Shown here piece by piece: positions 1 through 64,000 of a stretch of 64,000 bases of DNA (the first letter of the stretch is position 1; each line of letters opens with the position of its first letter). The stretch is from NCBI RefSeq assembly GCF_002222615.2, contig NZ_CP022412.2:2604001-2668000 (forward strand), written 5' to 3'. The notes beneath the pieces are model-generated. The model ran no database searches. It had not been told where the DNA came from and was given only the letters and a program-made list of their open reading frames with translations. This DNA is from Bacteroides caccae. Lineage in GTDB: Bacteria > Bacteroidota > Bacteroidia > Bacteroidales > Bacteroidaceae. The position numbers and the translations under genes were made by a program.

Positions 1-1
1 T

Positions 2-460
2 AATACCGTTTATCCTCATAAAGGTTATGTTGATTTTGCTGAACCTCAGGTAGATCCTCAGACGGGTACTTTCTCCGTACGTGCGGAAATGCCTAATCCC
101 AAACAAGTATTATTGCCGGGACAGTTTACGAAAGTAAAGCTGTTGCTGGATGTTCGCGAAGGAGCCCTTGTTGTTCCAATGAAAGCTGTTACTATCGAAA
201 AGGGCGGAGCTTATATTTATACTCTGCGTAAAGATGACGCGGTAGAAAAACGTTTCGTGGAATTAGGACCGGAAGTCGGAAATAATGTAGTAGTGGAAAG
301 AGGTTTGGCGGAAGGAGAGAAGGTTGTAGTGGAAGGTTTCCATAAATTGACACCGGGAATGAAAGTACGAATCAGTACACCGGAAACAAAAGTAAAAGAC
401 ACTACAACTGAAACTGGAAATACTTCGATAGAAATGAAGGATAACACAAAAGGAGAATAA
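2..460 (+). CDS. RND efflux periplasmic adaptor (membrane fusion protein), C-terminal part
   Basis: The reading frame is open from base 2 and the 5' end lies outside the window, so only about 152 C-terminal residues are visible. They cover the beta-barrel and membrane-proximal domains of an AcrA/MexA-type adaptor: the stretch VDPQTGTFSVRAEMPNP followed by LLPGQFTKVKL is the family signature, and GLAEGEKVVVEGFHKLTPGM follows near the C terminus. The adaptor links the inner-membrane pump to the outer-membrane channel. The stop lies 3 bases before the pump gene, so adaptor, pump and channel form one operon. The tail after about residue 125 is polar and low in complexity (T/E/K-rich). The substrate cannot be read from the sequence. 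Confidence 0.93.
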   Translation, partial: NTVYPHKGYVDFAEPQVDPQTGTFSVRAEMPNPKQVLLPGQFTKVKLLLDVREGALVVPMKAVTIEKGGAYIYTLRKDDAVEKRFVELGPEVGNNVVVERGLAEGEKVVVEGFHKLTPGMKVRISTPETKVKDTTTETGNTSIEMKDNTKGE

Positions 461-463
461 GAG

Positions 464-3400
464 ATGAAAGTTACTTTTTTTATAGATAGGCCGGTTTTCT
501 CGGCTGTAATTTCTATTGTGATAGTGATTGTCGGAATTATCGGTCTGACAATGCTTCCGGTGGACCAATATCCGCAGATCACGCCTCCGGTAGTGAAAAT
601 CAGTGCCTCATATCCGGGTGCCAGCGCACTTACCGTGTCACAAGCGGTAGCTACTCCGATTGAGCAGGAAATCAACGGTACACCGGGAATGCTTTATATG
701 GAATCAAATAGCTCTAACTCTGGAGGTTTCTCGGCAACGGTTACTTTTGATGTATCTGCTGATCCGGATTTGGCGGCAGTTGAGATTCAGAATCGTGTGA
801 AGCTAGCTGAATCCCGTCTTCCGGCAGAAGTGATTCAAAATGGTATTTCAGTAGAAAAACAGGCTCCTAGTCAATTAATGACGCTCTGTCTGACTTCTAC
901 TGATCCGAAGTTTGATGAAATCTATTTGAGTAACTTCGCTACAATCAATGTGCTTGATGTGATTCGCCGTATCCCGGGAGTAGGACGCGTTTCTAATATT
1001 GGTAGCCGTTATTACGCCATGCAGATATGGGCACAACCCGATAAGTTGGCAAATTTTGGGTTGACCGTACAGGATTTACAAAATGCTTTGAAAGATCAGA
1101 ACCGTGAATCTGCGGCAGGTGTATTAGGACAGCAACCGGTGGAAGGATTGGATATTACTATTCCTATCACTACTCAGGGACGTCTTTCCACTGTCGGACA
1201 GTTCGAGGATATTGTAGTACGTGCCAATGCTAACGGTTCTATTATCCGATTAAAAGATGTGGCACGCGTGTCGTTGGAAGCTTCTTCTTATAATACAGAG
1301 AGTGGGATCAATGGAGAGAATGCTGCTGTACTTGGTATCTATATGTTACCGGGTGCTAACGCAATGGAAGTGGCCGAGAGAGTAAAAGAGGCTATGGATG
1401 AAATTAGCGAGAACTTTCCGGAAGGATTGAGTTATGAGATTCCATTTGATATGACGACTTATATCTCCGAATCTATTCACGAAGTATATAAGACTTTGTT
1501 TGAAGCATTGGTGCTGGTAGTATTGGTGGTATATCTGTCTTTGCAAAGCTGGCGTGCAACGTTGATTCCGATTGTGGCAGTTCCTATCTCGTTGATTGGT
1601 ACTTTCGGATTCATGTTAATATTCGGTTTCTCGTTAAATATATTGACATTACTCGGATTGATTCTTGCTATTGGTATTGTCGTGGATGATGCGATTGTGG
1701 TGGTGGAAGGTGTGGAACATATAATGGAAACGGAACATCTAAGTCCTTATGAAGCTACCAAGAAAGCAATGAACGGACTTGCCAGCGCTTTGATTGCTAC
1801 CTCATTGGTGTTGGCTGCAGTATTCGTTCCGGTTAGTTTCCTGAGTGGAATTACGGGACAGTTGTATCGTCAGTTTACGGTGACTATCGTGGTGTCCGTA
1901 CTTATTTCTACAGTGGTTGCTTTGACACTGAGTCCCGTGATGTGTTCGTTAATATTGAAGCCGGATAGTGGAAAGAAAAAAAATATTATTTTTCGGAAGA
2001 TCAATGAATGGCTAGGTGTTGGTAGTAATAAGTATGTAGCTGCCGTAACCCGTACAATAAAGCATCCTCGTCGGGTATTAAGTGCTTTTGGAATGGTTCT
2101 GATCGCTATCCTATTAATTCACCGTATTATTCCGACCAGTTTCTTGCCGGTGGAAGATCAGGGATATTTTAAAATTGAACTTGAGTTGCCGGAAGGCGCT
2201 ACATTGGAGCGTACCCGTATTGTGACGGAACGTGCCATAGCTTATTTGGAAAAGAATCCTTATATAGAATATATTCAGAATGTGACGGGTAGTAGTCCGC
2301 GTGTCGGTAGTAATCAGGCTCGTTCTGAACTGACTGTGATTCTGAAACCATGGGAAGAACGGAAGAATACCAGCATCGAAAAAATTATGGATACAGTAGA
2401 GAAACATCTCAAAGAATATCCGGAATGTAAGGTCTACTTGTCTACTCCACCGGTAATACCGGGATTGGGTAGTTCCGGAGGTTTTGAGATGCAGTTGGAA
2501 GCTCGTGGAGAAGCGACTTTTGATAATTTGGTAGATGCCACCGATACCTTGATGTACTATGCTTCCAAACATAAAGAACTGACAGGATTGTCTTCTTCTT
2601 TACAGTCAGAAATTCCGCAACTCTATTTTGATGTGGACCGGGATAAGGTGAAAATGTTGGGTGTACCTTTGGCAGATGTGTTCTCTACCATGAAAGCTTA
2701 TACGGGTTCTGTGTATGTGAATGACTTTAATATGTTCAACCGTATATATAAGGTGTATATCCAGGCGGAAGCTCCTTACCGTGAACATAAAGATAATATT
2801 AATCTATTCTTTGTAAAAGCGTCTAATGGTGCAATGGTACCGCTGACTTCTTTAGGCAATGCATCATATACCACAGGTCCGGGAAGTATCAAGCGTTTTA
2901 ATATGTTTACTACTGCGGTGATTCGTGGAGCTGCTGCACCAGGATATAGTTCCGGACAAGCAATGGAGATCATGGAACAGATTGCCCGCGATCACCTACC
3001 TGATAATATCGGATTGGAATGGAGCGGACTTTCTTATCAGGAAAAGCAAGCTGGAGGTCAGACAGGTATGGTTATGGCACTGGTATTCTTGTTTGTATTC
3101 CTTTTTCTTGCTGCGCAATATGAAAGTTGGACAGTACCTATTGCTGTATTGCTTTCTTTGCCGGTAGCTGCATTGGGTGCCTATTTGGGTGTCTGGGTAT
3201 GTGGATTGGAAAATGATGTTTATTTCCAAATAGGCTTAGTAATGCTGGTGGGATTGGCGGCTAAGAACGCTATTTTGATTGTAGAATTTGCCAAAGTGCA
3301 GGTGGATAAGGGAGAAGATTTGATTCAATCTGCTATTTATGCGGCAAGATTACGTTTTCGTCCGATTCTGATGACTTCGCTTGCATTTGTGCTTGGTATG

Positions 3401-3568
3401 CTTCCAATGGTATTGGCAAGCGGTCCTGGTTCGGCAAGCCGCCAGGCGATTGGTACGGGAGTATTCTTCGGAATGATATTTGCTATTGTATTTGGCATCA
3501 TTCTCGTGCCTTTCTTCTTTGTAATGGTGTATAAAACAAAGTCGAAAATTTTAAAACATAAGAAATAA
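464..3568 (+). CDS. RND efflux transporter permease, HAE1 (AcrB/MexB) family
   Basis: This 1034-aa protein has the usual length for a proton-driven hydrophobic/amphiphilic exporter. The N terminus (FFIDRPVFSAVISIVIVIVG) is the first membrane helix. GTPGMLYMESNSSNSG lies in the first periplasmic domain. The fourth helix contains GIVVDDAIVVVE, whose paired aspartates carry protons in AcrB. The second half repeats the plan, with GLAAKNAILIVEFA in the later helix bundle. The gene follows the adaptor by 3 bases, and its stop overlaps the start of the outer-membrane channel gene (TAATG), which suggests coupled translation. Probable roles are export of antibiotics, bile acids or dyes; no local regulator is visible to narrow this. 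Confidence 0.95.
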   Translation: MKVTFFIDRPVFSAVISIVIVIVGIIGLTMLPVDQYPQITPPVVKISASYPGASALTVSQAVATPIEQEINGTPGMLYMESNSSNSGGFSATVTFDVSADPDLAAVEIQNRVKLAESRLPAEVIQNGISVEKQAPSQLMTLCLTSTDPKFDEIYLSNFATINVLDVIRRIPGVGRVSNIGSRYYAMQIWAQPDKLANFGLTVQDLQNALKDQNRESAAGVLGQQPVEGLDITIPITTQGRLSTVGQFEDIVVRANANGSIIRLKDVARVSLEASSYNTESGINGENAAVLGIYMLPGANAMEVAERVKEAMDEISENFPEGLSYEIPFDMTTYISESIHEVYKTLFEALVLVVLVVYLSLQSWRATLIPIVAVPISLIGTFGFMLIFGFSLNILTLLGLILAIGIVVDDAIVVVEGVEHIMETEHLSPYEATKKAMNGLASALIATSLVLAAVFVPVSFLSGITGQLYRQFTVTIVVSVLISTVVALTLSPVMCSLILKPDSGKKKNIIFRKINEWLGVGSNKYVAAVTRTIKHPRRVLSAFGMVLIAILLIHRIIPTSFLPVEDQGYFKIELELPEGATLERTRIVTERAIAYLEKNPYIEYIQNVTGSSPRVGSNQARSELTVILKPWEERKNTSIEKIMDTVEKHLKEYPECKVYLSTPPVIPGLGSSGGFEMQLEARGEATFDNLVDATDTLMYYASKHKELTGLSSSLQSEIPQLYFDVDRDKVKMLGVPLADVFSTMKAYTGSVYVNDFNMFNRIYKVYIQAEAPYREHKDNINLFFVKASNGAMVPLTSLGNASYTTGPGSIKRFNMFTTAVIRGAAAPGYSSGQAMEIMEQIARDHLPDNIGLEWSGLSYQEKQAGGQTGMVMALVFLFVFLFLAAQYESWTVPIAVLLSLPVAALGAYLGVWVCGLENDVYFQIGLVMLVGLAAKNAILIVEFAKVQVDKGEDLIQSAIYAARLRFRPILMTSLAFVLGMLPMVLASGPGSASRQAIGTGVFFGMIFAIVFGIILVPFFFVMVYKTKSKILKHKK

Positions 3569-4941
3569 TGAAACGAAAGAAACTATATATGGCTATCTTA
3601 TTATTTGCAGGAATATTAACTTCCTGCAAGGTAGGGAAAAGCTACGTTCGTCCTGACCTTCATTTACCTGATAGTTTGGCTCAACATCAGGATTCTGTCA
3701 GTTTCGGAGATCAGGACTGGAAAGATATTTATGCTGATTCCACTCTCCGCAGCCTTATTGACCGTGCCTTGGAGCATAATAAGGATATGTTGATAGCGGC
3801 TGCCCGTGTGAAGGAAATGGCTGCACAAAAACGAATCTCTACTGCAGCTTTGCTTCCGGATATAAAAGGAAAAGTAACAGCTGAACGTGAATTGGAAAAT
3901 CATGGAGGGGATGCGTTTAAGAAAGCAGACACTTTTGAAGCCCAATTTCTTGTTTCATGGGAACTCGACCTTTGGGGAAATCTGCGTTGGGCACGTTCGG
4001 CCAGTATTGCTGAATATCTGCAATCTATAGAGGCGCAACGTGCACTCCGGATGACGATTGTTGCCGAAGTAGCACAAGCTTACTATGAATTGGTAGCATT
4101 GGATACAGAGTTAGACATAGTTAAGCAAACATTGAAAGCTCGTGAAGAAGGTGTTCGTTTGGCACGTATCCGTTTTGCCGGAGGATTGACTTCCGAAACT
4201 TCCTATCGTCAGGCACAAGTGGAGTTGGCACGTACGGCTACTTTAGTTCCGGATTTAGAACGTAAGATTTCTCTTAAGGAAAACGATATTGCTTTTCTTG
4301 CAGGTGAATATCCTAACCGTATTGCCCGTTCCCGTTTGCTTCAGGAATTCAATTTTCCGGAAACACTTCCGGTTGGCTTGCCTTCCACTTTGTTGGAACG
4401 TCGTCCTGATATCCGTCAGGCAGAACAGAAATTGATCGCTGCTAATGCGAAAGTAGGAGTAGCCTATACGAATATGTTTCCGCGTCTTGCTCTGACTGGT
4501 GGTTTTGGTACGGAGAGTACTTCATTGTCAGAATTGTTGAAATCTCCGTATGCAGTAATGGAAGGGGCTTTGTTGACTCCTATCTTTGGTTGGGGAAAGA
4601 ACCGTGCGGCATTGAAAGCGAAAAAAGCGGCTTTTGAAGGTGAGGTGCATAACTATGAGAAATCCGTGCTGACAGCTTTTAAAGAGACACGTAACGCAAT
4701 TGTGAATTTTAACAAGATAAAAGAGGTGTACGAACTTCGTGCTAATTTGGAACGTTCGGCTAAAAGCTATATGGATCTGGCACAGCTCCAATATATTAAT
4801 GGGGTTATTAACTATCTGGACGTATTGGATGCCCAACGTGGATACTTTGATGCACAAATTGGCTTAAGTAATGCTATTCGTGATGAGTTGATAGCCGTCG
4901 TACAGCTTTATAAAGCGCTTGGTGGAGGTTGGAAACAATAA
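3568..4941 (+). CDS. Outer-membrane efflux lipoprotein, NodT/OprM family
   Basis: At 457 aa this is the outer-membrane channel of the tripartite pump. It begins with a lipoprotein signal peptide ending in GILTSC, so Cys20 is the expected lipidated residue. Two OEP repeats follow, at about residues 55-240 and 270-450. The second contains LLERRPDIRQAEQKLIAANA, the hallmark of NodT-type channels, and the C terminus has YINGVINYLDVLDAQRGYF. Its start overlaps the pump stop by one base. No strong terminator is visible in the roughly 120 bases before pfp. Confidence 0.94.
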   Translation: MKRKKLYMAILLFAGILTSCKVGKSYVRPDLHLPDSLAQHQDSVSFGDQDWKDIYADSTLRSLIDRALEHNKDMLIAAARVKEMAAQKRISTAALLPDIKGKVTAERELENHGGDAFKKADTFEAQFLVSWELDLWGNLRWARSASIAEYLQSIEAQRALRMTIVAEVAQAYYELVALDTELDIVKQTLKAREEGVRLARIRFAGGLTSETSYRQAQVELARTATLVPDLERKISLKENDIAFLAGEYPNRIARSRLLQEFNFPETLPVGLPSTLLERRPDIRQAEQKLIAANAKVGVAYTNMFPRLALTGGFGTESTSLSELLKSPYAVMEGALLTPIFGWGKNRAALKAKKAAFEGEVHNYEKSVLTAFKETRNAIVNFNKIKEVYELRANLERSAKSYMDLAQLQYINGVINYLDVLDAQRGYFDAQIGLSNAIRDELIAVVQLYKALGGGWKQ

Positions 4942-5060
4942 GGAATCGTAAATAAAATTGTGCTTCCTCTTTTATAATTCACGGAAAAATGCGAAATTTG
5001 CAACGCTTTTCAAGTTTAAGAAGAAACTTACTAACACCTTTAAATAAAAAATTAAAGAAA

Positions 5061-6707
5061 ATGACTAAAAGTGCATTGCAAATCGCAAGGGCTGCTTACC
5101 AGCCCAAACTTCCGAAAGCATTGGCATCAGGAGCCGTTAAAGCTGTAGCAGGTGCTGCTACTCAGTCTGTAGCCGATCAGGAAGCTATCAAAGCATTGTT
5201 CCCTAACACGTACGGAATGCCGTTGATTACATTCGAAGCTGGTGAAGCTGTAACTCTTCCTGCTATGAACGTGGGTGTCATCCTTTCTGGTGGACAAGCT
5301 CCCGGTGGGCACAATGTAATCTCCGGTTTATTTGACGGTATCAAGAAATTGAACCCGGATAATAAATTGTATGGTTTCATTTTAGGTCCTGGTGGTCTGG
5401 TAGACCACAACTATATGGAATTGACTGCTGACATTATCGATGAATACCGCAATACAGGTGGTTTTGATATCATCGGTTCAGGTCGTACGAAATTGGAAGC
5501 TGAAAGCCAATTTGAAAAAGGATTTGAAATTATCAAAGAACTGGGCATTAAAGCATTGGTTATCATTGGTGGTGATGATTCTAATACAAATGCTTGTGTG
5601 TTGGCTGAATACTATGCTGCTAAGAAATACGGTGTACAGGTAATTGGTTGCCCGAAAACTATCGATGGAGACTTGAAGAACGATATGATTGAAACTTCTT
5701 TCGGTTTTGATACTGCTTGTAAGACTTATGCGGAAGTAATCGGTAACATTCAACGTGACTGTAACTCTGCCCGCAAATATTGGCATTTCATCAAATTGAT
5801 GGGGCGTTCGGCTTCTCACATCGCGCTGGAATGTGCTTTGCAGGTACAACCTAACGTATGTATCGTTTCTGAAGAAGTAGAAGCAAAAGATATGTCTTTG
5901 GATGATGTAGTGACTTATATCGCTAAAGTGGTAGCAGATCGTGCTGCACAGGGACATAATTTCGGTACAGTATTGATTCCGGAAGGATTGGTCGAATTCA
6001 TCCCGGCTATGAAACGTCTGATTGCTGAATTGAACGACTTCCTGGCTGCTAACGCAGAAGAGTTTGCTCAAATTAAGAAATCTCACCAACGTGATTATAT
6101 CATTCGTAAACTTTCTCCGGAAAACTCTGCTATCTATGCAAGTCTGCCGGAAGGTGTTGCACGTCAGTTGACTTTGGATCGTGACCCGCACGGAAACGTT
6201 CAGGTATCATTGATTGAAACTGAAAAACTGTTGTCCGAAATGGTAGCTACTAAATTGGCTGCATGGAAAGAAGAAGGTAAGTATGTTGGTAAGTTTGCTG
6301 CTCAGCACCACTTCTTCGGTTACGAAGGCCGTTGCGCTGCTCCATCAAACTTCGACGCTGACTACTGCTACTCTTTGGGTTACACAGCTTCTATGTTGAT
6401 TGCTAACGGTAAGACCGGTTATATGTCTTCTGTACGTAACACAACTGCTCCTGCTGCCGAATGGATTGCTGGTGGTGTACCTATCACAATGATGATGAAT
6501 ATGGAACGTCGTCACGGTGAAATGAAACCGGTTATTCAGAAAGCATTGGTGAAACTGGATGGTGCTCCTTTCAAGGCATTCGCTGCACAACGTGATCGTT
6601 GGGCTATCGAAACGGATTATGTATATCCGGGACCAATCCAGTACTTTGGTCCTACTGAAGTTTGCGATCAGGCAACTAAGACTTTACAGCTGGAACAAGG
6701 TAAGTAA
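5061..6707 (+). CDS. pfp: Diphosphate--fructose-6-phosphate 1-phosphotransferase
   Basis: PPi-dependent phosphofructokinase reversibly phosphorylates fructose-6-phosphate with pyrophosphate, replacing the ATP enzyme of glycolysis in many Bacteroides. The 548-aa length fits the long clade II form. Visible motifs are [15 protein letters not shown] (phosphate-binding loop), GGDDSNTNA (the second Asp is typical of PPi enzymes, where ATP enzymes have Gly) and [11 protein letters not shown] (catalytic TIDGD). I chose the ATG at 5061 because family homology starts at [13 protein letters not shown] and the leader before it is A-rich. An upstream in-frame ATG at 4989 would add a basic, unconserved 24-residue extension. 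A strong terminator follows at 6720. Confidence 0.95.
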
Positions 6708-6719
6708 ACGATAAACATG

Positions 6720-6777
6720 AAGCGGTGAACAGTAAATGCCATGCAGAATGTATGGTTGCTGTTCGCCGCTTTTTTTT
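6720..6777 (+). terminator. Rho-independent terminator after pfp
   Basis: A 13-bp stem pairs AAGCGGTGAACAG (6720-6732) with CTGTTCGCCGCTT (6759-6771), with one G-U pair, and is followed by a run of seven T. Confidence 0.85.
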
Positions 6778-6816
6778 CATTTGTCACCAATCACTAATTT
6801 TTAATCACTAAGACAC

Positions 6817-7710
6817 TTGCCGTCACGTAATAATCCGATAGCTGCCGTTCAAAAGAAGAATGCTGCTTCCACCACTAGAAAAAAAAGAACTGTTTCTTCT
6901 TCCAAATCTCCCCGTGCTTCGAAAAAAGTACAGGAGAAGTACGGACGTGCTATGCCTATCTGGTTGCGTAATATTCTGACAGTGATGATTGTCGGTTGTT
7001 TTTCTGCTGTTTTCTACTATTTTTTCATTCGTCCTTATGCCTATCGTTGGAAACCTTGTAACGGTTTAAAGGAGTATGGAGTTTGTATTCCTTCCGGATA
7101 TGATATTCATGGTATTGATATATCTCATTATCAAGGAAAAATTGACTGGGAGAGACTTCAGCGGAACCAGCAAGCGGCTACTCCTTTACACTTTGTCTTT
7201 ATGAAAGCGACAGAAGGGGGGGACCATAACGATACTACATTTGAGGTGAATTTTGCCAATGCTCGTAATCATGGCTTTATTCGTGGGGCTTATCATTTCT
7301 ATATCCCTGGTACGGATGCTTTGAAACAAGCTGACTTTTTTATTCGTACGGTAAAACTGGATACCGGTGACTTACCTCCCGTGCTTGATGTGGAAGTGAC
7401 CGGAAGAAAGGAAAAACAAGAACTGCAACAAGGTTTGAAGCGCTGGTTGGACCGCGTAGAATCACATTATGGGGTGAAGCCCATTCTTTATACTTCTTAT
7501 AAATTTAAAACCCGTTATCTGGATGATTCCATTTTCAATGCTTACCCTTATTGGATTGCACATTATTATGTGGATTCGGTGAAATATCAGGGTAAATGGA
7601 GTTTCTGGCAACACACTGATGTCGGGAATGTACCCGGCATTAAGGAAGATGTAGACCTGAATGTATTTAACGGTACATTGGAGGACCTCAAAAAACTGAC
7701 AATTAAATAG
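6817..7710 (+). CDS. Membrane-anchored glycoside hydrolase family 25 (lysozyme-like)
   Basis: This 297-aa protein has a Lys/Arg/Ser-rich cytoplasmic tail (about 1-45), one membrane helix (about 49-70: LRNILTVMIVGCFSAVFYYF) and an extracytoplasmic GH25 domain (about 95-290). The catalytic signatures are present: GIDISHYQGKIDW (Asp101), FMKATEGG, GAYHFY, and PPVLDVEV with the Asp191/Glu193 pair. GH25 enzymes cleave the MurNAc-GlcNAc bond of peptidoglycan, so a role in wall turnover is likely. The chosen start is TTG. An ATG at 6952 (MPIWLRN) would remove the basic tail but keep the helix, so the start is uncertain. The gene is flanked by the pfp terminator and the oxo-acid dehydrogenase cluster and is probably transcribed alone. 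Confidence 0.88.
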   Translation: MPSRNNPIAAVQKKNAASTTRKKRTVSSSKSPRASKKVQEKYGRAMPIWLRNILTVMIVGCFSAVFYYFFIRPYAYRWKPCNGLKEYGVCIPSGYDIHGIDISHYQGKIDWERLQRNQQAATPLHFVFMKATEGGDHNDTTFEVNFANARNHGFIRGAYHFYIPGTDALKQADFFIRTVKLDTGDLPPVLDVEVTGRKEKQELQQGLKRWLDRVESHYGVKPILYTSYKFKTRYLDDSIFNAYPYWIAHYYVDSVKYQGKWSFWQHTDVGNVPGIKEDVDLNVFNGTLEDLKKLTIK

Positions 7711-7754
7711 CGGGCATTATTTTTCTGAACAACTAATTTCTTCTTTCATTTGTT

Positions 7755-7789
7755 ATAATCGTATTATTATTAAAAAGATATACGATTAT
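7755..7789. promoter_or_regulatory. Inverted repeat enclosing the lpdA start codon
   Basis: The arms ATAATCGTA (7755-7763) and TACGATTAT (7781-7789) are perfectly complementary over 9 bp, and the right arm includes the first two bases of the lpdA ATG. It could be an operator or an RNA hairpin that masks the start codon. Confidence 0.45.
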
Positions 7790-9131
7790 GAATTTTGATA
7801 TAGCTATTATTGGGGGTGGCCCTGCCGGATATACGGCCGCCGAACGGGCAGGGGCGAACGGACTGAAAGCCGTTCTTTTCGAGAAAAAAGCAATAGGTGG
7901 GGTGTGCTTGAATGAAGGGTGTATTCCTACTAAAACTCTGTTATATTCTGCTAAAATTCTGGATAGCATTAAGAATGCTTCCAAGTATGGCGTGTTTGCC
8001 GAATCCCCTTCCTTTGATTTATCTAAAATTATGAGCCGCAAAAATAAAACGGTGAAAATGCTGACGGGTGGTGTGAAAATGACTGTCAATTCTTACGGGG
8101 TTACGATTGTGGAGAAAGAAGCTTTTGTAGAAGGGGAAGAAAATGGGTTGATTCGCATTGTTTGTGACGGAGAGGCGTATTTTGTAAAGTATCTGCTGGT
8201 ATGTACCGGCTCCGATACAGTGATTCCTCCGATACCGGGATTGGCGGAAGTTGATTACTGGACCTCCAAAGAGGCATTGGAGATAAAAGAACTACCTAAA
8301 ACGTTAGTAATTATCGGTGGGGGAGTAATTGGAATGGAATTTGCTTCTTTCTTTAACAGTATGGGAGTGAAGGTACATATCGTGGAAATGATGCCTGAAA
8401 TATTGGGAGTCATGGATAAGGAAACCAGTGGTATGCTTCGTACGGAATATACAAAGCGGGGAGTTTCTTTCTATCTGGATACTAAAGTAGTGGAAGTGAA
8501 ACCTGATAGGGTCGTGATTGAAAAGGGAGGCAAGGCTTCTGCGATTGAAACGGATAAAATACTGCTTAGTGTAGGACGTAAGGCAAATTTATCCAACGTA
8601 GGATTAGAACAATTGAATATAGAGCTACATCGGAATGGAGTGAAAGTAGATGAACATTTACTGACTACTCATCCTAGGGTATATGCTTGCGGAGATATTA
8701 CAGGATATTCTTTATTAGCACATACCGCCATTCGTGAAGCAGAAGTTGCTATCAATCATATATTGGGAGTAGAAGATCGGATGAACTACGACTGTGTGCC
8801 GGGAATTGTTTATACGAATCCCGAAATGGCAGGAGTAGGTAAGACTGAGGAAGAACTGATAAAACTCGGACTCCCTTATCGTGTTACGAAACTACCAATG
8901 GCTTATTCCGGACGATTCGTTGCGGAGAATGAGCAAGGAAACGGTCTCTGTAAATTGATTCAGGATGAAGAAGGCAAAATCATCGGCTGCCACATGCTGG
9001 GAAATCCGGCGTCGGAGTTGATTGTCATAGCAGGCATTGCTATTCAGAGAGGATATACGCTGGAAGAATTTCAGAAGACCGTATTTCCGCATCCGACGGT
9101 TGGAGAGATTTATCACGAAGTAATGTTTTAA
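7788..9131 (+). CDS. lpdA: Dihydrolipoyl dehydrogenase (E3)
   Basis: This 447-aa FAD flavoprotein reoxidises the dihydrolipoyl arm of the E2 subunit and passes electrons to NAD. The N-terminal FAD fold is DIAIIGGGPAGYTAAE, the redox-active disulfide lies in GGVCLNEGCIPTK (Cys40 and Cys45), the NAD-binding fold is LVIIGGGVIGMEFASFF, and the C-terminal dimer domain ends in FPHPTVGEIYHEV, which carries the catalytic His-Glu pair. It opens a cluster with lplA, E2 and a fused E1, so it very probably serves that complex. The lplA gene starts 19 bases after its stop. Confidence 0.95.
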   Translation: MNFDIAIIGGGPAGYTAAERAGANGLKAVLFEKKAIGGVCLNEGCIPTKTLLYSAKILDSIKNASKYGVFAESPSFDLSKIMSRKNKTVKMLTGGVKMTVNSYGVTIVEKEAFVEGEENGLIRIVCDGEAYFVKYLLVCTGSDTVIPPIPGLAEVDYWTSKEALEIKELPKTLVIIGGGVIGMEFASFFNSMGVKVHIVEMMPEILGVMDKETSGMLRTEYTKRGVSFYLDTKVVEVKPDRVVIEKGGKASAIETDKILLSVGRKANLSNVGLEQLNIELHRNGVKVDEHLLTTHPRVYACGDITGYSLLAHTAIREAEVAINHILGVEDRMNYDCVPGIVYTNPEMAGVGKTEEELIKLGLPYRVTKLPMAYSGRFVAENEQGNGLCKLIQDEEGKIIGCHMLGNPASELIVIAGIAIQRGYTLEEFQKTVFPHPTVGEIYHEVMF

Positions 9132-9150
9132 TCCCTTATCTTCGAGACCT

Positions 9151-9873
9151 ATGATTCGATGTATATACAGTCCTTATACTGATATTTATTTCCATTTAGC
9201 GGCAGAAGAGTATTTGTTGAAGCAGGGAACGGAGGATGTTTTTATGCTTTGGCAGAGCGTTCCTTCTGTTGTGATAGGGAAACATCAGCGTCTTCGGTCG
9301 GAAGTTGACAAGGAATGGGCGAAACAGCACCGGATAGCTATTGCCCGTCGCTTCTCGGGAGGAGGGGCAGTATATCACGATTTGGGTAATGTCAATTTTA
9401 CTTTTATAGAAACAGTTTTGCGTTTGCCTGAATTTGTTCATTATCTTCAGCGAACGTTAGACTTTCTGTCATTCATCGGTATAGAAGCTAAAGGAGATGA
9501 ACGGCTGGGTATCTATCTGAATGGATTGAAAATATCGGGGAGTGCACAGTGTGTACATAAAGACAGAGTATTATATCATTGCACACTGCTTTATGATACA
9601 GACCTCACGATATTAAATAAGGTATTGAATCCGGATGTGATAGCTCATGACGGCACTTTGTCTTCCGTATATGCCGTTCCTTCCATTCGGAGTGAGGTTA
9701 CTAATATCGGTAGATATTTGCCGGCGGGGAGTGTGGATGATTTCAAGGAAAATGCTTTTCAATATTTCAGTGAATCGCAATCCGTCAGTTCTTTCAGTGT
9801 AGAGGAGAAGGAAGCTGTCAACCGGCTTCGTTCGGAGAAGTACATTCGTGAAGAATGGATATGTAACCGTTGA
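9151..9873 (+). CDS. lplA: Lipoate--protein ligase A
   Basis: At 240 aa this enzyme attaches lipoate, through lipoyl-AMP, to the lysine of E2 lipoyl domains. The BPL/LplA catalytic domain fills most of the protein: ARRFSGGGAVYHDLGNVNFTF is the canonical RR-GGGAV-HD-GN-N signature, with the conserved lysine in LNGLKISGSAQ. The C-terminal accessory domain of E. coli LplA is reduced. Its place between the E3 and E2 genes of a lipoyl-dependent complex indicates local supply of lipoylated E2. An 87-base gap separates it from E2. Confidence 0.92.
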   Translation: MIRCIYSPYTDIYFHLAAEEYLLKQGTEDVFMLWQSVPSVVIGKHQRLRSEVDKEWAKQHRIAIARRFSGGGAVYHDLGNVNFTFIETVLRLPEFVHYLQRTLDFLSFIGIEAKGDERLGIYLNGLKISGSAQCVHKDRVLYHCTLLYDTDLTILNKVLNPDVIAHDGTLSSVYAVPSIRSEVTNIGRYLPAGSVDDFKENAFQYFSESQSVSSFSVEEKEAVNRLRSEKYIREEWICNR

Positions 9874-9960
9874 TGTCCGGTTAAAAATACTTTAACTTAA
9901 AACTTTCTATTTCAACGTATTGTTGTAATGTGTCAAGGTTGAATAATAAATTTACTGTCT

Positions 9961-11319
9961 ATGTCAAGATTCGAAATAAAAATGCCTAAGTTGGGCGAGA
10001 GTATAACCGAAGGAACAATTGTTTCTTGGTCTGTAAAGGTAGGTGAGTCGGTTCAGGAAGACGATGTGCTTTTTGAAGTAAACACTGCCAAAGTGAGTGC
10101 GGAAATACCTTCTCCGGTAGCGGGGAAAGTAATGGAGATTTTGTGTAAAGAGGGAGATACGGTAGCGGTGGGCACTGTCGTTGCTGTTATTAATTTGGAC
10201 GGTGACAGTGCTAGTGAACAGGAAACTTCCAATGAATCGAACTCCTCTCAGGAAACTACTAAAGAGAAATCCCATAATGAAGTACCGAAACCGGGTGTTG
10301 CTGTCGAAGAACGTTGGTACTCTCCAGTGGTGATTCAATTGGCACGGGACGCTAAGATTCCGAAGGAAGAACTGGATACCCTGCAAGGGACTGGCTATGA
10401 AGGACGATTGAGTAAAAAAGATATAAAAGATTATATTGACAGGAAAAAGAGAGGGCTTGTTAGCGAGCCGAAACCGGCAACAATAGGCATAACTTCGACT
10501 GCAAATGCACCGTCGGCTATTATGCCTGCTGCTTCAGCGAGTCCAAAGTCATCTCCGGTACCTGCTGTACAATCTGTGGCTTCCACTGCTACACCCCAAT
10601 CATCTGCCCCTATCAATACGTCCGGAGTAGAGATGAAAGAAATGGACCGTGTCCGTCGGATTATTGCCGACCACATGGTTATGTCAAAGAAAGTATCTCC
10701 ACATGTTACGAATGTGCTGGAAGTGGATGTAACCAAGCTAGTCCGTTGGCGTGAAAAGAATAAGGATGTCTTCTTCCGTCACGAAGGAGTGAAGCTGACC
10801 TATATGCCTATGATTACGGAAGCGGTAGCGAAAGCGCTGGTAACTTATCCGCAGCTGAATGTATCGGTAGACGGATATAATATTCTTTTCAAGAAACACA
10901 TCAATGTCGGTATCGCTGTTTCCTTGAATGACGGAAATCTGATTGTTCCGGTGGTGCATGATGCCGACCATTTGAATCTAAACGGATTGGCAGTCGCCAT
11001 TGATTCATTGGCATTAAAAGCAAGAGATAACAAATTGATGCCGGAAGACATTGATGGCGGAACATTTACTATTACTAATTTCGGTACATTCAAGAGCTTA
11101 TTCGGTACGCCGATTATAAATCAGCCTCAAGTAGCTATTCTGGGAGTGGGATACATTGAAAAGAAACCTGCTGTTGTGGAGACACCGGAAGGTGATACGA
11201 TTGCTATTCGTCATAAGATGTATCTTTCCTTGTCTTACGATCATCGGGTGGTAGACGGTATGCTGGGTGGTAACTTCCTGCATTTCATAGCCGATTATCT
11301 GGAGAACTGGAAAGGTTGA
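9961..11319 (+). CDS. 2-oxo acid dehydrogenase E2 (dihydrolipoamide acyltransferase)
   Basis: The 452-aa protein has three parts. A lipoyl domain occupies about 1-78, with lysine 44 in NTAKVSAEIP as the lipoylation site. A peripheral subunit-binding domain lies at about 118-158 (SPVVIQLARDAKIPKEELD). The catalytic acyltransferase domain covers about 220-452 and includes DHRVVDG, whose histidine is catalytic. Ala/Ser/Pro-rich linkers join them. The context around the lipoyl lysine is TAK rather than the usual TDK. The substrate (pyruvate or branched-chain oxo acids) cannot be settled from E2 alone, but the E1 partner looks like the branched-chain type. The E1 gene begins 38 bases downstream. 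Confidence 0.93.
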   Translation: MSRFEIKMPKLGESITEGTIVSWSVKVGESVQEDDVLFEVNTAKVSAEIPSPVAGKVMEILCKEGDTVAVGTVVAVINLDGDSASEQETSNESNSSQETTKEKSHNEVPKPGVAVEERWYSPVVIQLARDAKIPKEELDTLQGTGYEGRLSKKDIKDYIDRKKRGLVSEPKPATIGITSTANAPSAIMPAASASPKSSPVPAVQSVASTATPQSSAPINTSGVEMKEMDRVRRIIADHMVMSKKVSPHVTNVLEVDVTKLVRWREKNKDVFFRHEGVKLTYMPMITEAVAKALVTYPQLNVSVDGYNILFKKHINVGIAVSLNDGNLIVPVVHDADHLNLNGLAVAIDSLALKARDNKLMPEDIDGGTFTITNFGTFKSLFGTPIINQPQVAILGVGYIEKKPAVVETPEGDTIAIRHKMYLSLSYDHRVVDGMLGGNFLHFIADYLENWKG

Positions 11320-11357
11320 TTCAACTGATTGTTTCATTAATAAAGAGTTCATTAACT

Positions 11358-13391
11358 ATGAAAAAGTATGATATAAAAAATACAGATATTGAAACCTTGA
11401 AGAAGTGGTATCATCTGATGACATTGGGACGTGCTCTGGATGAGAAAGCCCCTTCCTATTTGCTGCAATCGTTAGGTTGGTCTTACCATGCTCCTTATGC
11501 AGGACATGACGGAATCCAACTGGCTATTGGGCAGGTTTTTACTCTCGGCGAAGACTTTTTGTTCCCTTATTACCGGGATATGCTGACTGTGCTTTCTGCC
11601 GGAATGACTGCAGAAGAAATTATCCTGAATGGTATATCGAAAGCGACTGATCCCGGTAGTGGCGGGCGGCACATGTCTAATCACTTCGCAAAACCGGAAT
11701 GGCACATCGAAAATATCTCGTCTGCTACGGGGACACATGACCTCCATGCGGCAGGTGTAGCCAGAGCTATGGTGTATTATGGTCATAAAGGAGTTGCCAT
11801 AACTTCTCATGGAGAATCGGCTACTTCCGAAGGCTTTGTATATGAAGCCATCAATGGCGCTAGTCTCGAGCGTCTTCCTGTGATTTTCGTAATACAGGAT
11901 AATGGTTACGGTATCTCCGTCCCGAAATCCGAACAGACGGCCAATCGGAAAGTGGCAGAGAACTTCTCAGGTTTCAAGAACCTGAAAATTATCTATTGTA
12001 ATGGAAAAGATGTATTTGACTCGATGAACGCTATGACCGAAGCTCGGGAATATGCCATAACCACTCGTAACCCGGTAATTGTACAAGCCAATTGCGTCCG
12101 TATCGGTTCCCACTCTAATTCGGATAAACATACCTTGTACAGGGATGAAAACGAACTGGAATATGTAAAAGAAGCTGACCCGTTGATGAAATTCCGCCGG
12201 ATGTTGCTTCGCTATAAACGTTTGACGGAAGAAGAATTGTTGCAAATAGAGACTGATGCAAAGAAAGAATTATCAGCCGCTAATCGAAAGGCCTTGTCTG
12301 CTCCCGATCCTGATCCCAAGAGTATCTATGACTTTGTGATACCCGAACCTTATCAGCCTCAAAAGTATAAAGAAGGTATCCATCAGGCAGAAGGAGAGAA
12401 AACTTTTATGGTGAACGCCATTAACGAAACGTTGAAAGCCGAATTCCGTCATAACCCCGATACGTTTATCTGGGGACAGGATGTAGCAAACAAGGAAAAA
12501 GGCGGTGTGTTTAATGTGACTAAAGGTATGCAGCAGGAGTTTGGTGATGCACGTGTATTCAGCGCACCGATTGCGGAAGATTATATTGTGGGTACAGCTA
12601 ACGGAATGAGCCGCTTTGACCCTAAAATCCATGTCGTGATAGAAGGAGCGGAATTTGCTGACTATTTCTGGCCTGCCGTAGAACAATATGTAGAATGTAC
12701 ACATGAGTATTGGCGTAGCAATGGAAAGTTTGCTCCGAACATAACTTTACGGCTAGCTTCCGGTGGTTATATTGGTGGGGGATTATACCATTCCCAAAAT
12801 ATAGAGGGAGCTTTGACAACTTTGCCCGGAGCACGAATTGTCTGTCCTTCCTTTGCTGATGATGCCGCCGGATTATTGCGGACCAGTATGCGTTCCAAGG
12901 GCTTTACATTGTTTCTCGAACCGAAAGCTTTGTATAACTCGGTGGAGGCAGCAGCCGTTGTACCGGAAGATTTTGAAGTTCCTTTCGGAAAGGCACGTAT
13001 CCGTCGTGAAGGAACAGATTTGAGTATTATCACCTATGGCAACACTACCCATTTCTGTTTACACGCTGCCGAACGGCTGGAGAAAGAAGGTGGCTGGAAA
13101 GTAGAAGTCATTGATATTCGTTCTTTGATTCCGTTGGATAAAGAAGCGATATTTGAATCAGTAAAGAAAACCAGTAAAGCATTGGTTGTTCACGAAGATA
13201 AAGTATTCTCCGGTTTCGGTGCGGAACTGGCGGCTATGATTGGAGGGGAGATGTTCCGCTATTTGGACGGTCCGGTAGAACGTGTCGGTTCTACATTTAC
13301 TCCTGTCGGCTTTAATCCGATTCTGGAAAAAGAAATATTGCCGGATGAGGCTAAGATATACGAAGCTGCCAAGAATTTGTTGGAATATTAA
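11358..13391 (+). CDS. 2-oxo acid dehydrogenase E1, fused alpha and beta subunits (2-oxoisovalerate type)
   Basis: This 677-aa protein joins E1 alpha (about 1-320) to E1 beta (about 345-677), which are normally separate. The alpha part resembles branched-chain oxo acid dehydrogenase. Its thiamine-diphosphate motif region (about 151-182) reads HGESATSEG followed by QDNGYGIS, where family members usually have GDG and NN, so the metal-binding motif is atypical. The beta part has EGAEFADYFWPAVEQ, LRLASGGYIGGGLYHSQ and the C-terminal transketolase domain (DIRSLIPLDKEAI). I chose the ATG at 11358; a TTG at 11316 would overlap the E2 stop and adds unconserved residues. It works with the E2 and E3 of the same cluster. 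Confidence 0.92.
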   Translation: MKKYDIKNTDIETLKKWYHLMTLGRALDEKAPSYLLQSLGWSYHAPYAGHDGIQLAIGQVFTLGEDFLFPYYRDMLTVLSAGMTAEEIILNGISKATDPGSGGRHMSNHFAKPEWHIENISSATGTHDLHAAGVARAMVYYGHKGVAITSHGESATSEGFVYEAINGASLERLPVIFVIQDNGYGISVPKSEQTANRKVAENFSGFKNLKIIYCNGKDVFDSMNAMTEAREYAITTRNPVIVQANCVRIGSHSNSDKHTLYRDENELEYVKEADPLMKFRRMLLRYKRLTEEELLQIETDAKKELSAANRKALSAPDPDPKSIYDFVIPEPYQPQKYKEGIHQAEGEKTFMVNAINETLKAEFRHNPDTFIWGQDVANKEKGGVFNVTKGMQQEFGDARVFSAPIAEDYIVGTANGMSRFDPKIHVVIEGAEFADYFWPAVEQYVECTHEYWRSNGKFAPNITLRLASGGYIGGGLYHSQNIEGALTTLPGARIVCPSFADDAAGLLRTSMRSKGFTLFLEPKALYNSVEAAAVVPEDFEVPFGKARIRREGTDLSIITYGNTTHFCLHAAERLEKEGGWKVEVIDIRSLIPLDKEAIFESVKKTSKALVVHEDKVFSGFGAELAAMIGGEMFRYLDGPVERVGSTFTPVGFNPILEKEILPDEAKIYEAAKNLLEY

Positions 13392-13403
13392 ATTGTACAG
13401 ATT

Positions 13404-13910
13404 ATGAAAAAGATAGGTTTATTTTATGCTACTAAGGCTGAAAGAACAAGCTGGGTAGCGGAGAAGATTCAGAAAGAGTTTGGAGAAGATAAGATAGAAG
13501 TAGTAGCGATTGAACAGGCATGGCAGAATGATTTTGCAGCTTACGATTGTTTTATTGTTGGAGCTTCCACGTGGTTTGACGGTGAGCTGCCTACTTATTG
13601 GGATGAACTGTTACCGGAGCTTCGAACAATGGAACTGAAAGGAAAAAAGGTTGCTATTTTCGGTCTCGGAGATCAGATACGCTATCCTGAAAACTTTGCC
13701 GATGGTATTGGCTTGTTGGCGGAAGTTTTTGAAGGAGACGGGGCTACATTAGTCGGCTTCACTTCTTCTGAAGGTTATACTTTCGAACGTTCCAGAGCCT
13801 TACGAGGTAATCAGTGGTGCGGATTGGTGATTGATTTGGATAATCAGTCTGAACAGGCAAAGAAGAAAATCAAGGAATGGTGTGAGCAAGTAAAGAAGGA
13901 GTTCGCATAA
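13404..13910 (+). CDS. fldA: Flavodoxin (long chain)
   Basis: A 168-aa FMN electron carrier. The N terminus KKIGLFYATKAERTSWVAEK corresponds to the phosphate-binding loop but lacks the classic T/S-x-T-G-x-T form, so FMN contacts are somewhat diverged. GASTWFDGELPTYWDELLP is the first FMN-stacking loop and VAIFGLGDQIRYPENFADG the second, with the insertion typical of long-chain flavodoxins. It lies only 12 bases after the E1 stop, so it is cotranscribed with the dehydrogenase cluster; whether it accepts electrons from that pathway is inference. A terminator follows. Confidence 0.9.
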   Translation: MKKIGLFYATKAERTSWVAEKIQKEFGEDKIEVVAIEQAWQNDFAAYDCFIVGASTWFDGELPTYWDELLPELRTMELKGKKVAIFGLGDQIRYPENFADGIGLLAEVFEGDGATLVGFTSSEGYTFERSRALRGNQWCGLVIDLDNQSEQAKKKIKEWCEQVKKEFA

Positions 13911-13927
13911 ATTTCTTTATATGTGAC

Positions 13928-13992
13928 ATCCCTATGTCCGACATTCCCATTTTGTTATATGTGATGTCCGGACATGGGGATATTGTTTTTTT
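13928..13992 (+). terminator. Terminator after the flavodoxin gene
   Basis: A long, slightly imperfect hairpin pairs 13928-13944 (ATCCCTATGTCCGACAT) with 13964-13981, and a T-rich tract follows. It closes the lpdA-fldA cluster. Confidence 0.75.
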
Positions 13993-14014
13993 AGGAAAAA
14001 TCAGTTGGAGGGGA

Positions 14015-14863
14015 TTAGCCTTGATAAATAAACTTTACCTCTGCCCAACGGTTCTTCTCTTTGTAATGTACAAAAGCCAGTCCGTTTTTTTCCGCTTCTT
14101 CACGGATAACAGCAATATCATCTACATAGAATCCACTCATATAAAGCTCTGAACCTGGATGCATGCAGGTAATGTACTGCTTCATGTCATTCAATAATAT
14201 ATTCCGGTTGATATTGGCGATGATAATGTCAAAAGGCCCTTTTCCGGTAAGTGATGAAGCATCTCCTTGTGAAACGTCGATTTCGTCTACATGATTCAGT
14301 TCAATGTTCTCGATAGAATTGCGTACACACCATTCATCGATGTCGATAGCTGTACAGGGGTGTGCCCCCCGCATACGTGCCAGGATAGCTAAAATAGAAG
14401 TCCCACAACCCATATCGAGCAAGGATTTATCTTTCAGTTCGTTGTCCAGTAATTCTTCGATGATGAGGCTTGTCGTTTCGTGATGTCCCGTACCGAAGGC
14501 CATTTGTGGGTTGATGACGATGTCATATTCCGCTTTGGGTACATTCTGGTGAAAAGTACTGTGGATTACACAGCGGTCTCCAATAATAATCGGTTGGAAG
14601 AAATTTTTTTCCCATTCCTCGTTCCAGTCCTTGTCTTCTGCTTCGGTAAATGTGTAGGTGATTTCCGTATCGGATAGAGGAAATTCGGCGATTACAGTTT
14701 TGATAGCGTTTTCATCACATACCGATTGTTGGATATATGCGGTCAGTCCGCCTTCGCATTCAACAAAACTCTCGAATCCCACTTCGCCTAGCACTGCAGT
14801 TAGTACGTCATTAACTGTTTCGGTACAAGGACTTGTATGGAACGTGAACTCAAAATACTTCAT
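14015..14863 (-). CDS. prmA: Ribosomal protein L11 methyltransferase
   Basis: This 282-aa S-adenosylmethionine-dependent enzyme trimethylates ribosomal protein L11. The C-terminal Rossmann methyltransferase domain shows NPQMAFGTGHHETTSL, the SAM-binding motif LLDMGCGTSILAILA, and DIIIANINRNILL, all characteristic of PrmA; the N-terminal 100 residues form the L11-recognition domain. The ATG at 14863 (MKYFEFTFHTS) is preferred because a Bacteroides -7 element sits just upstream at 14893-14900. An upstream in-frame start at 14911 would lie before that promoter. Confidence 0.93.
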   Translation of the reverse strand: MKYFEFTFHTSPCTETVNDVLTAVLGEVGFESFVECEGGLTAYIQQSVCDENAIKTVIAEFPLSDTEITYTFTEAEDKDWNEEWEKNFFQPIIIGDRCVIHSTFHQNVPKAEYDIVINPQMAFGTGHHETTSLIIEELLDNELKDKSLLDMGCGTSILAILARMRGAHPCTAIDIDEWCVRNSIENIELNHVDEIDVSQGDASSLTGKGPFDIIIANINRNILLNDMKQYITCMHPGSELYMSGFYVDDIAVIREEAEKNGLAFVHYKEKNRWAEVKFIYQG

Positions 14864-14892
14864 AGTTGTTTTATTTTCTGGTAAATAATATG

Positions 14893-14900
14893 CAAAGATA
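14893..14900 (-). promoter_or_regulatory. Bacteroides -7 element for prmA
   Basis: TATCTTTG on the minus strand (CAAAGATA as written), 30 bases before the prmA ATG. Confidence 0.6.
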
Positions 14901-14980
14901 CTACAAACCAAGTATAGAAAATCAAGTTTACTTGAATTTTATGCCAAGGTGCAATGTATCTTCTACTAAGATAGTTAGAA

Positions 14981-14996
14981 ATAGGGATTTCCCTAT
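14981..14996. repeat. Short palindrome upstream of the S/R-rich protein gene
   Basis: ATAGGGA-TT-TCCCTAT is a perfect inverted repeat with 7-bp arms, about 45 bases before the -7 element at 15040. It could be an operator for the downstream gene. Confidence 0.35.
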
Positions 14997-15039
14997 TATC
15001 CTTTGGGGAAAATCTCCTTCGGACGAAAAATCTCTTCCT

Positions 15040-15047
15040 TATCTTTG
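15040..15047 (+). promoter_or_regulatory. Bacteroides -7 element for the S/R-rich protein operon
   Basis: TATCTTTG, 41 bases before the ATG at 15089. No clear TTTG is seen at -33, so the promoter may depend on an activator. Confidence 0.55.
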
Positions 15048-15088
15048 TAATGTGAATAAGTTTAAGTAATTACATAAACCGAGATGAT

Positions 15089-16393
15089 ATGAAAAAGATT
15101 GTTTACTTCTTGCTATTTGCCTTGTGCCTACCGATAGGCTTGCTGGCACAAAGCGTTGATGACGACCTTTACTTCGTACCTTCCAAAGATAAACAGGAGA
15201 AGAAAGAAACTCCGGTTAAGAAGGAAACGAAACAACAGGTGACCAACATCTATACTTCACCGGGTACTACCGTAGTTGTTCAGGACCGTAAGGGAAAAAC
15301 ACGGGATGTGGATGAATATAATCGCCGTTACGATGCACGTGATAATGAGTTCGTAATGGACAATGATACCTTATATATAAAAGAAAAATCTAATCCGGAT
15401 TTGGATGGAGAATGGGTGACCGGCGAATTTGACGGTACACAGGAAGATTATGAGTACGCAGAACGTATCATCCGTTTCCGTAATCCGCGTTTTGCTATTA
15501 GCATTAGCAGCCCGTTATATTGGGACGTAGTTTACGGACCGAATTCCTGGGACTGGAACGTATATACCGACGGCATGTATGCTTATGCGTTCCCGACGTT
15601 CAGTAACCCGCTTTGGTGGGATTGGCGTTATGGTTCTTACGGTTGGGGTTGGAATTATGGCTGGGGCTGGAATCGTCCTTACTACTCTTGGGGATATTAC
15701 CCGGGTTCCTGGGGCGGCTGGTATGGTGGCTACTGGGGTGGTTGGTATGGTGGTGGCTATTGGGGACATCATCACTATTGGCACGGCGGTCCTAGCTGGG
15801 GCTGGGGTGGTGGAAGCCATTGGGCACGCAACACTTATACGGGTCGCCGTTCATATGCTCCTAGTAGATATAGTTCTTCTACTTCTCGTCGTTCAGATTA
15901 TGGTCGTTCGCAAGTACGTAGGACTACTAGCGTACCTTCTGGAGGTCGTGTCTCAACGGGGCGAGTAGTTGGTTCAAGAAGTGAATCCATACGTTCTGGA
16001 GTATCTACTCGTTCAGATGTATCCTCCTCAAGAAGAAGTACATATACCCGTCCAAGTAGTACTCGTAGTAGTGGGACAAGTACTCGCACCTCTACTCGTG
16101 CTAGTTCTTATAATAGTTCCCGCGGAAGTAGTGCTCGTAGTTCATCTACATATTCTCCTTCTTCAAGAAGATCCAGTTCGACATATAATAGAGGTAGTTC
16201 TGCTTCTCCATCACGTACTTATTCGAGGGAAAGCACTCGTAGTAACTATAATAGTAACCGTTCTTCTTCATCTTCTAGAAGTTATTCTCCAGCCAGCAGT
16301 AGCAGTTCTCGTTCAAGTGGCGGTAGTTATTCAGGTGGCGGTAGTTCGTCCCGTTCAGGAGGCGGTTCTTCTAGTAGGAGTAGTAGAAGATAA
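15089..16393 (+). CDS. Secreted protein with a W/G/Y-rich middle and a long S/R-rich tail; function unknown
   Basis: I do not recognise a functional family for this 434-aa protein. It has a clear signal peptide (MKKIVYFLLFALCLPIGLLA, cleavage near Gln21) and begins the mature chain with DDDLYFVPSK. Residues about 40-160 look folded. About 170-250 is extremely rich in Trp, Gly, Tyr and His (for example WNYGWGWNRPYYSWGYYP). From about 255 to the end the chain is almost entirely Ser, Arg, Thr, Tyr and Gly, hence strongly basic and probably disordered. The FadL-like barrel gene begins 34 bases downstream, so the two are cotranscribed. The tail could contact surface polysaccharide, LPS or nucleic acid, but that is a guess. 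Such low-complexity DNA is prone to length variation. Confidence 0.85.
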   Translation: MKKIVYFLLFALCLPIGLLAQSVDDDLYFVPSKDKQEKKETPVKKETKQQVTNIYTSPGTTVVVQDRKGKTRDVDEYNRRYDARDNEFVMDNDTLYIKEKSNPDLDGEWVTGEFDGTQEDYEYAERIIRFRNPRFAISISSPLYWDVVYGPNSWDWNVYTDGMYAYAFPTFSNPLWWDWRYGSYGWGWNYGWGWNRPYYSWGYYPGSWGGWYGGYWGGWYGGGYWGHHHYWHGGPSWGWGGGSHWARNTYTGRRSYAPSRYSSSTSRRSDYGRSQVRRTTSVPSGGRVSTGRVVGSRSESIRSGVSTRSDVSSSRRSTYTRPSSTRSSGTSTRTSTRASSYNSSRGSSARSSSTYSPSSRRSSSTYNRGSSASPSRTYSRESTRSNYNSNRSSSSSRSYSPASSSSSRSSGGSYSGGGSSSRSGGGSSSRSSRR

Positions 16394-16427
16394 TTAGAAG
16401 ATAGTATTAATATGATTAATTTAGATT

Positions 16428-18077
16428 ATGAAGAAGATTATAACAGTAATATATACTTTATCTTTTGTGATAGGAGCCGTTAGTGCACAATCTGTATATG
16501 ATGGTGTCAAAATAGCAGATAAAGATTTGAATGGTACAGCTCGTTTTGTAGGAATGGGTGGTGCGATGGGGGCATTAGGTGGAGATATAACTACAATGGG
16601 GACAAATCCTGCTGGTATTGGTATCTATCGGAGTAATGATGTAATGACTTCATTTAGTTATTCAGCTTATGGAATGGAGAGTAAATATGAAGGTCAAAAA
16701 TCAACTATAGATAAGAATAGATGGTCGTTTGATAATATAGGAGTTGTTTTTGCTACTAAAATAGGTAATCAGACTCCATTACGTTATGTAAATTTTGGAT
16801 TTAATTATAAGCGTTCTAAATCTTTTTATAAAAATATGTCGATGTCGGGGATGATGGGAGTAGTTGAGAATCCTAGTAATCCGGGATCTCCATATTATGT
16901 TTCTCAAACTAATTCTATGGCTTTACAGGCAACTGATGCAGAACGATATGTTTGGGATAATTCTAGGCAGCACTTGGATTTTGATAATGCAAATAGGATA
17001 TTCTCAGATCCTGATGCTGGATGGCTTGGGGCTTTGGGGTATCAAGGAGGTCTGACAGAAAGAGATCGGATTGATAATGAACCAGATTTATATGTTCCTT
17101 TTCTGCCGGTAGAGCCTTCTTCTGTTTTTAATTCAAGAGAAAAGGGGGGAATTGATCAGTATGATTTTAATGTATCTTTTAATATAAATGATCGTGTATA
17201 TTTAGGATTGACCATTGGGGCCTATGATGTGGATTATGATAAATATTCTGGGTATGATGAATCATATAAAAGAGGAGAAGGTTATTCTCTTGAAAGTTAT
17301 AACAATATCTCAGGTTCTGGGTTTGATGTAAAAATGGGATTAATCCTTCGTCCATTTGAATATTCTCCATTTCGTATAGGTTTTGCAGTGCACACCCCAA
17401 CTTTCTATAAGTTAACATATTCTACGAGTGCAATAGTAACCAATGATTATAGAGATGCAAATACTGATGAATTAAAACGTATAATTGTAGATACCTATGA
17501 TTATGTAGGAGATATGAAGCGGGATTATCGATTGGTAACACCATGGAAATATAACGTTAGTTTAGGATATACTGTCGGAACTTCTTTAGCATTAGGTGCG
17601 GAATATGAATATGAAGATTATTCTACAATGAAATTTAAGTATTCAAGTAATGATGGCGGTGGGGATATGGAATTTGAGAATGCTGAAGTAAAGAACTGTT
17701 TGAAAGGTGAACATACATTCCGTATTGGAGCTGAGTATAAGGTAATTCCAGAGTTTGCTTTTCGTTTAGGATATAATTATAGTTCTGCTGTATTTAGAGA
17801 TGAGGCTGTGAAATATATTCCTTCCAATTCTCTTATAACTGATACTGATTTTTCTAATAAGAGATCACAGAGTAATTATACATTAGGAATAGGATATAGA
17901 GGAAAAATGTTTTATGCAGATTTAGCTTATCAGTTGTCTACATATAAAGAGAACTTTTATCCATTTTATAATGAATTTGAGTTAACTCAAGGTGAGTGGA
18001 CTATGGTAACTCCTCCGGCCACTAAAGTAACTAATACACGTAGTCAAGTACTATTAACCGTAGGTATGCGCTTCTAA
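16428..18077 (+). CDS. FadL/OmpP1-like outer-membrane transport protein
   Basis: This 549-aa protein starts with a signal peptide (KKIITVIYTLSFVIGAVSAQ). The next segment, ARFVGMGGAMGALGGD followed by TNPAGIGIYRS, is the typical N-terminal hatch and first strand of FadL/PorV-like barrels. The rest alternates aromatic and polar residues as in beta strands, and it ends LLTVGMRF with a terminal Phe, as outer-membrane barrels do. FadL proteins import hydrophobic compounds, while PorV-like members serve secretion; which applies here is open. The gene is visibly more A/T-rich, with more ATA and AGA codons, than neighbouring housekeeping genes. It follows the S/R-rich secreted protein in one operon that ends at the terminator at 18124. 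Confidence 0.82.
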   Translation: MKKIITVIYTLSFVIGAVSAQSVYDGVKIADKDLNGTARFVGMGGAMGALGGDITTMGTNPAGIGIYRSNDVMTSFSYSAYGMESKYEGQKSTIDKNRWSFDNIGVVFATKIGNQTPLRYVNFGFNYKRSKSFYKNMSMSGMMGVVENPSNPGSPYYVSQTNSMALQATDAERYVWDNSRQHLDFDNANRIFSDPDAGWLGALGYQGGLTERDRIDNEPDLYVPFLPVEPSSVFNSREKGGIDQYDFNVSFNINDRVYLGLTIGAYDVDYDKYSGYDESYKRGEGYSLESYNNISGSGFDVKMGLILRPFEYSPFRIGFAVHTPTFYKLTYSTSAIVTNDYRDANTDELKRIIVDTYDYVGDMKRDYRLVTPWKYNVSLGYTVGTSLALGAEYEYEDYSTMKFKYSSNDGGGDMEFENAEVKNCLKGEHTFRIGAEYKVIPEFAFRLGYNYSSAVFRDEAVKYIPSNSLITDTDFSNKRSQSNYTLGIGYRGKMFYADLAYQLSTYKENFYPFYNEFELTQGEWTMVTPPATKVTNTRSQVLLTVGMRF

Positions 18078-18123
18078 ACTAATTAAGAACAGTTTTCAAT
18101 TTCAATAATAACTTTTGTGTGTG

Positions 18124-18170
18124 AAAAATCCCAGGAATGCTGAGTGTCTACGGCAGTTCCAGGGATTTTT
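18124..18170. terminator. Hairpin terminator after the FadL-like gene
   Basis: AAAAATCCCAGGAA (18124-18137) pairs with TTCCAGGGATTTTT (18157-18170) with one mismatch. The A and T runs at both ends mean it may serve both the + gene upstream and the - lipoprotein gene that ends at 18198. Confidence 0.75.
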
Positions 18171-18197
18171 ATTTATGTTCGTTTTTACTTGTCTGCG

Positions 18198-19007
18198 TTA
18201 TCTACGCAATGGAGTGTGTCCGTCAAAGATGACACGGTTGCGGGCGAACCTCATGACAATCGCATTTCCGGCACTTACTTCAACATCCTGATTTGCTACG
18301 ATTTCTTGTTTTTCTCCCTCTATGGATACTTCTCCAATTACTTCTCCAGCTTTGATCGTTTCTTGTGGAATTAAGTTGGTTAATTCTCCGTCAGATACCT
18401 TTTTGATATTGATATCCTCGGCTTCCGCGCTCTTGTCCAACTCAACCTTTCCGTTAAAAAGATCTTGAATACCTCTGTTTCTCAAACGAAGTTTGATACT
18501 TGCTTTACCGTTATACGGTCTGCCGTCCTCGTCAAGTAAGATGACGGGTACAGTCATTCGTTTGAACTTTAAGGCTACGTTTTTAGTTCCGCGAATGGCT
18601 TGAGCTATTCCGAATAGATGTTCTTTTCCTCCCTTTATACTGCGGTAACGTTTTCCCAATGCTCTAGTAGCAGCTTCGTCAGTCAATTCGGGGTAATGAG
18701 CATAGAATGTAACAGATTCAACGTCTGTGTCTATCTCGTCCCATGTCTGACTATCTACGCCTAGGGCAAACGGAAGATAGTCTTGATTGGAAACTGACAT
18801 TGAGATTACATCTCCAGTTGAGAAGCTATTCTTTACGGGAAGCGATAAAGCGGCACTGTTACGAGTAAGCAAGTCAGTGATGCTTTGGTTGTCGATAGAA
18901 GTAGAGAAGTCGATAGCTTCTTTACTGGGGTCTTGCAGGTTGTCTTGTTGTTGACAACCAAACAGGCATGCTGCTGTTAGAAAAACTAGAAGGTTTTTTC
19001 TTTTCAT
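18198..19007 (-). CDS. Fimbrillin-like (Mfa-like) lipoprotein
   Basis: This 269-aa protein starts with a lipoprotein signal peptide (MKRKNLLVFLTAACLFGC), giving Cys18 as the lipidated residue. The body resembles the fimbrillin/Mfa-like fold of Bacteroidales: VESVTFYAHYPEL is like the first conserved strand, EHLFGIAQAIRG the second, and VALKFKRMTVPVILL the third. Such proteins are either pilus subunits or single surface lipoproteins. No assembly genes (other Mfa or Fim proteins, or an integrase) are nearby, so this is more likely a stand-alone surface lipoprotein. The assignment rests on pattern recognition and is moderate. Confidence 0.65.
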   Translation of the reverse strand: MKRKNLLVFLTAACLFGCQQQDNLQDPSKEAIDFSTSIDNQSITDLLTRNSAALSLPVKNSFSTGDVISMSVSNQDYLPFALGVDSQTWDEIDTDVESVTFYAHYPELTDEAATRALGKRYRSIKGGKEHLFGIAQAIRGTKNVALKFKRMTVPVILLDEDGRPYNGKASIKLRLRNRGIQDLFNGKVELDKSAEAEDINIKKVSDGELTNLIPQETIKAGEVIGEVSIEGEKQEIVANQDVEVSAGNAIVMRFARNRVIFDGHTPLRR

Positions 19008-19047
19008 TTGCAGGGTTGTTAATTAGTTAATAATAGAAAAGAGAAAT

Positions 19048-19518
19048 CTAATATTCTATTTTATCCTCTTTGGCTGCCCAAGCCTCAAAGGCGGTAATAG
19101 CTTCATTGGGTAGTAAAATTTCGGAGGGAAGTTTTCTGTCTTCTGGTTTCAGTTCCAGTTCGTCGTAGATAAAAGAATCGTCAAAACCGATATTTTTGGC
19201 GTCGGTTTTGTTGTTACCGTAGTACATCTTGTCCAGTCGTGCCCAATAAATAGCACCCAAGCACATGGGACAAGGTTCGCAGGAGGTGTATATCTCATAT
19301 CCGCTAAGATCAAATGTTCCCAGTTTGGCGGCTGCGGCACGTATTGCACTAACTTCGGCATGTGCAGTAGGATCACAAGACGTTGTGACGCGGTTTACAC
19401 CGGTAGCGACGATCACTCCTTCTTTGGTGGCGATAACAGCACCGAAAGGGCCTCCACCATTTTCGACATTTTCTTTTGAAAGCTCTATTGCTTTCCGCAT
19501 TAGTTCTTCTTTAGTCAT
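19048..19518 (-). CDS. Nucleoside deaminase (guanine deaminase-like, CMP/dCMP deaminase fold)
   Basis: A 156-aa zinc-dependent deaminase. The zinc and catalytic motif HAEVSAIRAA (His ligand and Glu proton shuttle) is followed by SCEPCPMCLGAIYWA, which supplies the two Cys ligands. Length and the C-terminal EDKIEY tail are closer to guanine deaminase (GuaD type) than to tRNA adenosine deaminase TadA, but substrates of this superfamily are hard to tell apart. It is transcribed from its own promoter (-7 at 19581-19588). The protein is cytosolic, with a likely role in purine salvage. Confidence 0.85.
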   Translation of the reverse strand: MTKEELMRKAIELSKENVENGGGPFGAVIATKEGVIVATGVNRVTTSCDPTAHAEVSAIRAAAAKLGTFDLSGYEIYTSCEPCPMCLGAIYWARLDKMYYGNNKTDAKNIGFDDSFIYDELELKPEDRKLPSEILLPNEAITAFEAWAAKEDKIEY

Positions 19519-19580
19519 GGCAATAAAAAATATTGTTAGTTTTATCCTATTTACTTCTTTTCAGAAATAACATCTTTCTA

Positions 19581-19588
19581 CAAAGATA
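19581..19588 (-). promoter_or_regulatory. Bacteroides -7 element for the deaminase gene
   Basis: TATCTTTG on the minus strand, 62 bases before the start at 19518. Confidence 0.5.
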
Positions 19589-19631
19589 GAAAAAACTAAC
19601 AATATACCAAGGAACGATTTCCTTTAATTTT

Positions 19632-19712
19632 CTACCAGTACCAGCAGACGCCGAAAGAGAACGGATAAAGTTCGGGATCTTGAATACTGATAAAACGGTA
19701 GGAAATATCCGT
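19632..19712 (-). pseudogene. Possible coding remnant directly after the Gfo/Idh stop
   Basis: After the TAA of the oxidoreductase gene the same frame stays open for 26 codons and ends YPFSFGVCWYW-stop. The aromatic, alternating C terminus looks like the last strand of an outer-membrane barrel and not like Gfo/Idh proteins. There is no start codon. It may be the decayed end of a lost gene, or chance. Confidence 0.25.
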
Positions 19713-20699
19713 TTAAAGCTTTCCGAGAATCTTGTCCATAACCCAGTTGGTCAGTGTGGCACTTTCACCGTCGCAGGAACAGATGGATTTACCTAATAGA
19801 TGGTCTACCACCGCTTGGATAAGAGGCTGTTGTACATGTTCCGGGTTACCGATACAGATTTCTTCGCGTCCGCGTTCGGTATGCAGTCCGATAGGTTCGT
19901 AGGTGAAGACAGAAAAACAAATCATTCCTTTGTCTCCGATGATTTCTATACGATCCTCGCGGGCCGAGTCGTGCGCTACGAAACACCAGGAACCGCTACC
20001 TACCAATCCGTTGTCGAACTGGAAACAGGCACTTAAGGTATCTTCGGCGGGATAAAGTCCTCCGCGGTTGCTCTTGTAACCATTTGCTTCGAGAATGCAA
20101 CCGAACATATCCTGCAATAAATCTATCTGATGCGGGGCAAGATCGTAGAAGTAACCGCCTCCGGCAATGTCCGCTTGTACACGCCAGGGAAGATTTTCAC
20201 GGTTATAGTCCAGGTCGCGTGGTGGCTGTGCGAAACGTATCTGTACATTGATAACGTTACCGATAGAACCGTTTTCTACAAGCTCTTTTACTTTTTGGAA
20301 GTACGGGAGATAACGTCGGTAGTAAGCAACGAAACAAGGAATGCCTGTTTCTTGCGAAATACGGTTGATACGGGTACACTCTTCGTATGTCTGTGCCATT
20401 GGCTTTTCAATGTATGCAGGCTTACCTGCTTTCATTGCCATAATAGCATAAGTAGCATGAGAAGAAGGAGGAGTGGCGATATATATAGCATTTACTTCCG
20501 GATCGTCTATCAGTTCCTGTGCGTCGTCATACCATTTCTTGATACCTCTTTCTTTGGCATAGGCTTTTGCCTTTGCACCGTCGCGACTCATTACAGCTAC
20601 GACTTCCGAATGTTCTACTTTTTGGAAAGCAGGACCACTTTTCGTTTTGGTGACTTCGCCGCAACCGATGAATCCCCATTTAATTATCTTTTCACTCAT
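19713..20699 (-). CDS. Gfo/Idh/MocA family oxidoreductase
   Basis: This 328-aa NAD(P)-dependent sugar or polyol dehydrogenase has an N-terminal Rossmann domain (about 1-120: IIKWGFIGCGEVTK) and the conserved AYIEKPMAQT, whose EKP lysine contacts the nicotinamide. The C-terminal beta-sheet domain includes GGGYFYDLAPHQIDLLQD, with the catalytic Asp/His. The exact sugar substrate is not predictable, and no carbohydrate operon surrounds it. The ATG at 20699 (MSEKIIKWG) is preferred to an upstream TTG at 20738 because the -7 element at 20736-20743 overlaps that earlier codon. Confidence 0.9.
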   Translation of the reverse strand: MSEKIIKWGFIGCGEVTKTKSGPAFQKVEHSEVVAVMSRDGAKAKAYAKERGIKKWYDDAQELIDDPEVNAIYIATPPSSHATYAIMAMKAGKPAYIEKPMAQTYEECTRINRISQETGIPCFVAYYRRYLPYFQKVKELVENGSIGNVINVQIRFAQPPRDLDYNRENLPWRVQADIAGGGYFYDLAPHQIDLLQDMFGCILEANGYKSNRGGLYPAEDTLSACFQFDNGLVGSGSWCFVAHDSAREDRIEIIGDKGMICFSVFTYEPIGLHTERGREEICIGNPEHVQQPLIQAVVDHLLGKSICSCDGESATLTNWVMDKILGKL

Positions 20700-20735
20700 A
20701 ATTGTAATACCTATTGTGTCTGTTTTAACAAAGCC

Positions 20736-20743
20736 CAAAGATA
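20736..20743 (-). promoter_or_regulatory. Bacteroides -7 element for the Gfo/Idh gene
   Basis: TATCTTTG on the minus strand, 37 bases before the ATG at 20699. It decides the start choice. Confidence 0.55.
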
Positions 20744-20768
20744 AAACTATTTTTTGTCAAGAGCAACT

Positions 20769-21605
20769 TTATTGATTATAGTATTTTTTATAAATCTTTT
20801 GATATTCTGATTTCTTTTGGAACTTATCCAGCCACGTATTCAAACTATCGAGTAAAACGGGGGATTGCTTACTGACTGCCCATGAGTAGAACTGTGTAAA
20901 GCTGATAGCCGTATTGATATCAATCTGCGACAAGGAATCCGCTACTGCCCGTGCAATGCTTTCGTCACAAACTGCATAGTCAATGTCTCCGTGTGCTACT
21001 AGTGAAATCAATTGTTCGGGGCCATATTTTTCTATTTCTTTTATGTAAATGGTGTCTCCGATTTCATTTCCTAAGTTCTGAATACGCAAGATAGAAGGCG
21101 AACCTTTTACGACATGAAGTGTCCGCCGGGCTAAATCCAGTTGGTTACGGATATAAAGTGAATCGTTTTCTCCATTCTCTTTGCGTTGAACCAGGACTTG
21201 TTTGTTGAGGACAATGGGAGAGGTGAGAAGCAGGGAATCTTTTAATTTGCTAGTCGCCAATATTCCATAAGCAATAACATCATAACGCCCTTCACTCAGT
21301 CCTTTCAGCCGTTCTTCGAAACTCATGACTGGGGTGATTTCTGCTTTCAGTCTTTTATCACGGGCAAAGGCCTGTATCAGTTCATAATGGAAGCCGGAGA
21401 TAGTGTCACCGTCCACATAAAAACTGATTGAGTTGTATTCGGTAGCTACACGTAGTATTCCTTCTTTGGCAATGGCGGCATAATCACGCGGATGCCCTAA
21501 GGGTTTTTCTTGTTTTCCGCAATATCGGAAAGTGAAAATAAGTGCCAATATAATGATAACAGGCACTAAATATCTGAATAGTCTCAGTTTCGGGCGTGTC
21601 TCCAT
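20769..21605 (-). CDS. Periplasmic solute-binding protein, family 3 (MltF N-domain-like), membrane anchored
   Basis: This 278-aa protein has an N-terminal membrane helix (about 11-26: YLVPVIIILALIFTFRY) followed by a type II periplasmic binding fold. GILRVATEYNSISFYVDG and SFEERLKGLSEGRYDVIAYG match the SBP_bac_3 family. No ABC permease or ATPase lies nearby, and the arrangement resembles the regulatory half of MltF-like lytic transglycosylases, but the transglycosylase domain is absent. The ligand is unknown; amino acids or muropeptides are plausible. It starts 17 bases after the Porin_10 stop and is probably cotranscribed with it. Confidence 0.8.
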   Translation of the reverse strand: METRPKLRLFRYLVPVIIILALIFTFRYCGKQEKPLGHPRDYAAIAKEGILRVATEYNSISFYVDGDTISGFHYELIQAFARDKRLKAEITPVMSFEERLKGLSEGRYDVIAYGILATSKLKDSLLLTSPIVLNKQVLVQRKENGENDSLYIRNQLDLARRTLHVVKGSPSILRIQNLGNEIGDTIYIKEIEKYGPEQLISLVAHGDIDYAVCDESIARAVADSLSQIDINTAISFTQFYSWAVSKQSPVLLDSLNTWLDKFQKKSEYQKIYKKYYNQ

Positions 21606-21622
21606 AAGCCATAAAGGTTTTG

Positions 21623-23674
21623 TTAATCATAGAAATTCCATGAAAGTCCGAATTTCAGGACGCGTGGATTGATAGGATAGTGAGGAGACAGAAAATAATC
21701 AGGTCTGCTTATTCCTTGGTTCACGTGATACATCATCACATAGAAACGTGTACGTTTCAGATGCAGGTTTGCATAGACATTCACAATCGGATAACCGCCT
21801 ATCTCAACTTTGCCTTCTTCCGGTTGCAGGTAGAAATTTTGGATAGCCGGCATATAGGCGGGTGCATTGTATTTCGTGAAATATCGCACGTCGGCACCTA
21901 ATTGCACGCTAAGCACTTTCTTTGCTAATTTAAACTGCATATAAAAGTTATGATACAAAGAAAGATCGGGCAAGGGCAGCACAGTCTGGTCACTGGATTT
22001 CTGCCAGGTTACTTCATTATCTAAATGGAAGATTCCGAGCTTGAAGTCCTGGTTGAGGCTTGCCGATAATACTTGAAGGCTTCCGCTTTTCTGTTCGGGC
22101 GTTGCCTGTTGGTTGAAATACGTATAGTTCTTGATGTTTTCTACTCCCGCTCTTAGCCGGGTTTTCCAGCGTGCAATACTTAGTTCCCCTTCGATACGTG
22201 TACGGAACTCCTTATCCATATCATTATCCCACATGAAATGTTTGGAATGGTAATGACGCATATAGAAAGGTGCAAGCTGGTTGCTGACCTCACCGCGGGC
22301 AATAAGGCTGACGGTATCTTTCCATAACGGGAAATTCAGGTCTATATCTCCTTTTACATTGAACTGTCCGATTGCTTTTCCTGCAAGTCCCACTTCACCG
22401 ATTGCGTGATAGTGAAGAATATTCCCTTCCCGTTTGGATAACTCTCCTCCGACGAATATCTCGTTTTCATTGTATTTGTCGGGTAATGGTCCTCCGTCCT
22501 TATTCATCAGCGTATATTTACTGATTTTGTAAGAAGCGAATGCGGTCAATCCGGCTTTTGCATATTTGTTGAAACCTTCCAGTAAAGCGATGCCGATTGT
22601 ATTCTTGATTCCTACATAAGTAGTACTGTCTCTTACGAACGCTTTATTGTCCTTATCAAAATATGTGTTCTGATAATATCCGTCCGCTACTTCGTCATAA
22701 GAATTGAAGCCATGGCGTGCCCGTTCTACCTGAATGGTGTGTATAAAGCTCGTCACCGGTACAAACTCCTGTTTGGCGGGAGTCGTGTCGTTTTCCGCCT
22801 GCGGAATGTCACGTTTGAATCCTAGATTATAACGTTGAGTCAGGAATACATAAAAGTCATGATTACGGTTGGTTGTTTCGCTCAATACAGTAGGAATGTT
22901 GGTTGATTCGTATTCCCTTCGTCCTTCGGCCATTTCCTCCGGAGCGGTGATATATCTGTCATCGGTGATACCTCCGTTTTCATTAGTCTTCAGATAGTTG
23001 TTACTGTATATTCCTTGCACCTGATATCTGTCTCCGATATAGCTGCCGAAAACTGCAGCGTTAAAGTATGCAGTATTCTGATTGTTGTAGTATCCCCGTC
23101 CGTATAAATAATCAATGTTGAAACCGAAGGCCAACTTCTTGTTTACGTTTACAGAGAAGTAGGATTTGAAACGTTCTTCTCCATTTACCTTATTACCGGC
23201 TTTATGATACGTCAGATTGGTATAGGGAACGTTACTGTTCGTAAAATTAAATTCTGTGGGACGGACAAAGAAACTGGAAAAAGGTTCCATGAAAATGGTC
23301 GGCTCCGGATAACGGCGGTCAAAGAAGATGCGTGACATACGGGGCGACCCCATATTGGCGAGATAATTGTAATGTCCGGTGATTCCTTCCGTGAGATTCG
23401 TGTTCTGAAAGTGGTGATAGGCGGTGTCGGCAGGGATTATCGTCCGGTCGCCCAGCTGGTTTTTGATCCGCCACATATATAAGGTAGGTGGTAATCCCTT
23501 TACTTCAACGTTTGCACTATCCAGTCTGTCCGGAATCATTGCAGGGTCTACCTGGTTACCGTATTGGTCATATCCGTTTTCGTCGATTTGTTGACGACCG
23601 GGATTAAACTGTGCATGGACAGTTGTCAGCCCTACAACGGAAAGTAATATATATAATAGTAAGATTCGTCTCAT
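21623..23674 (-). CDS. Putative porin (Porin_10 family), outer membrane
   Basis: This 683-aa outer-membrane protein has a signal peptide (RRILLLYILLSVVGLTTVHA). Its mature chain is rich in aromatic beta strands: FEPFSSFFVRPTEFNF-like segments appear early, and it ends LKFGLSWNFYD, close to a terminal aromatic. It matches the long Bacteroidales Porin_10 proteins, whose substrate is not known. The ATG at 23674 is preferred to an in-frame TTG at 23686 because the -7 element covers that TTG. The expected 5' leader is then only a few bases. The solute-binding protein gene follows directly, which suggests a shared uptake or sensing role. Confidence 0.82.
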   Translation of the reverse strand: MRRILLLYILLSVVGLTTVHAQFNPGRQQIDENGYDQYGNQVDPAMIPDRLDSANVEVKGLPPTLYMWRIKNQLGDRTIIPADTAYHHFQNTNLTEGITGHYNYLANMGSPRMSRIFFDRRYPEPTIFMEPFSSFFVRPTEFNFTNSNVPYTNLTYHKAGNKVNGEERFKSYFSVNVNKKLAFGFNIDYLYGRGYYNNQNTAYFNAAVFGSYIGDRYQVQGIYSNNYLKTNENGGITDDRYITAPEEMAEGRREYESTNIPTVLSETTNRNHDFYVFLTQRYNLGFKRDIPQAENDTTPAKQEFVPVTSFIHTIQVERARHGFNSYDEVADGYYQNTYFDKDNKAFVRDSTTYVGIKNTIGIALLEGFNKYAKAGLTAFASYKISKYTLMNKDGGPLPDKYNENEIFVGGELSKREGNILHYHAIGEVGLAGKAIGQFNVKGDIDLNFPLWKDTVSLIARGEVSNQLAPFYMRHYHSKHFMWDNDMDKEFRTRIEGELSIARWKTRLRAGVENIKNYTYFNQQATPEQKSGSLQVLSASLNQDFKLGIFHLDNEVTWQKSSDQTVLPLPDLSLYHNFYMQFKLAKKVLSVQLGADVRYFTKYNAPAYMPAIQNFYLQPEEGKVEIGGYPIVNVYANLHLKRTRFYVMMYHVNQGISRPDYFLSPHYPINPRVLKFGLSWNFYD

Positions 23675-23683
23675 AATTGGAGG

Positions 23684-23691
23684 CAAAGATA
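23684..23691 (-). promoter_or_regulatory. Bacteroides -7 element close to the porin start
   Basis: TATCTTTG on the minus strand. Its 3' end lies 9 bases before the ATG at 23674, so the mRNA should be nearly leaderless. Confidence 0.55.
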
Positions 23692-23714
23692 CTTACTTTA
23701 ATTGATTTAATGAT

Positions 23715-23779
23715 AATGGATAATTGAAAATTATGTTGCATACGTACTATACGTAGCTAATAATTATCAATTATCCATT
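23715..23779. repeat. A/T-rich inverted repeat between the kor operon and the porin gene
   Basis: AATGGATAATTGAAAATTAT (23715-23734) is an imperfect reverse complement of 23760-23779, and a smaller palindrome (TACGTA-CTA-TACGTA) lies between. This looks like the common Bacteroides intergenic palindrome and may stabilise or end the 3' end of the kor mRNA. Confidence 0.5.
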
Positions 23780-23795
23780 GCACATTATCTGTTAA

Positions 23796-24338
23796 TTAAA
23801 CCTCACGGATTAATTCCATACCTTTCTTGATTGCTTCTTCGTTCATCGGAATCAAGTGGTGATGGCGTTCCGGAAGAGTTTTCTTCAATCCCTTGATTAC
23901 ATTTTCCAATGTCACAATCGGGCGGAGTTTTAATAAACCGCCAAGTACAATCATGTTGAATGCTTTGGCGTTATTCATCTCGTTGGCTGCGTCCATGGCA
24001 TCGATACGATATACCTTGATATCCTTGCGGGTAGGAGGGTTGATAATTCCGTAACCGTCATAAATCAGGATACCACCGGGCTTCACCTTATTTTCAAACT
24101 TTTCGAGTGAAGGCTGGTTCAGAATGATAGCAGTATCATATTTACTCAAAATGGGTGAAGAAACCTTGTCGTCGCTTACAATTACTGTAACGTTGGCTGT
24201 TCCACCGCGTTGTTCGGGACCGTATGCCGGCATCCAGCTTACTTCTTTGCCTTCCATTAGCCCCGAATAAGCCAGGATCTTACCCATAGACAATACGCCT
24301 TGTCCACCGAATCCTGCTATAATTATTTCTTCTTTCAT
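23796..24338 (-). CDS. korC: 2-oxoacid:ferredoxin oxidoreductase, gamma subunit
   Basis: This 180-aa subunit has the POR gamma domain signature IIIAGFGGQGVLSMGKILAY at the N terminus, followed by SWMPAYGPEQRGGTANVTV. It is the catalytic gamma part of 2-oxoglutarate or 2-ketoisovalerate ferredoxin oxidoreductases, which oxidatively decarboxylate 2-oxo acids to acyl-CoA and reduce ferredoxin, or run in reverse to fix CO2. It is last in the operon TPR-korD-korA-small membrane protein-korB-korC. The substrate is not certain from sequence; kor is the usual label for this four-gene form. Confidence 0.9.
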   Translation of the reverse strand: MKEEIIIAGFGGQGVLSMGKILAYSGLMEGKEVSWMPAYGPEQRGGTANVTVIVSDDKVSSPILSKYDTAIILNQPSLEKFENKVKPGGILIYDGYGIINPPTRKDIKVYRIDAMDAANEMNNAKAFNMIVLGGLLKLRPIVTLENVIKGLKKTLPERHHHLIPMNEEAIKKGMELIREV

Positions 24339-24358
24339 TGTTCTGTTGACTTTTAGCG

Positions 24359-25123
24359 TTATTCTTTATCTTTTAAATCACCTAGCGGATAGAATGGGAA
24401 CATATGTTCTTCCATCCATTTGTTAGCCTTCTCCGGAGTCATCTTCCAGCCTGAGCTACAAGTAGAAACGATTTCCACTAAGTTAGAACCTTTACCGCTC
24501 ATTGAATTCTCGAATGCTTTACGGATCGCTTTCTTCGCCTTGCGAATCGCCGGTACGGATTGTACGGACTGGCGGGTTACGTAAGCTGTTCCTTCCAGTT
24601 GGGCAGCGATTTCGGTGATTTTCAGCGGATAACCGTGGAGCTCGACGTCACGTCCGTAAGGACAAGTGGAACTTTTCATTCCCACCAGTGTAGTCGGCGC
24701 CATTTGTCCGCCGGTCATACCGTAGATTGCATTGTTGATAAAGATAATCGTGATATTCTCGCCACGGTTCAATGCGTGGATCGTTTCGGCTGTACCGATA
24801 CAAGCCAAGTCACCGTCACCCTGGTATGTGAAAACGAGACGATCCGGCCATAGGCGTTTCACGGCAGTTGCCACAGCAGGCGCACGTCCGTGTGCTGCTT
24901 CCTGCCAGTCAATGTCCAGATAATTGTAGGCGAAAACTGCACATCCTACCGGAGAGATTCCCACCGTTTTATCTTCCATGCCCATTTCCTCTATCACTTC
25001 GGCTATGAGCTTGTGTACCACGCCGTGACTGCAACCCGGGCAGTAGTGCATGGCATTATCGTTCATCAGAGTCGGTTTCTTGTAAACCAGATTCTCGGGT
25101 TTGATTATTTCTTCTTTAGTCAT
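24359..25123 (-). CDS. korB: 2-oxoacid:ferredoxin oxidoreductase, beta subunit (TPP-binding)
   Basis: This 254-aa subunit binds thiamine diphosphate: GDGDLACIG at about 102-110 and IFINNAIYGMTGGQMAPTT at about 127-145 are the GDG and NN motifs. HYCPGCSHG near residue 27 is typical of KorB/VorB proteins. It pairs with KorA and KorC to form the catalytic core. The gene lies 12 bases after the small membrane protein gene and 20 bases before korC, in one operon. Confidence 0.93.
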   Translation of the reverse strand: MTKEEIIKPENLVYKKPTLMNDNAMHYCPGCSHGVVHKLIAEVIEEMGMEDKTVGISPVGCAVFAYNYLDIDWQEAAHGRAPAVATAVKRLWPDRLVFTYQGDGDLACIGTAETIHALNRGENITIIFINNAIYGMTGGQMAPTTLVGMKSSTCPYGRDVELHGYPLKITEIAAQLEGTAYVTRQSVQSVPAIRKAKKAIRKAFENSMSGKGSNLVEIVSTCSSGWKMTPEKANKWMEEHMFPFYPLGDLKDKE

Positions 25124-25135
25124 AACTTCTTCTCC

Positions 25136-25312
25136 TTATCTGTTGGTGAACCGTATAAAAAACTCCATTAGCTTGACAAAGATTGCCGCGCCGCATACGT
25201 AGATAAACATTTTAAAGTCTTCCTTTCCTACAACAAAGTAGGTGATAATAGCCGCAAGAGCCAATATCATAAAAAGGATGTTCAGTACGTTTCTTATTTT
25301 ATCAGGATTCAT
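25136..25312 (-). CDS. Small two-helix membrane protein inside the kor operon; function unknown
   Basis: A 58-codon frame sits exactly between korA and korB, 7 bases after the korA stop and 12 bases before the korB ATG. It begins MNPDKIRNVLNILFM and ends EFFIRFTNR. Two hydrophobic segments are predicted by eye, at about 9-28 (LNILFMILALAAIITYFVV) and 35-53 (MFIYVCGAAIFVKLMEFF), joined by a short charged loop (GKEDF). The tight spacing, sensible start and membrane character support a real gene. I do not recognise its family. It could tether the oxidoreductase to the membrane or to a ferredoxin-using complex, which is only inference. Confidence 0.8.
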   Translation of the reverse strand: MNPDKIRNVLNILFMILALAAIITYFVVGKEDFKMFIYVCGAAIFVKLMEFFIRFTNR

Positions 25313-25319
25313 CGTTTCG

Positions 25320-26402
25320 TTATTTGATTATTTTTTCTTCCAAAGCAGTTACAATCTCGTCCGGGTCGGGAACAATACCGCCGAGACGTCCGAAATGTTC
25401 TACCTTTACTTTACCGTTCACAGCCAGGCGGACATCTTCAATCATTTGTCCGGCATTCAGTTCTGTAACAAGCATACCCTTCACTTTGTCAGCGTAAGCA
25501 GCAATTGCTTTTGTCGGGAACGGCCATAATGTGATAGGACGGAGGATACCTACTTTGATACCTTTTTCGCGTGCCAGCTCCATGGCTTTTTGACCGATAC
25601 GTGCCATTGAACCGAAAGCAATAATCAGATATTCTGCATCTTCGCAGTTTATTTCTTCGAAGCGTACTTCGTTCTTTTCAATTTCACGGTATTTAGCCTG
25701 GAAACGGAGATTGTTTATTTCCATAGCCTCCGGTTTCAGTTCCAGAGAAGTGATAATGTTCGGCTTACGGCCTTTAGCTTTTCCGGTAGCAGCCCATGGG
25801 CATTGTGCTATCACTTCTTCTTCCGTACGGCGTGGTTTCTGCGCCGGAAGAACCACTTTTTCCATCATTTGCCCGATCACACCGTCGGCGAGGATGATAG
25901 CCGGGTTACGGTATTTGAATGCCAGTTCGAATCCCAACGCAACGAAATCCGCCATTTCCTGTACGGACGCCGGAGCAAGAGCAATCAATTTGTAATCACC
26001 GTGGCCACCGCCTTTTACTGTCTGGAAATAATCTGCCTGACTCGGCTGGATAGTACCCAGTCCGGGACCGCCACGCATTACGTTGACAATCAGACAAGGA
26101 AGTTCGGCACCTGCGATGTAGGAGATTCCTTCCTGTTTCAGACTTACACCGGGACTTGAAGAAGACGTCAGCACCATTTTTCCGCTACCTGCGCCTCCAT
26201 ATACCATATTGATAGCTGCCACTTCACTTTCCGCCTGGAGTACTACCATGCCGGTTGTTTCCCACGGTTTCAGTTCGGCAAGCGTTTCCAACACTTCCGA
26301 TTGGGGAGTAATAGGATAACCGAAGTAACCGTCCGCACCGCAACGGATAGCTGCATGGGCGATAGCTTCGTTTCCTTTCATTAATACAACTTCTTCTGCC
26401 AT
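25320..26402 (-). CDS. korA: 2-oxoacid:ferredoxin oxidoreductase, alpha subunit
   Basis: This 360-aa subunit carries the pyrimidine-binding and transketolase C-terminal domains: KGNEAIAHAAIRCGADGYFGYP with the conserved YPITPQSEVLE, and SSSSPGVSLKQEGISYIAGAE. Near the C terminus GILRPITLWPFPTKAI belongs to domain II. It lacks the gamma domain, which is supplied by KorC. korD ends 11 bases upstream. Confidence 0.93.
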   Translation of the reverse strand: MAEEVVLMKGNEAIAHAAIRCGADGYFGYPITPQSEVLETLAELKPWETTGMVVLQAESEVAAINMVYGGAGSGKMVLTSSSSPGVSLKQEGISYIAGAELPCLIVNVMRGGPGLGTIQPSQADYFQTVKGGGHGDYKLIALAPASVQEMADFVALGFELAFKYRNPAIILADGVIGQMMEKVVLPAQKPRRTEEEVIAQCPWAATGKAKGRKPNIITSLELKPEAMEINNLRFQAKYREIEKNEVRFEEINCEDAEYLIIAFGSMARIGQKAMELAREKGIKVGILRPITLWPFPTKAIAAYADKVKGMLVTELNAGQMIEDVRLAVNGKVKVEHFGRLGGIVPDPDEIVTALEEKIIK

Positions 26403-26413
26403 ATTCTTTTCTT

Positions 26414-26641
26414 TTATTCTACTTTTACTTTATACACAGATATACATCCGTCCGGACAAACCGTTGCACACGAGCTACATCCGTTGCAGGTATCTTCTTT
26501 CACTTGCCAGGCATAGTTATAGCCTTTCATATTGACCTCTTTGTTGAGGGCGATTACATCGAGCGGACACGCCACTACGCACAGGTTGCATCCTTTGCAA
26601 CGCTCCGTGTCGACTACGATTGCTCCTTTGATTTTTGCCAT
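26414..26641 (-). CDS. korD: Dicluster 4Fe-4S ferredoxin subunit of the oxidoreductase
   Basis: This 75-aa protein has two CxxCxxCxxxC clusters: CKGCNLCVVACP at about 16-27 and CNGCSSCATVCP at about 52-63. Each binds one 4Fe-4S centre that passes electrons from the catalytic core to free ferredoxin. It is the first enzyme gene of the operon. A 53-base gap separates it from the TPR gene upstream, without a clear promoter on this strand, so transcription probably starts before the TPR gene. Confidence 0.93.
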   Translation of the reverse strand: MAKIKGAIVVDTERCKGCNLCVVACPLDVIALNKEVNMKGYNYAWQVKEDTCNGCSSCATVCPDGCISVYKVKVE

Positions 26642-26694
26642 AATCTTTATTTATTACGTTATCTTTGAGTTCGATTACTGATTAAACATATCTT

Positions 26695-26976
26695 TTATTG
26701 ATTGAACATATCCTTGTGGTAGAAGTTGAGGATATCTATTACCATTTTTCTTGCCTGAACGGCAGGACCTTCCGGATTGATATCAATGGCAAACTGGTAA
26801 TTATCCAGTGCCTGTTTCCAATCTCCTTTTTTCCGGTAGGCATTTCCCCGTAAATAGTAAAGAGTATCTTTCTCTTTTTCGACAGAAGTGTTTTGGAGAA
26901 GCTGGTCCAATTGCTCAATCGCTGTGTCCACGTCCCCTTGATTGATAAGCTCTTTTAGGTTGTCTATTTGCTCCAT
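26695..26976 (-). CDS. Small TPR-repeat protein heading the kor operon
   Basis: The 93-aa protein holds about two tetratricopeptide repeats: DTLYYLRGNAYRKKGDWKQALDNYQFAIDINP is split across the second half, with the A-Y-G-W/A pattern of TPR helices. Such proteins are protein-protein adaptors. I chose the ATG at 26976 because a -7 element lies at 27005-27012; an upstream in-frame start at 27057 would precede the promoter. It may be an assembly or scaffold factor for the oxidoreductase, judging only by position. Confidence 0.82.
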   Translation of the reverse strand: MEQIDNLKELINQGDVDTAIEQLDQLLQNTSVEKEKDTLYYLRGNAYRKKGDWKQALDNYQFAIDINPEGPAVQARKMVIDILNFYHKDMFNQ

Positions 26977-27004
26977 TTCTTTCGTCTTTCGGGATTCTGA
27001 AACG

Positions 27005-27038
27005 CAAAGATAGTTTTTATTTATGTAAATGGGGCAAA
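27005..27038 (-). promoter_or_regulatory. Promoter of the TPR-kor operon
   Basis: On the minus strand TTTG (27035-27038) is followed after 22 bases by TATCTTTG (27005-27012). The ATG is 28 bases further on. Confidence 0.6.
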
Positions 27039-27232
27039 CGTGGACGGAAATTTGCAACGTTTTGAGTTTATTGCATATTAGATGAATAAATAATTAAAAG
27101 TGGTTTGATTGACCTGTATTTCACGTTTGGGGTGGTTGTAGGTCACAGTAGATTACAAAGGTACGGAAGAAAGTGAAGAGGTAAGGATGATATAAAGTTT
27201 TGATATGTCCTTGTATATATTGAAAGATACCG

Positions 27233-27240
27233 TATTTTTG
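27233..27240 (+). promoter_or_regulatory. Bacteroides -7 element for the DUF456 gene
   Basis: TATTTTTG, 25 bases before the ATG at 27266. Confidence 0.5.
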
Positions 27241-27265
27241 TGCATATATTAAACTAAGATAGGTT

Positions 27266-27745
27266 ATGCTGGATGTTATTCTGATTATAGTAAGCGCCCT
27301 CTGCATGATAGCCGGGTTGGCCGGCTGTGTGCTTCCGTTCCTCCCCGGTCCTCCCATAGCATATTTGGGACTGGTATTTCTTCATTTTACAGATAAGGTA
27401 CACTATACTCCGACACAGTTGATAATCTGGCTGTTGATTGTAGCCGTGGTGCAGGTGTTGGACTACTTTACTCCGATGCTTGGCAGTAAGTATAGCGGTG
27501 GCAGTAAATGGGGAAATTGGGGATGTATAATCGGGACCCTTGTCGGACTTCTTTTCTTGCCTTGGGGTGTTATTCTCGGTCCGTTTCTGGGAGCAGTGAT
27601 TGGTGAATTGCTTGGCAATAAAGAGTTCTCGCAAGCACTCAAATCAGGAGTAGGCTCATTAATCGGATTTATACTGGGCACTTTGTTGAAGTTTGTTGTC
27701 TGCGGTTACTTTTGCTATCAGTTTATCCTCGGATTTATCAAGTGA
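27266..27745 (+). CDS. DUF456 family membrane protein
   Basis: This 159-aa integral membrane protein has about four hydrophobic segments. The N-terminal helix followed by GCVLPFLPGPPIAYLGL is the DUF456 hallmark, and the Gly-rich segment WGCIIGTLVGLLFLPWGVIL with FLGAVIGELLG repeats the pattern. The biochemical function of the family is not established; glycine-rich repeats of this type occur in small membrane proteins of unclear role. It is transcribed alone, divergent from the kor operon. Confidence 0.88.
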   Translation: MLDVILIIVSALCMIAGLAGCVLPFLPGPPIAYLGLVFLHFTDKVHYTPTQLIIWLLIVAVVQVLDYFTPMLGSKYSGGSKWGNWGCIIGTLVGLLFLPWGVILGPFLGAVIGELLGNKEFSQALKSGVGSLIGFILGTLLKFVVCGYFCYQFILGFIK

Positions 27746-27825
27746 TACTGATAGAAAAAACAGTGTTTTTGTACGCTAAGCGTTTCTTTTTCTACATCAA
27801 GTATGCAGTCAGTAATGAAAAGGAC

Positions 27826-27856
27826 TTGACAAACGCATTTTTATGTTGTATATTTG
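27826..27856 (+). promoter_or_regulatory. Promoter of the orphan small transcript
   Basis: TTG (27826-27828) and TATATTTG (27849-27856) are separated by 20 bases, a close match to the Bacteroides consensus. Confidence 0.65.
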
Positions 27857-27897
27857 TAGAAGTAACGTGCAGTAAAACTATAAATTAAAATTTGAAA

Positions 27898-27990
27898 ATG
27901 AAAGGAAGTAATCCATATAAGCGTCTATATTTAATTATAATAAAGTGTAATATTACAACAGATGTCCTAGGTGATACTTCTGGAATTTAG
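27898..27990 (+). CDS. Possible 30-aa peptide of an orphan transcript; function unknown
   Basis: The frame begins MKGSNPYKRLYLIIIK and ends TTDVLGDTSGI. It starts about 35 bases after the expected transcription start, with an A-rich leader (AAATTTGAAA) suited to Bacteroides initiation, and a hairpin terminator begins 26 bases after its stop. The basic N terminus followed by LYLIII may associate with the membrane. I do not recognise a family. The alternative is that the roughly 190-base RNA itself is the product. Confidence 0.45.
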   Translation: MKGSNPYKRLYLIIIKCNITTDVLGDTSGI

Positions 27991-28016
27991 GGTATAACTA
28001 ATCCCTTCAAAGGCTT

Positions 28017-28054
28017 AAGGCTGCAATCTATTACAGGTTTTGCAGCCTTTTTTG
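28017..28054 (+). terminator. Terminator of the orphan small transcript
   Basis: AAGGCTGCAA (28017-28026) and TTGCAGCCTT (28040-28049) form a perfect 10-bp stem that runs into a T tract. Confidence 0.85.
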
Positions 28055-28096
28055 TTGTGTAAATTCTAATATAAGCTACTGCAATGCCTTTTGAAA

Positions 28097-28153
28097 GTTT
28101 ATAATAAACTCTATACCCGTTTATAATAAACGATGAATGTTTTTATTATAAAC
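28097..28153. repeat. Three phased copies of GTTTATAATAAAC
   Basis: Copies lie at 28097-28109 and 28119-28131, with an inverted, one-base-changed copy at 28142-28153. Each unit is itself an inverted repeat (GTTTA-TAA-TAAAC). Start-to-start spacing is 22 and 23 bases, about two helical turns, as in arrays of operator sites. Confidence 0.6.
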
Positions 28154-28289
28154 TTAAAAAAAGTTTGTGTATGAAGGATAAACTATTTTCAATGGATTAT
28201 GAAAGCGAAAAAACAAATGAATGTTTTGGGGATATTTAAGTGGTAAATATTGAATACATATTTCCCGGATATACGCTTGGATTATTCAA

Positions 28290-28346
28290 AAAAAATAGAG
28301 GCAGCTATTTTATTTGAGGTGATCCCCCGAATAATAATAGCTGCCT
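28290..28346 (-). terminator. Terminator after rpiB
   Basis: AGGCAGCTATT (28299-28309) pairs perfectly with AATAGCTGCCT (28336-28346). On the minus strand the hairpin is followed by a T run (28287-28295 as A on the plus strand), 23 bases after the rpiB stop. Confidence 0.75.
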
Positions 28347-28368
28347 TATTTTGTAAGTCTTTTCAGGC

Positions 28369-28803
28369 TTATTTTATTGGAATCTTATTTATACGGTTCT
28401 GGTGGCGTCCCCCTTCAAACTGTGTGGAGAAGAACTCTGTCAGAATCATGTCCGCCTCTTCAGTACTGATGAAACGACCCGGCATTACCAGGATATTGGC
28501 GTCATTGTGCTGACGGGCGAGGTGCGCTATTTCTGCATTCCAGCAGAGTGCAGCACGAACTCCCTGATGTTTGTTCAGCGTCATATTGATTCCGTTTCCA
28601 CTGCCGCAGATAGCGATACCGGGATAACATTCACCCGATTCTACTGCAAGGGCCAGCGGATGAGCATAGTCCGGATAGTCTACACTTGCGGTAGAGTTTG
28701 TTCCGAAGTCTTTGTAAGCCCAGCCTTTTGCTTCCAGCCAGCCGCGAACATATTCTTTCAGTTCAAAACCGGCGTGGTCGCATGCTAATCCGATTGTTTT
28801 CAT
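28369..28803 (-). CDS. rpiB: Ribose-5-phosphate isomerase B
   Basis: This 144-aa enzyme interconverts ribose-5-phosphate and ribulose-5-phosphate in the non-oxidative pentose phosphate pathway. IGLACDHAGFELKE is the N-terminal phosphate-binding motif, and GIAICGSGNGINMTLNKHQGVRAALCW contains the catalytic Cys and the GSGxG loop. Its ATG overlaps the transketolase stop (TAATG), so the two are translationally coupled. It completes the pentose route used by the adjacent arabinose genes. Confidence 0.95.
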   Translation of the reverse strand: MKTIGLACDHAGFELKEYVRGWLEAKGWAYKDFGTNSTASVDYPDYAHPLALAVESGECYPGIAICGSGNGINMTLNKHQGVRAALCWNAEIAHLARQHNDANILVMPGRFISTEEADMILTEFFSTQFEGGRHQNRINKIPIK

Positions 28804-30812
28804 TAGAGCATTGCTTTTACTTGGTTATATACGTTTTCAGCAGTAAATCCAAGTTTCTCATCCAATACTTTATAAGGAGCGGAGAAACCGAAAGATTCCA
28901 ATCCCCAAACCTTACCGTGGCAACCTACCAGACCTTGAAGAGTGACAGGCAAACCGGCAGTCAGACCGAAGATTTTAGCTTCTGACGGAAGGATTGATTC
29001 CTGATATTCTTTAGGCTGGCTACGGAACAACCCTTCGGAAGGAGCAGATACGATACGTACCTTTATACCGTCTTTGCGAAGTAATTCAGTGCCGGCCACC
29101 AGTGTAGCAACTTCCGAACCGGAAGCTACCAGGATAACGTCCGGGTTCTCATCTGAACCAGCTACGATATAAGCACCCTTGGTGGCTTGTTCGTAATCAG
29201 TTCCAGCCGGAAGATTAGCGATGTTCTGACGAGAGAAAATCAATCCTGTCGGAGTAGACATATTTTCCATAGCCAGTTTCCATGCGATTGTGGTTTCTTC
29301 TACATCTGCCGGACGGAGTACCAACATAGAATTGTGTCCCTTATGGTTTTTCAGTTTTTCCATTAAACGGATCTGTACTTCCTGTTCTACCGGTTCGTGA
29401 GTAGGACCGTCTTCACCCACACGGAATGCATCGTGTGTCCAGATGAATTTCACCGGTTGTTCCATCAGGGCAGCCATACGTACGGCAGGTTTCATGTAAT
29501 CGGAGAATACGAAGAAGGTACCGCAAGCAGCGATAACACCCCCATGAAGTGACATACCGATACAGATACAAGCCATTGACAATTCGGATACACCGGCTTG
29601 GAAGAATGCCCCACTGAAATCACCTTTCTTGAAAGAATGTGTTTTCTTCAGGAAACCGTCCGTCTTGTCGGAGTTGGAAAGGTCGGCAGAAGCTACAATC
29701 ATGTTTTCTACTTGTGTAGCAAGTGCTCCCAATACAGTTGCAGAGGCTGCGCGGGTTGCGCCACCTGCTTTTTGTTCGATAACAGACCAGTCTACTTTCG
29801 GAGCTTTTCCGGAGAAGAAAGCTTCCAGTTTGCAGGCCAGTTCAGGATTTGCTTTTGCCCATTCGGCTTTTACTGCATATCTTTCTGCTACGATTTTCTT
29901 CAGTTCTTCTGCACGTTTGGCATACAGTTCGGCTACTTCCGGGAAAATGACGAACGGGTTGGCCGGATCACCATTCAGGTTCTTGATTGTATTTACATAA
30001 GCGTCGCCACCGAGCGGAGCACCGTGAGTAGCACAGTTGGCTTCGTAGCTGCTGCCGTCTGCCTTACGTGCACCTTTACCCATTACAGTTTTACCGATAA
30101 TCAGCGTCGGACGTTCTTTTTCAGCCTGTGCTTCTTTGATAGCGGCACGGATTTCGTCAGGATCGTTACCGTTGATGCTAAGTACGTTCCAGCCCCATGC
30201 TTCATATTTCATGGCAGTGTCTTCAACGGTCACATCTTTCGTTTCGGTAGAAAGCTGGATGTCGTTGGAGTCATAGAACATAATCAGATTGTCCAGACCC
30301 AGTGCACCGGCAATGCGTCCGGCACCTTGAGAAATTTCTTCCTGGATACCACCGTCGGAGATGTAAGCATAGATTGTCTGGTTCATCACCTCGTTGAACC
30401 GGGCTTTGAGGAATTTGGCAGCAATAGCGGCACCTACTGCGAAGGTGTGTCCCTGCCCCAACGGACCGGAAGTATTTTCTATACCGCGCATGATGTCTAC
30501 TTCAGGATGTCCCGGAGTAGGGCTTCCCCATTGACGGAATTCTTTCAATTCATCCAATGTGAATTTACCTGTCAATGCCAATGTGGAATAGAGCATGGGA
30601 GACATGTGACCCGGATCGAGAAAGAAACGGTCACGTCCTTCCCAGCGGGGATTTTCAGGATCGTATACTAGAAACTCAGAAAAGAGTACATTTATAAAGT
30701 CAGCACCACCCATGGCACCACCCGGATGACCGGAATTGGCTTTTTCAACCATTGAAGCAGCGAGAATACGGATGTTATCCGCTGCACGATTCATAAGTTT
30801 ATTATCGTTCAT
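28803..30812 (-). CDS. tkt: Transketolase
   Basis: This 669-aa thiamine-diphosphate enzyme moves two-carbon units between pentose and other sugar phosphates. The N-terminal domain has ANSGHPGGAMGGADF and GPLGQGHTFAVGAAIA. The TPP motif lies at about 153-185 (YISDGGIQEEISQGAGRIAG, in which SDGG replaces the usual GDG, then NLIMFYDSNDI). The central domain carries the catalytic-Glu region, and the C terminus includes THDAFRVGEDGPTHEPVEQ. It has its own -7 element at 30850-30857 and is coupled to rpiB. Readthrough from the ara operon upstream is possible. Confidence 0.95.
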   Translation of the reverse strand: MNDNKLMNRAADNIRILAASMVEKANSGHPGGAMGGADFINVLFSEFLVYDPENPRWEGRDRFFLDPGHMSPMLYSTLALTGKFTLDELKEFRQWGSPTPGHPEVDIMRGIENTSGPLGQGHTFAVGAAIAAKFLKARFNEVMNQTIYAYISDGGIQEEISQGAGRIAGALGLDNLIMFYDSNDIQLSTETKDVTVEDTAMKYEAWGWNVLSINGNDPDEIRAAIKEAQAEKERPTLIIGKTVMGKGARKADGSSYEANCATHGAPLGGDAYVNTIKNLNGDPANPFVIFPEVAELYAKRAEELKKIVAERYAVKAEWAKANPELACKLEAFFSGKAPKVDWSVIEQKAGGATRAASATVLGALATQVENMIVASADLSNSDKTDGFLKKTHSFKKGDFSGAFFQAGVSELSMACICIGMSLHGGVIAACGTFFVFSDYMKPAVRMAALMEQPVKFIWTHDAFRVGEDGPTHEPVEQEVQIRLMEKLKNHKGHNSMLVLRPADVEETTIAWKLAMENMSTPTGLIFSRQNIANLPAGTDYEQATKGAYIVAGSDENPDVILVASGSEVATLVAGTELLRKDGIKVRIVSAPSEGLFRSQPKEYQESILPSEAKIFGLTAGLPVTLQGLVGCHGKVWGLESFGFSAPYKVLDEKLGFTAENVYNQVKAML

Positions 30813-30849
30813 ATCATTAAAAATTAATTGATTTCTGTCAGATTGTTGG

Positions 30850-30857
30850 CAAAGATA
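30850..30857 (-). promoter_or_regulatory. Bacteroides -7 element for tkt-rpiB
   Basis: TATCTTTG on the minus strand, 37 bases before the tkt ATG. Confidence 0.55.
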
Positions 30858-30954
30858 ACTCTTTATGTGGATTTAACAATCCTAAAGTGCTATCTTTTTT
30901 ATTACCAATTCAACAGTCTTTTTGTTTGTGGTACAATAAGTATTTGCCCTTAAA

Positions 30955-31140
30955 TTACTGTAACTCTAATGTAACAATAGATTTAGCAGGAAGTTTCACC
31001 TTCATTGTGCCTTTATTGATTTTTACCTCTTTGAAGGGTGCCGGTTTTACAATATTAGGATTTTCAAAAGAATTGTGTTCAGTCAGATTTGCCGAAGTAA
31101 GGATTTCGCCGACTGCTTTTTCGCTTTTATATTTCCCGGA
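30955..31140 (-). pseudogene. C-terminal remnant of an alpha-L-arabinofuranosidase (GH51)
   Basis: On the minus strand this frame is open for 61 codons and reads ...KYKSEKAVGEILTS, then NPNIVKPAPFKEVKINKG, then KVKLPAKSIVTLELQ-stop. That is the C-terminal beta-sandwich end of a Bacteroides GH51 arabinofuranosidase. An in-frame stop at 31141 and a hairpin beyond it mark the loss of the roughly 600 upstream codons. From memory, B. thetaiotaomicron carries a full GH51 gene at this place, between tkt and araB. An intact GH51 lies at 38049, so activity is not lost from the locus. Confidence 0.75.
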
Positions 31141-31181
31141 TTAACCGTGATTTACGCCCGCTGGCTTTTAGCATCGATTTG

Positions 31182-31232
31182 ACAAGCTTGCAAAATCAGC
31201 CCGCACAATTAGCGGGCGTTTTGCAAACTTGT
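31182..31232. repeat. Large hairpin after araB, possibly its terminator
   Basis: ACAAGCTTGCAAAA (31182-31195) pairs with TTTTGCAAACTTGT (31219-31232) with one mismatch. An inner GC stem lies inside it (GCCCGC 31199-31204 with GCGGGC 31212-31217). It begins 20 bases after the araB stop on the minus strand and separates araB from the GH51 remnant. Confidence 0.65.
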
Positions 31233-31251
31233 TTGACTTTGGCAGAAAATT

Positions 31252-32850
31252 TTATTTGAATCTGACAGCTGCTTCCTCAATAGGCAATCCTGCCTTGTAG
31301 CTTTCGATGTATGCGTTAAAGCCGGCTACATCTTCGGGCGTAGGTGATACCTCGATACCCGCGTCGCCGGCAAATACATTTTCATCCAGAAAATCGGCAA
31401 GGGATTGTTTCTTTTCATTGTTCACAAGGTAAGAACCCAATAGGGCAATACCCCAGGCGCCGCCTTCACCGGCTGTTTCCATGACTGAAATCGGTGAGTT
31501 GATAGCTGCCGCAAGTATTCTTTGGCCTACTCCCTTTGTTCTGAATAGTCCTCCGTGTCCTGTAATTCTGTCTACTTTGACTTTTTCATCGTTGAACAGG
31601 ATATCGTTGCCAATCTTGAGAACTCCGACCGAGGCATATAAATGAGTCCGCATAAAGTTTGCCAGGCTGAACTTATCATTTGCCGAACGTATAAACAATG
31701 GTCTTCCCTCGGCAAGTCCCGTTACAGGTTCTCCTGAAATGTAATTGTATGAGAGGAGACCTCCGCAGTCAGTATCACCTGTGAGGGCAATATTGTAGAG
31801 CTTGCTGTAAATCTCATCCATATTTACGGGGATACCCAGGAGTTCCTGATATTCTTTGAACAGGTTGACCCATGCGTTGAGGTCGGATGTACAGTTGTTG
31901 CAGTGTACCATGGCTACGAGGCTTCCGTCAGGAGTTGTAACCATGTCGATCATTTCGTAGGGTTTTGACAACTCTTTCTCCAATACAATCATGGAGAATG
32001 AGGAAGTACCTGCCGATACGTTTCCGGTACGCTGCTTGACTGCATTGGTTGCAACCATGCCGGTACCGGCATCTCCTTCCGGCGGACAGACCGGTATTCC
32101 TGCCTTCAAATGACCGGATACGTCGAGCTTTCTGCTGCCTTCCGGTGTAAGGACACCGGCGTTTTCGCCTGCCGACAGTACTTTGGGCAAAATATTCTCA
32201 AGTTTCCAGTTATATTCTTTAGGAGCAATCAGATTGTCGAACTTCTCCACCATTTCAGTAGAATAGTTGTTGGTAGCCGGGTCTATGGGGAGCATTCCCG
32301 ATGCATCTCCTATGCCCAATACTTTTTCACCTGTTATTTGCCAATGTACATAACCTGCAAGGGTTGTCAGGAATTTGATATCTTTGACATGCGTTTCGTT
32401 GTTCAGGATAGCTTGGTACAAGTGGGAAATGCTCCACCTCAGAGGGATGTTATAGACAAATAGCTCCGATAGTTCTGCTGCCGCCCGGCCTGTATTGGTG
32501 TTTCTCCAAGTACGGAAAGGCACGAGAATTTCCTCTTTCTCGTTGAATGGCATATAACCATGCATCATGGCACTGACGCCGATAGCCGCCAGACTCTCGA
32601 TTTCTATGCCGTCATATAACTTCTTCACATTCGAACGAAGGTCAGCGTAGCAATCTTGCAATCCGGACCAAATGGATTCAATACTGTACGTCCAAAGCCC
32701 GTCGACTAACTGATTTTCCCAAGTGTGACTGCCTTGGGCAATAGGCCTGTTTTCCCGGTCTATCAGAACTGCTTTGATTCGTGTTGAACCGAGCTCTATA
32801 CCCAGAATGGCTTTGCCTGTTTCTATTGTTGATTTAGCATCTAATTTCAT
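31252..32850 (-). CDS. araB: Ribulokinase / FGGY-family carbohydrate kinase of the arabinose pathway
   Basis: This 532-aa FGGY kinase phosphorylates L-ribulose in the expected pathway AraA-AraB-AraD. The N-terminal ATPase fold starts [28 protein letters not shown] lies in the substrate region, [15 protein letters not shown] is the second phosphate motif and [20 protein letters not shown] the C-terminal FGGY domain. By sequence it resembles enzymes often labelled xylulokinase, but its position directly after araA and araD argues for ribulokinase. It is the last intact gene of the ara operon. Confidence 0.9.
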
Positions 32851-32871
32851 GTCGAAATCACTATTTAAGGT

Positions 32872-34398
32872 TTAGCAAAGTGCTTTATTCAACATATAAT
32901 AAACCTCATTCATGCGCAGTTCTTTCTTGAAGCAGCTGATTGTGGTATCTTTGTTGATATGTACCATTTCAATCCCTGCGATCTCAGCATAATCTTCCCA
33001 ATATTCGGCTGTCAGGTCGTAAGAGAAGCAAGAGTGGTGAGTTCCACCGGCGAGAATCCATGCACCTGCACCTACTTCAAAGTCGGGCATCGGAATCCAA
33101 AGTGCGGAAGCAACCGGTAATTTAGGAAGCGGTTTCGGTTCGATGCATTCCACATCGTTTACAATCAGGCGGAAACGGTTGCCCAGATCCACTACGGTAG
33201 CAGTACATCCTGTACCTACTTTTGAGGTGAATACAAGGCGGGCAGTCTGGCTCTTGCGGATACCTATGCCGAGGAAGTGTACTTCCAGACGCGGTCTGTT
33301 GGCTGCGATGAGCGGACAAACTTCCAACATGTGCGATTGCAGGATAGAACTTTGAGCACCGTCGAAATTCAATGTATAGTCTTCGAGGAAAGAACATCCC
33401 TTCGGAAGTCCCTGATTCATTACCCATACGGTACGATAAAGAGCAGCCGATTTCCAGTCACCTTCAGCGCCGAATCCATAACCTTCTGCCATAAGGCGTT
33501 GAGAAGCCAGTCCCGGGATTTGGTCGAAACCATTATGTTCCAGGTCGCCCAAGTCGTCAAAGTTGGTAGTGAAGCCTTTGGCCCCTTTAGCTTTCAGGAT
33601 AGCGCGGAGAGCTAATTCTGCTTTTGCGGCGTTCCATACTTTCTGATAAGCTTCCGTCGATTTGTCTTCCAGAGAAGATTCATGATCGTATTCCTTGAAA
33701 TACGTCGCTACCAATGCATCCACATCAGCGGCTTTGATTTCTTTGTGGTATTCCATTAGTTCGCTTACCGGACAATAGTCTACGTGATAACCCATACGTT
33801 GCTCGGCTTCTACCTTGTCTCCGTCGGTTACAGCCACATTATTCATCTGGTCGCCGAAACGGATAATCAGCATATCCTGTGAATCTGCCCAGCCTGCACA
33901 TACACGCATCCAGACAGCGATCTTGTGCAGCGTGTTTTCGTCTTTCCAGTAACCTACCACCACTTTACGGCGGATACGCATACGGGTGCAGATATGGCCG
34001 AATTCGCGGTCACCGTGAGCCGATTGGTTCAAGTTCATGAAGTCCATATCCATTGTGTCCCAGGGGATCTCCTTATTGAACTGAGTATGCAGGTGCATCA
34101 ACGGTTTCTTCAACTGTTGCAAACCGTGAATCCACATTTTTGCCGGAGAGAAAGTATGCATCCATGTGATGACACCAATACATTTTTCATCATTATTGGC
34201 TGCTTTGAAAACAGTCTCCACTTCTTTAGAAGAATTGGCTGTTCCTTTATACACTACTTTTACAGGTAGTTTACCGGATTCATTCAATCCATTTACCATT
34301 TCGTTAGAATGTGCGTCTACTGCGATTACTGCGTCACCTCCGTACAAAAGCTGTGCTCCTGTTACGAACCATACTTCATATTGATCAAATGCGTTCAT
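32872..34398 (-). CDS. araA: L-arabinose isomerase
   Basis: This 508-aa enzyme converts L-arabinose to L-ribulose. The N-terminal EVWFVTGAQLLYGGDAV matches the family start, WMHTFSPAKMWIHGLQ and HLHTQFNKEIPWDTMDMDFM follow, and GDWKSAALYRTVWVMNQGLP carries active-site residues; HHSCFSYDL near the C terminus contains the metal-binding His. The gene lies 36 bases after araD and 21 before araB, in one operon. Confidence 0.96.
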   Translation of the reverse strand: MNAFDQYEVWFVTGAQLLYGGDAVIAVDAHSNEMVNGLNESGKLPVKVVYKGTANSSKEVETVFKAANNDEKCIGVITWMHTFSPAKMWIHGLQQLKKPLMHLHTQFNKEIPWDTMDMDFMNLNQSAHGDREFGHICTRMRIRRKVVVGYWKDENTLHKIAVWMRVCAGWADSQDMLIIRFGDQMNNVAVTDGDKVEAEQRMGYHVDYCPVSELMEYHKEIKAADVDALVATYFKEYDHESSLEDKSTEAYQKVWNAAKAELALRAILKAKGAKGFTTNFDDLGDLEHNGFDQIPGLASQRLMAEGYGFGAEGDWKSAALYRTVWVMNQGLPKGCSFLEDYTLNFDGAQSSILQSHMLEVCPLIAANRPRLEVHFLGIGIRKSQTARLVFTSKVGTGCTATVVDLGNRFRLIVNDVECIEPKPLPKLPVASALWIPMPDFEVGAGAWILAGGTHHSCFSYDLTAEYWEDYAEIAGIEMVHINKDTTISCFKKELRMNEVYYMLNKALC

Positions 34399-34434
34399 AT
34401 CTCTATTTAATTTTTGAGTTATAATTTTAGTTGT

Positions 34435-35118
34435 TTATTGTCCGTAATATGCATTCGGACCATGCTTGCGGCTGAAATGCTTTTCTATCAGCAGCGGGTT
34501 CATTGTTAAATTCGGATTTACGGTATAAGCGATACTTGCCATTTTGGCTACTTGCTCCATAACTACCGCGTTGTGTACTGCATCCTGTGCGTTTTTTCCC
34601 CAGGAGAAAGGACCGTGGTTTTTGACCAGTACTCCCGGTGTATGTACGGGATTCAATCCTTCAAAACGTTTCACAATAACATTTCCGGTTTCCAGTTCGT
34701 AGGCCCCTTTTACTTCTGCTTCCGTCATATCGGCCGTACAGGGGATAGCGTCGTGGAAATAATCGGCATGAGTTGTTCCGATATTCGGAATGTCGCATCC
34801 GGCTTGTGCCCATGCGGTAGCATAAGTAGAGTGGGTGTGTACGACTCCTCCGATTTCCGGGAATGCTTTGTAAAGTACTACGTGAGTAGGGGTATCGGAG
34901 GAAGGCTTCAGCCGCCCTTCGACGACTTTGCCTTCCAAATCCACTACTACCATATCTTCTGCTTTCATATCATCATAACTTACGCCACTGGGCTTGATTA
35001 CTACCAGTCCCGTTTCACGGTCGATAGCAGAAACATTGCCCCAGGTGAAGATGACTAATCCATGCTTTACCAACTCAAGATTGGCATGAAATACTTTTTC
35101 TTTTAGTTCTTCCAGCAT
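34435..35118 (-). CDS. araD: L-ribulose-5-phosphate 4-epimerase
   Basis: This 227-aa class II aldolase-fold enzyme converts L-ribulose-5-phosphate to D-xylulose-5-phosphate. [20 protein letters not shown] is the phosphate-binding start, [22 protein letters not shown] carries two zinc-binding His, and [19 protein letters not shown] the third. It begins 5 bases after the araR stop. Its product enters the transketolase step encoded downstream. Confidence 0.96.
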
Positions 35119-35123
35119 ATTGA

Positions 35124-35801
35124 TTATAATTTGAATTTCGGGTCTTTGCGATATGCCCTGCTGTTAAACTTATACAAGGCGGCACCACGTTTGGAACCCA
35201 GTTTGTCAATTTTATCAGTCTTTTCTATATAATCCATTTCGGCAACACGTTTGCGGAAATTCCGCTTGTCCATTGCTTCGCCGTAAATGGCCTCGTATAA
35301 GCTTTGCAGTTGGGATAACGTAAAGAGTTTCGGTAGCAGATTGAACCCGATCGGCTCTACCGATGCTTTCTGTTGCATCAGTTTCCGTGCTTTCTCCACC
35401 ATTTGCGGGTGGTCGAAGATTAATTCCGGAAGTTCGTTGATGTTCACCCAGTAGGCATTGTGCTTCTGAACCAGTTTGCGGTCATACTCATTGATGTTGA
35501 TTAATGCATAGTAAGCAACAGAGATAACCCGTTCTCCCGGATCGCGGTCAATGGCTCCGAAGGTTCCCACTTGTTCCATATATACATTCTCTAATCCCGT
35601 AAGTTCTGCCAATACACGTTTGGCTGCGTCGTCCACACTTTCGTCTTTTTGTACGAATCCTCCCATTAATGACCATTCGCCCATTGCCGGTTCGAAGTTT
35701 CTTTTCAGCAGTAACAGGCTTATTTCGCCTTCGCTAAAACCAAAGATAATGCAGTCGATACCGATGTAGAAGGTCGGATTTGAGCTATAATAGTTATTCA
35801 T
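35124..35801 (-). CDS. araR: AraR, NUDIX-family transcriptional regulator of arabinose use
   Basis: This 225-aa protein has an N-terminal NUDIX-like domain (about 1-140: [25 protein letters not shown], a form lacking the full catalytic REUXEE set) and a C-terminal winged helix-turn-helix (about 150-225: [21 protein letters not shown]). A NUDIX-wHTH repressor that senses L-arabinose was described for Bacteroides as AraR, and this gene sits inside the ara operon. Its probable operator is the palindrome at 37826-37840. Ligand and site are inferred here from family and position. Confidence 0.9.
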
Positions 35802-35829
35802 TGTTTTGTTGATATGAGTTTTTATTTAA

Positions 35830-37524
35830 TTACCAGAAATACCAGTAGAATGCCCCCGTGATAGCCAGGATGATCACCGTGTGGATAATATCCCAGTGAT
35901 TCCAGCTTGCACGTGTGGAAGCCTTTTGTTCTTTAGTAGCTGTACCGAATACCAGTCCCTGAATCTTTTCGGCAGTGGGAGCTTCTGTTGCCAGACTGAC
36001 TACAATCACAACGATAATGCAGAACAGGAACATCCAACCGCAGAAGAACAGCCAGTTCATATCATAGAACAAATATTTGAATGTAGAATCTGCCACTTCA
36101 CCTGCATTGCTGTAATATACCTTTGCACCGAGACGGGTCAGACCGATCACCATACCGGAAATCAATCCCCACATACCTCCTTGCGCAGAAGTACGTTTCC
36201 AGCAGATGCCCAGTAAGAAGGCAGCGGCAATGCCCGGAGCCAATACTGATTGAACGTCTTGCAAGTAGGTATAAAGTACATCGCCTACGCTACGCATGAT
36301 AGGAATCCAGAGGATACCCAGGATAACGATTACCACAGTAGCAACCTGTCCGATACCGACCAGTTTCTTTTCCGAAGTCTGCGGTCTGAAACGTTTGTAG
36401 AAGTCGATAGTGAACAACATCGCTGACGAATTGAACAAAGAAGCCAGAGAACTCATCAAAGCAGCCAGAATACCACATACCACCAGACCTTTTACACCGG
36501 CAGGAAGTAATTTGGCTACCAATGTCGGGAATGCAGCGTCGGCATTTGCGGTTCCGTTTTCGAGCATCGGAAGAAAACCTTCACCACCGGCACCGATATA
36601 TTTCTGGTGTAATGCGAACGCAATCATACCCGGAATCAGGAACAGAAATACAGGCAACAGTTTCAGGTAAGCACCGAAGATAGTACCACGGCGGGCTTCC
36701 ATTTCGTTCTTTCCGGAGAGCACGCGCTGTACGATAAACTGGTCAGTGCACCAGTACCAGAAACCGATAATGGCAGAACCGATCAAAGCACCCAGCCAGG
36801 GGAAATTCGCGTCATCATTGCTACGGATCAAGTTTGTCATTGTATCACCGTAATCATTAATGGTAACTGCTCCGCAAACTCTCATCATTTCGTCCCAACC
36901 GCCTAATTCCTTAAAACCGAGGACAAGTATGATTAATGAACCCAACAATAGGATAGGGGTTTGAAGAACGGAAGTATAAAGCACCGATTTCATACCTCCG
37001 AAGATCGTATAGAGTGCGGTCAATACCACCAGCCCTATGGCAGCAATCCAGAAAAAGTCGATACCCCACAATTCTTTGATACCAAATACCTGTTGGAATA
37101 CCAGACCTCCGGCATATACCGTAACAGCTACCTTAGTCAACACATAACTAACCAAAGAGATAACCGACAAGATTGTACGTGATTGGGGATTGTAACGGCG
37201 TTCCAGAAATTCCGGCATGGTATATACCATGCTTCTTGTGTAGAAAGGAACGAATACCCACCCCAGAATCAAAATCATCCAACCTTGAATTTCCCAGTGT
37301 GCCATAGCCATACCACTTGAGGCTCCGGCTCCGGCCAGACCGATCAAGTGTTCCGAACCGATGTTTGATGCGAAAATAGAGGCACCGATCGCGAGCCATG
37401 TTGCGTCGCGTCCACCCAAAAAATAATCTGCAGAGTCATTCTGCTTTTGTCTGACTACCCAAACTATAATACCGATAAGAGCCAGAAAAAAGACTCCGAT
37501 TACTAGCCAATCTAATGCTTCCAC
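35830..37524 (-). CDS. araT: Sodium/sugar symporter (SSS family), probable arabinose transporter
   Basis: This 564-aa protein has about 14 membrane helices. DYFLGGRDATWLAIGASIFASNIGSEH splits into the helix-1 region that holds the sodium site, and GLVVCGILAALMSSLASLFNSSAMLFTIDFY is the SSS signature region. Its position inside the ara operon, directly before araR, makes L-arabinose the likely substrate; the family also takes galactose, glucose and myo-inositol. Confidence 0.9.
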   Translation of the reverse strand: MEALDWLVIGVFFLALIGIIVWVVRQKQNDSADYFLGGRDATWLAIGASIFASNIGSEHLIGLAGAGASSGMAMAHWEIQGWMILILGWVFVPFYTRSMVYTMPEFLERRYNPQSRTILSVISLVSYVLTKVAVTVYAGGLVFQQVFGIKELWGIDFFWIAAIGLVVLTALYTIFGGMKSVLYTSVLQTPILLLGSLIILVLGFKELGGWDEMMRVCGAVTINDYGDTMTNLIRSNDDANFPWLGALIGSAIIGFWYWCTDQFIVQRVLSGKNEMEARRGTIFGAYLKLLPVFLFLIPGMIAFALHQKYIGAGGEGFLPMLENGTANADAAFPTLVAKLLPAGVKGLVVCGILAALMSSLASLFNSSAMLFTIDFYKRFRPQTSEKKLVGIGQVATVVIVILGILWIPIMRSVGDVLYTYLQDVQSVLAPGIAAAFLLGICWKRTSAQGGMWGLISGMVIGLTRLGAKVYYSNAGEVADSTFKYLFYDMNWLFFCGWMFLFCIIVVIVVSLATEAPTAEKIQGLVFGTATKEQKASTRASWNHWDIIHTVIILAITGAFYWYFW

Positions 37525-37549
37525 AATAAATCTGATTTATAAGTTAATA

Positions 37550-37759
37550 TTATTTCTCTACGGAAAATTTGAAAATACATTCACTGTTATAAGTTTGTCC
37601 CGGGAGGAAATTGTCTGTATAGGCCTGAATACCCGGTTCGTTGGTGTATACTTCTACTGTGATACCGCTTTCCGGGGAAGTCAGCTCGGAAGCCGGCTTG
37701 TTATTGCGTGCAACTAGCATTAGCACGGCAATTCCTGCAAGTAAGAAATGTTTTTTCAT
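37550..37759 (-). pseudogene. Aldose 1-epimerase relic with internal deletions
   Basis: This 69-codon frame begins with a signal peptide (MKKHFLLAGIAVLMLVA), jumps to the C-terminal part of a GalM protein (SPESGITVEVYTNEPGIQAY), skips again from TDNFL to PGQTYNS and ends FKFSVEK. A full enzyme has about 380 residues, as does the intact galM at 42703. Two in-frame deletions best explain it. The expected lipobox Cys after LVA is Arg (codon CGC, one transition from TGC). Despite this the frame has no stop or shift, and it is the first gene of the ara operon. Confidence 0.75.
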
Positions 37760-37804
37760 GGTTTTATTTTTAATGTAAATGAGATACTTATCTTGTTTTG
37801 GGTG

Positions 37805-37840
37805 TAAAAGTAACACTTTGGTTTGGTGTATCAAATACAC
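37805..37840 (-). promoter_or_regulatory. ara operon promoter with overlapping palindromic operator
   Basis: On the minus strand TTTG (37832-37835) and TACTTTTA (37805-37812) are 19 bases apart. The perfect palindrome GTGTAT-CAA-ATACAC (37826-37840) covers the -33 element, where a repressor would block RNA polymerase. Assignment to AraR is inference. Confidence 0.55.
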
Positions 37841-37894
37841 TCTTGTATGTTGTGCAGCATAAAAGGTATTTTTTATATGAATTCGTATTATAAA

Positions 37895-37904
37895 TGACGT
37901 GTCA
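37895..37904. promoter_or_regulatory. Short palindrome TGACGTGTCA in the ara divergent region
   Basis: TGAC-GT-GTCA lies about 100 bases before the -7 element of the GH51 gene. It may be a site for a global sugar regulator; there is no direct support. Confidence 0.3.
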
Positions 37905-38003
37905 TAGCTAGGAAATCATGCAAATGAATGGAAATTGGTCCTTTTTGACTGATAAACGCCTGTTAATGGTGGGATCGGGCAAAGAGTGAATTAGGATTCT
38001 GAT

Positions 38004-38011
38004 TATCTTTG
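38004..38011 (+). promoter_or_regulatory. Bacteroides -7 element for the GH51 gene
   Basis: TATCTTTG, 37 bases before the ATG at 38049. No TTTG lies at the -33 distance, which fits an activator-dependent promoter. Confidence 0.55.
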
Positions 38012-38048
38012 CATTCATAACTAGATATAATTTTTTTTATTAAGAACC

Positions 38049-40031
38049 ATGAGAAGATACACAGAAATCTTGGCTGTATTAGCCTTGTCTGCCGGAATGG
38101 CACTTCATGCGCAAACCAATGAAATGGTGATTCAAACCCGAAAGTTGGGAGCAGAAATCCAACCTACCATGTACGGGCTCTTTTTTGAGGATATTAATTA
38201 TGCTGCTGACGGCGGACTTTATGCCGAATTGGTCAAGAACCGTTCATTCGAGTTCCCCCAACACCTAATGGGGTGGAAGACTTATGGAAAAGTAACATTG
38301 CAGGATGACGGCCCTTTTGAACGCAATCCTCATTATGTACGCCTTTCCGACCCGGGACATGGGCATAAACATACCGGACTTGACAACGAAGGTTTCTTCG
38401 GTGTCGGCGTCAAAGAAGGAGAGGAGTATCGTTTCTCCGTCTGGGCACGATTGCCACAGGGAGGTACGAAAGCAACATTACGTATTGAATTGGTCGATAC
38501 CAAATCAATGGGCGAGCACCAGGCTTTTGCCACACAGAGTCTTGCGATTGATTCAAAAGAATGGAAAAAATATCAGATAATTCTGAAACCCGGTGCCACA
38601 AATCCTAAAGCAGTGCTCCGCATTTTCCTTACCTCTAAAGGAACCGTAGATTTGGAACACATTTCTCTTTTTCCGGTAGATACCTGGAAAGGGCATGAAA
38701 ACGGACTTCGTAAAGATCTGGCCCAAGCGTTGGCAGATATTCATCCGGGAGTCTTCCGTTTCCCCGGCGGTTGTATTGTGGAAGGGACGGATTTGGCAAC
38801 CCGTTATGACTGGAAGAAGTCGGTAGGTCCGGTAGAGAATCGTCCTTTGAATGAGAATCGCTGGCAATATACGTTTACCCACCGTTTCTTCCCTGATTAT
38901 TACCAAAGCTACGGATTGGGATTTTATGAATACTTCCTGTTGTCCGAGGAAATGGGGGCGGCACCGCTTCCTATTTTGAATTGCGGATTGTCCTGTCAAT
39001 ATCAGAATAGTGACCCGAAGGCTCATGTCGCTGTTTGCGACTTGGATAGTTATATTCAGGATGCGCTCGACCTTATAGAATTTGCCAATGGTGATATAAA
39101 TACAACTTGGGGAAAAGTACGTGCCGATATGGGACATCCGGCGCCTTTCAATCTGGAATTTATCGGTATTGGGAACGAACAGTGGGGAGAAGAGTACCCC
39201 GAACGCCTCGAACCGTTTATCAAAGCTATTCGCAAAGTTCATCCGGAAATCAAGATTGTAGGAAGTTCCGGCCCGAATTCCGAAGGAAAAGACTTTGATT
39301 ACCTATGGCCTGAAATGAAGCGTCTGAAAGCCGATTTGGTAGACGAACATTTTTATCGGCCCGAAAGCTGGTTTCTGGCTCAGGGGGCGCGTTATGATAA
39401 TTACGACCGTAAGGGGCCGAAAGTCTTTGCCGGCGAATATGCCTGCCACGGAAAGGGCAAGAAATGGAATCATTTCAATGCTGCTCTGCTTGAAGCCGCT
39501 TTTATGACCGGATTGGAGCGTAACGCAGATATTGTGCATATGGCTACCTATGCTCCTCTTTTCGCCCATGTGGAAGGTTGGCAGTGGCGCCCGGATATGA
39601 TCTGGTTTGACAACCTGAATTCCGTGCGTACTGTAAGCTATTATGTACAGCAACTGTATGCTCAAAATAAAGGAACTAATGTGCTTCCGCTTACCATGAA
39701 CAAGAAAAGTGTGACAGGAGCCGAAGGGCAGAATGGGCTCTTTGCCAGTGCCGTATACGATAAGGACAAGAATGAACTGATTGTAAAGGTTGCCAATACT
39801 TCAAATACTGCCCAGTCAATCTCTTTGAACTTTGCCGGATTGAAGAAACAAGACGTATTATCGAATGGCCGCTGCATCAAGCTTCGTTCACTTGATTTGG
39901 ATAAGGATAATACGCTTGAACAACCTTTTGCCATCACTCCTCAAGAAACTGCGGTGTCTGTTGAAGGTCATGTGTTTACAACCGAGCAGGAACCGAATAC
40001 TTTTGCTGTTTATAAATTTACAAAGAAATGA
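38049..40031 (+). CDS. Alpha-L-arabinofuranosidase, GH51, secreted
   Basis: This 660-aa enzyme releases L-arabinose from arabinan or arabinoxylan side chains. It has a signal peptide (ILAVLALSAGMALHAQ), a small carbohydrate-binding-like region (about 80-200), the TIM barrel (about 205-500) and a C-terminal beta-sandwich. IGIGNEQWGEEYPERLEPF contains the acid/base Glu (GNEQWG), and KVFAGEYACHGKG carries the nucleophile Glu. It probably acts in the periplasm. It faces away from the ara operon across a shared control region, so supply and use of arabinose are likely co-regulated. Confidence 0.93.
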   Translation: MRRYTEILAVLALSAGMALHAQTNEMVIQTRKLGAEIQPTMYGLFFEDINYAADGGLYAELVKNRSFEFPQHLMGWKTYGKVTLQDDGPFERNPHYVRLSDPGHGHKHTGLDNEGFFGVGVKEGEEYRFSVWARLPQGGTKATLRIELVDTKSMGEHQAFATQSLAIDSKEWKKYQIILKPGATNPKAVLRIFLTSKGTVDLEHISLFPVDTWKGHENGLRKDLAQALADIHPGVFRFPGGCIVEGTDLATRYDWKKSVGPVENRPLNENRWQYTFTHRFFPDYYQSYGLGFYEYFLLSEEMGAAPLPILNCGLSCQYQNSDPKAHVAVCDLDSYIQDALDLIEFANGDINTTWGKVRADMGHPAPFNLEFIGIGNEQWGEEYPERLEPFIKAIRKVHPEIKIVGSSGPNSEGKDFDYLWPEMKRLKADLVDEHFYRPESWFLAQGARYDNYDRKGPKVFAGEYACHGKGKKWNHFNAALLEAAFMTGLERNADIVHMATYAPLFAHVEGWQWRPDMIWFDNLNSVRTVSYYVQQLYAQNKGTNVLPLTMNKKSVTGAEGQNGLFASAVYDKDKNELIVKVANTSNTAQSISLNFAGLKKQDVLSNGRCIKLRSLDLDKDNTLEQPFAITPQETAVSVEGHVFTTEQEPNTFAVYKFTKK

Positions 40032-40083
40032 CGATAAGGTTTGTTAGATAATAGATTTAAGTCTTAATTGTTAATTGAAAAGA

Positions 40084-40114
40084 AAGGGCGGCTTCCGTAA
40101 TGGAAACCGCCCTT
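40084..40114. terminator. Shared terminator between GH51 and galK
   Basis: AAGGGCGGCTTCC (40084-40096) pairs with GGAAACCGCCCTT (40102-40114) around a 5-base loop, with one wobble. It lies between two convergent genes. Confidence 0.8.
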
Positions 40115-40140
40115 CTTGATTATTTATATTGGATAATTTC

Positions 40141-41295
40141 TTATTCCAATCTGCGTGAACCGTCACCGATTACCACGTCATACACTTTCGGGCTTCTGCC
40201 GAATTTAGCTTTGAATGCTTCTTTTGTCTTTTCAACGAAGTTGTCATACAATTCGTCTTTAACAAGGTTGATAGTACAACCGCCGAATCCGCCACCCATA
40301 ACGCGTGAACCGGTTACACCGTATTCTTTAGCGCAGTCGTTCAGGAAGTCGAGTTCTTCACAGCTTACTTCGTACAGCTTGCTCATGCCGTGATGAGTTT
40401 CGTACATCTTCTGACCTACAGTTTCGTAATCATCTTTCTCCAGAGCATCGCAAACATCGAGTACGCGTTGGATTTCTTCGATTACGTATTCTGCACGCAT
40501 ATAATCTTCATCGCTGATGTCAGCCTTAGCTTCTTCCAACATTTCCATAGTACAGTCGCGCAGGAATTCAACGTGCGGATGTTTCTTCTGGATAGCGGCA
40601 ACAGCAGCTTCGCAGCTCTGGCGGCGTTTGTTGTAAGCAGAAGAAGCCAGTTCGTGTTTAACAACCGAATCCATTAAAACCAGACGATAGCCTTCCGGGT
40701 GGAATGGGAAATACTGATATTCCAGTGAACGGCAATCCAGACGGATCAAGCTGCCTGCTTTACCGAATACGGAAGCAAACTGGTCCATGATACCGCAGTT
40801 CACACCACAGTAATTGTGTTCAGTAGCCTGACCCACTTTAGCCAGTTCGAACTTATCAATCTTGTTTTCACCGAACAGTTCGTTCAATGCAAAAGCATAC
40901 GTACTTTCCAAGGCAGCAGAAGAAGACATACCTGCACCCAGAGGCACATCACCGGAGAAAGCAGTATTGAATCCTTTTACGTCTACGCCGCGTTTAATCA
41001 TTTCACGGCATACACCGAAGATATATCTTGCCCAGCTTGCGCGTGGAGCGTCTTCTTCGTTCAGACCGAATTCTACATAATCTTTCAAGTCGATAGAATA
41101 AGCTCTTACTTTATCAGTACCGTTCGGTTTGATTTCGGCAATCATACCTTTGTCTACTGCACCCGGAAATACGAATCCGCCGTTGTAGTCAGTGTGTTCG
41201 CCAATCAGGTTAATACGTCCCGGAGAGGCATATATAAATCCTGTAGTACCATCGAAATGTTTAATGAAGCGACTTCTTACGTGTTCTATATCCAT
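40141..41295 (-). CDS. galK: Galactokinase
   Basis: This 384-aa GHMP kinase phosphorylates galactose at C1. GRINLIGEHTDYNGGFVFPG (about 27-46) is the galactokinase signature, PLGAGMSSSAALE is the GHMP ATP-binding loop, NCGIMDQFASVFG contains the catalytic Asp, and VMGGGFGGCTINLV is the third motif. It is last in galM-gluP-galK, 45 bases after gluP. Confidence 0.96.
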   Translation of the reverse strand: MDIEHVRSRFIKHFDGTTGFIYASPGRINLIGEHTDYNGGFVFPGAVDKGMIAEIKPNGTDKVRAYSIDLKDYVEFGLNEEDAPRASWARYIFGVCREMIKRGVDVKGFNTAFSGDVPLGAGMSSSAALESTYAFALNELFGENKIDKFELAKVGQATEHNYCGVNCGIMDQFASVFGKAGSLIRLDCRSLEYQYFPFHPEGYRLVLMDSVVKHELASSAYNKRRQSCEAAVAAIQKKHPHVEFLRDCTMEMLEEAKADISDEDYMRAEYVIEEIQRVLDVCDALEKDDYETVGQKMYETHHGMSKLYEVSCEELDFLNDCAKEYGVTGSRVMGGGFGGCTINLVKDELYDNFVEKTKEAFKAKFGRSPKVYDVVIGDGSRRLE

Positions 41296-41340
41296 GATAA
41301 TTTAATTTTATAAGGTGAATAAATTGAGTTCAGTAATAGA

Positions 41341-42651
41341 TTATTCTACCGGAATATCTTTATTGACATTTTTGCAACCTACCAGACCGTAGTACAGCAA
41401 ATATGCCAAAGCAGCAATGATTACCCAGTAACTTGGCATGAAACCGGCAACATCAGCTACCCAGCCCTGAAGTACAGGCAGGATACCTCCACCGCAAACC
41501 AGTACCATAAACAGACCGGAAGCAGCAGCAAGATATTTACCCAATCCTTCTACAGCAAGGTTGAAGATACCACCCCACATGATAGAAGTACAGAAACCGA
41601 CTAATACCAGGTACATTGCGTTGATAGGAACTTCGGCAAAACCGAATGACAAACCGCCTGTCTCACCTTGTTGGAGTACGGGCAAGTTAACCAATGTTCC
41701 TGTGGAGGAGAAGATAGCAAGGAATACTAAAATTAATCCCAGAGCAGATGTAAAAGTAAGCATCGCTTTACTGGAGATTTTAGCGCCAAGTGAAGCACCT
41801 GCCAGACGACCGACCAACATCAGGAACCAATAAGTTCCTACCACGAAACCGGAGATAGTAGAAGCAATGCCGGCACCGCCTTTTTCTACAGGGTCGGTAA
41901 GGAACAGGTTCAGAGTACCCGGTACGCCTACTTCAATACCTACGTATACAAAGATAGCGATAGCACCTAATACAAAGTGGCGGAACTTCAAAGCACCTTT
42001 CATCAATGTGCTGATCGGTTCTGTTGTGGTAGCAGCATTCGGTTCCGGAATACGTACAAATAAAAGTACGAAGAATGCGAAAGCAAACACGGCCATTGCT
42101 GTATACATTACAGGGAAAATCTGGGAAATAGTAGCTTTTTCGATAGAACCGGCGATCAGGATACCAACGAACATCGGAGTAATGGTAGCCATTACAGAGT
42201 TGAAAGAGCCACCCACCTGGATAAGTTGGTTACCTTTGTTACCTTCACCACCCAATTTGTTCAACATCGGGTTTACTACAGTGTTGAGCAAACACATAGA
42301 GAAACCTGCAACGAATGCACCGATCAAATAAACGGCGAAAGCCATTTCCGGGCTTGAATGGCCGGATAAGAACTGGATACCTACGCCTACAAAACCGATA
42401 GCTACTGCGATCAGTGCAGTCTTCTTATATCCAACGCGTTGCAACAAGATGCCGCTCGGAATACCCATTACTGCATACGCGATGAAGTTTCCGAAGTTTC
42501 CTAGCATACCTAGTGCGTTCGATACGTCGAACTGGTTTTTCAACACGATACCCATAGGAGCAGCGAGGTTGGTAACAAATGAAATCATACCGAAAAGGAA
42601 AATCATCGTAATGATTGCAATGATTTTTCCATTCTTTTTTTCTTGTGTCAT
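41341..42651 (-). CDS. gluP: Glucose/galactose MFS transporter (GluP/FucP family)
   Basis: This 436-aa proton symporter has about 12 membrane helices. FGMISFVTNLAAPMGIVLKN is the N-terminal helix region, GNFGNFIAYAVMGIPSGILLQ follows in two parts, and GAFVAGFSMCLLNTVVNPM is the conserved FucP/GluP motif. Its place between galM and galK makes galactose a natural substrate, with glucose also possible. Confidence 0.9.
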   Translation of the reverse strand: MTQEKKNGKIIAIITMIFLFGMISFVTNLAAPMGIVLKNQFDVSNALGMLGNFGNFIAYAVMGIPSGILLQRVGYKKTALIAVAIGFVGVGIQFLSGHSSPEMAFAVYLIGAFVAGFSMCLLNTVVNPMLNKLGGEGNKGNQLIQVGGSFNSVMATITPMFVGILIAGSIEKATISQIFPVMYTAMAVFAFAFFVLLFVRIPEPNAATTTEPISTLMKGALKFRHFVLGAIAIFVYVGIEVGVPGTLNLFLTDPVEKGGAGIASTISGFVVGTYWFLMLVGRLAGASLGAKISSKAMLTFTSALGLILVFLAIFSSTGTLVNLPVLQQGETGGLSFGFAEVPINAMYLVLVGFCTSIMWGGIFNLAVEGLGKYLAAASGLFMVLVCGGGILPVLQGWVADVAGFMPSYWVIIAALAYLLYYGLVGCKNVNKDIPVE

Positions 42652-42702
42652 GGTTCAAAAAAAATGTTAGTTTATAAAATTAGGTTAGTTATTTTTTAGT
42701 TG

Positions 42703-43800
42703 TTATTCTTCTACATCAAATTTGTAAACTGTGATTTGTTGGTATTCATCACCCGGCAGCAGGGTAGCCGACGGGAAATGCGGTTTGTTCGGAGTATCCG
42801 GGAAACATTGTGCTTCAAAACAGATAGCGCTTCTTGCCGGGAATGTAGCGCCGTGTGCGCCTTCGAATCCGTTCAGCCAGTTGCCTGTATAAAGTTGCAC
42901 GCCTGCTTCGGTAGTGTATACTTCCATGATACGGCCGCTTTCAGGATCTTTGCAGGTAGCGGCGAGGTCGAGCGAACCGCTTTCTGTTTTGTTCAATACG
43001 TAGCAGTGGTCGTATCCGGCACCGAATATCAATTGCTGGAATTTATCGTCGATACGTTCGCCTACGGTATGCGGAGTGCGGAAGTCCATAGGAGTTCCTT
43101 CCACTTTGGCGATTTCTCCGGTTGGGATAGAAACTTCATCGATAGGTGTATAGAAATCAGCGTTGATAGTAACGATGTTGTTGTTGACGGTAGGAGTCGG
43201 ATTGGAGATGCCGGCGAGGTTGAAGAAACCGTGGTTAGTGAGGTTTACAACCGTTGCTTTGTCAGTAGTGGCGCGGTATTCGATAGTCAGTGCATTCACT
43301 TCATTTTCCAGTCGGTAGGTCATTTCTACTTCCAGATTACCGGGGAATCCCTCTTCGCCGTCGGCAGAAACATAATTGAATTGCACGGTGCTTTCATCAA
43401 TCTGGATAGCGTCCCATACACGGGCGTGGAAACCGGTAGGTCCTCCGTGCAAGGAGTTAGGGCCGTTGTTGATTGTGAGTTCATGTTCTTCGCCGAACAA
43501 GGTGAATTTTCCTTTGGCGATACGGTTGCCATAACGTCCGATAGTTGTACTCAGGAAAGGTTCCGGGCTGTTGATTACATGGTCAATGCTGTCGTGTCCG
43601 AGAATCACATTAGCATACTTACCGTTTTTGTCCGGTACCATAATCGAAAGAATGGCGCACCCGTAATTCGTTACGGCCACTTCCATTCCCTTTTTGTTTT
43701 TAAGGATAAATAAATCTGTTTTTTTATCATTTATATCCTTTTGAAAATCTTTCCGGCTGAGCCCTGAAAGATTTCCCTCTGTTGGGAATGTGTTATTCAT
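42703..43800 (-). CDS. galM: Aldose 1-epimerase (galactose mutarotase)
   Basis: This 365-aa enzyme interconverts alpha and beta anomers before GalK acts. YGNRIAKGKFTLFGEE, NNGPNSLHGGPTGFHARVWD (His near the active site), NLTNHGFFNLAG (second His) and AICFEAQCFPDTPNKPHFPS follow the family order. The catalytic Glu lies in the last block. The N terminus has no signal peptide, so it is cytosolic, unlike the signal-bearing relic at 37550. The ATG at 43800 is preferred because an earlier in-frame start at 43854 would lie upstream of a -7-like TTTATTTG near 43826. Confidence 0.93.
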   Translation of the reverse strand: MNNTFPTEGNLSGLSRKDFQKDINDKKTDLFILKNKKGMEVAVTNYGCAILSIMVPDKNGKYANVILGHDSIDHVINSPEPFLSTTIGRYGNRIAKGKFTLFGEEHELTINNGPNSLHGGPTGFHARVWDAIQIDESTVQFNYVSADGEEGFPGNLEVEMTYRLENEVNALTIEYRATTDKATVVNLTNHGFFNLAGISNPTPTVNNNIVTINADFYTPIDEVSIPTGEIAKVEGTPMDFRTPHTVGERIDDKFQQLIFGAGYDHCYVLNKTESGSLDLAATCKDPESGRIMEVYTTEAGVQLYTGNWLNGFEGAHGATFPARSAICFEAQCFPDTPNKPHFPSATLLPGDEYQQITVYKFDVEE

Positions 43801-43988
43801 GTCTGGTATTATTAAAATTTTCCTGCAAATAAAGGCAAATTCTTTCTTACTCACAAATTATTCGGACTAAATATAGCAGGTGCTTTAGGAAAGTTTAGCG
43901 TTATTACTTTAATGTTCCTATTCTTTTTGGTATGTTTTTTTTCAAAAAGATTTTTATCGTCCTTTTCTTAAAACTAAACTATTTTTTG

Positions 43989-43996
43989 TATGTTTG
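43989..43996 (+). promoter_or_regulatory. Bacteroides -7 element for manA
   Basis: TATGTTTG, 59 bases before the manA ATG. Confidence 0.5.
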
Positions 43997-44055
43997 CTCC
44001 CGGATTCATGCAATCCGAGCGAATTTAATCTAAGTTTATAACAAGAAAAACAAAA

Positions 44056-45027
44056 ATGTATCCATTAAAATTCGAACCAATTCTGAAGCAGACGCTTTGG
44101 GGGGGCGACAAAATTATTCCGTTCAAGCATTTGAATTCAGACTTGAAAGGAGTAGGAGAAAGCTGGGAAATTTCCGGCGTTGAGGACAATGAATCCGTAG
44201 TGGCCAATGGCCCGGATAAAGGTTTAACCCTTGCCGACATGGTGAGAAGGTATCGCGAGGAACTGGTAGGTGAAGCGAATTATGCCCGTTTCGGAAACAA
44301 ATTTCCATTACTCATTAAGTTTATTGATGCCAAGCAGGATTTGTCCATTCAGGTACACCCGGCCGATGACCTTGCGAAAAAACGTCACAACTCAATGGGT
44401 AAAACAGAAATGTGGTATGTGGTAGATGCTGACAAAGGAGCTAAATTGCGTTCGGGATTTTCTGAACAGATTACTCCGAAAGAATATAAAGAACGCGTAT
44501 TGAACAATACGATTACCGATGTGCTGCAAGAGTACGAGATTCATCCGGGAGATGTTTTCTTCCTTCCTGCGGGACGTGTACACAGCATTGGTGCGGGGGC
44601 GTTCATCGCTGAAATTCAGCAAACTTCCGACATCACTTACCGTATCTACGACTTCAACCGTAAAGATGCGAACGGCAAAACACGTGAACTCCACACCGAT
44701 TTGGCCCGTGAAGCTATTAACTACGAAGTATTGGATGATTATCGTACCAAATACGAACCGTTGAAGGATGAACCGGTAGAGTTGGTTGCCTGCCCTTATT
44801 TCACCACTTCTTTGTATGACATGACCGAAGAAATCAGTTGTGACTATTCGGAACTCGATTCATTCGTTATTTTTATTTGCATGGAAGGCTCATGCAAAAT
44901 GGTGGACAATGAAGGCAACGAACTGACAGTAAATGCCGGAGAGTCTATTTTGCTCCCCGCTACCACTCAGGATATTACTATTACTCCTGAAAGTGCAAAC
45001 GTGAAGTTGCTGGAGACTTACGTATAA
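44056..45027 (+). CDS. manA: Mannose-6-phosphate isomerase, class I
   Basis: This 323-aa zinc enzyme interconverts mannose-6-phosphate and fructose-6-phosphate. LKFEPILKQTLWGGDKI opens the family, LSIQVHPADDLAKKRH carries zinc ligands, KTEMWYVVDAD follows, and PGDVFFLPAGRVHSIGAGAFIAE holds the remaining His ligand. It is divergent from galM and ends at a strong terminator. It belongs to the short bacterial type. Confidence 0.94.
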   Translation: MYPLKFEPILKQTLWGGDKIIPFKHLNSDLKGVGESWEISGVEDNESVVANGPDKGLTLADMVRRYREELVGEANYARFGNKFPLLIKFIDAKQDLSIQVHPADDLAKKRHNSMGKTEMWYVVDADKGAKLRSGFSEQITPKEYKERVLNNTITDVLQEYEIHPGDVFFLPAGRVHSIGAGAFIAEIQQTSDITYRIYDFNRKDANGKTRELHTDLAREAINYEVLDDYRTKYEPLKDEPVELVACPYFTTSLYDMTEEISCDYSELDSFVIFICMEGSCKMVDNEGNELTVNAGESILLPATTQDITITPESANVKLLETYV

Positions 45028-45075
45028 AAGGATATTTCAGCTTCATTGAGATGAAGTTGTTACTTCGACAAGCAT

Positions 45076-45105
45076 AAGGCTTCCACGGGTTGGAAGCCTT
45101 TTTTA
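45076..45105 (+). terminator. Terminator after manA
   Basis: A perfect 10-bp stem, AAGGCTTCCA (45076-45085) with TGGAAGCCTT (45091-45100), runs into a T tract. Confidence 0.88.
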
Positions 45106-45590
45106 TAATATCTCATATTTCGGAAGAATTTTAGAAAGCTGTGCTTCATGACTGCTAAAGCATAGCTTTACAATCTCTAAAGCTGTGCTTTAGCAGTTAA
45201 ATAACGCCGCTTTATTTTGCAGACATAAATACAGTAAATACACCTTTTCAGGCTTTTCCACATACACACACACGCATGTATATAATAATGAGTTCTTCTT
45301 CAAATTACCACTAAATTTGAAGAAGAACCTAATAATGTAACTTAAAGTTCAGTTTCCAAAATACTTATGTCAAGTATCTATTTTCTATAATAGCTAAAAA
45401 TTCGGAATAACTTGTTTGAAGGGTAATAGACAACGGTTGTTATGAGTTTCCGCCGTTTTATTCGTTTTTTCTATATTACTATAACATGTGTGCGTGTGTA
45501 GGGGAAGGCCTGAAAAAGTATACTTACTGTACTCGCTCACATTGAAATGTGTTACTGAAGTATATACTTCTACTTAATGAGAAGATCGAA
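45106..45590. repeat. Palindrome-rich intergenic stretch without genes
   Basis: The stretch holds several nested structures. A 20-bp hairpin (45151-45170 with 45178-45197) has one mismatch. Outer arms of about 55 bp (45231-45285 and 45476-45530) are inverted copies at roughly 80% identity. Inside these is a perfect 15-bp hairpin (GTTCTTCTTCAAATT 45292-45306 with 45314-45328). A final palindrome GAAGTATATACTTC occupies 45558-45571. No open frame of note is present. The layout resembles a small non-autonomous element or a highly structured non-coding RNA. Confidence 0.6.
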
Positions 45591-45848
45591 TTATCTTAAA
45601 TTCCTGAAATACGTGCGCACCTTCCTCATAACTTTGACCCCCAACATCACACCGTCGAATATAGCCATGCCCGTATTGAATGAACGCATGATAGCATCTG
45701 CCTTGTTGTTAGCTGGAGCAATGGGGGCAAATATCTCGCGTGTTGTGGCTGTCATTGCTTTTTTCTGGGCATGTATCTCATTCAAAAGCTTCTTTTTGCG
45801 TAGGGATATTTCTTCTAATGTGAATTTCTGTGGTGTTTGCGCACTCAT
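45591..45848 (-). CDS. Small hypothetical protein, third gene of the YtxH cluster
   Basis: This 85-aa protein begins SAQTPQKFTLEEISLRKKKL, has a charged, helical N-terminal half and a mildly hydrophobic segment about 58-72 (FNTGMAIFDGVMLGVKVMRK). I do not recognise a named domain. It starts 3 bases after the holin-like gene stop, so it is cotranscribed with it and with the YtxH gene. A role in envelope stress is plausible only from context. Confidence 0.75.
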   Translation of the reverse strand: MSAQTPQKFTLEEISLRKKKLLNEIHAQKKAMTATTREIFAPIAPANNKADAIMRSFNTGMAIFDGVMLGVKVMRKVRTYFRNLR

Positions 45849-45851
45849 AAT

Positions 45852-46214
45852 TTATTTATTTGAATCAGTTAAAAATAAATTGGCAAGGAAGTTCACCATA
45901 GGAGATATGATGAGTTGCTTGCGGAAAATAATAACAAGAGCGATGAGCAGAACGTTGATGCCTGCTATAATGGCAAAACTTGCCATAAGGCCGCCTACCA
46001 ATGGTTCTAATACATAAGCCAGAGCAAAAAGCAGGTAAAACAGGGCTACCATGCCTAAGATGATAAGTACTAATACCATGATTAACGTTGAAAACAGGAT
46101 AGTCAGTTTTTCCGTTAACTCTAATTTGGTGTATTCTTTTTGAAGTTCTAAATATTTCTTGAACTCGAAAAATAACTGCTGAAAATTCTCAATACTTTTA
46201 TCGTCTGCAAACAT
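45852..46214 (-). CDS. Phage holin superfamily III-like membrane protein
   Basis: This 120-aa protein has an N-terminal helical region (about 1-35), two hydrophobic helices (about 38-62, LTILFSTLIMVLVLIILGMV, and 75-100, GGLMASFAIIAGINVLLIAL) and a short tail. It fits the DUF1469/holin III family of small bacterial membrane proteins, which in bacterial chromosomes are not lytic holins but accompany YtxH-like stress proteins. It lies 32 bases after the YtxH gene. Confidence 0.78.
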   Translation of the reverse strand: MFADDKSIENFQQLFFEFKKYLELQKEYTKLELTEKLTILFSTLIMVLVLIILGMVALFYLLFALAYVLEPLVGGLMASFAIIAGINVLLIALVIIFRKQLIISPMVNFLANLFLTDSNK

Positions 46215-46246
46215 GGTCGCTCTGTTTTAAATCCTTGGTTACTCAC

Positions 46247-46456
46247 TTACTCTGCTATTTCTCCTTTCATTTCGGCTGCAATCTCGTCCACGAGATTTTC
46301 CATTTCACTACGGTTGAGCTTAATCCCTTTTTTACGAAGAATCTCGGCGATCTTGTGACGGGTATCTTCTCCTTTTTCAGGAGCAAATAGAATACCAAGG
46401 GCTGCGCCTACGGCTGCACCACCCAAAAAAGCTGCTAAAACATTCAATCCTTTCAT
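46247..46456 (-). CDS. YtxH domain-containing protein
   Basis: This 69-aa protein has a Gly/Ala-rich membrane helix, LNVLAAFLGGAAVGAALGIL, followed at once by FAPEKGEDTRHKI, the YtxH signature, and an acidic helical tail (NLVDEIAAEMKGEIAE). Family members are general-stress proteins of unknown mechanism. It is first in a three-gene operon with a -7 element at 46489-46496. Confidence 0.88.
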   Translation of the reverse strand: MKGLNVLAAFLGGAAVGAALGILFAPEKGEDTRHKIAEILRKKGIKLNRSEMENLVDEIAAEMKGEIAE

Positions 46457-46488
46457 AATGTATAATGTTTAAAATGATTATGATACAA

Positions 46489-46496
46489 CAAATATA
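46489..46496 (-). promoter_or_regulatory. Bacteroides -7 element for the YtxH operon
   Basis: TATATTTG on the minus strand, 32 bases before the ATG at 46456. Confidence 0.55.
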
Positions 46497-46621
46497 ACAT
46501 TTTTCTTCTAAGGTTGTTCAGTAAAACTAAAAAAAAGTGCATAGTTTTATATTTCTTTTTTTCTTTTATGGTTTAATCTTATTTAACGGACTTTGGAGAC
46601 TAACCAATGGAAGTTAAGGCG

Positions 46622-46629
46622 TACTTTTG
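46622..46629 (+). promoter_or_regulatory. Bacteroides -7 element for the SDR gene
   Basis: TACTTTTG, 27 bases before the ATG at 46657. It overlaps an in-frame TTG at 46627 and so rules against that start. Confidence 0.55.
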
Positions 46630-46656
46630 TCATTCAGTATTTATAATTTAAACATA

Positions 46657-47430
46657 ATGGAAATAAAAACTGTTTTAATTACTGGTGCAACTAGCGGAAT
46701 TGGTAAAGCTTGTGCCTGTAAGTTTGCCAAAGAAGGTTGGAATTTGATTTTGAATGCCCGTGATACTTCAAAGTTGGAGAAGCTGATATATGAGTTGGAA
46801 ATGGAGTGTCCTAAACTGGTGACAAGGCCGCTTATTTGTGATGTACGTGACCGTGAACAGGTGAAGGCTGCACTGGAAAACTTGCCGGCGGACTGGAAAA
46901 CGATTGATCTGTTGATTAACAATGCCGGACTGGTGATCGGAGTGGATAAAGAGTTCGAGGGTAGTCTGGACGAGTGGGACATCATGATTGACACGAATAT
47001 AAAGGGATTGTTGACGATGACGCGTCTTGTGGTTCCCGGTATGATAGAGCGCGGGCGGGGGCATGTGATCAATATCGGTTCTATTGCAGGTGATGCGGCT
47101 TACCCCGGGGGAAGTGTGTACTGTGCGACTAAGGCTGCTGTAAAGGCCCTTTCGGACGGACTTCGGATTGATCTGGTGGATACTCCGCTGAGAGTGACGA
47201 ATATCAAACCGGGTATGGTGGAAACCAACTTCTCGGTGGTGCGTTACCGGGGTGACAAGCAGGCGGCTGATAATTTCTACAAAGGAATTCGCCCGTTGAC
47301 CGGAGAGGATGTGGCTGAGACAGTTTACTTCGCTGCTTCGGCTCCCGAACATATTCAGATTGCGGAAGTGCTTTTAATGCCGACTAATCAGGCAACAGGA
47401 ACGATTTCTTATAAGAAAAAGTCCGAATAA
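46657..47430 (+). CDS. Short-chain dehydrogenase/reductase (SDR family, YdfG-like)
   Basis: This 257-aa NAD(P)-dependent oxidoreductase has the nucleotide loop TGATSGIGKACA, the NNAG motif (LLINNAGLVIG), a catalytic Ser in INIGSIAGDAAYPGG, and YCATKAAVKAL with the Tyr-x-x-x-Lys pair. It most resembles NADP-dependent 3-hydroxy acid (serine-type) dehydrogenases. Its position before the SPOR lipoprotein does not suggest a substrate. Confidence 0.92.
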   Translation: MEIKTVLITGATSGIGKACACKFAKEGWNLILNARDTSKLEKLIYELEMECPKLVTRPLICDVRDREQVKAALENLPADWKTIDLLINNAGLVIGVDKEFEGSLDEWDIMIDTNIKGLLTMTRLVVPGMIERGRGHVINIGSIAGDAAYPGGSVYCATKAAVKALSDGLRIDLVDTPLRVTNIKPGMVETNFSVVRYRGDKQAADNFYKGIRPLTGEDVAETVYFAASAPEHIQIAEVLLMPTNQATGTISYKKKSE

Positions 47431-47545
47431 GCGTTTTTTCGCCGGATTTCTTTGCCGGATGATAAAATTTCTATTATTTTGTTGCCCGAAACTGAATATT
47501 GATAGACGAGAACATGAATTATTAATTAAAACAGAGTATAGGAAT

Positions 47546-48040
47546 ATGAGAAAATTGGTCGTATTAGGAATGGGAGTGTGCTTGGTGCTTGCTTTTGCAT
47601 CTTGTAAATCCAGCGAAAGCGCCTATAAGAAGGCTTACGAGAAAGCAAAACAGCAAGAACTGGCAGAACCGCAAGTGGAAGCTCCGGTTGAGGTGACTCC
47701 GGTAGTGGCAGCTCCTGTGACAACACCTAAAGTAGCAGATACATCGGGTGTACGTCAGGAAAAGGTGACAGTTGTTTCCGGTAATGACGGTTTGAAAGAT
47801 TATAGTGTAGTGGCCGGTAGCTTTGGTGTAAAAGCAAATGCCGAAGGATTGAAAGATTGGCTGGATGCACAAGGTTATCAGGCTACAATCGCATTTAACG
47901 CTGATAAGGCAATGTATCGTGTAATAGTTAGCTCATTTGCTGATAAGGCTGCTGCTGCTGACGCTCGCGATGCTTTCAAGGCTAAGTATCCGAATCGTTC
48001 GGATTTCCAAGGCGCTTGGTTGCTGTATCGTGTATATTGA
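47546..48040 (+). CDS. SPOR domain lipoprotein
   Basis: This 164-aa protein has a lipoprotein signal peptide (RKLVVLGMGVCLVLAFASC, lipidated Cys20), a polar Glu/Pro/Val-rich linker (about 30-75), and a C-terminal SPOR domain (about 88-164: YSVVAGSFGVKANAEGLKDW and YRVIVSSFADKAAAADARDA). SPOR domains bind denuded septal peptidoglycan, so the protein probably marks or serves the division site from the outer membrane. The ATG at 47546 is chosen because the signal peptide starts there. Confidence 0.88.
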   Translation: MRKLVVLGMGVCLVLAFASCKSSESAYKKAYEKAKQQELAEPQVEAPVEVTPVVAAPVTTPKVADTSGVRQEKVTVVSGNDGLKDYSVVAGSFGVKANAEGLKDWLDAQGYQATIAFNADKAMYRVIVSSFADKAAAADARDAFKAKYPNRSDFQGAWLLYRVY

Positions 48041-48094
48041 TTTCTTTTTGGTAATATATATTGGGAAGAACCAACGTTTTTTCCGAATAAGAAG

Positions 48095-48122
48095 GCGGTA
48101 ACTGGGAAGTTACTGCTTTTTT
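48095..48122 (+). terminator. Terminator after the SPOR gene
   Basis: GCGGTAACT (48095-48103) pairs with AGTTACTGC (48108-48116) around GGGA, followed by six T. Confidence 0.8.
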
Positions 48123-48221
48123 GTTGAGAGAGAAAATGATGTTTCGTTTAGATATTTTTATCATTCTACTAAAAGAAGTTATAAATGTAGGTGGGGAAAC
48201 TTTTATAGCAAAGAAAGTTTT

Positions 48222-48229
48222 TACTTTTG
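48222..48229 (+). promoter_or_regulatory. Bacteroides -7 element for the PAPS-sulfotransferase operon
   Basis: TACTTTTG, 62 bases before the cysQ ATG. It is the only good match upstream of this seven-gene run. Confidence 0.5.
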
Positions 48230-48291
48230 TCAACTCTTAATTTAGAGGATTTACAGCCTTGATATTAGTGAGGTGTTAATAAAGGAATTAA

Positions 48292-49116
48292 ATGGAACAA
48301 AAATATGTAATGGCTGCTATCGATGCAGCATTGAAAGCCGGTGAAAACATACTTTCTATTTATGATGATCCGGCATCGGACTTCGAGATAGAGAGAAAGG
48401 CTGATAATTCTCCTCTGACAATAGCAGACAGGAAAGCGCACGAAGCGATTGTGGCTATTTTGAACGATACTCCTTTTCCTGTTCTTAGTGAAGAAGGAAA
48501 GCATCTGGATTATGAGGTTCGCCGCAAATGGGATACTTTGTGGATTGTTGACCCTCTGGATGGAACAAAGGAATTTATTAAACACAATGGAGAATTTACG
48601 GTAAATATAGCCCTGGTGCAGAATTCAGTACCTGTGTTAGGCGTTATTTATGTGCCTGTAAAGAGAGTGCTTTACTTTGCTGTGGAAGGTATAGGAGCCT
48701 ATAAGTGCTCCGGTATTGTCGCTCCGGTAGGGAAAGGGACGACATTACAACAGATGATAAAAGAGTCGGAGCTGATGCCTTTAGAGGATGTACGTGATCA
48801 TTTTATTGTTGTTGCTTCACGTTCGCACCTGTCACCTGAAACGGAAACATATATCGCTGACTTGAAGAAGAAACATGGCAGTGTCGAACTGATATCAAGT
48901 GGAAGTTCCATTAAAATCTGTCTGGTTGCAGAAGGTAGTGCGGATGTGTATCCGCGTTTCGCTCCGACAATGGAGTGGGATACAGCTGCCGGACATGCGA
49001 TAGCGCGTGCCGCCGGAATGGAAGTGTATCAAGCCGGAAAGGACGAACCTCTACGATATAACAAGGAGGATTTATTGAATCCGTGGTTTATCGTCGAGCC
49101 AAAAAGAAAACACTAA
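48292..49116 (+). CDS. cysQ: 3'(2'),5'-bisphosphate nucleotidase
   Basis: This 274-aa magnesium-dependent phosphatase hydrolyses 3'-phosphoadenosine-5'-phosphate (PAP), the inhibitory by-product of sulfotransferases. The inositol-monophosphatase-fold motifs are all present: DNSPLTIADRKAHE, VLSEEGK, WIVDPLDGTKEFIK (metal-binding DPLDGT) and EWDTAAGHAIARAAG. It is first in the operon, and the permease start follows 11 bases after its stop. Confidence 0.94.
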   Translation: MEQKYVMAAIDAALKAGENILSIYDDPASDFEIERKADNSPLTIADRKAHEAIVAILNDTPFPVLSEEGKHLDYEVRRKWDTLWIVDPLDGTKEFIKHNGEFTVNIALVQNSVPVLGVIYVPVKRVLYFAVEGIGAYKCSGIVAPVGKGTTLQQMIKESELMPLEDVRDHFIVVASRSHLSPETETYIADLKKKHGSVELISSGSSIKICLVAEGSADVYPRFAPTMEWDTAAGHAIARAAGMEVYQAGKDEPLRYNKEDLLNPWFIVEPKRKH

Positions 49117-49127
49117 TTAATGTTTAT

Positions 49128-50681
49128 ATGACATTTGAAATTGTATTTGTACTGTTGTCGTTATTAGGAATGGTAGCTGCTTTGGTCGCTGACAAAATGC
49201 GTCCGGGCATGATACTTTTTTCGGTAGTGGTCTTGTTTTTGTGTGCCGGTATTCTGACCCCGAAAGAAATGCTGGAAGGGTTCAGTAATAAGGGCATGAT
49301 TACCGTTGCCCTACTGTTTCTGGTAAGTGAAGGTATCCGCCAATCGGGTACATTAGGGCAAGTGATAAAGAAATTGCTTCCACAGGGCAAGACGTCGGTG
49401 TTTAAAGCACAGTTGCGTATCTTACCTTCGGTGGCTTTCATTTCCGCTTTCCTGAATAATACTCCTGTTGTGGTTATCTTCGCCCCGATTATCAAACATT
49501 GGGCGAAATCGGTTAATCTCCCGGCAACAAAATTCCTGATTCCTCTTTCTTATGTGACTATTCTTGGTGGTATTTGTACGTTGATCGGTACTTCTACCAA
49601 TCTGGTAGTGCACGGAATGATTTTAGAAGCCGGTTTTGAAGGTTTCTCCATGTTCGAACTGGGAAAGGTCGGCATTTTTATTGCTGTTGCCGGAATTGTT
49701 TATCTTTTCCTTTTCTCCAAACGACTTTTGCCGGATGCTCGTCCTGATACGGCTGTGCCGGATGAGGAAATGGAAGAGGGGGAGAAATTGCATCGGGTGG
49801 AAGCGGTGTTAGGGGCACGTTTCCCCGGTATCAATAAGAAGTTGAGTGATTTTAATTTCCAGCGTCATTATGGAGCGGAAGTAAAGGAGATCAAGACACG
49901 TAGCGGACAGCGGTTCGTAACTAATCTGAATGAAGTGGTGCTACGTGAAGGAGATACGCTTGTTGTAATGGCTGATGATACCTTTATTCCTACATGGGGG
50001 GAGTCTTCTGTGTTTGTGTTGCTGACAAACGGAAATGACCCTGATACCGCAGGAAAGAAAAAACGCTGGCTAGCTCTGATTTTATTGGTGTTGATGATTG
50101 TCGGTGCTACGATCGGTGAATTGCCGGTGACAAAAGAGATGTTTCCGGATATCAAACTGGATATGTTCTTTTTTGTGTCTATCACCACCATTGTTATGGC
50201 GTGGACGAACCTGTTTCCTGCCCGTAAATATACAAAATACATTTCGTGGGATATCTTGATTACGATTGCTTGTGCATTTGCAATCAGTAAGGCTATGGTG
50301 AATTCGGGAGTGGCTGATAGTGTTGCGAAGTTCATTATCGGGTTGAGCGATGATTACGGTCCGCACGTGTTGCTTGCCATGTTGTTTATCATCACGAACC
50401 TGTTTACGGAGTTGATTACGAATAATGCGGCGGCAGCATTGGCATTCCCATTGGCCCTGTCGATTGCAGCGCAGTTGGGAGTCAGTCCGACGCCTTTCTT
50501 TGTTGTGATCTGTATGGCTGCTTCAGCCAGTTTCTCTACACCTATCGGTTATCAGACTAATCTGATTGTGCAAGGTATCGGCAACTATAAATTTATGGAC
50601 TTTGTTCGTATCGGTTTGCCGCTCAATATCATAACCTTTATAATCTCTGTTATTCTGATTCCGATGATCTGGAACTTTTAA
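49128..50681 (+). CDS. SLC13/DASS-family permease with TrkA-C domain, probable sulfate importer
   Basis: This 517-aa protein has about 11 membrane helices split by a soluble TrkA-C (RCK_C) domain at about 220-300 (GAEVKEIKTRSGQRFVTNLN, then VLREGDTLVVMADD). SFLNNTPVVVIFAPI-like (SAFLNNTPVVVIFAP) and ITNNAAAALAFPLALSIA carry the two NNT/NNA hairpins that bind sodium and anion in this family. Position between cysQ and cysC makes sulfate the likely substrate. The ATG at 49128 is preferred to an in-frame start at 49083 inside cysQ. Confidence 0.9.
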   Translation: MTFEIVFVLLSLLGMVAALVADKMRPGMILFSVVVLFLCAGILTPKEMLEGFSNKGMITVALLFLVSEGIRQSGTLGQVIKKLLPQGKTSVFKAQLRILPSVAFISAFLNNTPVVVIFAPIIKHWAKSVNLPATKFLIPLSYVTILGGICTLIGTSTNLVVHGMILEAGFEGFSMFELGKVGIFIAVAGIVYLFLFSKRLLPDARPDTAVPDEEMEEGEKLHRVEAVLGARFPGINKKLSDFNFQRHYGAEVKEIKTRSGQRFVTNLNEVVLREGDTLVVMADDTFIPTWGESSVFVLLTNGNDPDTAGKKKRWLALILLVLMIVGATIGELPVTKEMFPDIKLDMFFFVSITTIVMAWTNLFPARKYTKYISWDILITIACAFAISKAMVNSGVADSVAKFIIGLSDDYGPHVLLAMLFIITNLFTELITNNAAAALAFPLALSIAAQLGVSPTPFFVVICMAASASFSTPIGYQTNLIVQGIGNYKFMDFVRIGLPLNIITFIISVILIPMIWNF

Positions 50682-50697
50682 TAAAACGAATTTATAA

Positions 50698-51306
50698 ATG
50701 GAAGAAAAGAATCATATATATCCTATATTTGACCGCATGATGACACGGCAGGACAAAGAGGAACTTTTGGGGCAACATAGTGTGATGATCTGGTTTACCG
50801 GATTGAGCGGATCGGGCAAAAGTACGATTGCTATCGCACTGGAGCGTGAACTTCATAAGCGAGGATTGCTTTGCCGTATCCTTGACGGGGATAATATTCG
50901 TAGTGGTATCAATAATAACCTCGGATTTTCCGAAACTGACCGGGTGGAGAATATCCGTCGCATAGCTGAGGTCTCAAAGCTCTTTTTGGATAGTGGCATT
51001 ATTACAATTGCGGCATTCATCAGTCCTAATAACGATATCCGGGAAATGGCTGCAAATATTATCGGTAAGGATGACTTTCTGGAGATTTTTGTGAGTACCC
51101 CGTTGGAGGAGTGCGAGAAACGAGATGTGAAAGGGCTTTATGCCAAGGCACGTAAGGGGGAAATCCGGAATTTTACCGGAATTTCTGCACCGTTTGAGGT
51201 TCCCGAACATCCGGCATTGTCATTGGATACTTCCAAACTGACACTGGAAGAATCGGTGAATTGCTTGTTGGAGCTGGTTTTGCCCAAAGTAAAAAGAAGT
51301 GTTTAG
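50698..51306 (+). CDS. cysC: Adenylylsulfate (APS) kinase
   Basis: This 202-aa kinase phosphorylates APS to PAPS. The Walker A loop is GLSGSGKST (about 35-43), RILDGDNIRSGINNNLGFSE is the APS-binding segment, and IAAFISPNNDIREMA and GLYAKARKGEIRNFTGI follow the family order. It is a stand-alone kinase, not fused to CysN as in some proteobacteria. It lies 16 bases after the permease. Confidence 0.95.
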   Translation: MEEKNHIYPIFDRMMTRQDKEELLGQHSVMIWFTGLSGSGKSTIAIALERELHKRGLLCRILDGDNIRSGINNNLGFSETDRVENIRRIAEVSKLFLDSGIITIAAFISPNNDIREMAANIIGKDDFLEIFVSTPLEECEKRDVKGLYAKARKGEIRNFTGISAPFEVPEHPALSLDTSKLTLEESVNCLLELVLPKVKRSV

Positions 51307-51333
51307 TAGAAGAATAAAATCATTATTTTAGTA

Positions 51334-52242
51334 ATGGAAGAATATAAATTAAGCCACTTGAAAGAACTCGAAGCCGAGTCTATTCATATCATCCGCGAAG
51401 TGGCGGCGGAATTTGAGAATCCGGTGATGCTTTATAGTATTGGAAAGGATTCTTCTGTAATGGTACGCTTGGCTGAAAAAGCGTTTTATCCGGGTAAAGT
51501 ACCATTCCCGTTGATGCATATTGATTCGAAATGGAAATTCAAGGAGATGATTCAGTTCCGTGATGAGTATGCGAAGAAATATGGATGGAACCTGATCGTA
51601 GAAAGTAATATGGAGGCTTTTCATGCAGGGGTAGGACCTTTTACACATGGAAGTAAAGTGCATACGGACTTGATGAAAACACAGGCGTTGCTTCATGCAC
51701 TGGATAAGTATAAGTTTGACGCTGCTTTTGGCGGTGCACGCCGTGATGAGGAAAAATCGCGTGCGAAAGAACGTATCTTCTCTTTCCGGGATAAGTTTCA
51801 CCAGTGGGACCCGAAAAATCAACGTCCGGAATTGTGGGATATTTATAATGCCCGCGTACATAAAGGAGAAAGTATCCGTGTGTTCCCATTGAGCAACTGG
51901 ACGGAATTGGATATATGGCAGTATATCCGTTTGGAGAATATTCCGATTGTTCCGTTATATTATGCGAAAGAACGTCCGGTGGTGCAAATGGATGGCAACC
52001 TGATAATGGCGGATGATGATCGTCTGCCGGAAAAATATCGCGACCGGATTGAAATGAAGATGGTTCGCTTCCGTACATTAGGTTGTTGGCCGCTGACGGG
52101 TGCTGTGGAAAGTGGTGCCGCTACGATTGAAGAAATCGTGGAGGAGATGATGACTACTACCAAGAGTGAACGGACGACTCGTGTGATTGACTTTGATCAG
52201 GACGCGAGTATGGAACAGAAGAAACGTGAAGGATACTTTTAA
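51334..52242 (+). CDS. cysD: Sulfate adenylyltransferase subunit 2
   Basis: This 302-aa ATP pyrophosphatase makes APS from ATP and sulfate together with CysN. The PP-loop is [18 protein letters not shown], and [20 protein letters not shown] and [17 protein letters not shown] are family-specific. It lies 27 bases after cysC and 12 before cysN. Confidence 0.96.
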
Positions 52243-52254
52243 TTGTAATTAGTG

Positions 52255-53715
52255 ATGGCAGATAATAAATTAGATATAAAGGCTTTTCTGGATAAAGATG
52301 AACAGAAAGACTTGCTGAGGCTGTTGACAGCCGGTTCGGTGGATGATGGAAAATCGACATTGATCGGTCGCTTGCTGTTTGACAGCAAGAAATTGTATGA
52401 GGACCAGTTGGATGCGCTGGAACGCGACAGTAAACGTGTAGGAAATGCAGGTGAGCATATCGACTATGCATTGCTGCTCGATGGATTGAAGGCTGAACGC
52501 GAACAAGGTATTACAATTGATGTGGCTTATCGCTACTTCTCCACCAATGGACGTAAATTTATCATTGCGGACACTCCGGGACATGAGCAGTACACCCGTA
52601 ATATGATTACCGGCGGCTCTACGGCAAATCTGGCAATTATTCTGGTGGATGCACGCACAGGAGTGATTACACAGACTCGCCGCCATACTTTCCTGGTGTC
52701 TTTACTGGGTATCAAACATGTGGTATTGGCGGTCAATAAAATGGACTTGGTGGATTTTTCGGAAGAGCGTTTCAATGAGATTGTTGCGGAGTATAAGAAA
52801 TTTGTATCTCCACTGGGAATCCCTGATGTAAACTGTATTCCGCTTTCCGCATTGGACGGTGATAATGTAGTGGATAAGTCGGAGCGTACTCCGTGGTACA
52901 AGGGGACTTCTTTACTTGATTTCCTTGAAACTGTTCATATTGACAATGACCATAATTTGGAGGATTTTCGTTTCCCGGTGCAGTATGTGCTGCGTCCGAA
53001 TTTGGATTTTAGAGGTTTTTGTGGTAAGGTGGCTTCGGGTATTGTTCGTAAGGGGGATACAGTAATGGCGTTGCCTTCAGGAAAGACGTCCAAAGTGAAG
53101 AGTATCGTGACTTATGACGGTGAGTTGGACTATGCTTTCCCTCCACAGTCGGTTACACTGACACTGGAAGATGAAATTGATGTATCCCGTGGTGAAATGC
53201 TGGTACATCCCGATAACTTGCCGATTGTTGACCGTAACTTTGAAGCAATGTTGGTATGGATGGATGAGGAGCCAATGGATATAAATAAATCGTTCTTTAT
53301 CAAACAGACAACAAATCTGAGTCGTACGCGCATTGATACGATTAAGTATAAGGTGGATGTGAACACAATGGAACATCTGTCGCCGGACAATGGACAGTTG
53401 ACAAAAGAGACTCTGCCTTTGCAATTGAATCAGATTGCCTGCGTGGTGCTGACAACCGCGAAAGAGTTATTCTTTGATCCTTATAAGAAGAATAAATCAT
53501 GTGGCTCATTTATCCTGATCGACCCGATTACCAACAATACTTCTGCGGTAGGTATGATTATCGATCGGGTGGAAATGAAGGATATGAGCAATACGGATGA
53601 TATTCCTGTATTGGATCTGTCGAAGTTGGGAATCGCCCCCGAACATTATGAAGCAGTAGAAAAGGCGGTGAAAGAACTGGAACGCCAGGGTTTTGCCGTG
53701 AAAATAATAAAATAA
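52255..53715 (+). CDS. cysN: Sulfate adenylyltransferase subunit 1 (GTPase)
   Basis: This 486-aa EF-Tu-like GTPase drives APS synthesis. Its G1 motif is GSVDDGKST (about 27-35), G3 is [12 protein letters not shown], and G4 is NKMDLVDF; two beta-barrel domains follow. I chose the ATG at 52255 (MADNKLDIK) over the adjacent GTG at 52252. Here it supplies APS to the separate CysC kinase and so PAPS to the sulfotransferase 6 bases downstream. Confidence 0.96.
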
Positions 53716-53721
53716 GAAAGT

Positions 53722-54828
53722 ATGGGATTACTCGAATTTAATAAACTTCCGATCAATACATTGGTAGGTGCCGACTGGAAAACTTTTAAAGCAATTACTG
53801 CCGGTCGTGAAATTGATGCAGCCTATAAGGGTAAGTACCGATTGACAAAGGCTGTATGCCGATTGCTTTCTCCATTGGCCTCATTGCAGGACAAACGTTA
53901 TGAGAAGTTGTTGGCGAATCAACCGCTGGAGCATGATCCGGTGTTTATTTTGGGGCACTGGCGGAGCGGAACTACTTTTGTGCATAATGTATTCTCCTGT
54001 GATAAGCATTTTGGCTATAATACGACCTATCAGACCGTGTTTCCTCATTTGATGATGTGGGGACAGCCTTTCTTCAAGAAGAATATGAGTTGGCTGATGC
54101 CGGATAAACGTCCGACGGACAACATGGAGCTGGCAGTAGACCTGCCGCAGGAAGAAGAATTTGCACTGGCAAACATGATGCCTTATACTTATTATAATTT
54201 TTGGTTCTTGCCGAAATATCAACAGGAATATGCTGACAAGTATCTGTTGTTTGACAATATCTCGGATGCGGAGTTGAAGGTGTTTGAAGAAGTATTTACG
54301 AAGTTGATAAAGGTTTCTTTGTGGAATACTCATGGTACGCAATTCCTTAGCAAGAATCCGCCTCATACCGGTAGAGTGAGGGAACTGGTGAAAATGTTCC
54401 CGAATGCTAAGTTTATTTATCTGATGCGCAATCCGTATACGGTATTTGAATCTACACGCAGTTTCTTTACAAATACGATCCAACCGTTAAAATTGCAGGA
54501 TATCGGAAATGAACAATTAGAGGAAAATATCCTTTCTATCTATGCGAAACTCTATCATAAATATGAATCGGACAAGCAGTTTATTCCTGAGGGTAATCTG
54601 AGGGAAGTGAAGTTTGAGGATTTCGAAGCCGATGCAATGGGAATGACGGAGGATATTTATAAGTCACTCTCTATTCCCGGATTTGCCGAAGCGCGTGGAG
54701 ATATTGAAAAATATGTCGGCGGTAAGAAAGGATATAAAAAGAATAAATATAAATATGATGACCGGACAATTCGATTGGTAGAAGAAAACTGGGGTTTTGC
54801 TTTGAAACAATGGGATTATAATTTATAA
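53722..54828 (+). CDS. PAPS-dependent sulfotransferase, probably steroid-type
   Basis: This 368-aa cytosolic enzyme transfers a sulfonate from PAPS to a hydroxyl acceptor. FILGHWRSGTTFVHN (about 76-89) is the 5'-phosphosulfate loop, KNPPHTGRVRELV precedes the 3'-phosphate site, and FIYLMRNPYTVFESTRSFF (about 231-249) is that site. It is the only acceptor-using gene in an operon dedicated to PAPS. From memory, the same gene order surrounds B. thetaiotaomicron BT_0416, reported to sulfonate cholesterol and other steroids, so a steroid acceptor is the leading hypothesis. Confidence 0.92.
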   Translation: MGLLEFNKLPINTLVGADWKTFKAITAGREIDAAYKGKYRLTKAVCRLLSPLASLQDKRYEKLLANQPLEHDPVFILGHWRSGTTFVHNVFSCDKHFGYNTTYQTVFPHLMMWGQPFFKKNMSWLMPDKRPTDNMELAVDLPQEEEFALANMMPYTYYNFWFLPKYQQEYADKYLLFDNISDAELKVFEEVFTKLIKVSLWNTHGTQFLSKNPPHTGRVRELVKMFPNAKFIYLMRNPYTVFESTRSFFTNTIQPLKLQDIGNEQLEENILSIYAKLYHKYESDKQFIPEGNLREVKFEDFEADAMGMTEDIYKSLSIPGFAEARGDIEKYVGGKKGYKKNKYKYDDRTIRLVEENWGFALKQWDYNL

Positions 54829-54846
54829 AAGAAAGGAAAGGTATTA

Positions 54847-55815
54847 ATGATTCAGAAAATCGTTCATCGCCTGGTGGTGACAACTTTTGTCGCATTTATT
54901 TCTTCCTTGTCTTTGCTGGCACAGCATAAAGTGGAAATGTTTCCTTTTGGAGATATGGACCAATGGGTAGACCGGCAGATAAAGGAATCGGGAATTATCG
55001 GAGGAAATACGAAGAATGTGTATGAGATTGCACCGACGGCTGTAATTCAAGGAGATCAGGTTTATAAAAACATGGGTGGTTCACCGTGGGGTACTTCGAA
55101 TGTAATGGCAAAGGTAGCGGGAATTACAAAAACAAATACGTCTGTTTTCCCGGAAAAAAGGGGAGAAGGGTATTGTGCACGTCTGGATACACGCATGGAA
55201 AGTGTGAAAGTGTTGGGGCTTGTTAATATCACTGTGTTGGCGGCAGGTTCTATTTTTACAGGGACGGTGCATGAACCTATTAAGGGTACTAAGAATCCGC
55301 AGAAGATGTTGCAATGTGGCGTGCCGTTTACTAAAAAACCGGTGGCACTTCAATTTGATTATAAAGTGAAGATGTCGGACAGGGAGAATCGTATCCGTGC
55401 TACCGGTTTCAGTAAGATTACGGATGTGCCCGGAAAAGATTATCCGGCAGCTATTCTGTTTTTGCAAAAACGTTGGGAAGATGCGAACGGAAATGTTTAT
55501 GCCAAACGGATAGGGACTATGGTGACTTATTATTATCATTCTACCGACTGGAAAAATAATGCTTCGTATGAGATTATGTATGGTGATATTACAGGGCGCC
55601 CTGAATATAAAGCGCATATGATGCGATTACAAGTTACCGAAAACTATACGGTAAACAGTAAAGGGGAAAGCGTTCCTATTCATGAAGTTGCCTGGGGAAA
55701 TGAAGATGATGTGCCTACACATATATATATACAGTTTACGTCCAGTCATGGAGGAGCTTATATCGGTTCGCCGGGTAATTCATTATGGGTTGATAATGTG
55801 AAACTGGTTTATTAG
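54847..55815 (+). CDS. Secreted PCMD-domain protein ending the sulfotransferase operon; function unknown
   Basis: This 322-aa protein has a signal peptide (VVTTFVAFISSLSLLAQ, cleavage near residue 25). The mature part looks like the PCMD (putative carbohydrate metabolism) beta-sandwich: it begins with WVDRQIKESGIIGGNT, contains RLDTRMESVKVLG and KKPVALQFDYKVKMSDRENR, and ends GSPGNSLWVDNVKLVY, the usual PCMD end. There is no lipobox, so it is probably periplasmic or released. It starts 18 bases after the sulfotransferase stop and the terminator follows at 55836, so it belongs to this operon. PCMD proteins are usually tied to glycan loci, and none is here. Confidence 0.82.
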   Translation: MIQKIVHRLVVTTFVAFISSLSLLAQHKVEMFPFGDMDQWVDRQIKESGIIGGNTKNVYEIAPTAVIQGDQVYKNMGGSPWGTSNVMAKVAGITKTNTSVFPEKRGEGYCARLDTRMESVKVLGLVNITVLAAGSIFTGTVHEPIKGTKNPQKMLQCGVPFTKKPVALQFDYKVKMSDRENRIRATGFSKITDVPGKDYPAAILFLQKRWEDANGNVYAKRIGTMVTYYYHSTDWKNNASYEIMYGDITGRPEYKAHMMRLQVTENYTVNSKGESVPIHEVAWGNEDDVPTHIYIQFTSSHGGAYIGSPGNSLWVDNVKLVY

Positions 55816-55835
55816 ATATAATATTAAAGAAATAA

Positions 55836-55874
55836 AATAGCTGGTGATGCAATTATCGCCGGCTATTTTTTTTT
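55836..55874 (+). terminator. Terminator of the PAPS-sulfotransferase-PCMD operon
   Basis: AATAGCTGGTGAT (55836-55848) pairs with ATCGCCGGCTATT (55855-55867) with wobble pairs and runs into a long T tract. Confidence 0.85.
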
Positions 55875-55978
55875 GTTTTAATTCTTTGGTAATAAATGCC
55901 TTTCGTCTTCTTTCGGAGTTATATAACACTTTTATCATTCCTTATTTTTTTGTGTGGGAATGATTTTTTACGCGTTTT

Positions 55979-56010
55979 TTTGCTTGTGTTATATTAAATA
56001 TCTATATTTG
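55979..56010 (+). promoter_or_regulatory. Consensus Bacteroides promoter for the OmpA gene
   Basis: TTTG (55979-55982), a 20-base spacer and TATATTTG (56003-56010) match the consensus closely, which suits an abundant outer-membrane protein. Confidence 0.75.
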
Positions 56011-56132
56011 CATTAAATTTCAAGAAAAGGAAGTTGCTTATTGTCTCTTTGTCAGGCATGAGACGTTTGGGAGTCGGTTGATTTCCTGTAAGACAAAATA
56101 TAGAAATATATTATTTACTAAAATAAATTGAG

Positions 56133-57275
56133 ATGAAAAAGGGTTTATTGTTTATTTTATTGGCAGCGGCCTCTGTATGTCTGCCTGCTCAGGAAAAAGA
56201 AAATGCAGCGAAGAGCTATACCGTAGAAACAAATCGCTTCGGTGCTAACTGGTTTATTAGTGGTGGTATTGGCGCACAAATGTATTTTGGCGACAATGAC
56301 GGTAAAGCTGATTTCGGAAAACGTCTTGCTCCGGCACTTGATATTGCCGTAGGTAAGTGGTTTACTCCGGGAATCGGATTGCGTCTTGCATACAATGGTC
56401 TTCAAGCTAAGGGGGCAGCTCCTTCTGCTGACGCTAGGTATGCAAAAGGTGGTACATATTCTAACGGATATTACAAACAGAAATGGAATATGGCTAATTT
56501 CCATGGTGATGTTCTGTTCAACCTTTCTAACATGTTGTGCGGATACAATGAAGATCGTATTTATTCATTTATTCCTTATGTAGGAGCTGGTTTGGCTGTG
56601 TCATGGTCAGAACCTCGTGAGAAGAATTTGGGTATAAATGCCGGTTTGATCAACCGTTTCCGCTTGTCTCCTGCTTTAGACCTTAATGTAGAATTGCGTG
56701 GCCTTTTGATGAAAAATGCATTTGGTGGCGCTAGCAAAGAAGGAATGGGTGGCGTGACAGTAGGTGTTACTTATAAGTTCAAGAAACGCGGCTGGAATGC
56801 TGTTCCTACTGTACCAATGGTTCCGGAAAGCCAGTTGAATGACATGAGAGACAGAGTAAATGCTTTGAAAGGTGAAAACGAATCTCTGAAACGTGACTTG
56901 GTTGAAGCACGTAACAAGAAACCGGAAGTTATCGTTAAGAAAGAAGGCGGATTTGTTCCACGTCTTGTTGTTGTATTCAACATCGGAAAGAGCAATATCA
57001 GCAAGAGAGAATACATGAATATCGAAGCTATGGCTAAGGGTATCAAGGCTAATCCTGACAAGACATTTACTGTAACAGGATATGCTGACAAGGGTACTGG
57101 TTCTGCTGAATACAACATGAAGTTGAGTAAGAAGAGAGCTGAAGCTGTTCGCGACCTGATGGTTAACGAATTCGGAGTTCCTGCTTCTCAGTTGAAGGTT
57201 GACTACAAGGGTGGCGTAGGCAATATGTTCTATGATGACGCTAAACTGAGCCGTGTAGCTATTGTTGAAGAATAA
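56133..57275 (+). CDS. OmpA family outer-membrane protein
   Basis: This 380-aa protein has a signal peptide (KKGLLFILLAAASVCLPAQ) and an N-terminal beta-barrel (about 30-215, starting RFGANWFISGGIGAQMYFGD). A short coiled linker follows (about 228-262, MRDRVNALKGENESLKRDLV). The C-terminal OmpA peptidoglycan-binding domain lies at about 275-380 (FTVTGYADKGTGSAEYNMKL, with KKRAEAVRDLMVNEFGV). The protein anchors the outer membrane to the wall and is normally abundant, in line with its strong promoter. A terminator follows at 57302. Confidence 0.93.
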   Translation: MKKGLLFILLAAASVCLPAQEKENAAKSYTVETNRFGANWFISGGIGAQMYFGDNDGKADFGKRLAPALDIAVGKWFTPGIGLRLAYNGLQAKGAAPSADARYAKGGTYSNGYYKQKWNMANFHGDVLFNLSNMLCGYNEDRIYSFIPYVGAGLAVSWSEPREKNLGINAGLINRFRLSPALDLNVELRGLLMKNAFGGASKEGMGGVTVGVTYKFKKRGWNAVPTVPMVPESQLNDMRDRVNALKGENESLKRDLVEARNKKPEVIVKKEGGFVPRLVVVFNIGKSNISKREYMNIEAMAKGIKANPDKTFTVTGYADKGTGSAEYNMKLSKKRAEAVRDLMVNEFGVPASQLKVDYKGGVGNMFYDDAKLSRVAIVEE

Positions 57276-57301
57276 TATACATCTAAATAATAGAATAAAA
57301 G

Positions 57302-57332
57302 AGACGTTTCCTTTCATAGGAAGCGTCTTTTT
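57302..57332 (+). terminator. Terminator after the OmpA gene
   Basis: AGACGTTTCCT (57302-57312) pairs with AGGAAGCGTCT (57318-57328) with one mismatch. The T tract runs directly into the ruvX promoter. Confidence 0.82.
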
Positions 57333-57335
57333 TTG

Positions 57336-57343
57336 TATTTTTG
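57336..57343 (+). promoter_or_regulatory. Bacteroides -7 element directly before ruvX
   Basis: TATTTTTG ends 6 bases before the ruvX ATG at 57350, so the transcript should begin at or next to the start codon. Confidence 0.55.
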
Positions 57344-57349
57344 TGCCCC

Positions 57350-57766
57350 ATGAGCAGGATAGTAGCAATAGATTATGGAAGAAAGCGTACGGGGATAGCT
57401 GTCAGCGATACGATGCAGTTGATTGCCAATGGCCTGACAACAGTGCCGACGCATGAACTTCTGAATTTTATCGGTGATTATATCGCAAAAGAGCCGGTAG
57501 AACGGATCATTGTCGGTTTACCCAGGCAAATGAACAATGAGGTTTCGGAAAATATGAAAAACATAGAACCCTTTGTTCGTTCATTGAAAAAACGCTTCCC
57601 GGATATTCCGGTTGAATATGTGGATGAACGTTTCACATCGGTTCTGGCGCATCGCACAATGCAGGAAGCAGGGCTGAAGAAAAAAGATCGCCAGAATAAA
57701 GCGTTGGTGGATGAAATAAGTGCGACTATTATTTTGCAAACATATTTGGAGAGTAAACGTTTTTAG
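57350..57766 (+). CDS. ruvX: Holliday junction resolvase-like protein RuvX (YqgF)
   Basis: This 138-aa RNase H-fold nuclease, linked to pre-16S rRNA processing and DNA repair, has the N-terminal RIVAIDYGRKRTGIAVSD with the catalytic Asp, ERIIVGLPRQMN, the second acidic site in VEYVDERFTSVLAHRTM, and KALVDEISATIIL with the third. The ATG at 57350 (MSRIVAIDYG) is the family start; a TTG at 57341 lies in the -7 element. def follows after 44 bases. Confidence 0.93.
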   Translation: MSRIVAIDYGRKRTGIAVSDTMQLIANGLTTVPTHELLNFIGDYIAKEPVERIIVGLPRQMNNEVSENMKNIEPFVRSLKKRFPDIPVEYVDERFTSVLAHRTMQEAGLKKKDRQNKALVDEISATIILQTYLESKRF

Positions 57767-57810
57767 TAGAAGAACATAGAATAACTTAATTTTTAGTAGA
57801 GTATAAAAAT

Positions 57811-58365
57811 ATGATTTTACCTATTTATGTATATGGCCAGCCTGTATTGAGAAAGGTGGCAGAGGACATTACCCCGGATTATCCGAATCTGAAAGAATTG
57901 ATAGCGAACATGTTTGAAACAATGGTGCATGCCGATGGCGTAGGATTGGCTGCTCCGCAGATCGGTTTGCCCATTCGTGTGGTTACGATTACATTGGACC
58001 CTCTTTCAGAAGATTATCCGGAATTTAAAGGTTTTAATAAAGCTTATATTAATCCTCATATTTTGGAAATAGGAGGTGAGGAAGTGAGTATGGAAGAAGG
58101 TTGCCTGAGTCTTCCCGGTATTCATGAGACCGTGAAAAGAGGAAATAAAATTCGTGTGAAATATATGGACGAGGATTTTGTGGAGCATGAAGAAGAAGTG
58201 GAAGGTTATCTGGCACGTGTGATGCAACATGAATTCGACCATTTGGACGGTAAAATGTTTATCGACCATATCTCTGCACTTCGTAAACAAATGATAAAAG
58301 GTAAATTGAATACGATGTTGAAAGGGAAAGCACGTAGTTCCTATAAGATGAAACAGGTGAAATAA
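57811..58365 (+). CDS. def: Peptide deformylase
   Basis: This 184-aa metalloenzyme removes the N-formyl group from new proteins. All three motifs are present: [18 protein letters not shown] (metal Cys) and [10 protein letters not shown] (two metal His and the catalytic Glu). It is a type I enzyme without an obvious extra domain. It is probably cotranscribed with ruvX. Confidence 0.96.
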
Positions 58366-58408
58366 AGATAAAAAACGTTTATATCCCTGTTAAGTAAGCG
58401 AAAAGCAT

Positions 58409-58416
58409 TATTTTTG
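58409..58416 (+). promoter_or_regulatory. Bacteroides -7 element for the long TPR gene
   Basis: TATTTTTG, 19 bases before the ATG at 58436. Confidence 0.5.
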
Positions 58417-58435
58417 CTTCGTTTACAAGTATAAA

Positions 58436-60475
58436 ATGTCGATGATTAAAAAAATACTAACAGTTTTAATGCTGTTCCCCATATTGGTGTGTGCTCAGAT
58501 AAATACGGACCGGGTGATGACCATAGCCCGGAACGCTCTTTATTTTGAGGACTATGTACTTTCTATCCAGTACTTTAACCAGGTGATTAATGCTAAGCCT
58601 TATCTGTATGAACCTTATTTCTTCAGAGCACTGGCCAAGCTGAATCTGGAAGATTTTCAGGGAGCGGAAGCGGATTGTGACGCGGCTATTCAACGTAATC
58701 CGTTTGTGGTTGGTGCTTATCAGATTCGTGGTCTGGCGAGAATCCGGCAGAGTAAATTTGACGGTGCTATTGAAGACTATCAGAAAGCGCTGCATTATGA
58801 TCCGGAGAACATTACTTTGTGGCATAATCTGACATTATCACATATTCAGAAGAAAGATTATGATTCGGCAAAAGAAGATTTGGAGAATTTGCTGAAAGTA
58901 TCTCCGCGTTATACTCGCGCTTACCTGATGAGAGGAGAGGTCTCTTTACAGCAAAAAGACACTATTGCCGCATTGAATGATTTCAATAAAGCTCTTGAAC
59001 TGGATAAATACGATCCGGACGCATGGGCAGCAAGAGCGATCGTCAAGTTGCAACAGTCAAAATACGGGGAAGCGGAATCTGATTTCGATCGTGCTATTCA
59101 TTTGAGTGCTAAGAATGCTGGGAATTATATTAATCGCGCATTGGCCAGATTTCATCAGAATAACCTGAGGGGAGCCATGAGCGATTATGACTTGGCATTG
59201 GATATTGATCCGAATAATTTTATCGGGCACTATAACCGTGGTTTGTTGCGTGCAAGGGTAGGAGATGATAACCGTGCTATTGAAGATTTCGACTTTGTTA
59301 TAAAAATGGAGCCGGATAATATGATGGCAATCTTTAATCGTGGTCTGCTTCGTGCACAGACGGGAGATTATCGTGGAGCTATACAGGATTATTCAACTGT
59401 TATCAACCAACACCCGAATTTCCTTGCCGGATATTATCAGCGTGCTGAAGCCCGAAAGAAAATAGGGGACCGGAAGGGTGCTGAACAGGATGAATTTAAA
59501 CTCTTGAAGGCTCAACTGGATAAACAGAACGGAGTGACGAATAAAGATGTAGCCCAAAACCAGAATCCGGATCAGGACAGTGAAGGGGATGATAAAGATA
59601 GAACCCGTAAGAAATCAGATAAGAATATGAATAACTATCGGAAGATAGTGATAGCTGATGATTCTGAAGCTGAACAGCGCTATACAAGTGATTATCGTGG
59701 ACGTGTGCAGGATAAGAATGTGAATATTACACTGGAGCCTATGTTCGCTTTGACTTATTATGAGAAGATGAGTGATGTGAAACGGTCGGTGAATTTCCAC
59801 AAATATGTGGAAGAGCTGAATCGCTCGGGTGTACTTCCAAAGCGTCTTCGTATTACGAATATGGAAGCTCCGTTGACAGAAGAACAAGTGAAATTCCATT
59901 TTGCTTTGATTGATACGCATACATCAGCTATCGTGGATGATGAGAAGAATGCTTCAAAACGTTTTGCCCGTGCAATTGATTTTTATTTGGTACAGGATTT
60001 CTCAAGTGCAGTTTCCGATTTGACACAGACAATCTTGTTGGACGGTGATTTCTTCCCTGCATATTTTATGCGTGCGCTTATCCGTTGCAAGCAGTTGGAA
60101 TATCAGAAGGCTGAACAAACTGCCGATACAGATGTTCCTGGTGATAATGCACGTAAAGAGATAACTGCGGTAGATTATGAGGTGGTAAGAAAAGATTTGG
60201 ATAAGGTGATTAATCTTGCTCCGGATTTTGTTTATGCATATTATAATCGTGCCAATGTGTCTGCCATGCTGAAGGATTATCGGTCGGCTATTGCAGATTA
60301 TAATAAGGCTATTGAACTGAATCCTGATTTTGCTGACGCTTATTTCAACCGCGGACTTACTCATATCTTCTTGGGTAATAATAAACTGGGTATTTCTGAT
60401 TTGAGCAAAGCCGGAGAATTGGGTATCGTTTCCGCTTATAATGTAATCAAACGTTTTACAGATCAAACGGAATAA
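58436..60475 (+). CDS. Secreted tetratricopeptide-repeat protein
   Basis: This 679-aa protein has a signal peptide (TVLMLFPILVCAQ near residue 20) and about 10 TPR units in two blocks, at about 25-325 and 530-660, each with the A-x3-F/Y-x2-A-x3-Y pattern (for example GAYQIRGLARIRQSKFDGAI). A polar, charged linker separates them (about 345-410, with DQDSEGDDKDRTRKK). It is a likely periplasmic scaffold; partners are unknown. The thrS promoter lies immediately downstream. Confidence 0.85.
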   Translation: MSMIKKILTVLMLFPILVCAQINTDRVMTIARNALYFEDYVLSIQYFNQVINAKPYLYEPYFFRALAKLNLEDFQGAEADCDAAIQRNPFVVGAYQIRGLARIRQSKFDGAIEDYQKALHYDPENITLWHNLTLSHIQKKDYDSAKEDLENLLKVSPRYTRAYLMRGEVSLQQKDTIAALNDFNKALELDKYDPDAWAARAIVKLQQSKYGEAESDFDRAIHLSAKNAGNYINRALARFHQNNLRGAMSDYDLALDIDPNNFIGHYNRGLLRARVGDDNRAIEDFDFVIKMEPDNMMAIFNRGLLRAQTGDYRGAIQDYSTVINQHPNFLAGYYQRAEARKKIGDRKGAEQDEFKLLKAQLDKQNGVTNKDVAQNQNPDQDSEGDDKDRTRKKSDKNMNNYRKIVIADDSEAEQRYTSDYRGRVQDKNVNITLEPMFALTYYEKMSDVKRSVNFHKYVEELNRSGVLPKRLRITNMEAPLTEEQVKFHFALIDTHTSAIVDDEKNASKRFARAIDFYLVQDFSSAVSDLTQTILLDGDFFPAYFMRALIRCKQLEYQKAEQTADTDVPGDNARKEITAVDYEVVRKDLDKVINLAPDFVYAYYNRANVSAMLKDYRSAIADYNKAIELNPDFADAYFNRGLTHIFLGNNKLGISDLSKAGELGIVSAYNVIKRFTDQTE

Positions 60476-60515
60476 CATTTTTTTGATAAAAAATAGAAAA
60501 CTCAAAAGATTTAGT

Positions 60516-60523
60516 TACTTTTG
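60516..60523 (+). promoter_or_regulatory. Bacteroides -7 element for thrS
   Basis: TACTTTTG, 34 bases before the thrS ATG. It probably serves the whole thrS-infC-rpmI-rplT run. Confidence 0.55.
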
Positions 60524-60557
60524 CGTTCAAATTGTGAAAATATAACATAATCATATT

Positions 60558-62498
60558 ATGATAAAGATAACATTTCCCGATGGCTCTGTTCGTGAGTACA
60601 ACGAAGGAGTAAACGGTTTACAGATTGCTGAAAGTATCAGCTCGCGCTTGGCACAGGATGTACTGGCATGTGGCGTGAACGGCGAGACTTATGATTTAGG
60701 ACGTCCTATTAATGAAGATGCTGATTTTGTACTTTATAAATGGGATGATGAAGAAGGTAAACATGCATTCTGGCACACAAGTGCTCACTTGTTGGCCGAA
60801 GCATTACAGGAACTTTATCCGGGCATCCAGTTCGGTATCGGACCGGCTATCGAAAATGGATTCTACTATGATGTGGATCCGGGAGAAGCGGTGATTAAGG
60901 AAAGCGATCTTCCTGCTATTGAAGCTAAAATGTTAGAACTGTCTGCAAAGAAAGAGGCGGTTGTTAGAAAAAGCATTGCAAAAACGGATGCTTTGAAAAT
61001 GTTTGGCGACCGTGGCGAAACATATAAATGTGAATTGATTTCCGAATTGGAAGACGGTCATATCACTACTTATACACAAGGTGCATTTACTGACCTTTGC
61101 CGTGGCCCTCACTTGATGACGACTGCTCCGATTAAGGCTATCAAGTTGACTTCGGTAGCGGGTGCTTATTGGCGTGGACATGAAGACCGTAAGATGCTAA
61201 CTCGTATTTATGGCATCACATTCCCGAAAAAGAAAATGCTGGATGAGTATCTGGCATTACTGGAAGAAGCCAAGAAACGCGACCACCGTAAGATTGGTAA
61301 GGAAATGCAATTGTTCATGTTCTCTGAAACGGTAGGTAAGGGGCTCCCGATGTGGCTCCCGAAGGGTACTGCATTGCGTTTGCGTCTGCAAGATTTCTTA
61401 CGTCGCATTCAGACTCGTTATGACTATCAGGAAGTAATAACTCCACCGATTGGTAATAAGCTATTGTATGTGACATCCGGCCACTATGCTAAATATGGTA
61501 AGGATGCATTCCAGCCTATCCATACTCCGGAAGAAGGTGAGGAATATTTCCTGAAACCGATGAACTGCCCGCATCACTGCGAGATTTATAAGAACTTCCC
61601 GCGCTCTTACAAGGATCTTCCGTTGCGTATTGCTGAATTTGGTACTGTTTGCCGTTATGAGCAGAGTGGTGAGTTGCATGGATTGACTCGTGTGCGTAGT
61701 TTTACACAGGATGATGCGCATATTTTCTGCCGTCCGGACCAGGTGAAAGATGAATTCCTCCGTGTGATGGATATTATCTCTATTGTATTCCGTTCTATGA
61801 ACTTCCAGAATTTTGAAGCTCAGATATCACTGCGTGATAAAGTGAACCGTGAGAAATATATCGGTAGCGATGATAATTGGGAGAAGGCGGAACAAGCTAT
61901 TATTGAAGCTTGTGAAGAAAAAGGATTACCTGCCAAGATTGAATATGGTGAAGCTGCTTTCTATGGCCCTAAGCTCGACTTTATGGTAAAAGATGCGATT
62001 GGGCGTCGTTGGCAGTTAGGGACTATTCAGGTAGATTATAACTTGCCGGAACGCTTCGAACTGGAATATATGGGTTCTGATAACCAGAAGCACCGTCCGG
62101 TTATGATTCATCGCGCTCCGTTTGGCTCTATGGAACGTTTCGTTGCTGTATTGATTGAGCATACTGCCGGTAAGTTCCCGTTGTGGCTGACTCCTGAACA
62201 GGTAGTTATTCTGCCGATTAGTGAAAAGTTCAACGATTATGCAGAGCAGGTAAAGATGTATTTGAAAACACACGAGATTCGCGCGATTGTAGATGATCGT
62301 AATGAGAAAATCGGGCGTAAGATCCGTGATAATGAGATGAAACGCATCCCTTATATGCTGATTGTAGGCGAAAAAGAAGCAGAAAACGGAGAAGTTTCTG
62401 TTCGTAGACAGGGCGAAGGTGACAAGGGAACCATGAAATTTGAAGAATTTGCTAAAATTTTGAACGAAGAAGTTCAGAATATGATAAATAAATGGTAA
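60558..62498 (+). CDS. thrS: Threonyl-tRNA synthetase
   Basis: This 646-aa class II synthetase has an N-terminal TGS domain (about 1-62), an editing domain (about 70-230: [20 protein letters not shown]), the catalytic core (about 245-540), with [13 protein letters not shown] carrying the zinc Cys-His and [20 protein letters not shown] as motif 2, and a C-terminal anticodon domain (about 545-646). It precedes infC by 71 bases. Confidence 0.97.
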
Positions 62499-62569
62499 CT
62501 TTGCAGCCGTTTCATGATAAATATTTAGTAGAACAATAAAAAGATCAAACTAGGAAGTAAACGTTTTTA

Positions 62570-63172
62570 ATGAAGAATGACACTCTAAAAGGGCAATACA
62601 GAATCAACGAACAGATTCGTGCCAAAGAAGTCCGCATTGTGGGCGACGATATTGAACCAAAAGTATATCCTATCTTTCAGGCCTTGAAACTGGCTGAAGA
62701 GAAAGAGTTGGATTTAGTGGAAATTTCTCCTAATGCTCAACCCCCTGTTTGTCGTGTTATTGATTATTCTAAATTTCTTTATCAGTTAAAGAAACGTCAG
62801 AAGGAACAGAAAGCGAAGCAGGTGAAGGTCAATGTAAAGGAAATCCGTTTCGGACCTCAGACAGATGACCATGATTATAACTTCAAGTTGAAGCATGCCA
62901 AGGGATTTTTGGAAGACGGAGATAAGGTAAAAGCATACGTGTTCTTTAAGGGCCGTTCTATTCTTTTTAAGGAACAAGGTGAAGTTTTGCTACTTCGTTT
63001 TGCCAATGACTTGGAAGATTATGCGAAAGTAGATCAAATGCCGGTACTCGAAGGAAAGCGTATGACTATTCAGCTTTCACCGAAAAAGAAAGAAGCTCCG
63101 AAAAAGCCTGTTGTTGCGAAACCTGCTGCTCCTGCACAGAAAGCGGAAATGCCGAAAACGGACGCGGAATAA
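62570..63172 (+). CDS. infC: Translation initiation factor IF-3
   Basis: This 200-aa factor binds the 30S subunit and proofreads start-codon selection. The N-terminal domain has [18 protein letters not shown] and the C-terminal domain [21 protein letters not shown] Lys/Pro/Ala-rich tail of about 25 residues ([17 protein letters not shown]) extends beyond the E. coli protein, as in many Bacteroidetes. The start is ATG rather than the rare ATT of E. coli infC. Confidence 0.97.
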
Positions 63173-63182
63173 GAAAAGGTGC

Positions 63183-63207
63183 GTAACGCGCAGGTATAGT
63201 GCGTTAC
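63183..63207 (+). promoter_or_regulatory. Hairpin between infC and rpmI
   Basis: GTAACGC (63183-63189) pairs perfectly with GCGTTAC (63201-63207). No T tract follows, so it is more likely a regulatory or processing structure than a terminator. Confidence 0.4.
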
Positions 63208-63240
63208 CATTATATATTTAATAATTTAAAAACAAGTAAG

Positions 63241-63438
63241 ATGCCAAAGATGAAGACTAACTCCGGTTCTAAAAAAAGGTTTACCCTTACCGGAACAGGT
63301 AAAATCAAAAGAAAGCACGCTTTTCACAGTCACATTTTGACTAAGAAAACCAAAAAGAGAAAAAGAAATCTGTGCTACTCTACAACTGTTGATACAACAA
63401 ATGTAAGCCAGGTTAAGGAACTCTTAGCAATGAAGTAA
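63241..63438 (+). CDS. rpmI: Ribosomal protein bL35
   Basis: This 65-aa basic protein has the family start [20 protein letters not shown] and the conserved [20 protein letters not shown]. The ATG at 63241 is the family start; an in-frame codon at 63199 would add 14 unconserved residues. It is followed by a 99-base structured spacer before rplT. Confidence 0.97.
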
Positions 63439-63473
63439 TCAAAAGCGTACAAAGTATTATTAAAGTATTAACC

Positions 63474-63522
63474 GAATGCATTAGCTTGAAGTTCGCTGCG
63501 TGAAGTAGCGGCGCTAACATTC
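63474..63522 (+). promoter_or_regulatory. Two-stem RNA structure before rplT, possible L20 autoregulatory site
   Basis: An outer stem pairs GAATGCATTAGC (63474-63485) with GCTAACATTC (63513-63522) apart from a two-base bulge. An inner stem pairs CGCTGC (63494-63499) with GTAGCG (63505-63510). It ends 15 bases before the rplT ATG. Confidence 0.45.
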
Positions 63523-63537
63523 AAAAACAGTAAAACT

Positions 63538-63888
63538 ATGCCAAGATCAGTAAATCATGTTGCTTCAAAAGCAAGAAGAAAGAAAATTTTGAAATTGACC
63601 AGAGGTTACTTTGGTGCAAGAAAGAATGTATGGACCGTAGCTAAAAACACTTGGGAAAAGGGTTTGACTTACGCGTTCCGTGACCGTAGAAATAAGAAAA
63701 GAAACTTCCGCGCTCTTTGGATACAACGTATCAACGCTGCTGCACGTCTTGAAGGAATGTCTTATTCTAAATTGATGGGCGGTCTGCACAAAGCCGGTAT
63801 CGAAATAAACCGTAAGGTTTTGGCTGATTTAGCGATGAATCACCCGGAAGCTTTCAAAGCTGTAGTTGCAAAAGCAAAAGCTGCTTAA
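63538..63888 (+). CDS. rplT: Ribosomal protein bL20
   Basis: This 116-aa protein is needed early in 50S assembly and in several bacteria represses its own mRNA. The sequence [35 protein letters not shown] and [20 protein letters not shown] is fully typical, and the length is normal. It is last in the thrS-infC-rpmI-rplT operon. Confidence 0.98.
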
Positions 63889-63910
63889 GTTTCAACAGTT
63901 TATGATTTAC

Positions 63911-63950
63911 AAAATGTCAGTTACTTAACCGGTAACTGACATTTTTCTTT
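63911..63950 (+). terminator. Terminator after rplT
   Basis: A perfect 14-bp stem, AAAATGTCAGTTAC (63911-63924) with GTAACTGACATTTT (63932-63945), is followed by a T-rich tract. Confidence 0.88.
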
Positions 63951-64000
63951 TGTTAGGCAGATAAAAGGGAATGAAAAAAATGTTAGTAGGCAAACAAAAT

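Follow-up and report, generated by a model that had tools for sequence, protein, structure and literature searches.

A probable seven-gene operon for PAPS supply and sterol sulfonation in Bacteroides caccae

A locus in a 64,000-nucleotide stretch of Bacteroides caccae DNA (the window; contig NZ_CP022412.2, positions 2,604,001–2,668,000) is very probably a Bacteroidales sulfonation operon of the BT_0411–BT_0416 kind, which would make PAPS, transfer its sulfonate to a sterol and include a gene for a PCMD-domain protein. The core of this operon is already known; the additions are the seventh, probably secreted gene product and a conserved promoter pattern. Because the cluster connects gut bacteria with diet and with the cholesterol of the host, its exact extent, distribution and control bear on how mouse and human data are interpreted.

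In the proposed pathway, the permease would import sulfate, and CysDN, which converts sulfate and ATP to APS, would act ahead of CysC, which phosphorylates APS to PAPS. The sulfotransferase would then move the sulfonate from PAPS to a sterol hydroxyl, an acceptor transferred by analogy from the shared cluster and the high identity to relatives, and CysQ would break down leftover PAP. The PCMD protein, placed in the operon by gene spacing, would probably bind a ligand outside the inner membrane.

Gene content and extent of the operon

Seven plus-strand genes run in one direction, as identified from open reading frames and Pfam/NCBIfam profiles: cysQ, the permease gene, cysC, cysD, cysN, the sulfotransferase gene and the PCMD gene (Table 1). 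All seven reading frames are intact and are separated by gaps of 11, 16, 27, 12, 6 and 18 bases. An earlier note on this DNA had described a complete operon of six genes, spaced by 6–27 bases and closed by one terminator. The content, order and strand of the six genes are borne out by the frames and profiles, and the measured gaps match the claimed range. The six-gene extent does not hold, as the PCMD frame falls inside the interval given for the operon. A terminator-like hairpin is present; the region holds 12 sites of this kind, against 6.2 expected from shuffles, and this one is the longest. The PCMD frame, however, separates it from the sulfotransferase gene. All the genes of the cluster are there, but the copy is an ordinary one of a widespread cluster rather than an unusually complete one. 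The spacing suggests that the seven genes may be co-transcribed. Strict co-transcription is doubtful because lactose induced Bt_0412 but not Bt_0416 (Le et al., PMC9417993).

Table 1. Features of the sulfonation locus (positions in the window)
Feature	Position	Strand	Evidence
Conserved upstream element TAAAAGAAGTTATAA	48170..48184	+	exact in 42/69 loci, ≤1 mismatch in 52/69
Palindrome AAACTTT-N10-AAAGTTT, candidate operator	48197..48220	.	conserved upstream pattern
TACTTTTG, fits -7 box TAnnTTTG, predicted promoter	48222..48229	+	conserved together with palindrome
cysQ, 3'(2'),5'-bisphosphate nucleotidase, predicted to remove PAP (sulfonation by-product)	48292..49116	+	TIGR01331 264.6 bits, cut-off 228.8
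CitMHS/SLC13-type permease, presumed sulfate importer	49128..50681	+	PF03600 207 bits; sub-threshold TrkA_C match
cysC, APS kinase	50698..51306	+	TIGR00455 238.8 bits, cut-off 138.7
cysD, ATP sulfurylase small subunit	51334..52242	+	TIGR02039 506.8 bits, cut-off 396.6
cysN, ATP sulfurylase GTPase subunit	52255..53715	+	NF003478 718.3 bits, cut-off 590; alternative GTG start 52252
PAPS-dependent sulfotransferase (Sulfotransfer_3), BT_0416-type	53722..54828	+	PF13469 139.9 bits
PCMD-domain protein, 322 aa, probably secreted, function unassigned	54847..55815	+	PF13201 90.2 bits
Intrinsic-terminator-like hairpin with T tract	55834..55869	+	16 pairs, 5 G-C

The nearest solved relatives of the permease by sequence are NadC/VcINDY and SLC13 proteins. 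Its earlier designation as an SLC13 permease is reasonable, although its score of 91.7 with the NCBIfam DASS model falls below the cut-off of 198.6 and the best Pfam match is CitMHS. The genomic context points to sulfate as the probable cargo.

The six genes are found in order in 72 of the 80 related loci, and six of the other eight are cut at a contig end; an arrangement kept this widely is not due to chance. The window is collinear with loci of B. fragilis (L028), B. xylanisolvens (L008) and P. vulgatus (L039). Two of the 80 loci (L056 and L085) carry the sulfotransferase gene without PAPS genes within 10 kb upstream, and the two parts lie apart in a few genomes. Presence was counted by tblastn over the 80 named-contig loci; a simple ORF caller gave no sulfotransferase frame in 9 of 100 loci.

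The seventh gene encodes a protein assigned by both its PF13201 domain and its fold. It lies 3' of the sulfotransferase gene in 65 of the 80 loci, and this order is found in five Bacteroidales families. The PCMD gene is missing from seven of eight Phocaeicola-labelled loci. One locus (L060) was left out of the PCMD alignment owing to apparent adapter read-through. Genes adjoining the PCMD-less operons include those for GH92, a SIS/amidotransferase protein and a Na+/H+ antiporter, and no acceptor clue was found among these neighbours. None of the papers searched names PF13201, the PCMD domain or a putative carbohydrate metabolism domain, and the placement of a PCMD gene after the sulfotransferase gene was likewise not found in them.

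The sulfotransferase and its acceptor

The sulfotransferase displays both a profile match and a predicted sulfotransferase fold. Its N-terminal segment GHWRSGTT (residues 78–85), which we take to be the 5'-PSB-like loop, is invariant across 31 aligned sequences. The predicted fold is closest to those of mycobacterial STF9 (2z6v) and STF1 (2zq5), but these enzymes share just 17% identity with it and their acceptor is not transferable. The human steroid sulfotransferases SULT2A1 and SULT2B1b share 15–18% identity and are structurally less similar than the mycobacterial enzymes. Within the 80 loci, identity to the window enzyme ranges from 80.4 to 95.9%, with 95.9% for B. finegoldii, 94.8% for B. 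faecis (L014), 89.7% for B. fragilis and 88.6% for P. vulgatus (L039). Judged via the B. faecis and P. vulgatus relatives, the enzyme is very likely orthologous to BT_0416, and by analogy the acceptor in this strain would be a sterol.

The native acceptor may be something other than a sterol, because some remote family members adjoin lipid-hydroxylase genes. In all four matching genomes (77 searched) of one family, the remote homologues adjoin genes for a fatty-acid hydroxylase and an acyltransferase, as identified with PF04116 and PF01553 on L111 and by tblastn in the other genomes. A fifth remote homologue (28% identity) is directly adjacent to a fatty-acid desaturase gene, and a hydroxylase homologue lies 6 kb from it. 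The sulfotransferase is also well conserved, with a mean identity of 88.5% (80 loci) compared with 87.3% for cysN (78), 86.0% for def (42), 85.0% for ruvX (43) and 75.5% for the PCMD gene (65), but its mean is inflated by the choice of loci as best sulfotransferase matches, and cysD is more conserved (94.5%). It is nonetheless unlikely that the physiological acceptor is a non-sterol hydroxylated lipid of bacterial or other origin, with sterol sulfonation as a side activity. A hydroxylase gene lies near only 5 of 26 distant loci and near none of 20 distant Bacteroidales loci, some of them short, whose scanned neighbours are mixed and mostly housekeeping proteins. Bacteroidaceae are nearly devoid of this hydroxylase (1 of 151 genomes), and sulfotransferase genes apart from the operon have housekeeping neighbours (PriA, KsgA and an M20 peptidase nearby) that offer no acceptor clue. 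Moreover, BT_0416 deletion and in vitro work established real cholesterol activity with effects in mice (PMC9417993). The hydroxylase linkage is limited to one family and one locus and is therefore kept as a lead only, a weak hint at lipid acceptors.

Fate of PAPS

Among 151 Bacteroidaceae genomes, the sulfotransferase is found in 57, APS kinase in 58 and both in 56 (Fisher 8e-38, to be read as descriptive since the genomes share ancestry). In G044, the only genome with the sulfotransferase but no APS kinase, a partial cysN runs off the contig (L108). APS kinase is thus paired near-exclusively with the sulfotransferase in the Bacteroidaceae sampled. Sulfite reductase is present in 4 of the 151 genomes and in none of the 57 with the sulfotransferase.

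In the B. caccae genome, the sulfite reductase family PF01077 has no match, and the same search was positive in 11 of 14 control genomes. Four PF01507 matches correspond to CysD, two phage-type genes and MnmA. The phage-type pair was rejected as CysH, as it fits the phage PAPS-reductase-domain families phrog_424 and phrog_2302 and scores under every CysH cut-off; the MnmA match was likewise rejected. No gene in the genome exceeds a CysH cut-off for PAPS/APS reductase. The absence of PAPS and sulfite reductases that the earlier note had reported for the window thus stands and extends genome-wide by the families tested (PF01077 and PF01507). The genome search likewise found no reductive genes elsewhere. 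PAPS would therefore have no known reductive outlet in this genome. Similarly, B. thetaiotaomicron QI0072 encodes no enzymes for further PAPS/APS use (PMC11610557). The proposal that sulfate is routed to sulfonation rather than to cysteine is supported by the sulfotransferase/APS kinase pairing together with the reductive branch not being found. Because the two genes co-occur and sulfite reductase is missing from all 57 genomes, PAPS looks dedicated to sulfonation.

Export of PAPS/APS to neighbouring microbes has been hypothesised from co-culture expression for B. thetaiotaomicron feeding Bilophila (PMC11610557). The available part of that paper mentions no sulfotransferase as a PAPS sink, and the sulfotransferase linkage offers a simpler one, which makes export highly improbable here. 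CysDNC also supply cysteine synthesis in other bacteria, but it is scarcely credible that the operon is a chance remnant of an assimilatory sulfate-reduction pathway, broken or incomplete, given the seven intact frames, the near confinement of APS kinase to sulfotransferase genomes and the lack of sulfite reductase in these genomes.

Promoter region and relation to known clusters

The region upstream of the operon carries three conserved features (Table 1). TAAAAGAAGTTATAA was matched at ≤1 mismatch in 0 of 69 shuffled upstream sequences. The combination of AAAC-N16-GTTT and TAnnTTT, with the palindrome directly against the predicted promoter, is found upstream of the operon in 52 of 70 loci, counting that of the window, versus 1 of 3120 random windows. 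The Bacteroides -7 box consensus is TAnnTTTG, and five further such words lie within positions 47901–56300. At half-site positions 5–7, complementarity is 97, 89 and 86% (37 distinct sites). The symmetry of the palindrome is suggestive rather than proven, because slid controls reach 92% at single positions and a compensatory change (position 6) is seen in only two sites.

AAACTTT-N10-AAAGTTT matches exactly at one place in the genome and with one mismatch at six more (7 per strand versus 6 per strand for the control), and TAAAAGAAGTTATAA has two exact copies and four sites at ≤1 mismatch (four for the reversed control pattern); no regulon emerged from either genome search. The second exact copy of TAAAAGAAGTTATAA is located just 5' of an ORF and is not followed by the palindrome. 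In a literature search by topic, rather than by palindrome letters, none of the papers listed dealt with regulation of the sulfonation operon, as judged by title or opening of the abstract, and the palindrome was not found in the papers searched. The palindrome is a lead to a regulator. In a broader picture, which we regard as quite doubtful, all seven genes would form one working Bacteroidales system: beyond the inner membrane, secreted PCMD would capture the lipid acceptor or handle the sulfated product, a dedicated regulator would bind AAACTTT-N10-AAAGTTT in Bacteroides and close kin, and acceptors would extend beyond host sterols to hydroxylated lipids.

Coprostanol sulfonation has been documented by others for B. 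thetaiotaomicron cultures, and the BT_0411–BT_0416 cholesterol sulfation cluster was described by Yao et al. 2022 (via review PMC12667688). In B. (Phocaeicola) dorei YGMCC0564, genes for PAP phosphatase, a symporter, cysC, cysN and a sulfotransferase, all shared with the window operon, have 65.8–87.5% identity to those of B. thetaiotaomicron, and the sulfotransferase gene is induced by cholesterol (PMC10666794). Unlike the window, the P. vulgatus locus L039, from a relative of YGMCC0564, contains neither the PCMD gene nor the palindrome. Cholesterol sulfate is reported to be made by B. caccae, B. uniformis, B. vulgatus and B. thetaiotaomicron (PMC9417993). The PCMD gene and the palindrome are therefore probably dispensable for cholesterol sulfation, with L039 joined to the B. 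vulgatus strain of that paper by species name only, and a requirement for PCMD is disfavoured.

Le et al. 2022 (PMC9417993) place the putative PAPS genes BT_0411–BT_0415 of B. thetaiotaomicron beside the cholesterol sulfotransferase gene BT_0416 and report that B. ovatus and B. fragilis have identical clusters. The name 'bt0417' is not found in that paper, whose available text is also silent on PCMD and on any palindrome at the promoter. The earlier match of the window operon to the BT_0416 cluster is supported by the published gene types and order and by the collinear named loci: BT_0411–BT_0416 encodes these six enzyme types in an identical order.

Operon organization and sulfate routing

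By Pfam and NCBIfam, the operon encodes CysQ, a CitMHS/SLC13-type permease, CysC, CysD, CysN, a Sulfotransfer_3 sulfotransferase and a PCMD-domain protein, with intergenic gaps of 11, 16, 27, 12, 6 and 18 bases. The first six genes were described in the earlier note and are present, but the terminator that it placed straight after the sulfotransferase gene is separated from it by the PCMD gene.

Coordinates of the operon and of features in comparison loci
Feature	Sequence	Positions	Strand
Window	source genome, one contig of 4.57 Mb	2604001-2668000	forward
Seven-gene run	window	48292-55815	plus
Terminator-like hairpin, 3' of the seven-gene run	window	55834-55869	
cysD and cysN-cysC fusion (661 aa) by a TauE-like gene	L107 (genome G024, same genus)	6458-9290	
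PCMD ORF at a metagenome contig end	L060	11111-12061	

The lack of PAPS reductase and sulfite reductase genes, reported in the earlier note for the window, holds genome-wide. The nitrite/sulfite reductase profile PF01077 gave no match in the genome, and the same search was positive in 11 of 14 control genomes. The four PF01507 matches, none of which exceeds a CysH cut-off, are CysD, two phage-family genes and MnmA. The two phage-family genes were rejected as CysH on their match to phage PAPS-reductase-domain families and their scores under every CysH cut-off, and the fourth match was rejected as MnmA. These two phage-type genes with a PAPS-reductase domain, at L002 and L003 in the source genome beyond the window, are easy to confuse with cysH, and one of them adjoins a DNA methyltransferase-like gene. 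The sulfotransferase is the single match to the PF13469 profile in the whole genome. B. thetaiotaomicron QI0072 encodes no enzymes for onward PAPS/APS use, according to the accessible part of PMC11610557, and the missing reductive branch is therefore already in print for a relative.

Conservation and pairing with PAPS supply

Conservation was assessed in the best 80 of 292 candidate related loci, picked by sulfotransferase match. Six genes occur in order in 72 of these 80 loci and all seven in 58. Among the eight loci without the six-gene order, six are truncated by a contig end, and L056 and L085 have no PAPS genes in their 10 kb upstream. Mean sulfotransferase identity in this set is 88.5%, a value flattered by the choice of loci on this protein, compared with 87.3% for CysN and 94.5% for CysD; the means for def (86.0%, 42 loci) and ruvX (85.0%, 43 loci) are both lower than that of the sulfotransferase. 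Order-wide, 65 of 392 sampled genomes contain a sulfotransferase match (E 1e-20), and in that sample the matches form two identity tiers (≥59% and ≤41%). In the separate search of Bacteroidaceae genomes, a few matches lie at 52%. The cysD and cysN genes lie upstream of the sulfotransferase gene in 19 of the 20 loci fetched from the 28 upper-tier loci of other families. No PAPS genes were found near the lower-tier sulfotransferase in the 20 loci, some of them short, that were fetched out of 34 lower-tier genomes.

Among 151 Bacteroidaceae genomes, the sulfotransferase is present in 57, APS kinase in 58 and both in 56 (Fisher's test 8e-38, with shared ancestry ignored). Sulfite reductase occurs in four of the 151 genomes and in none of the 57. 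Three genomes are exceptions to the pairing. G044 has the sulfotransferase without APS kinase, and its PAPS gene set is probably cut by the contig end because the 9 kb contig breaks off in a partial cysN. The exception in G046 is a 22-bit match. G024 carries a cysN-cysC fusion adjoining cysD and the TauE-like gene, and neither a sulfotransferase of this type nor a sulfite reductase was found in its genome; this locus reads as a PAPS sink of a different kind. At L100 and L101/L115, the sulfotransferase gene lies away from the PAPS genes and both are retained in the genome.

The PCMD gene and the promoter palindrome

The PCMD protein is probably secreted, given that its N-terminus, as read from sequence, is a hydrophobic stretch with LLAQ at its end and without a lipobox cysteine; the predicted model places a helix at residues 2–24. 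In tblastn searches, PCMD lies 3' of the sulfotransferase gene in 65 of the best 80 of 292 loci, with a mean identity of 75.5%. In two of the 15 PCMD-less loci the contig stops too soon for the gene to fit, and the remaining 13 include seven labelled Phocaeicola and two labelled Bacteroides mediterraneensis; L072, another Phocaeicola-labelled locus, carries PCMD. The gene is directly downstream in 10 of 20 upper-tier loci of other families, spanning four families, and L106 brings the count outside Bacteroidaceae to 11 of 21. Because it is found downstream of the sulfotransferase gene across several families, PCMD is, judged from gene neighborhoods, a recurrent part of the operon that is missing from some lineages, and perhaps an old one. 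At L060, the C-terminal residues of the PCMD ORF resemble sequencing-adapter read-through.

In the alignment upstream of cysQ, TAAAAGAAGTTATAA is followed by the palindrome AAACTTT-N10-AAAGTTT and a -7-like box. The TAAAAGAAGTTATAA element (≤1 mismatch) occurs in 52 of 69 loci versus 0 of 69 shuffled sequences. Of 70 upstream regions, the window counted, 52 contain AAAC-N16-GTTT with TAnnTTT after it, versus 1 of 3120 random windows from the same loci, a control that is easily beaten because those windows are mostly coding. The exact palindrome is found only at this site in the source genome, where near-copies are no commoner than a control pattern. Its symmetry suggests a candidate dimeric regulator; compensatory changes are few. 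Wherever a palindrome-bearing locus has a genus label, it is Bacteroides or Mediterranea. Among 19 further promoters, all four belonging to the window's genus have the palindrome and the 15 belonging to other genera or families all lack it (for eight of the 15, the stretch upstream of the permease gene was used, cysQ not being found there). Of the 66 loci long enough to be scored for palindrome and PCMD, 49 carry the two together and 13 lack both; four have PCMD alone, and no locus has the palindrome alone. This co-occurrence may be a single clade-level difference.

Acceptor and relation to the published system

The available text of PMC9417993 reports that BT_0416 has cholesterol-sulfonating activity in E. 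coli and in vitro, that its deletion removes cholesterol sulfonation, that Bt_0412 and Bt_0416 are induced by cholesterol, and that B. caccae, B. uniformis, B. vulgatus and B. thetaiotaomicron produce cholesterol sulfate. PCMD and the palindrome seem dispensable for cholesterol sulfation because the P. vulgatus locus L039 has neither. A B. dorei sulfotransferase homologue is also cholesterol-induced (PMC10666794, seen in part); if its promoter is like that of L039, the palindrome would be dispensable for induction too.

Acceptors that are not purely sterols are a less likely alternative, and the lipid-gene neighbors of remote homologues count against a purely sterol view. These homologues adjoin fatty-acid hydroxylase and acyltransferase genes in all four matching genomes of 77 searched, from one other family (Pfam on one locus, tblastn on the other three). 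In a fifth distant locus, a desaturase gene and a fatty-acid hydroxylase gene lie nearby. Fatty-acid hydroxylase linkage is, however, missing from 21 of the 26 distant loci. At L109, L110, L111 and L134, the homologue lies by the hydroxylase gene and a divergent acyltransferase gene, followed in the three longer loci by glyoxalase and 516-aa genes; this group is a possible lipid-sulfonation cluster.

No relevant paper on BT_0417 and its neighbors was found by title in the literature searched, and subscription papers may mention the seventh gene. The earlier reading of the operon is borne out, and the system is already published as BT_0411-BT_0416. As far as the partly accessible literature was searched, three points are new: the order-wide recurrence of the seventh gene, the palindrome, and the counts of pairing over whole genomes.
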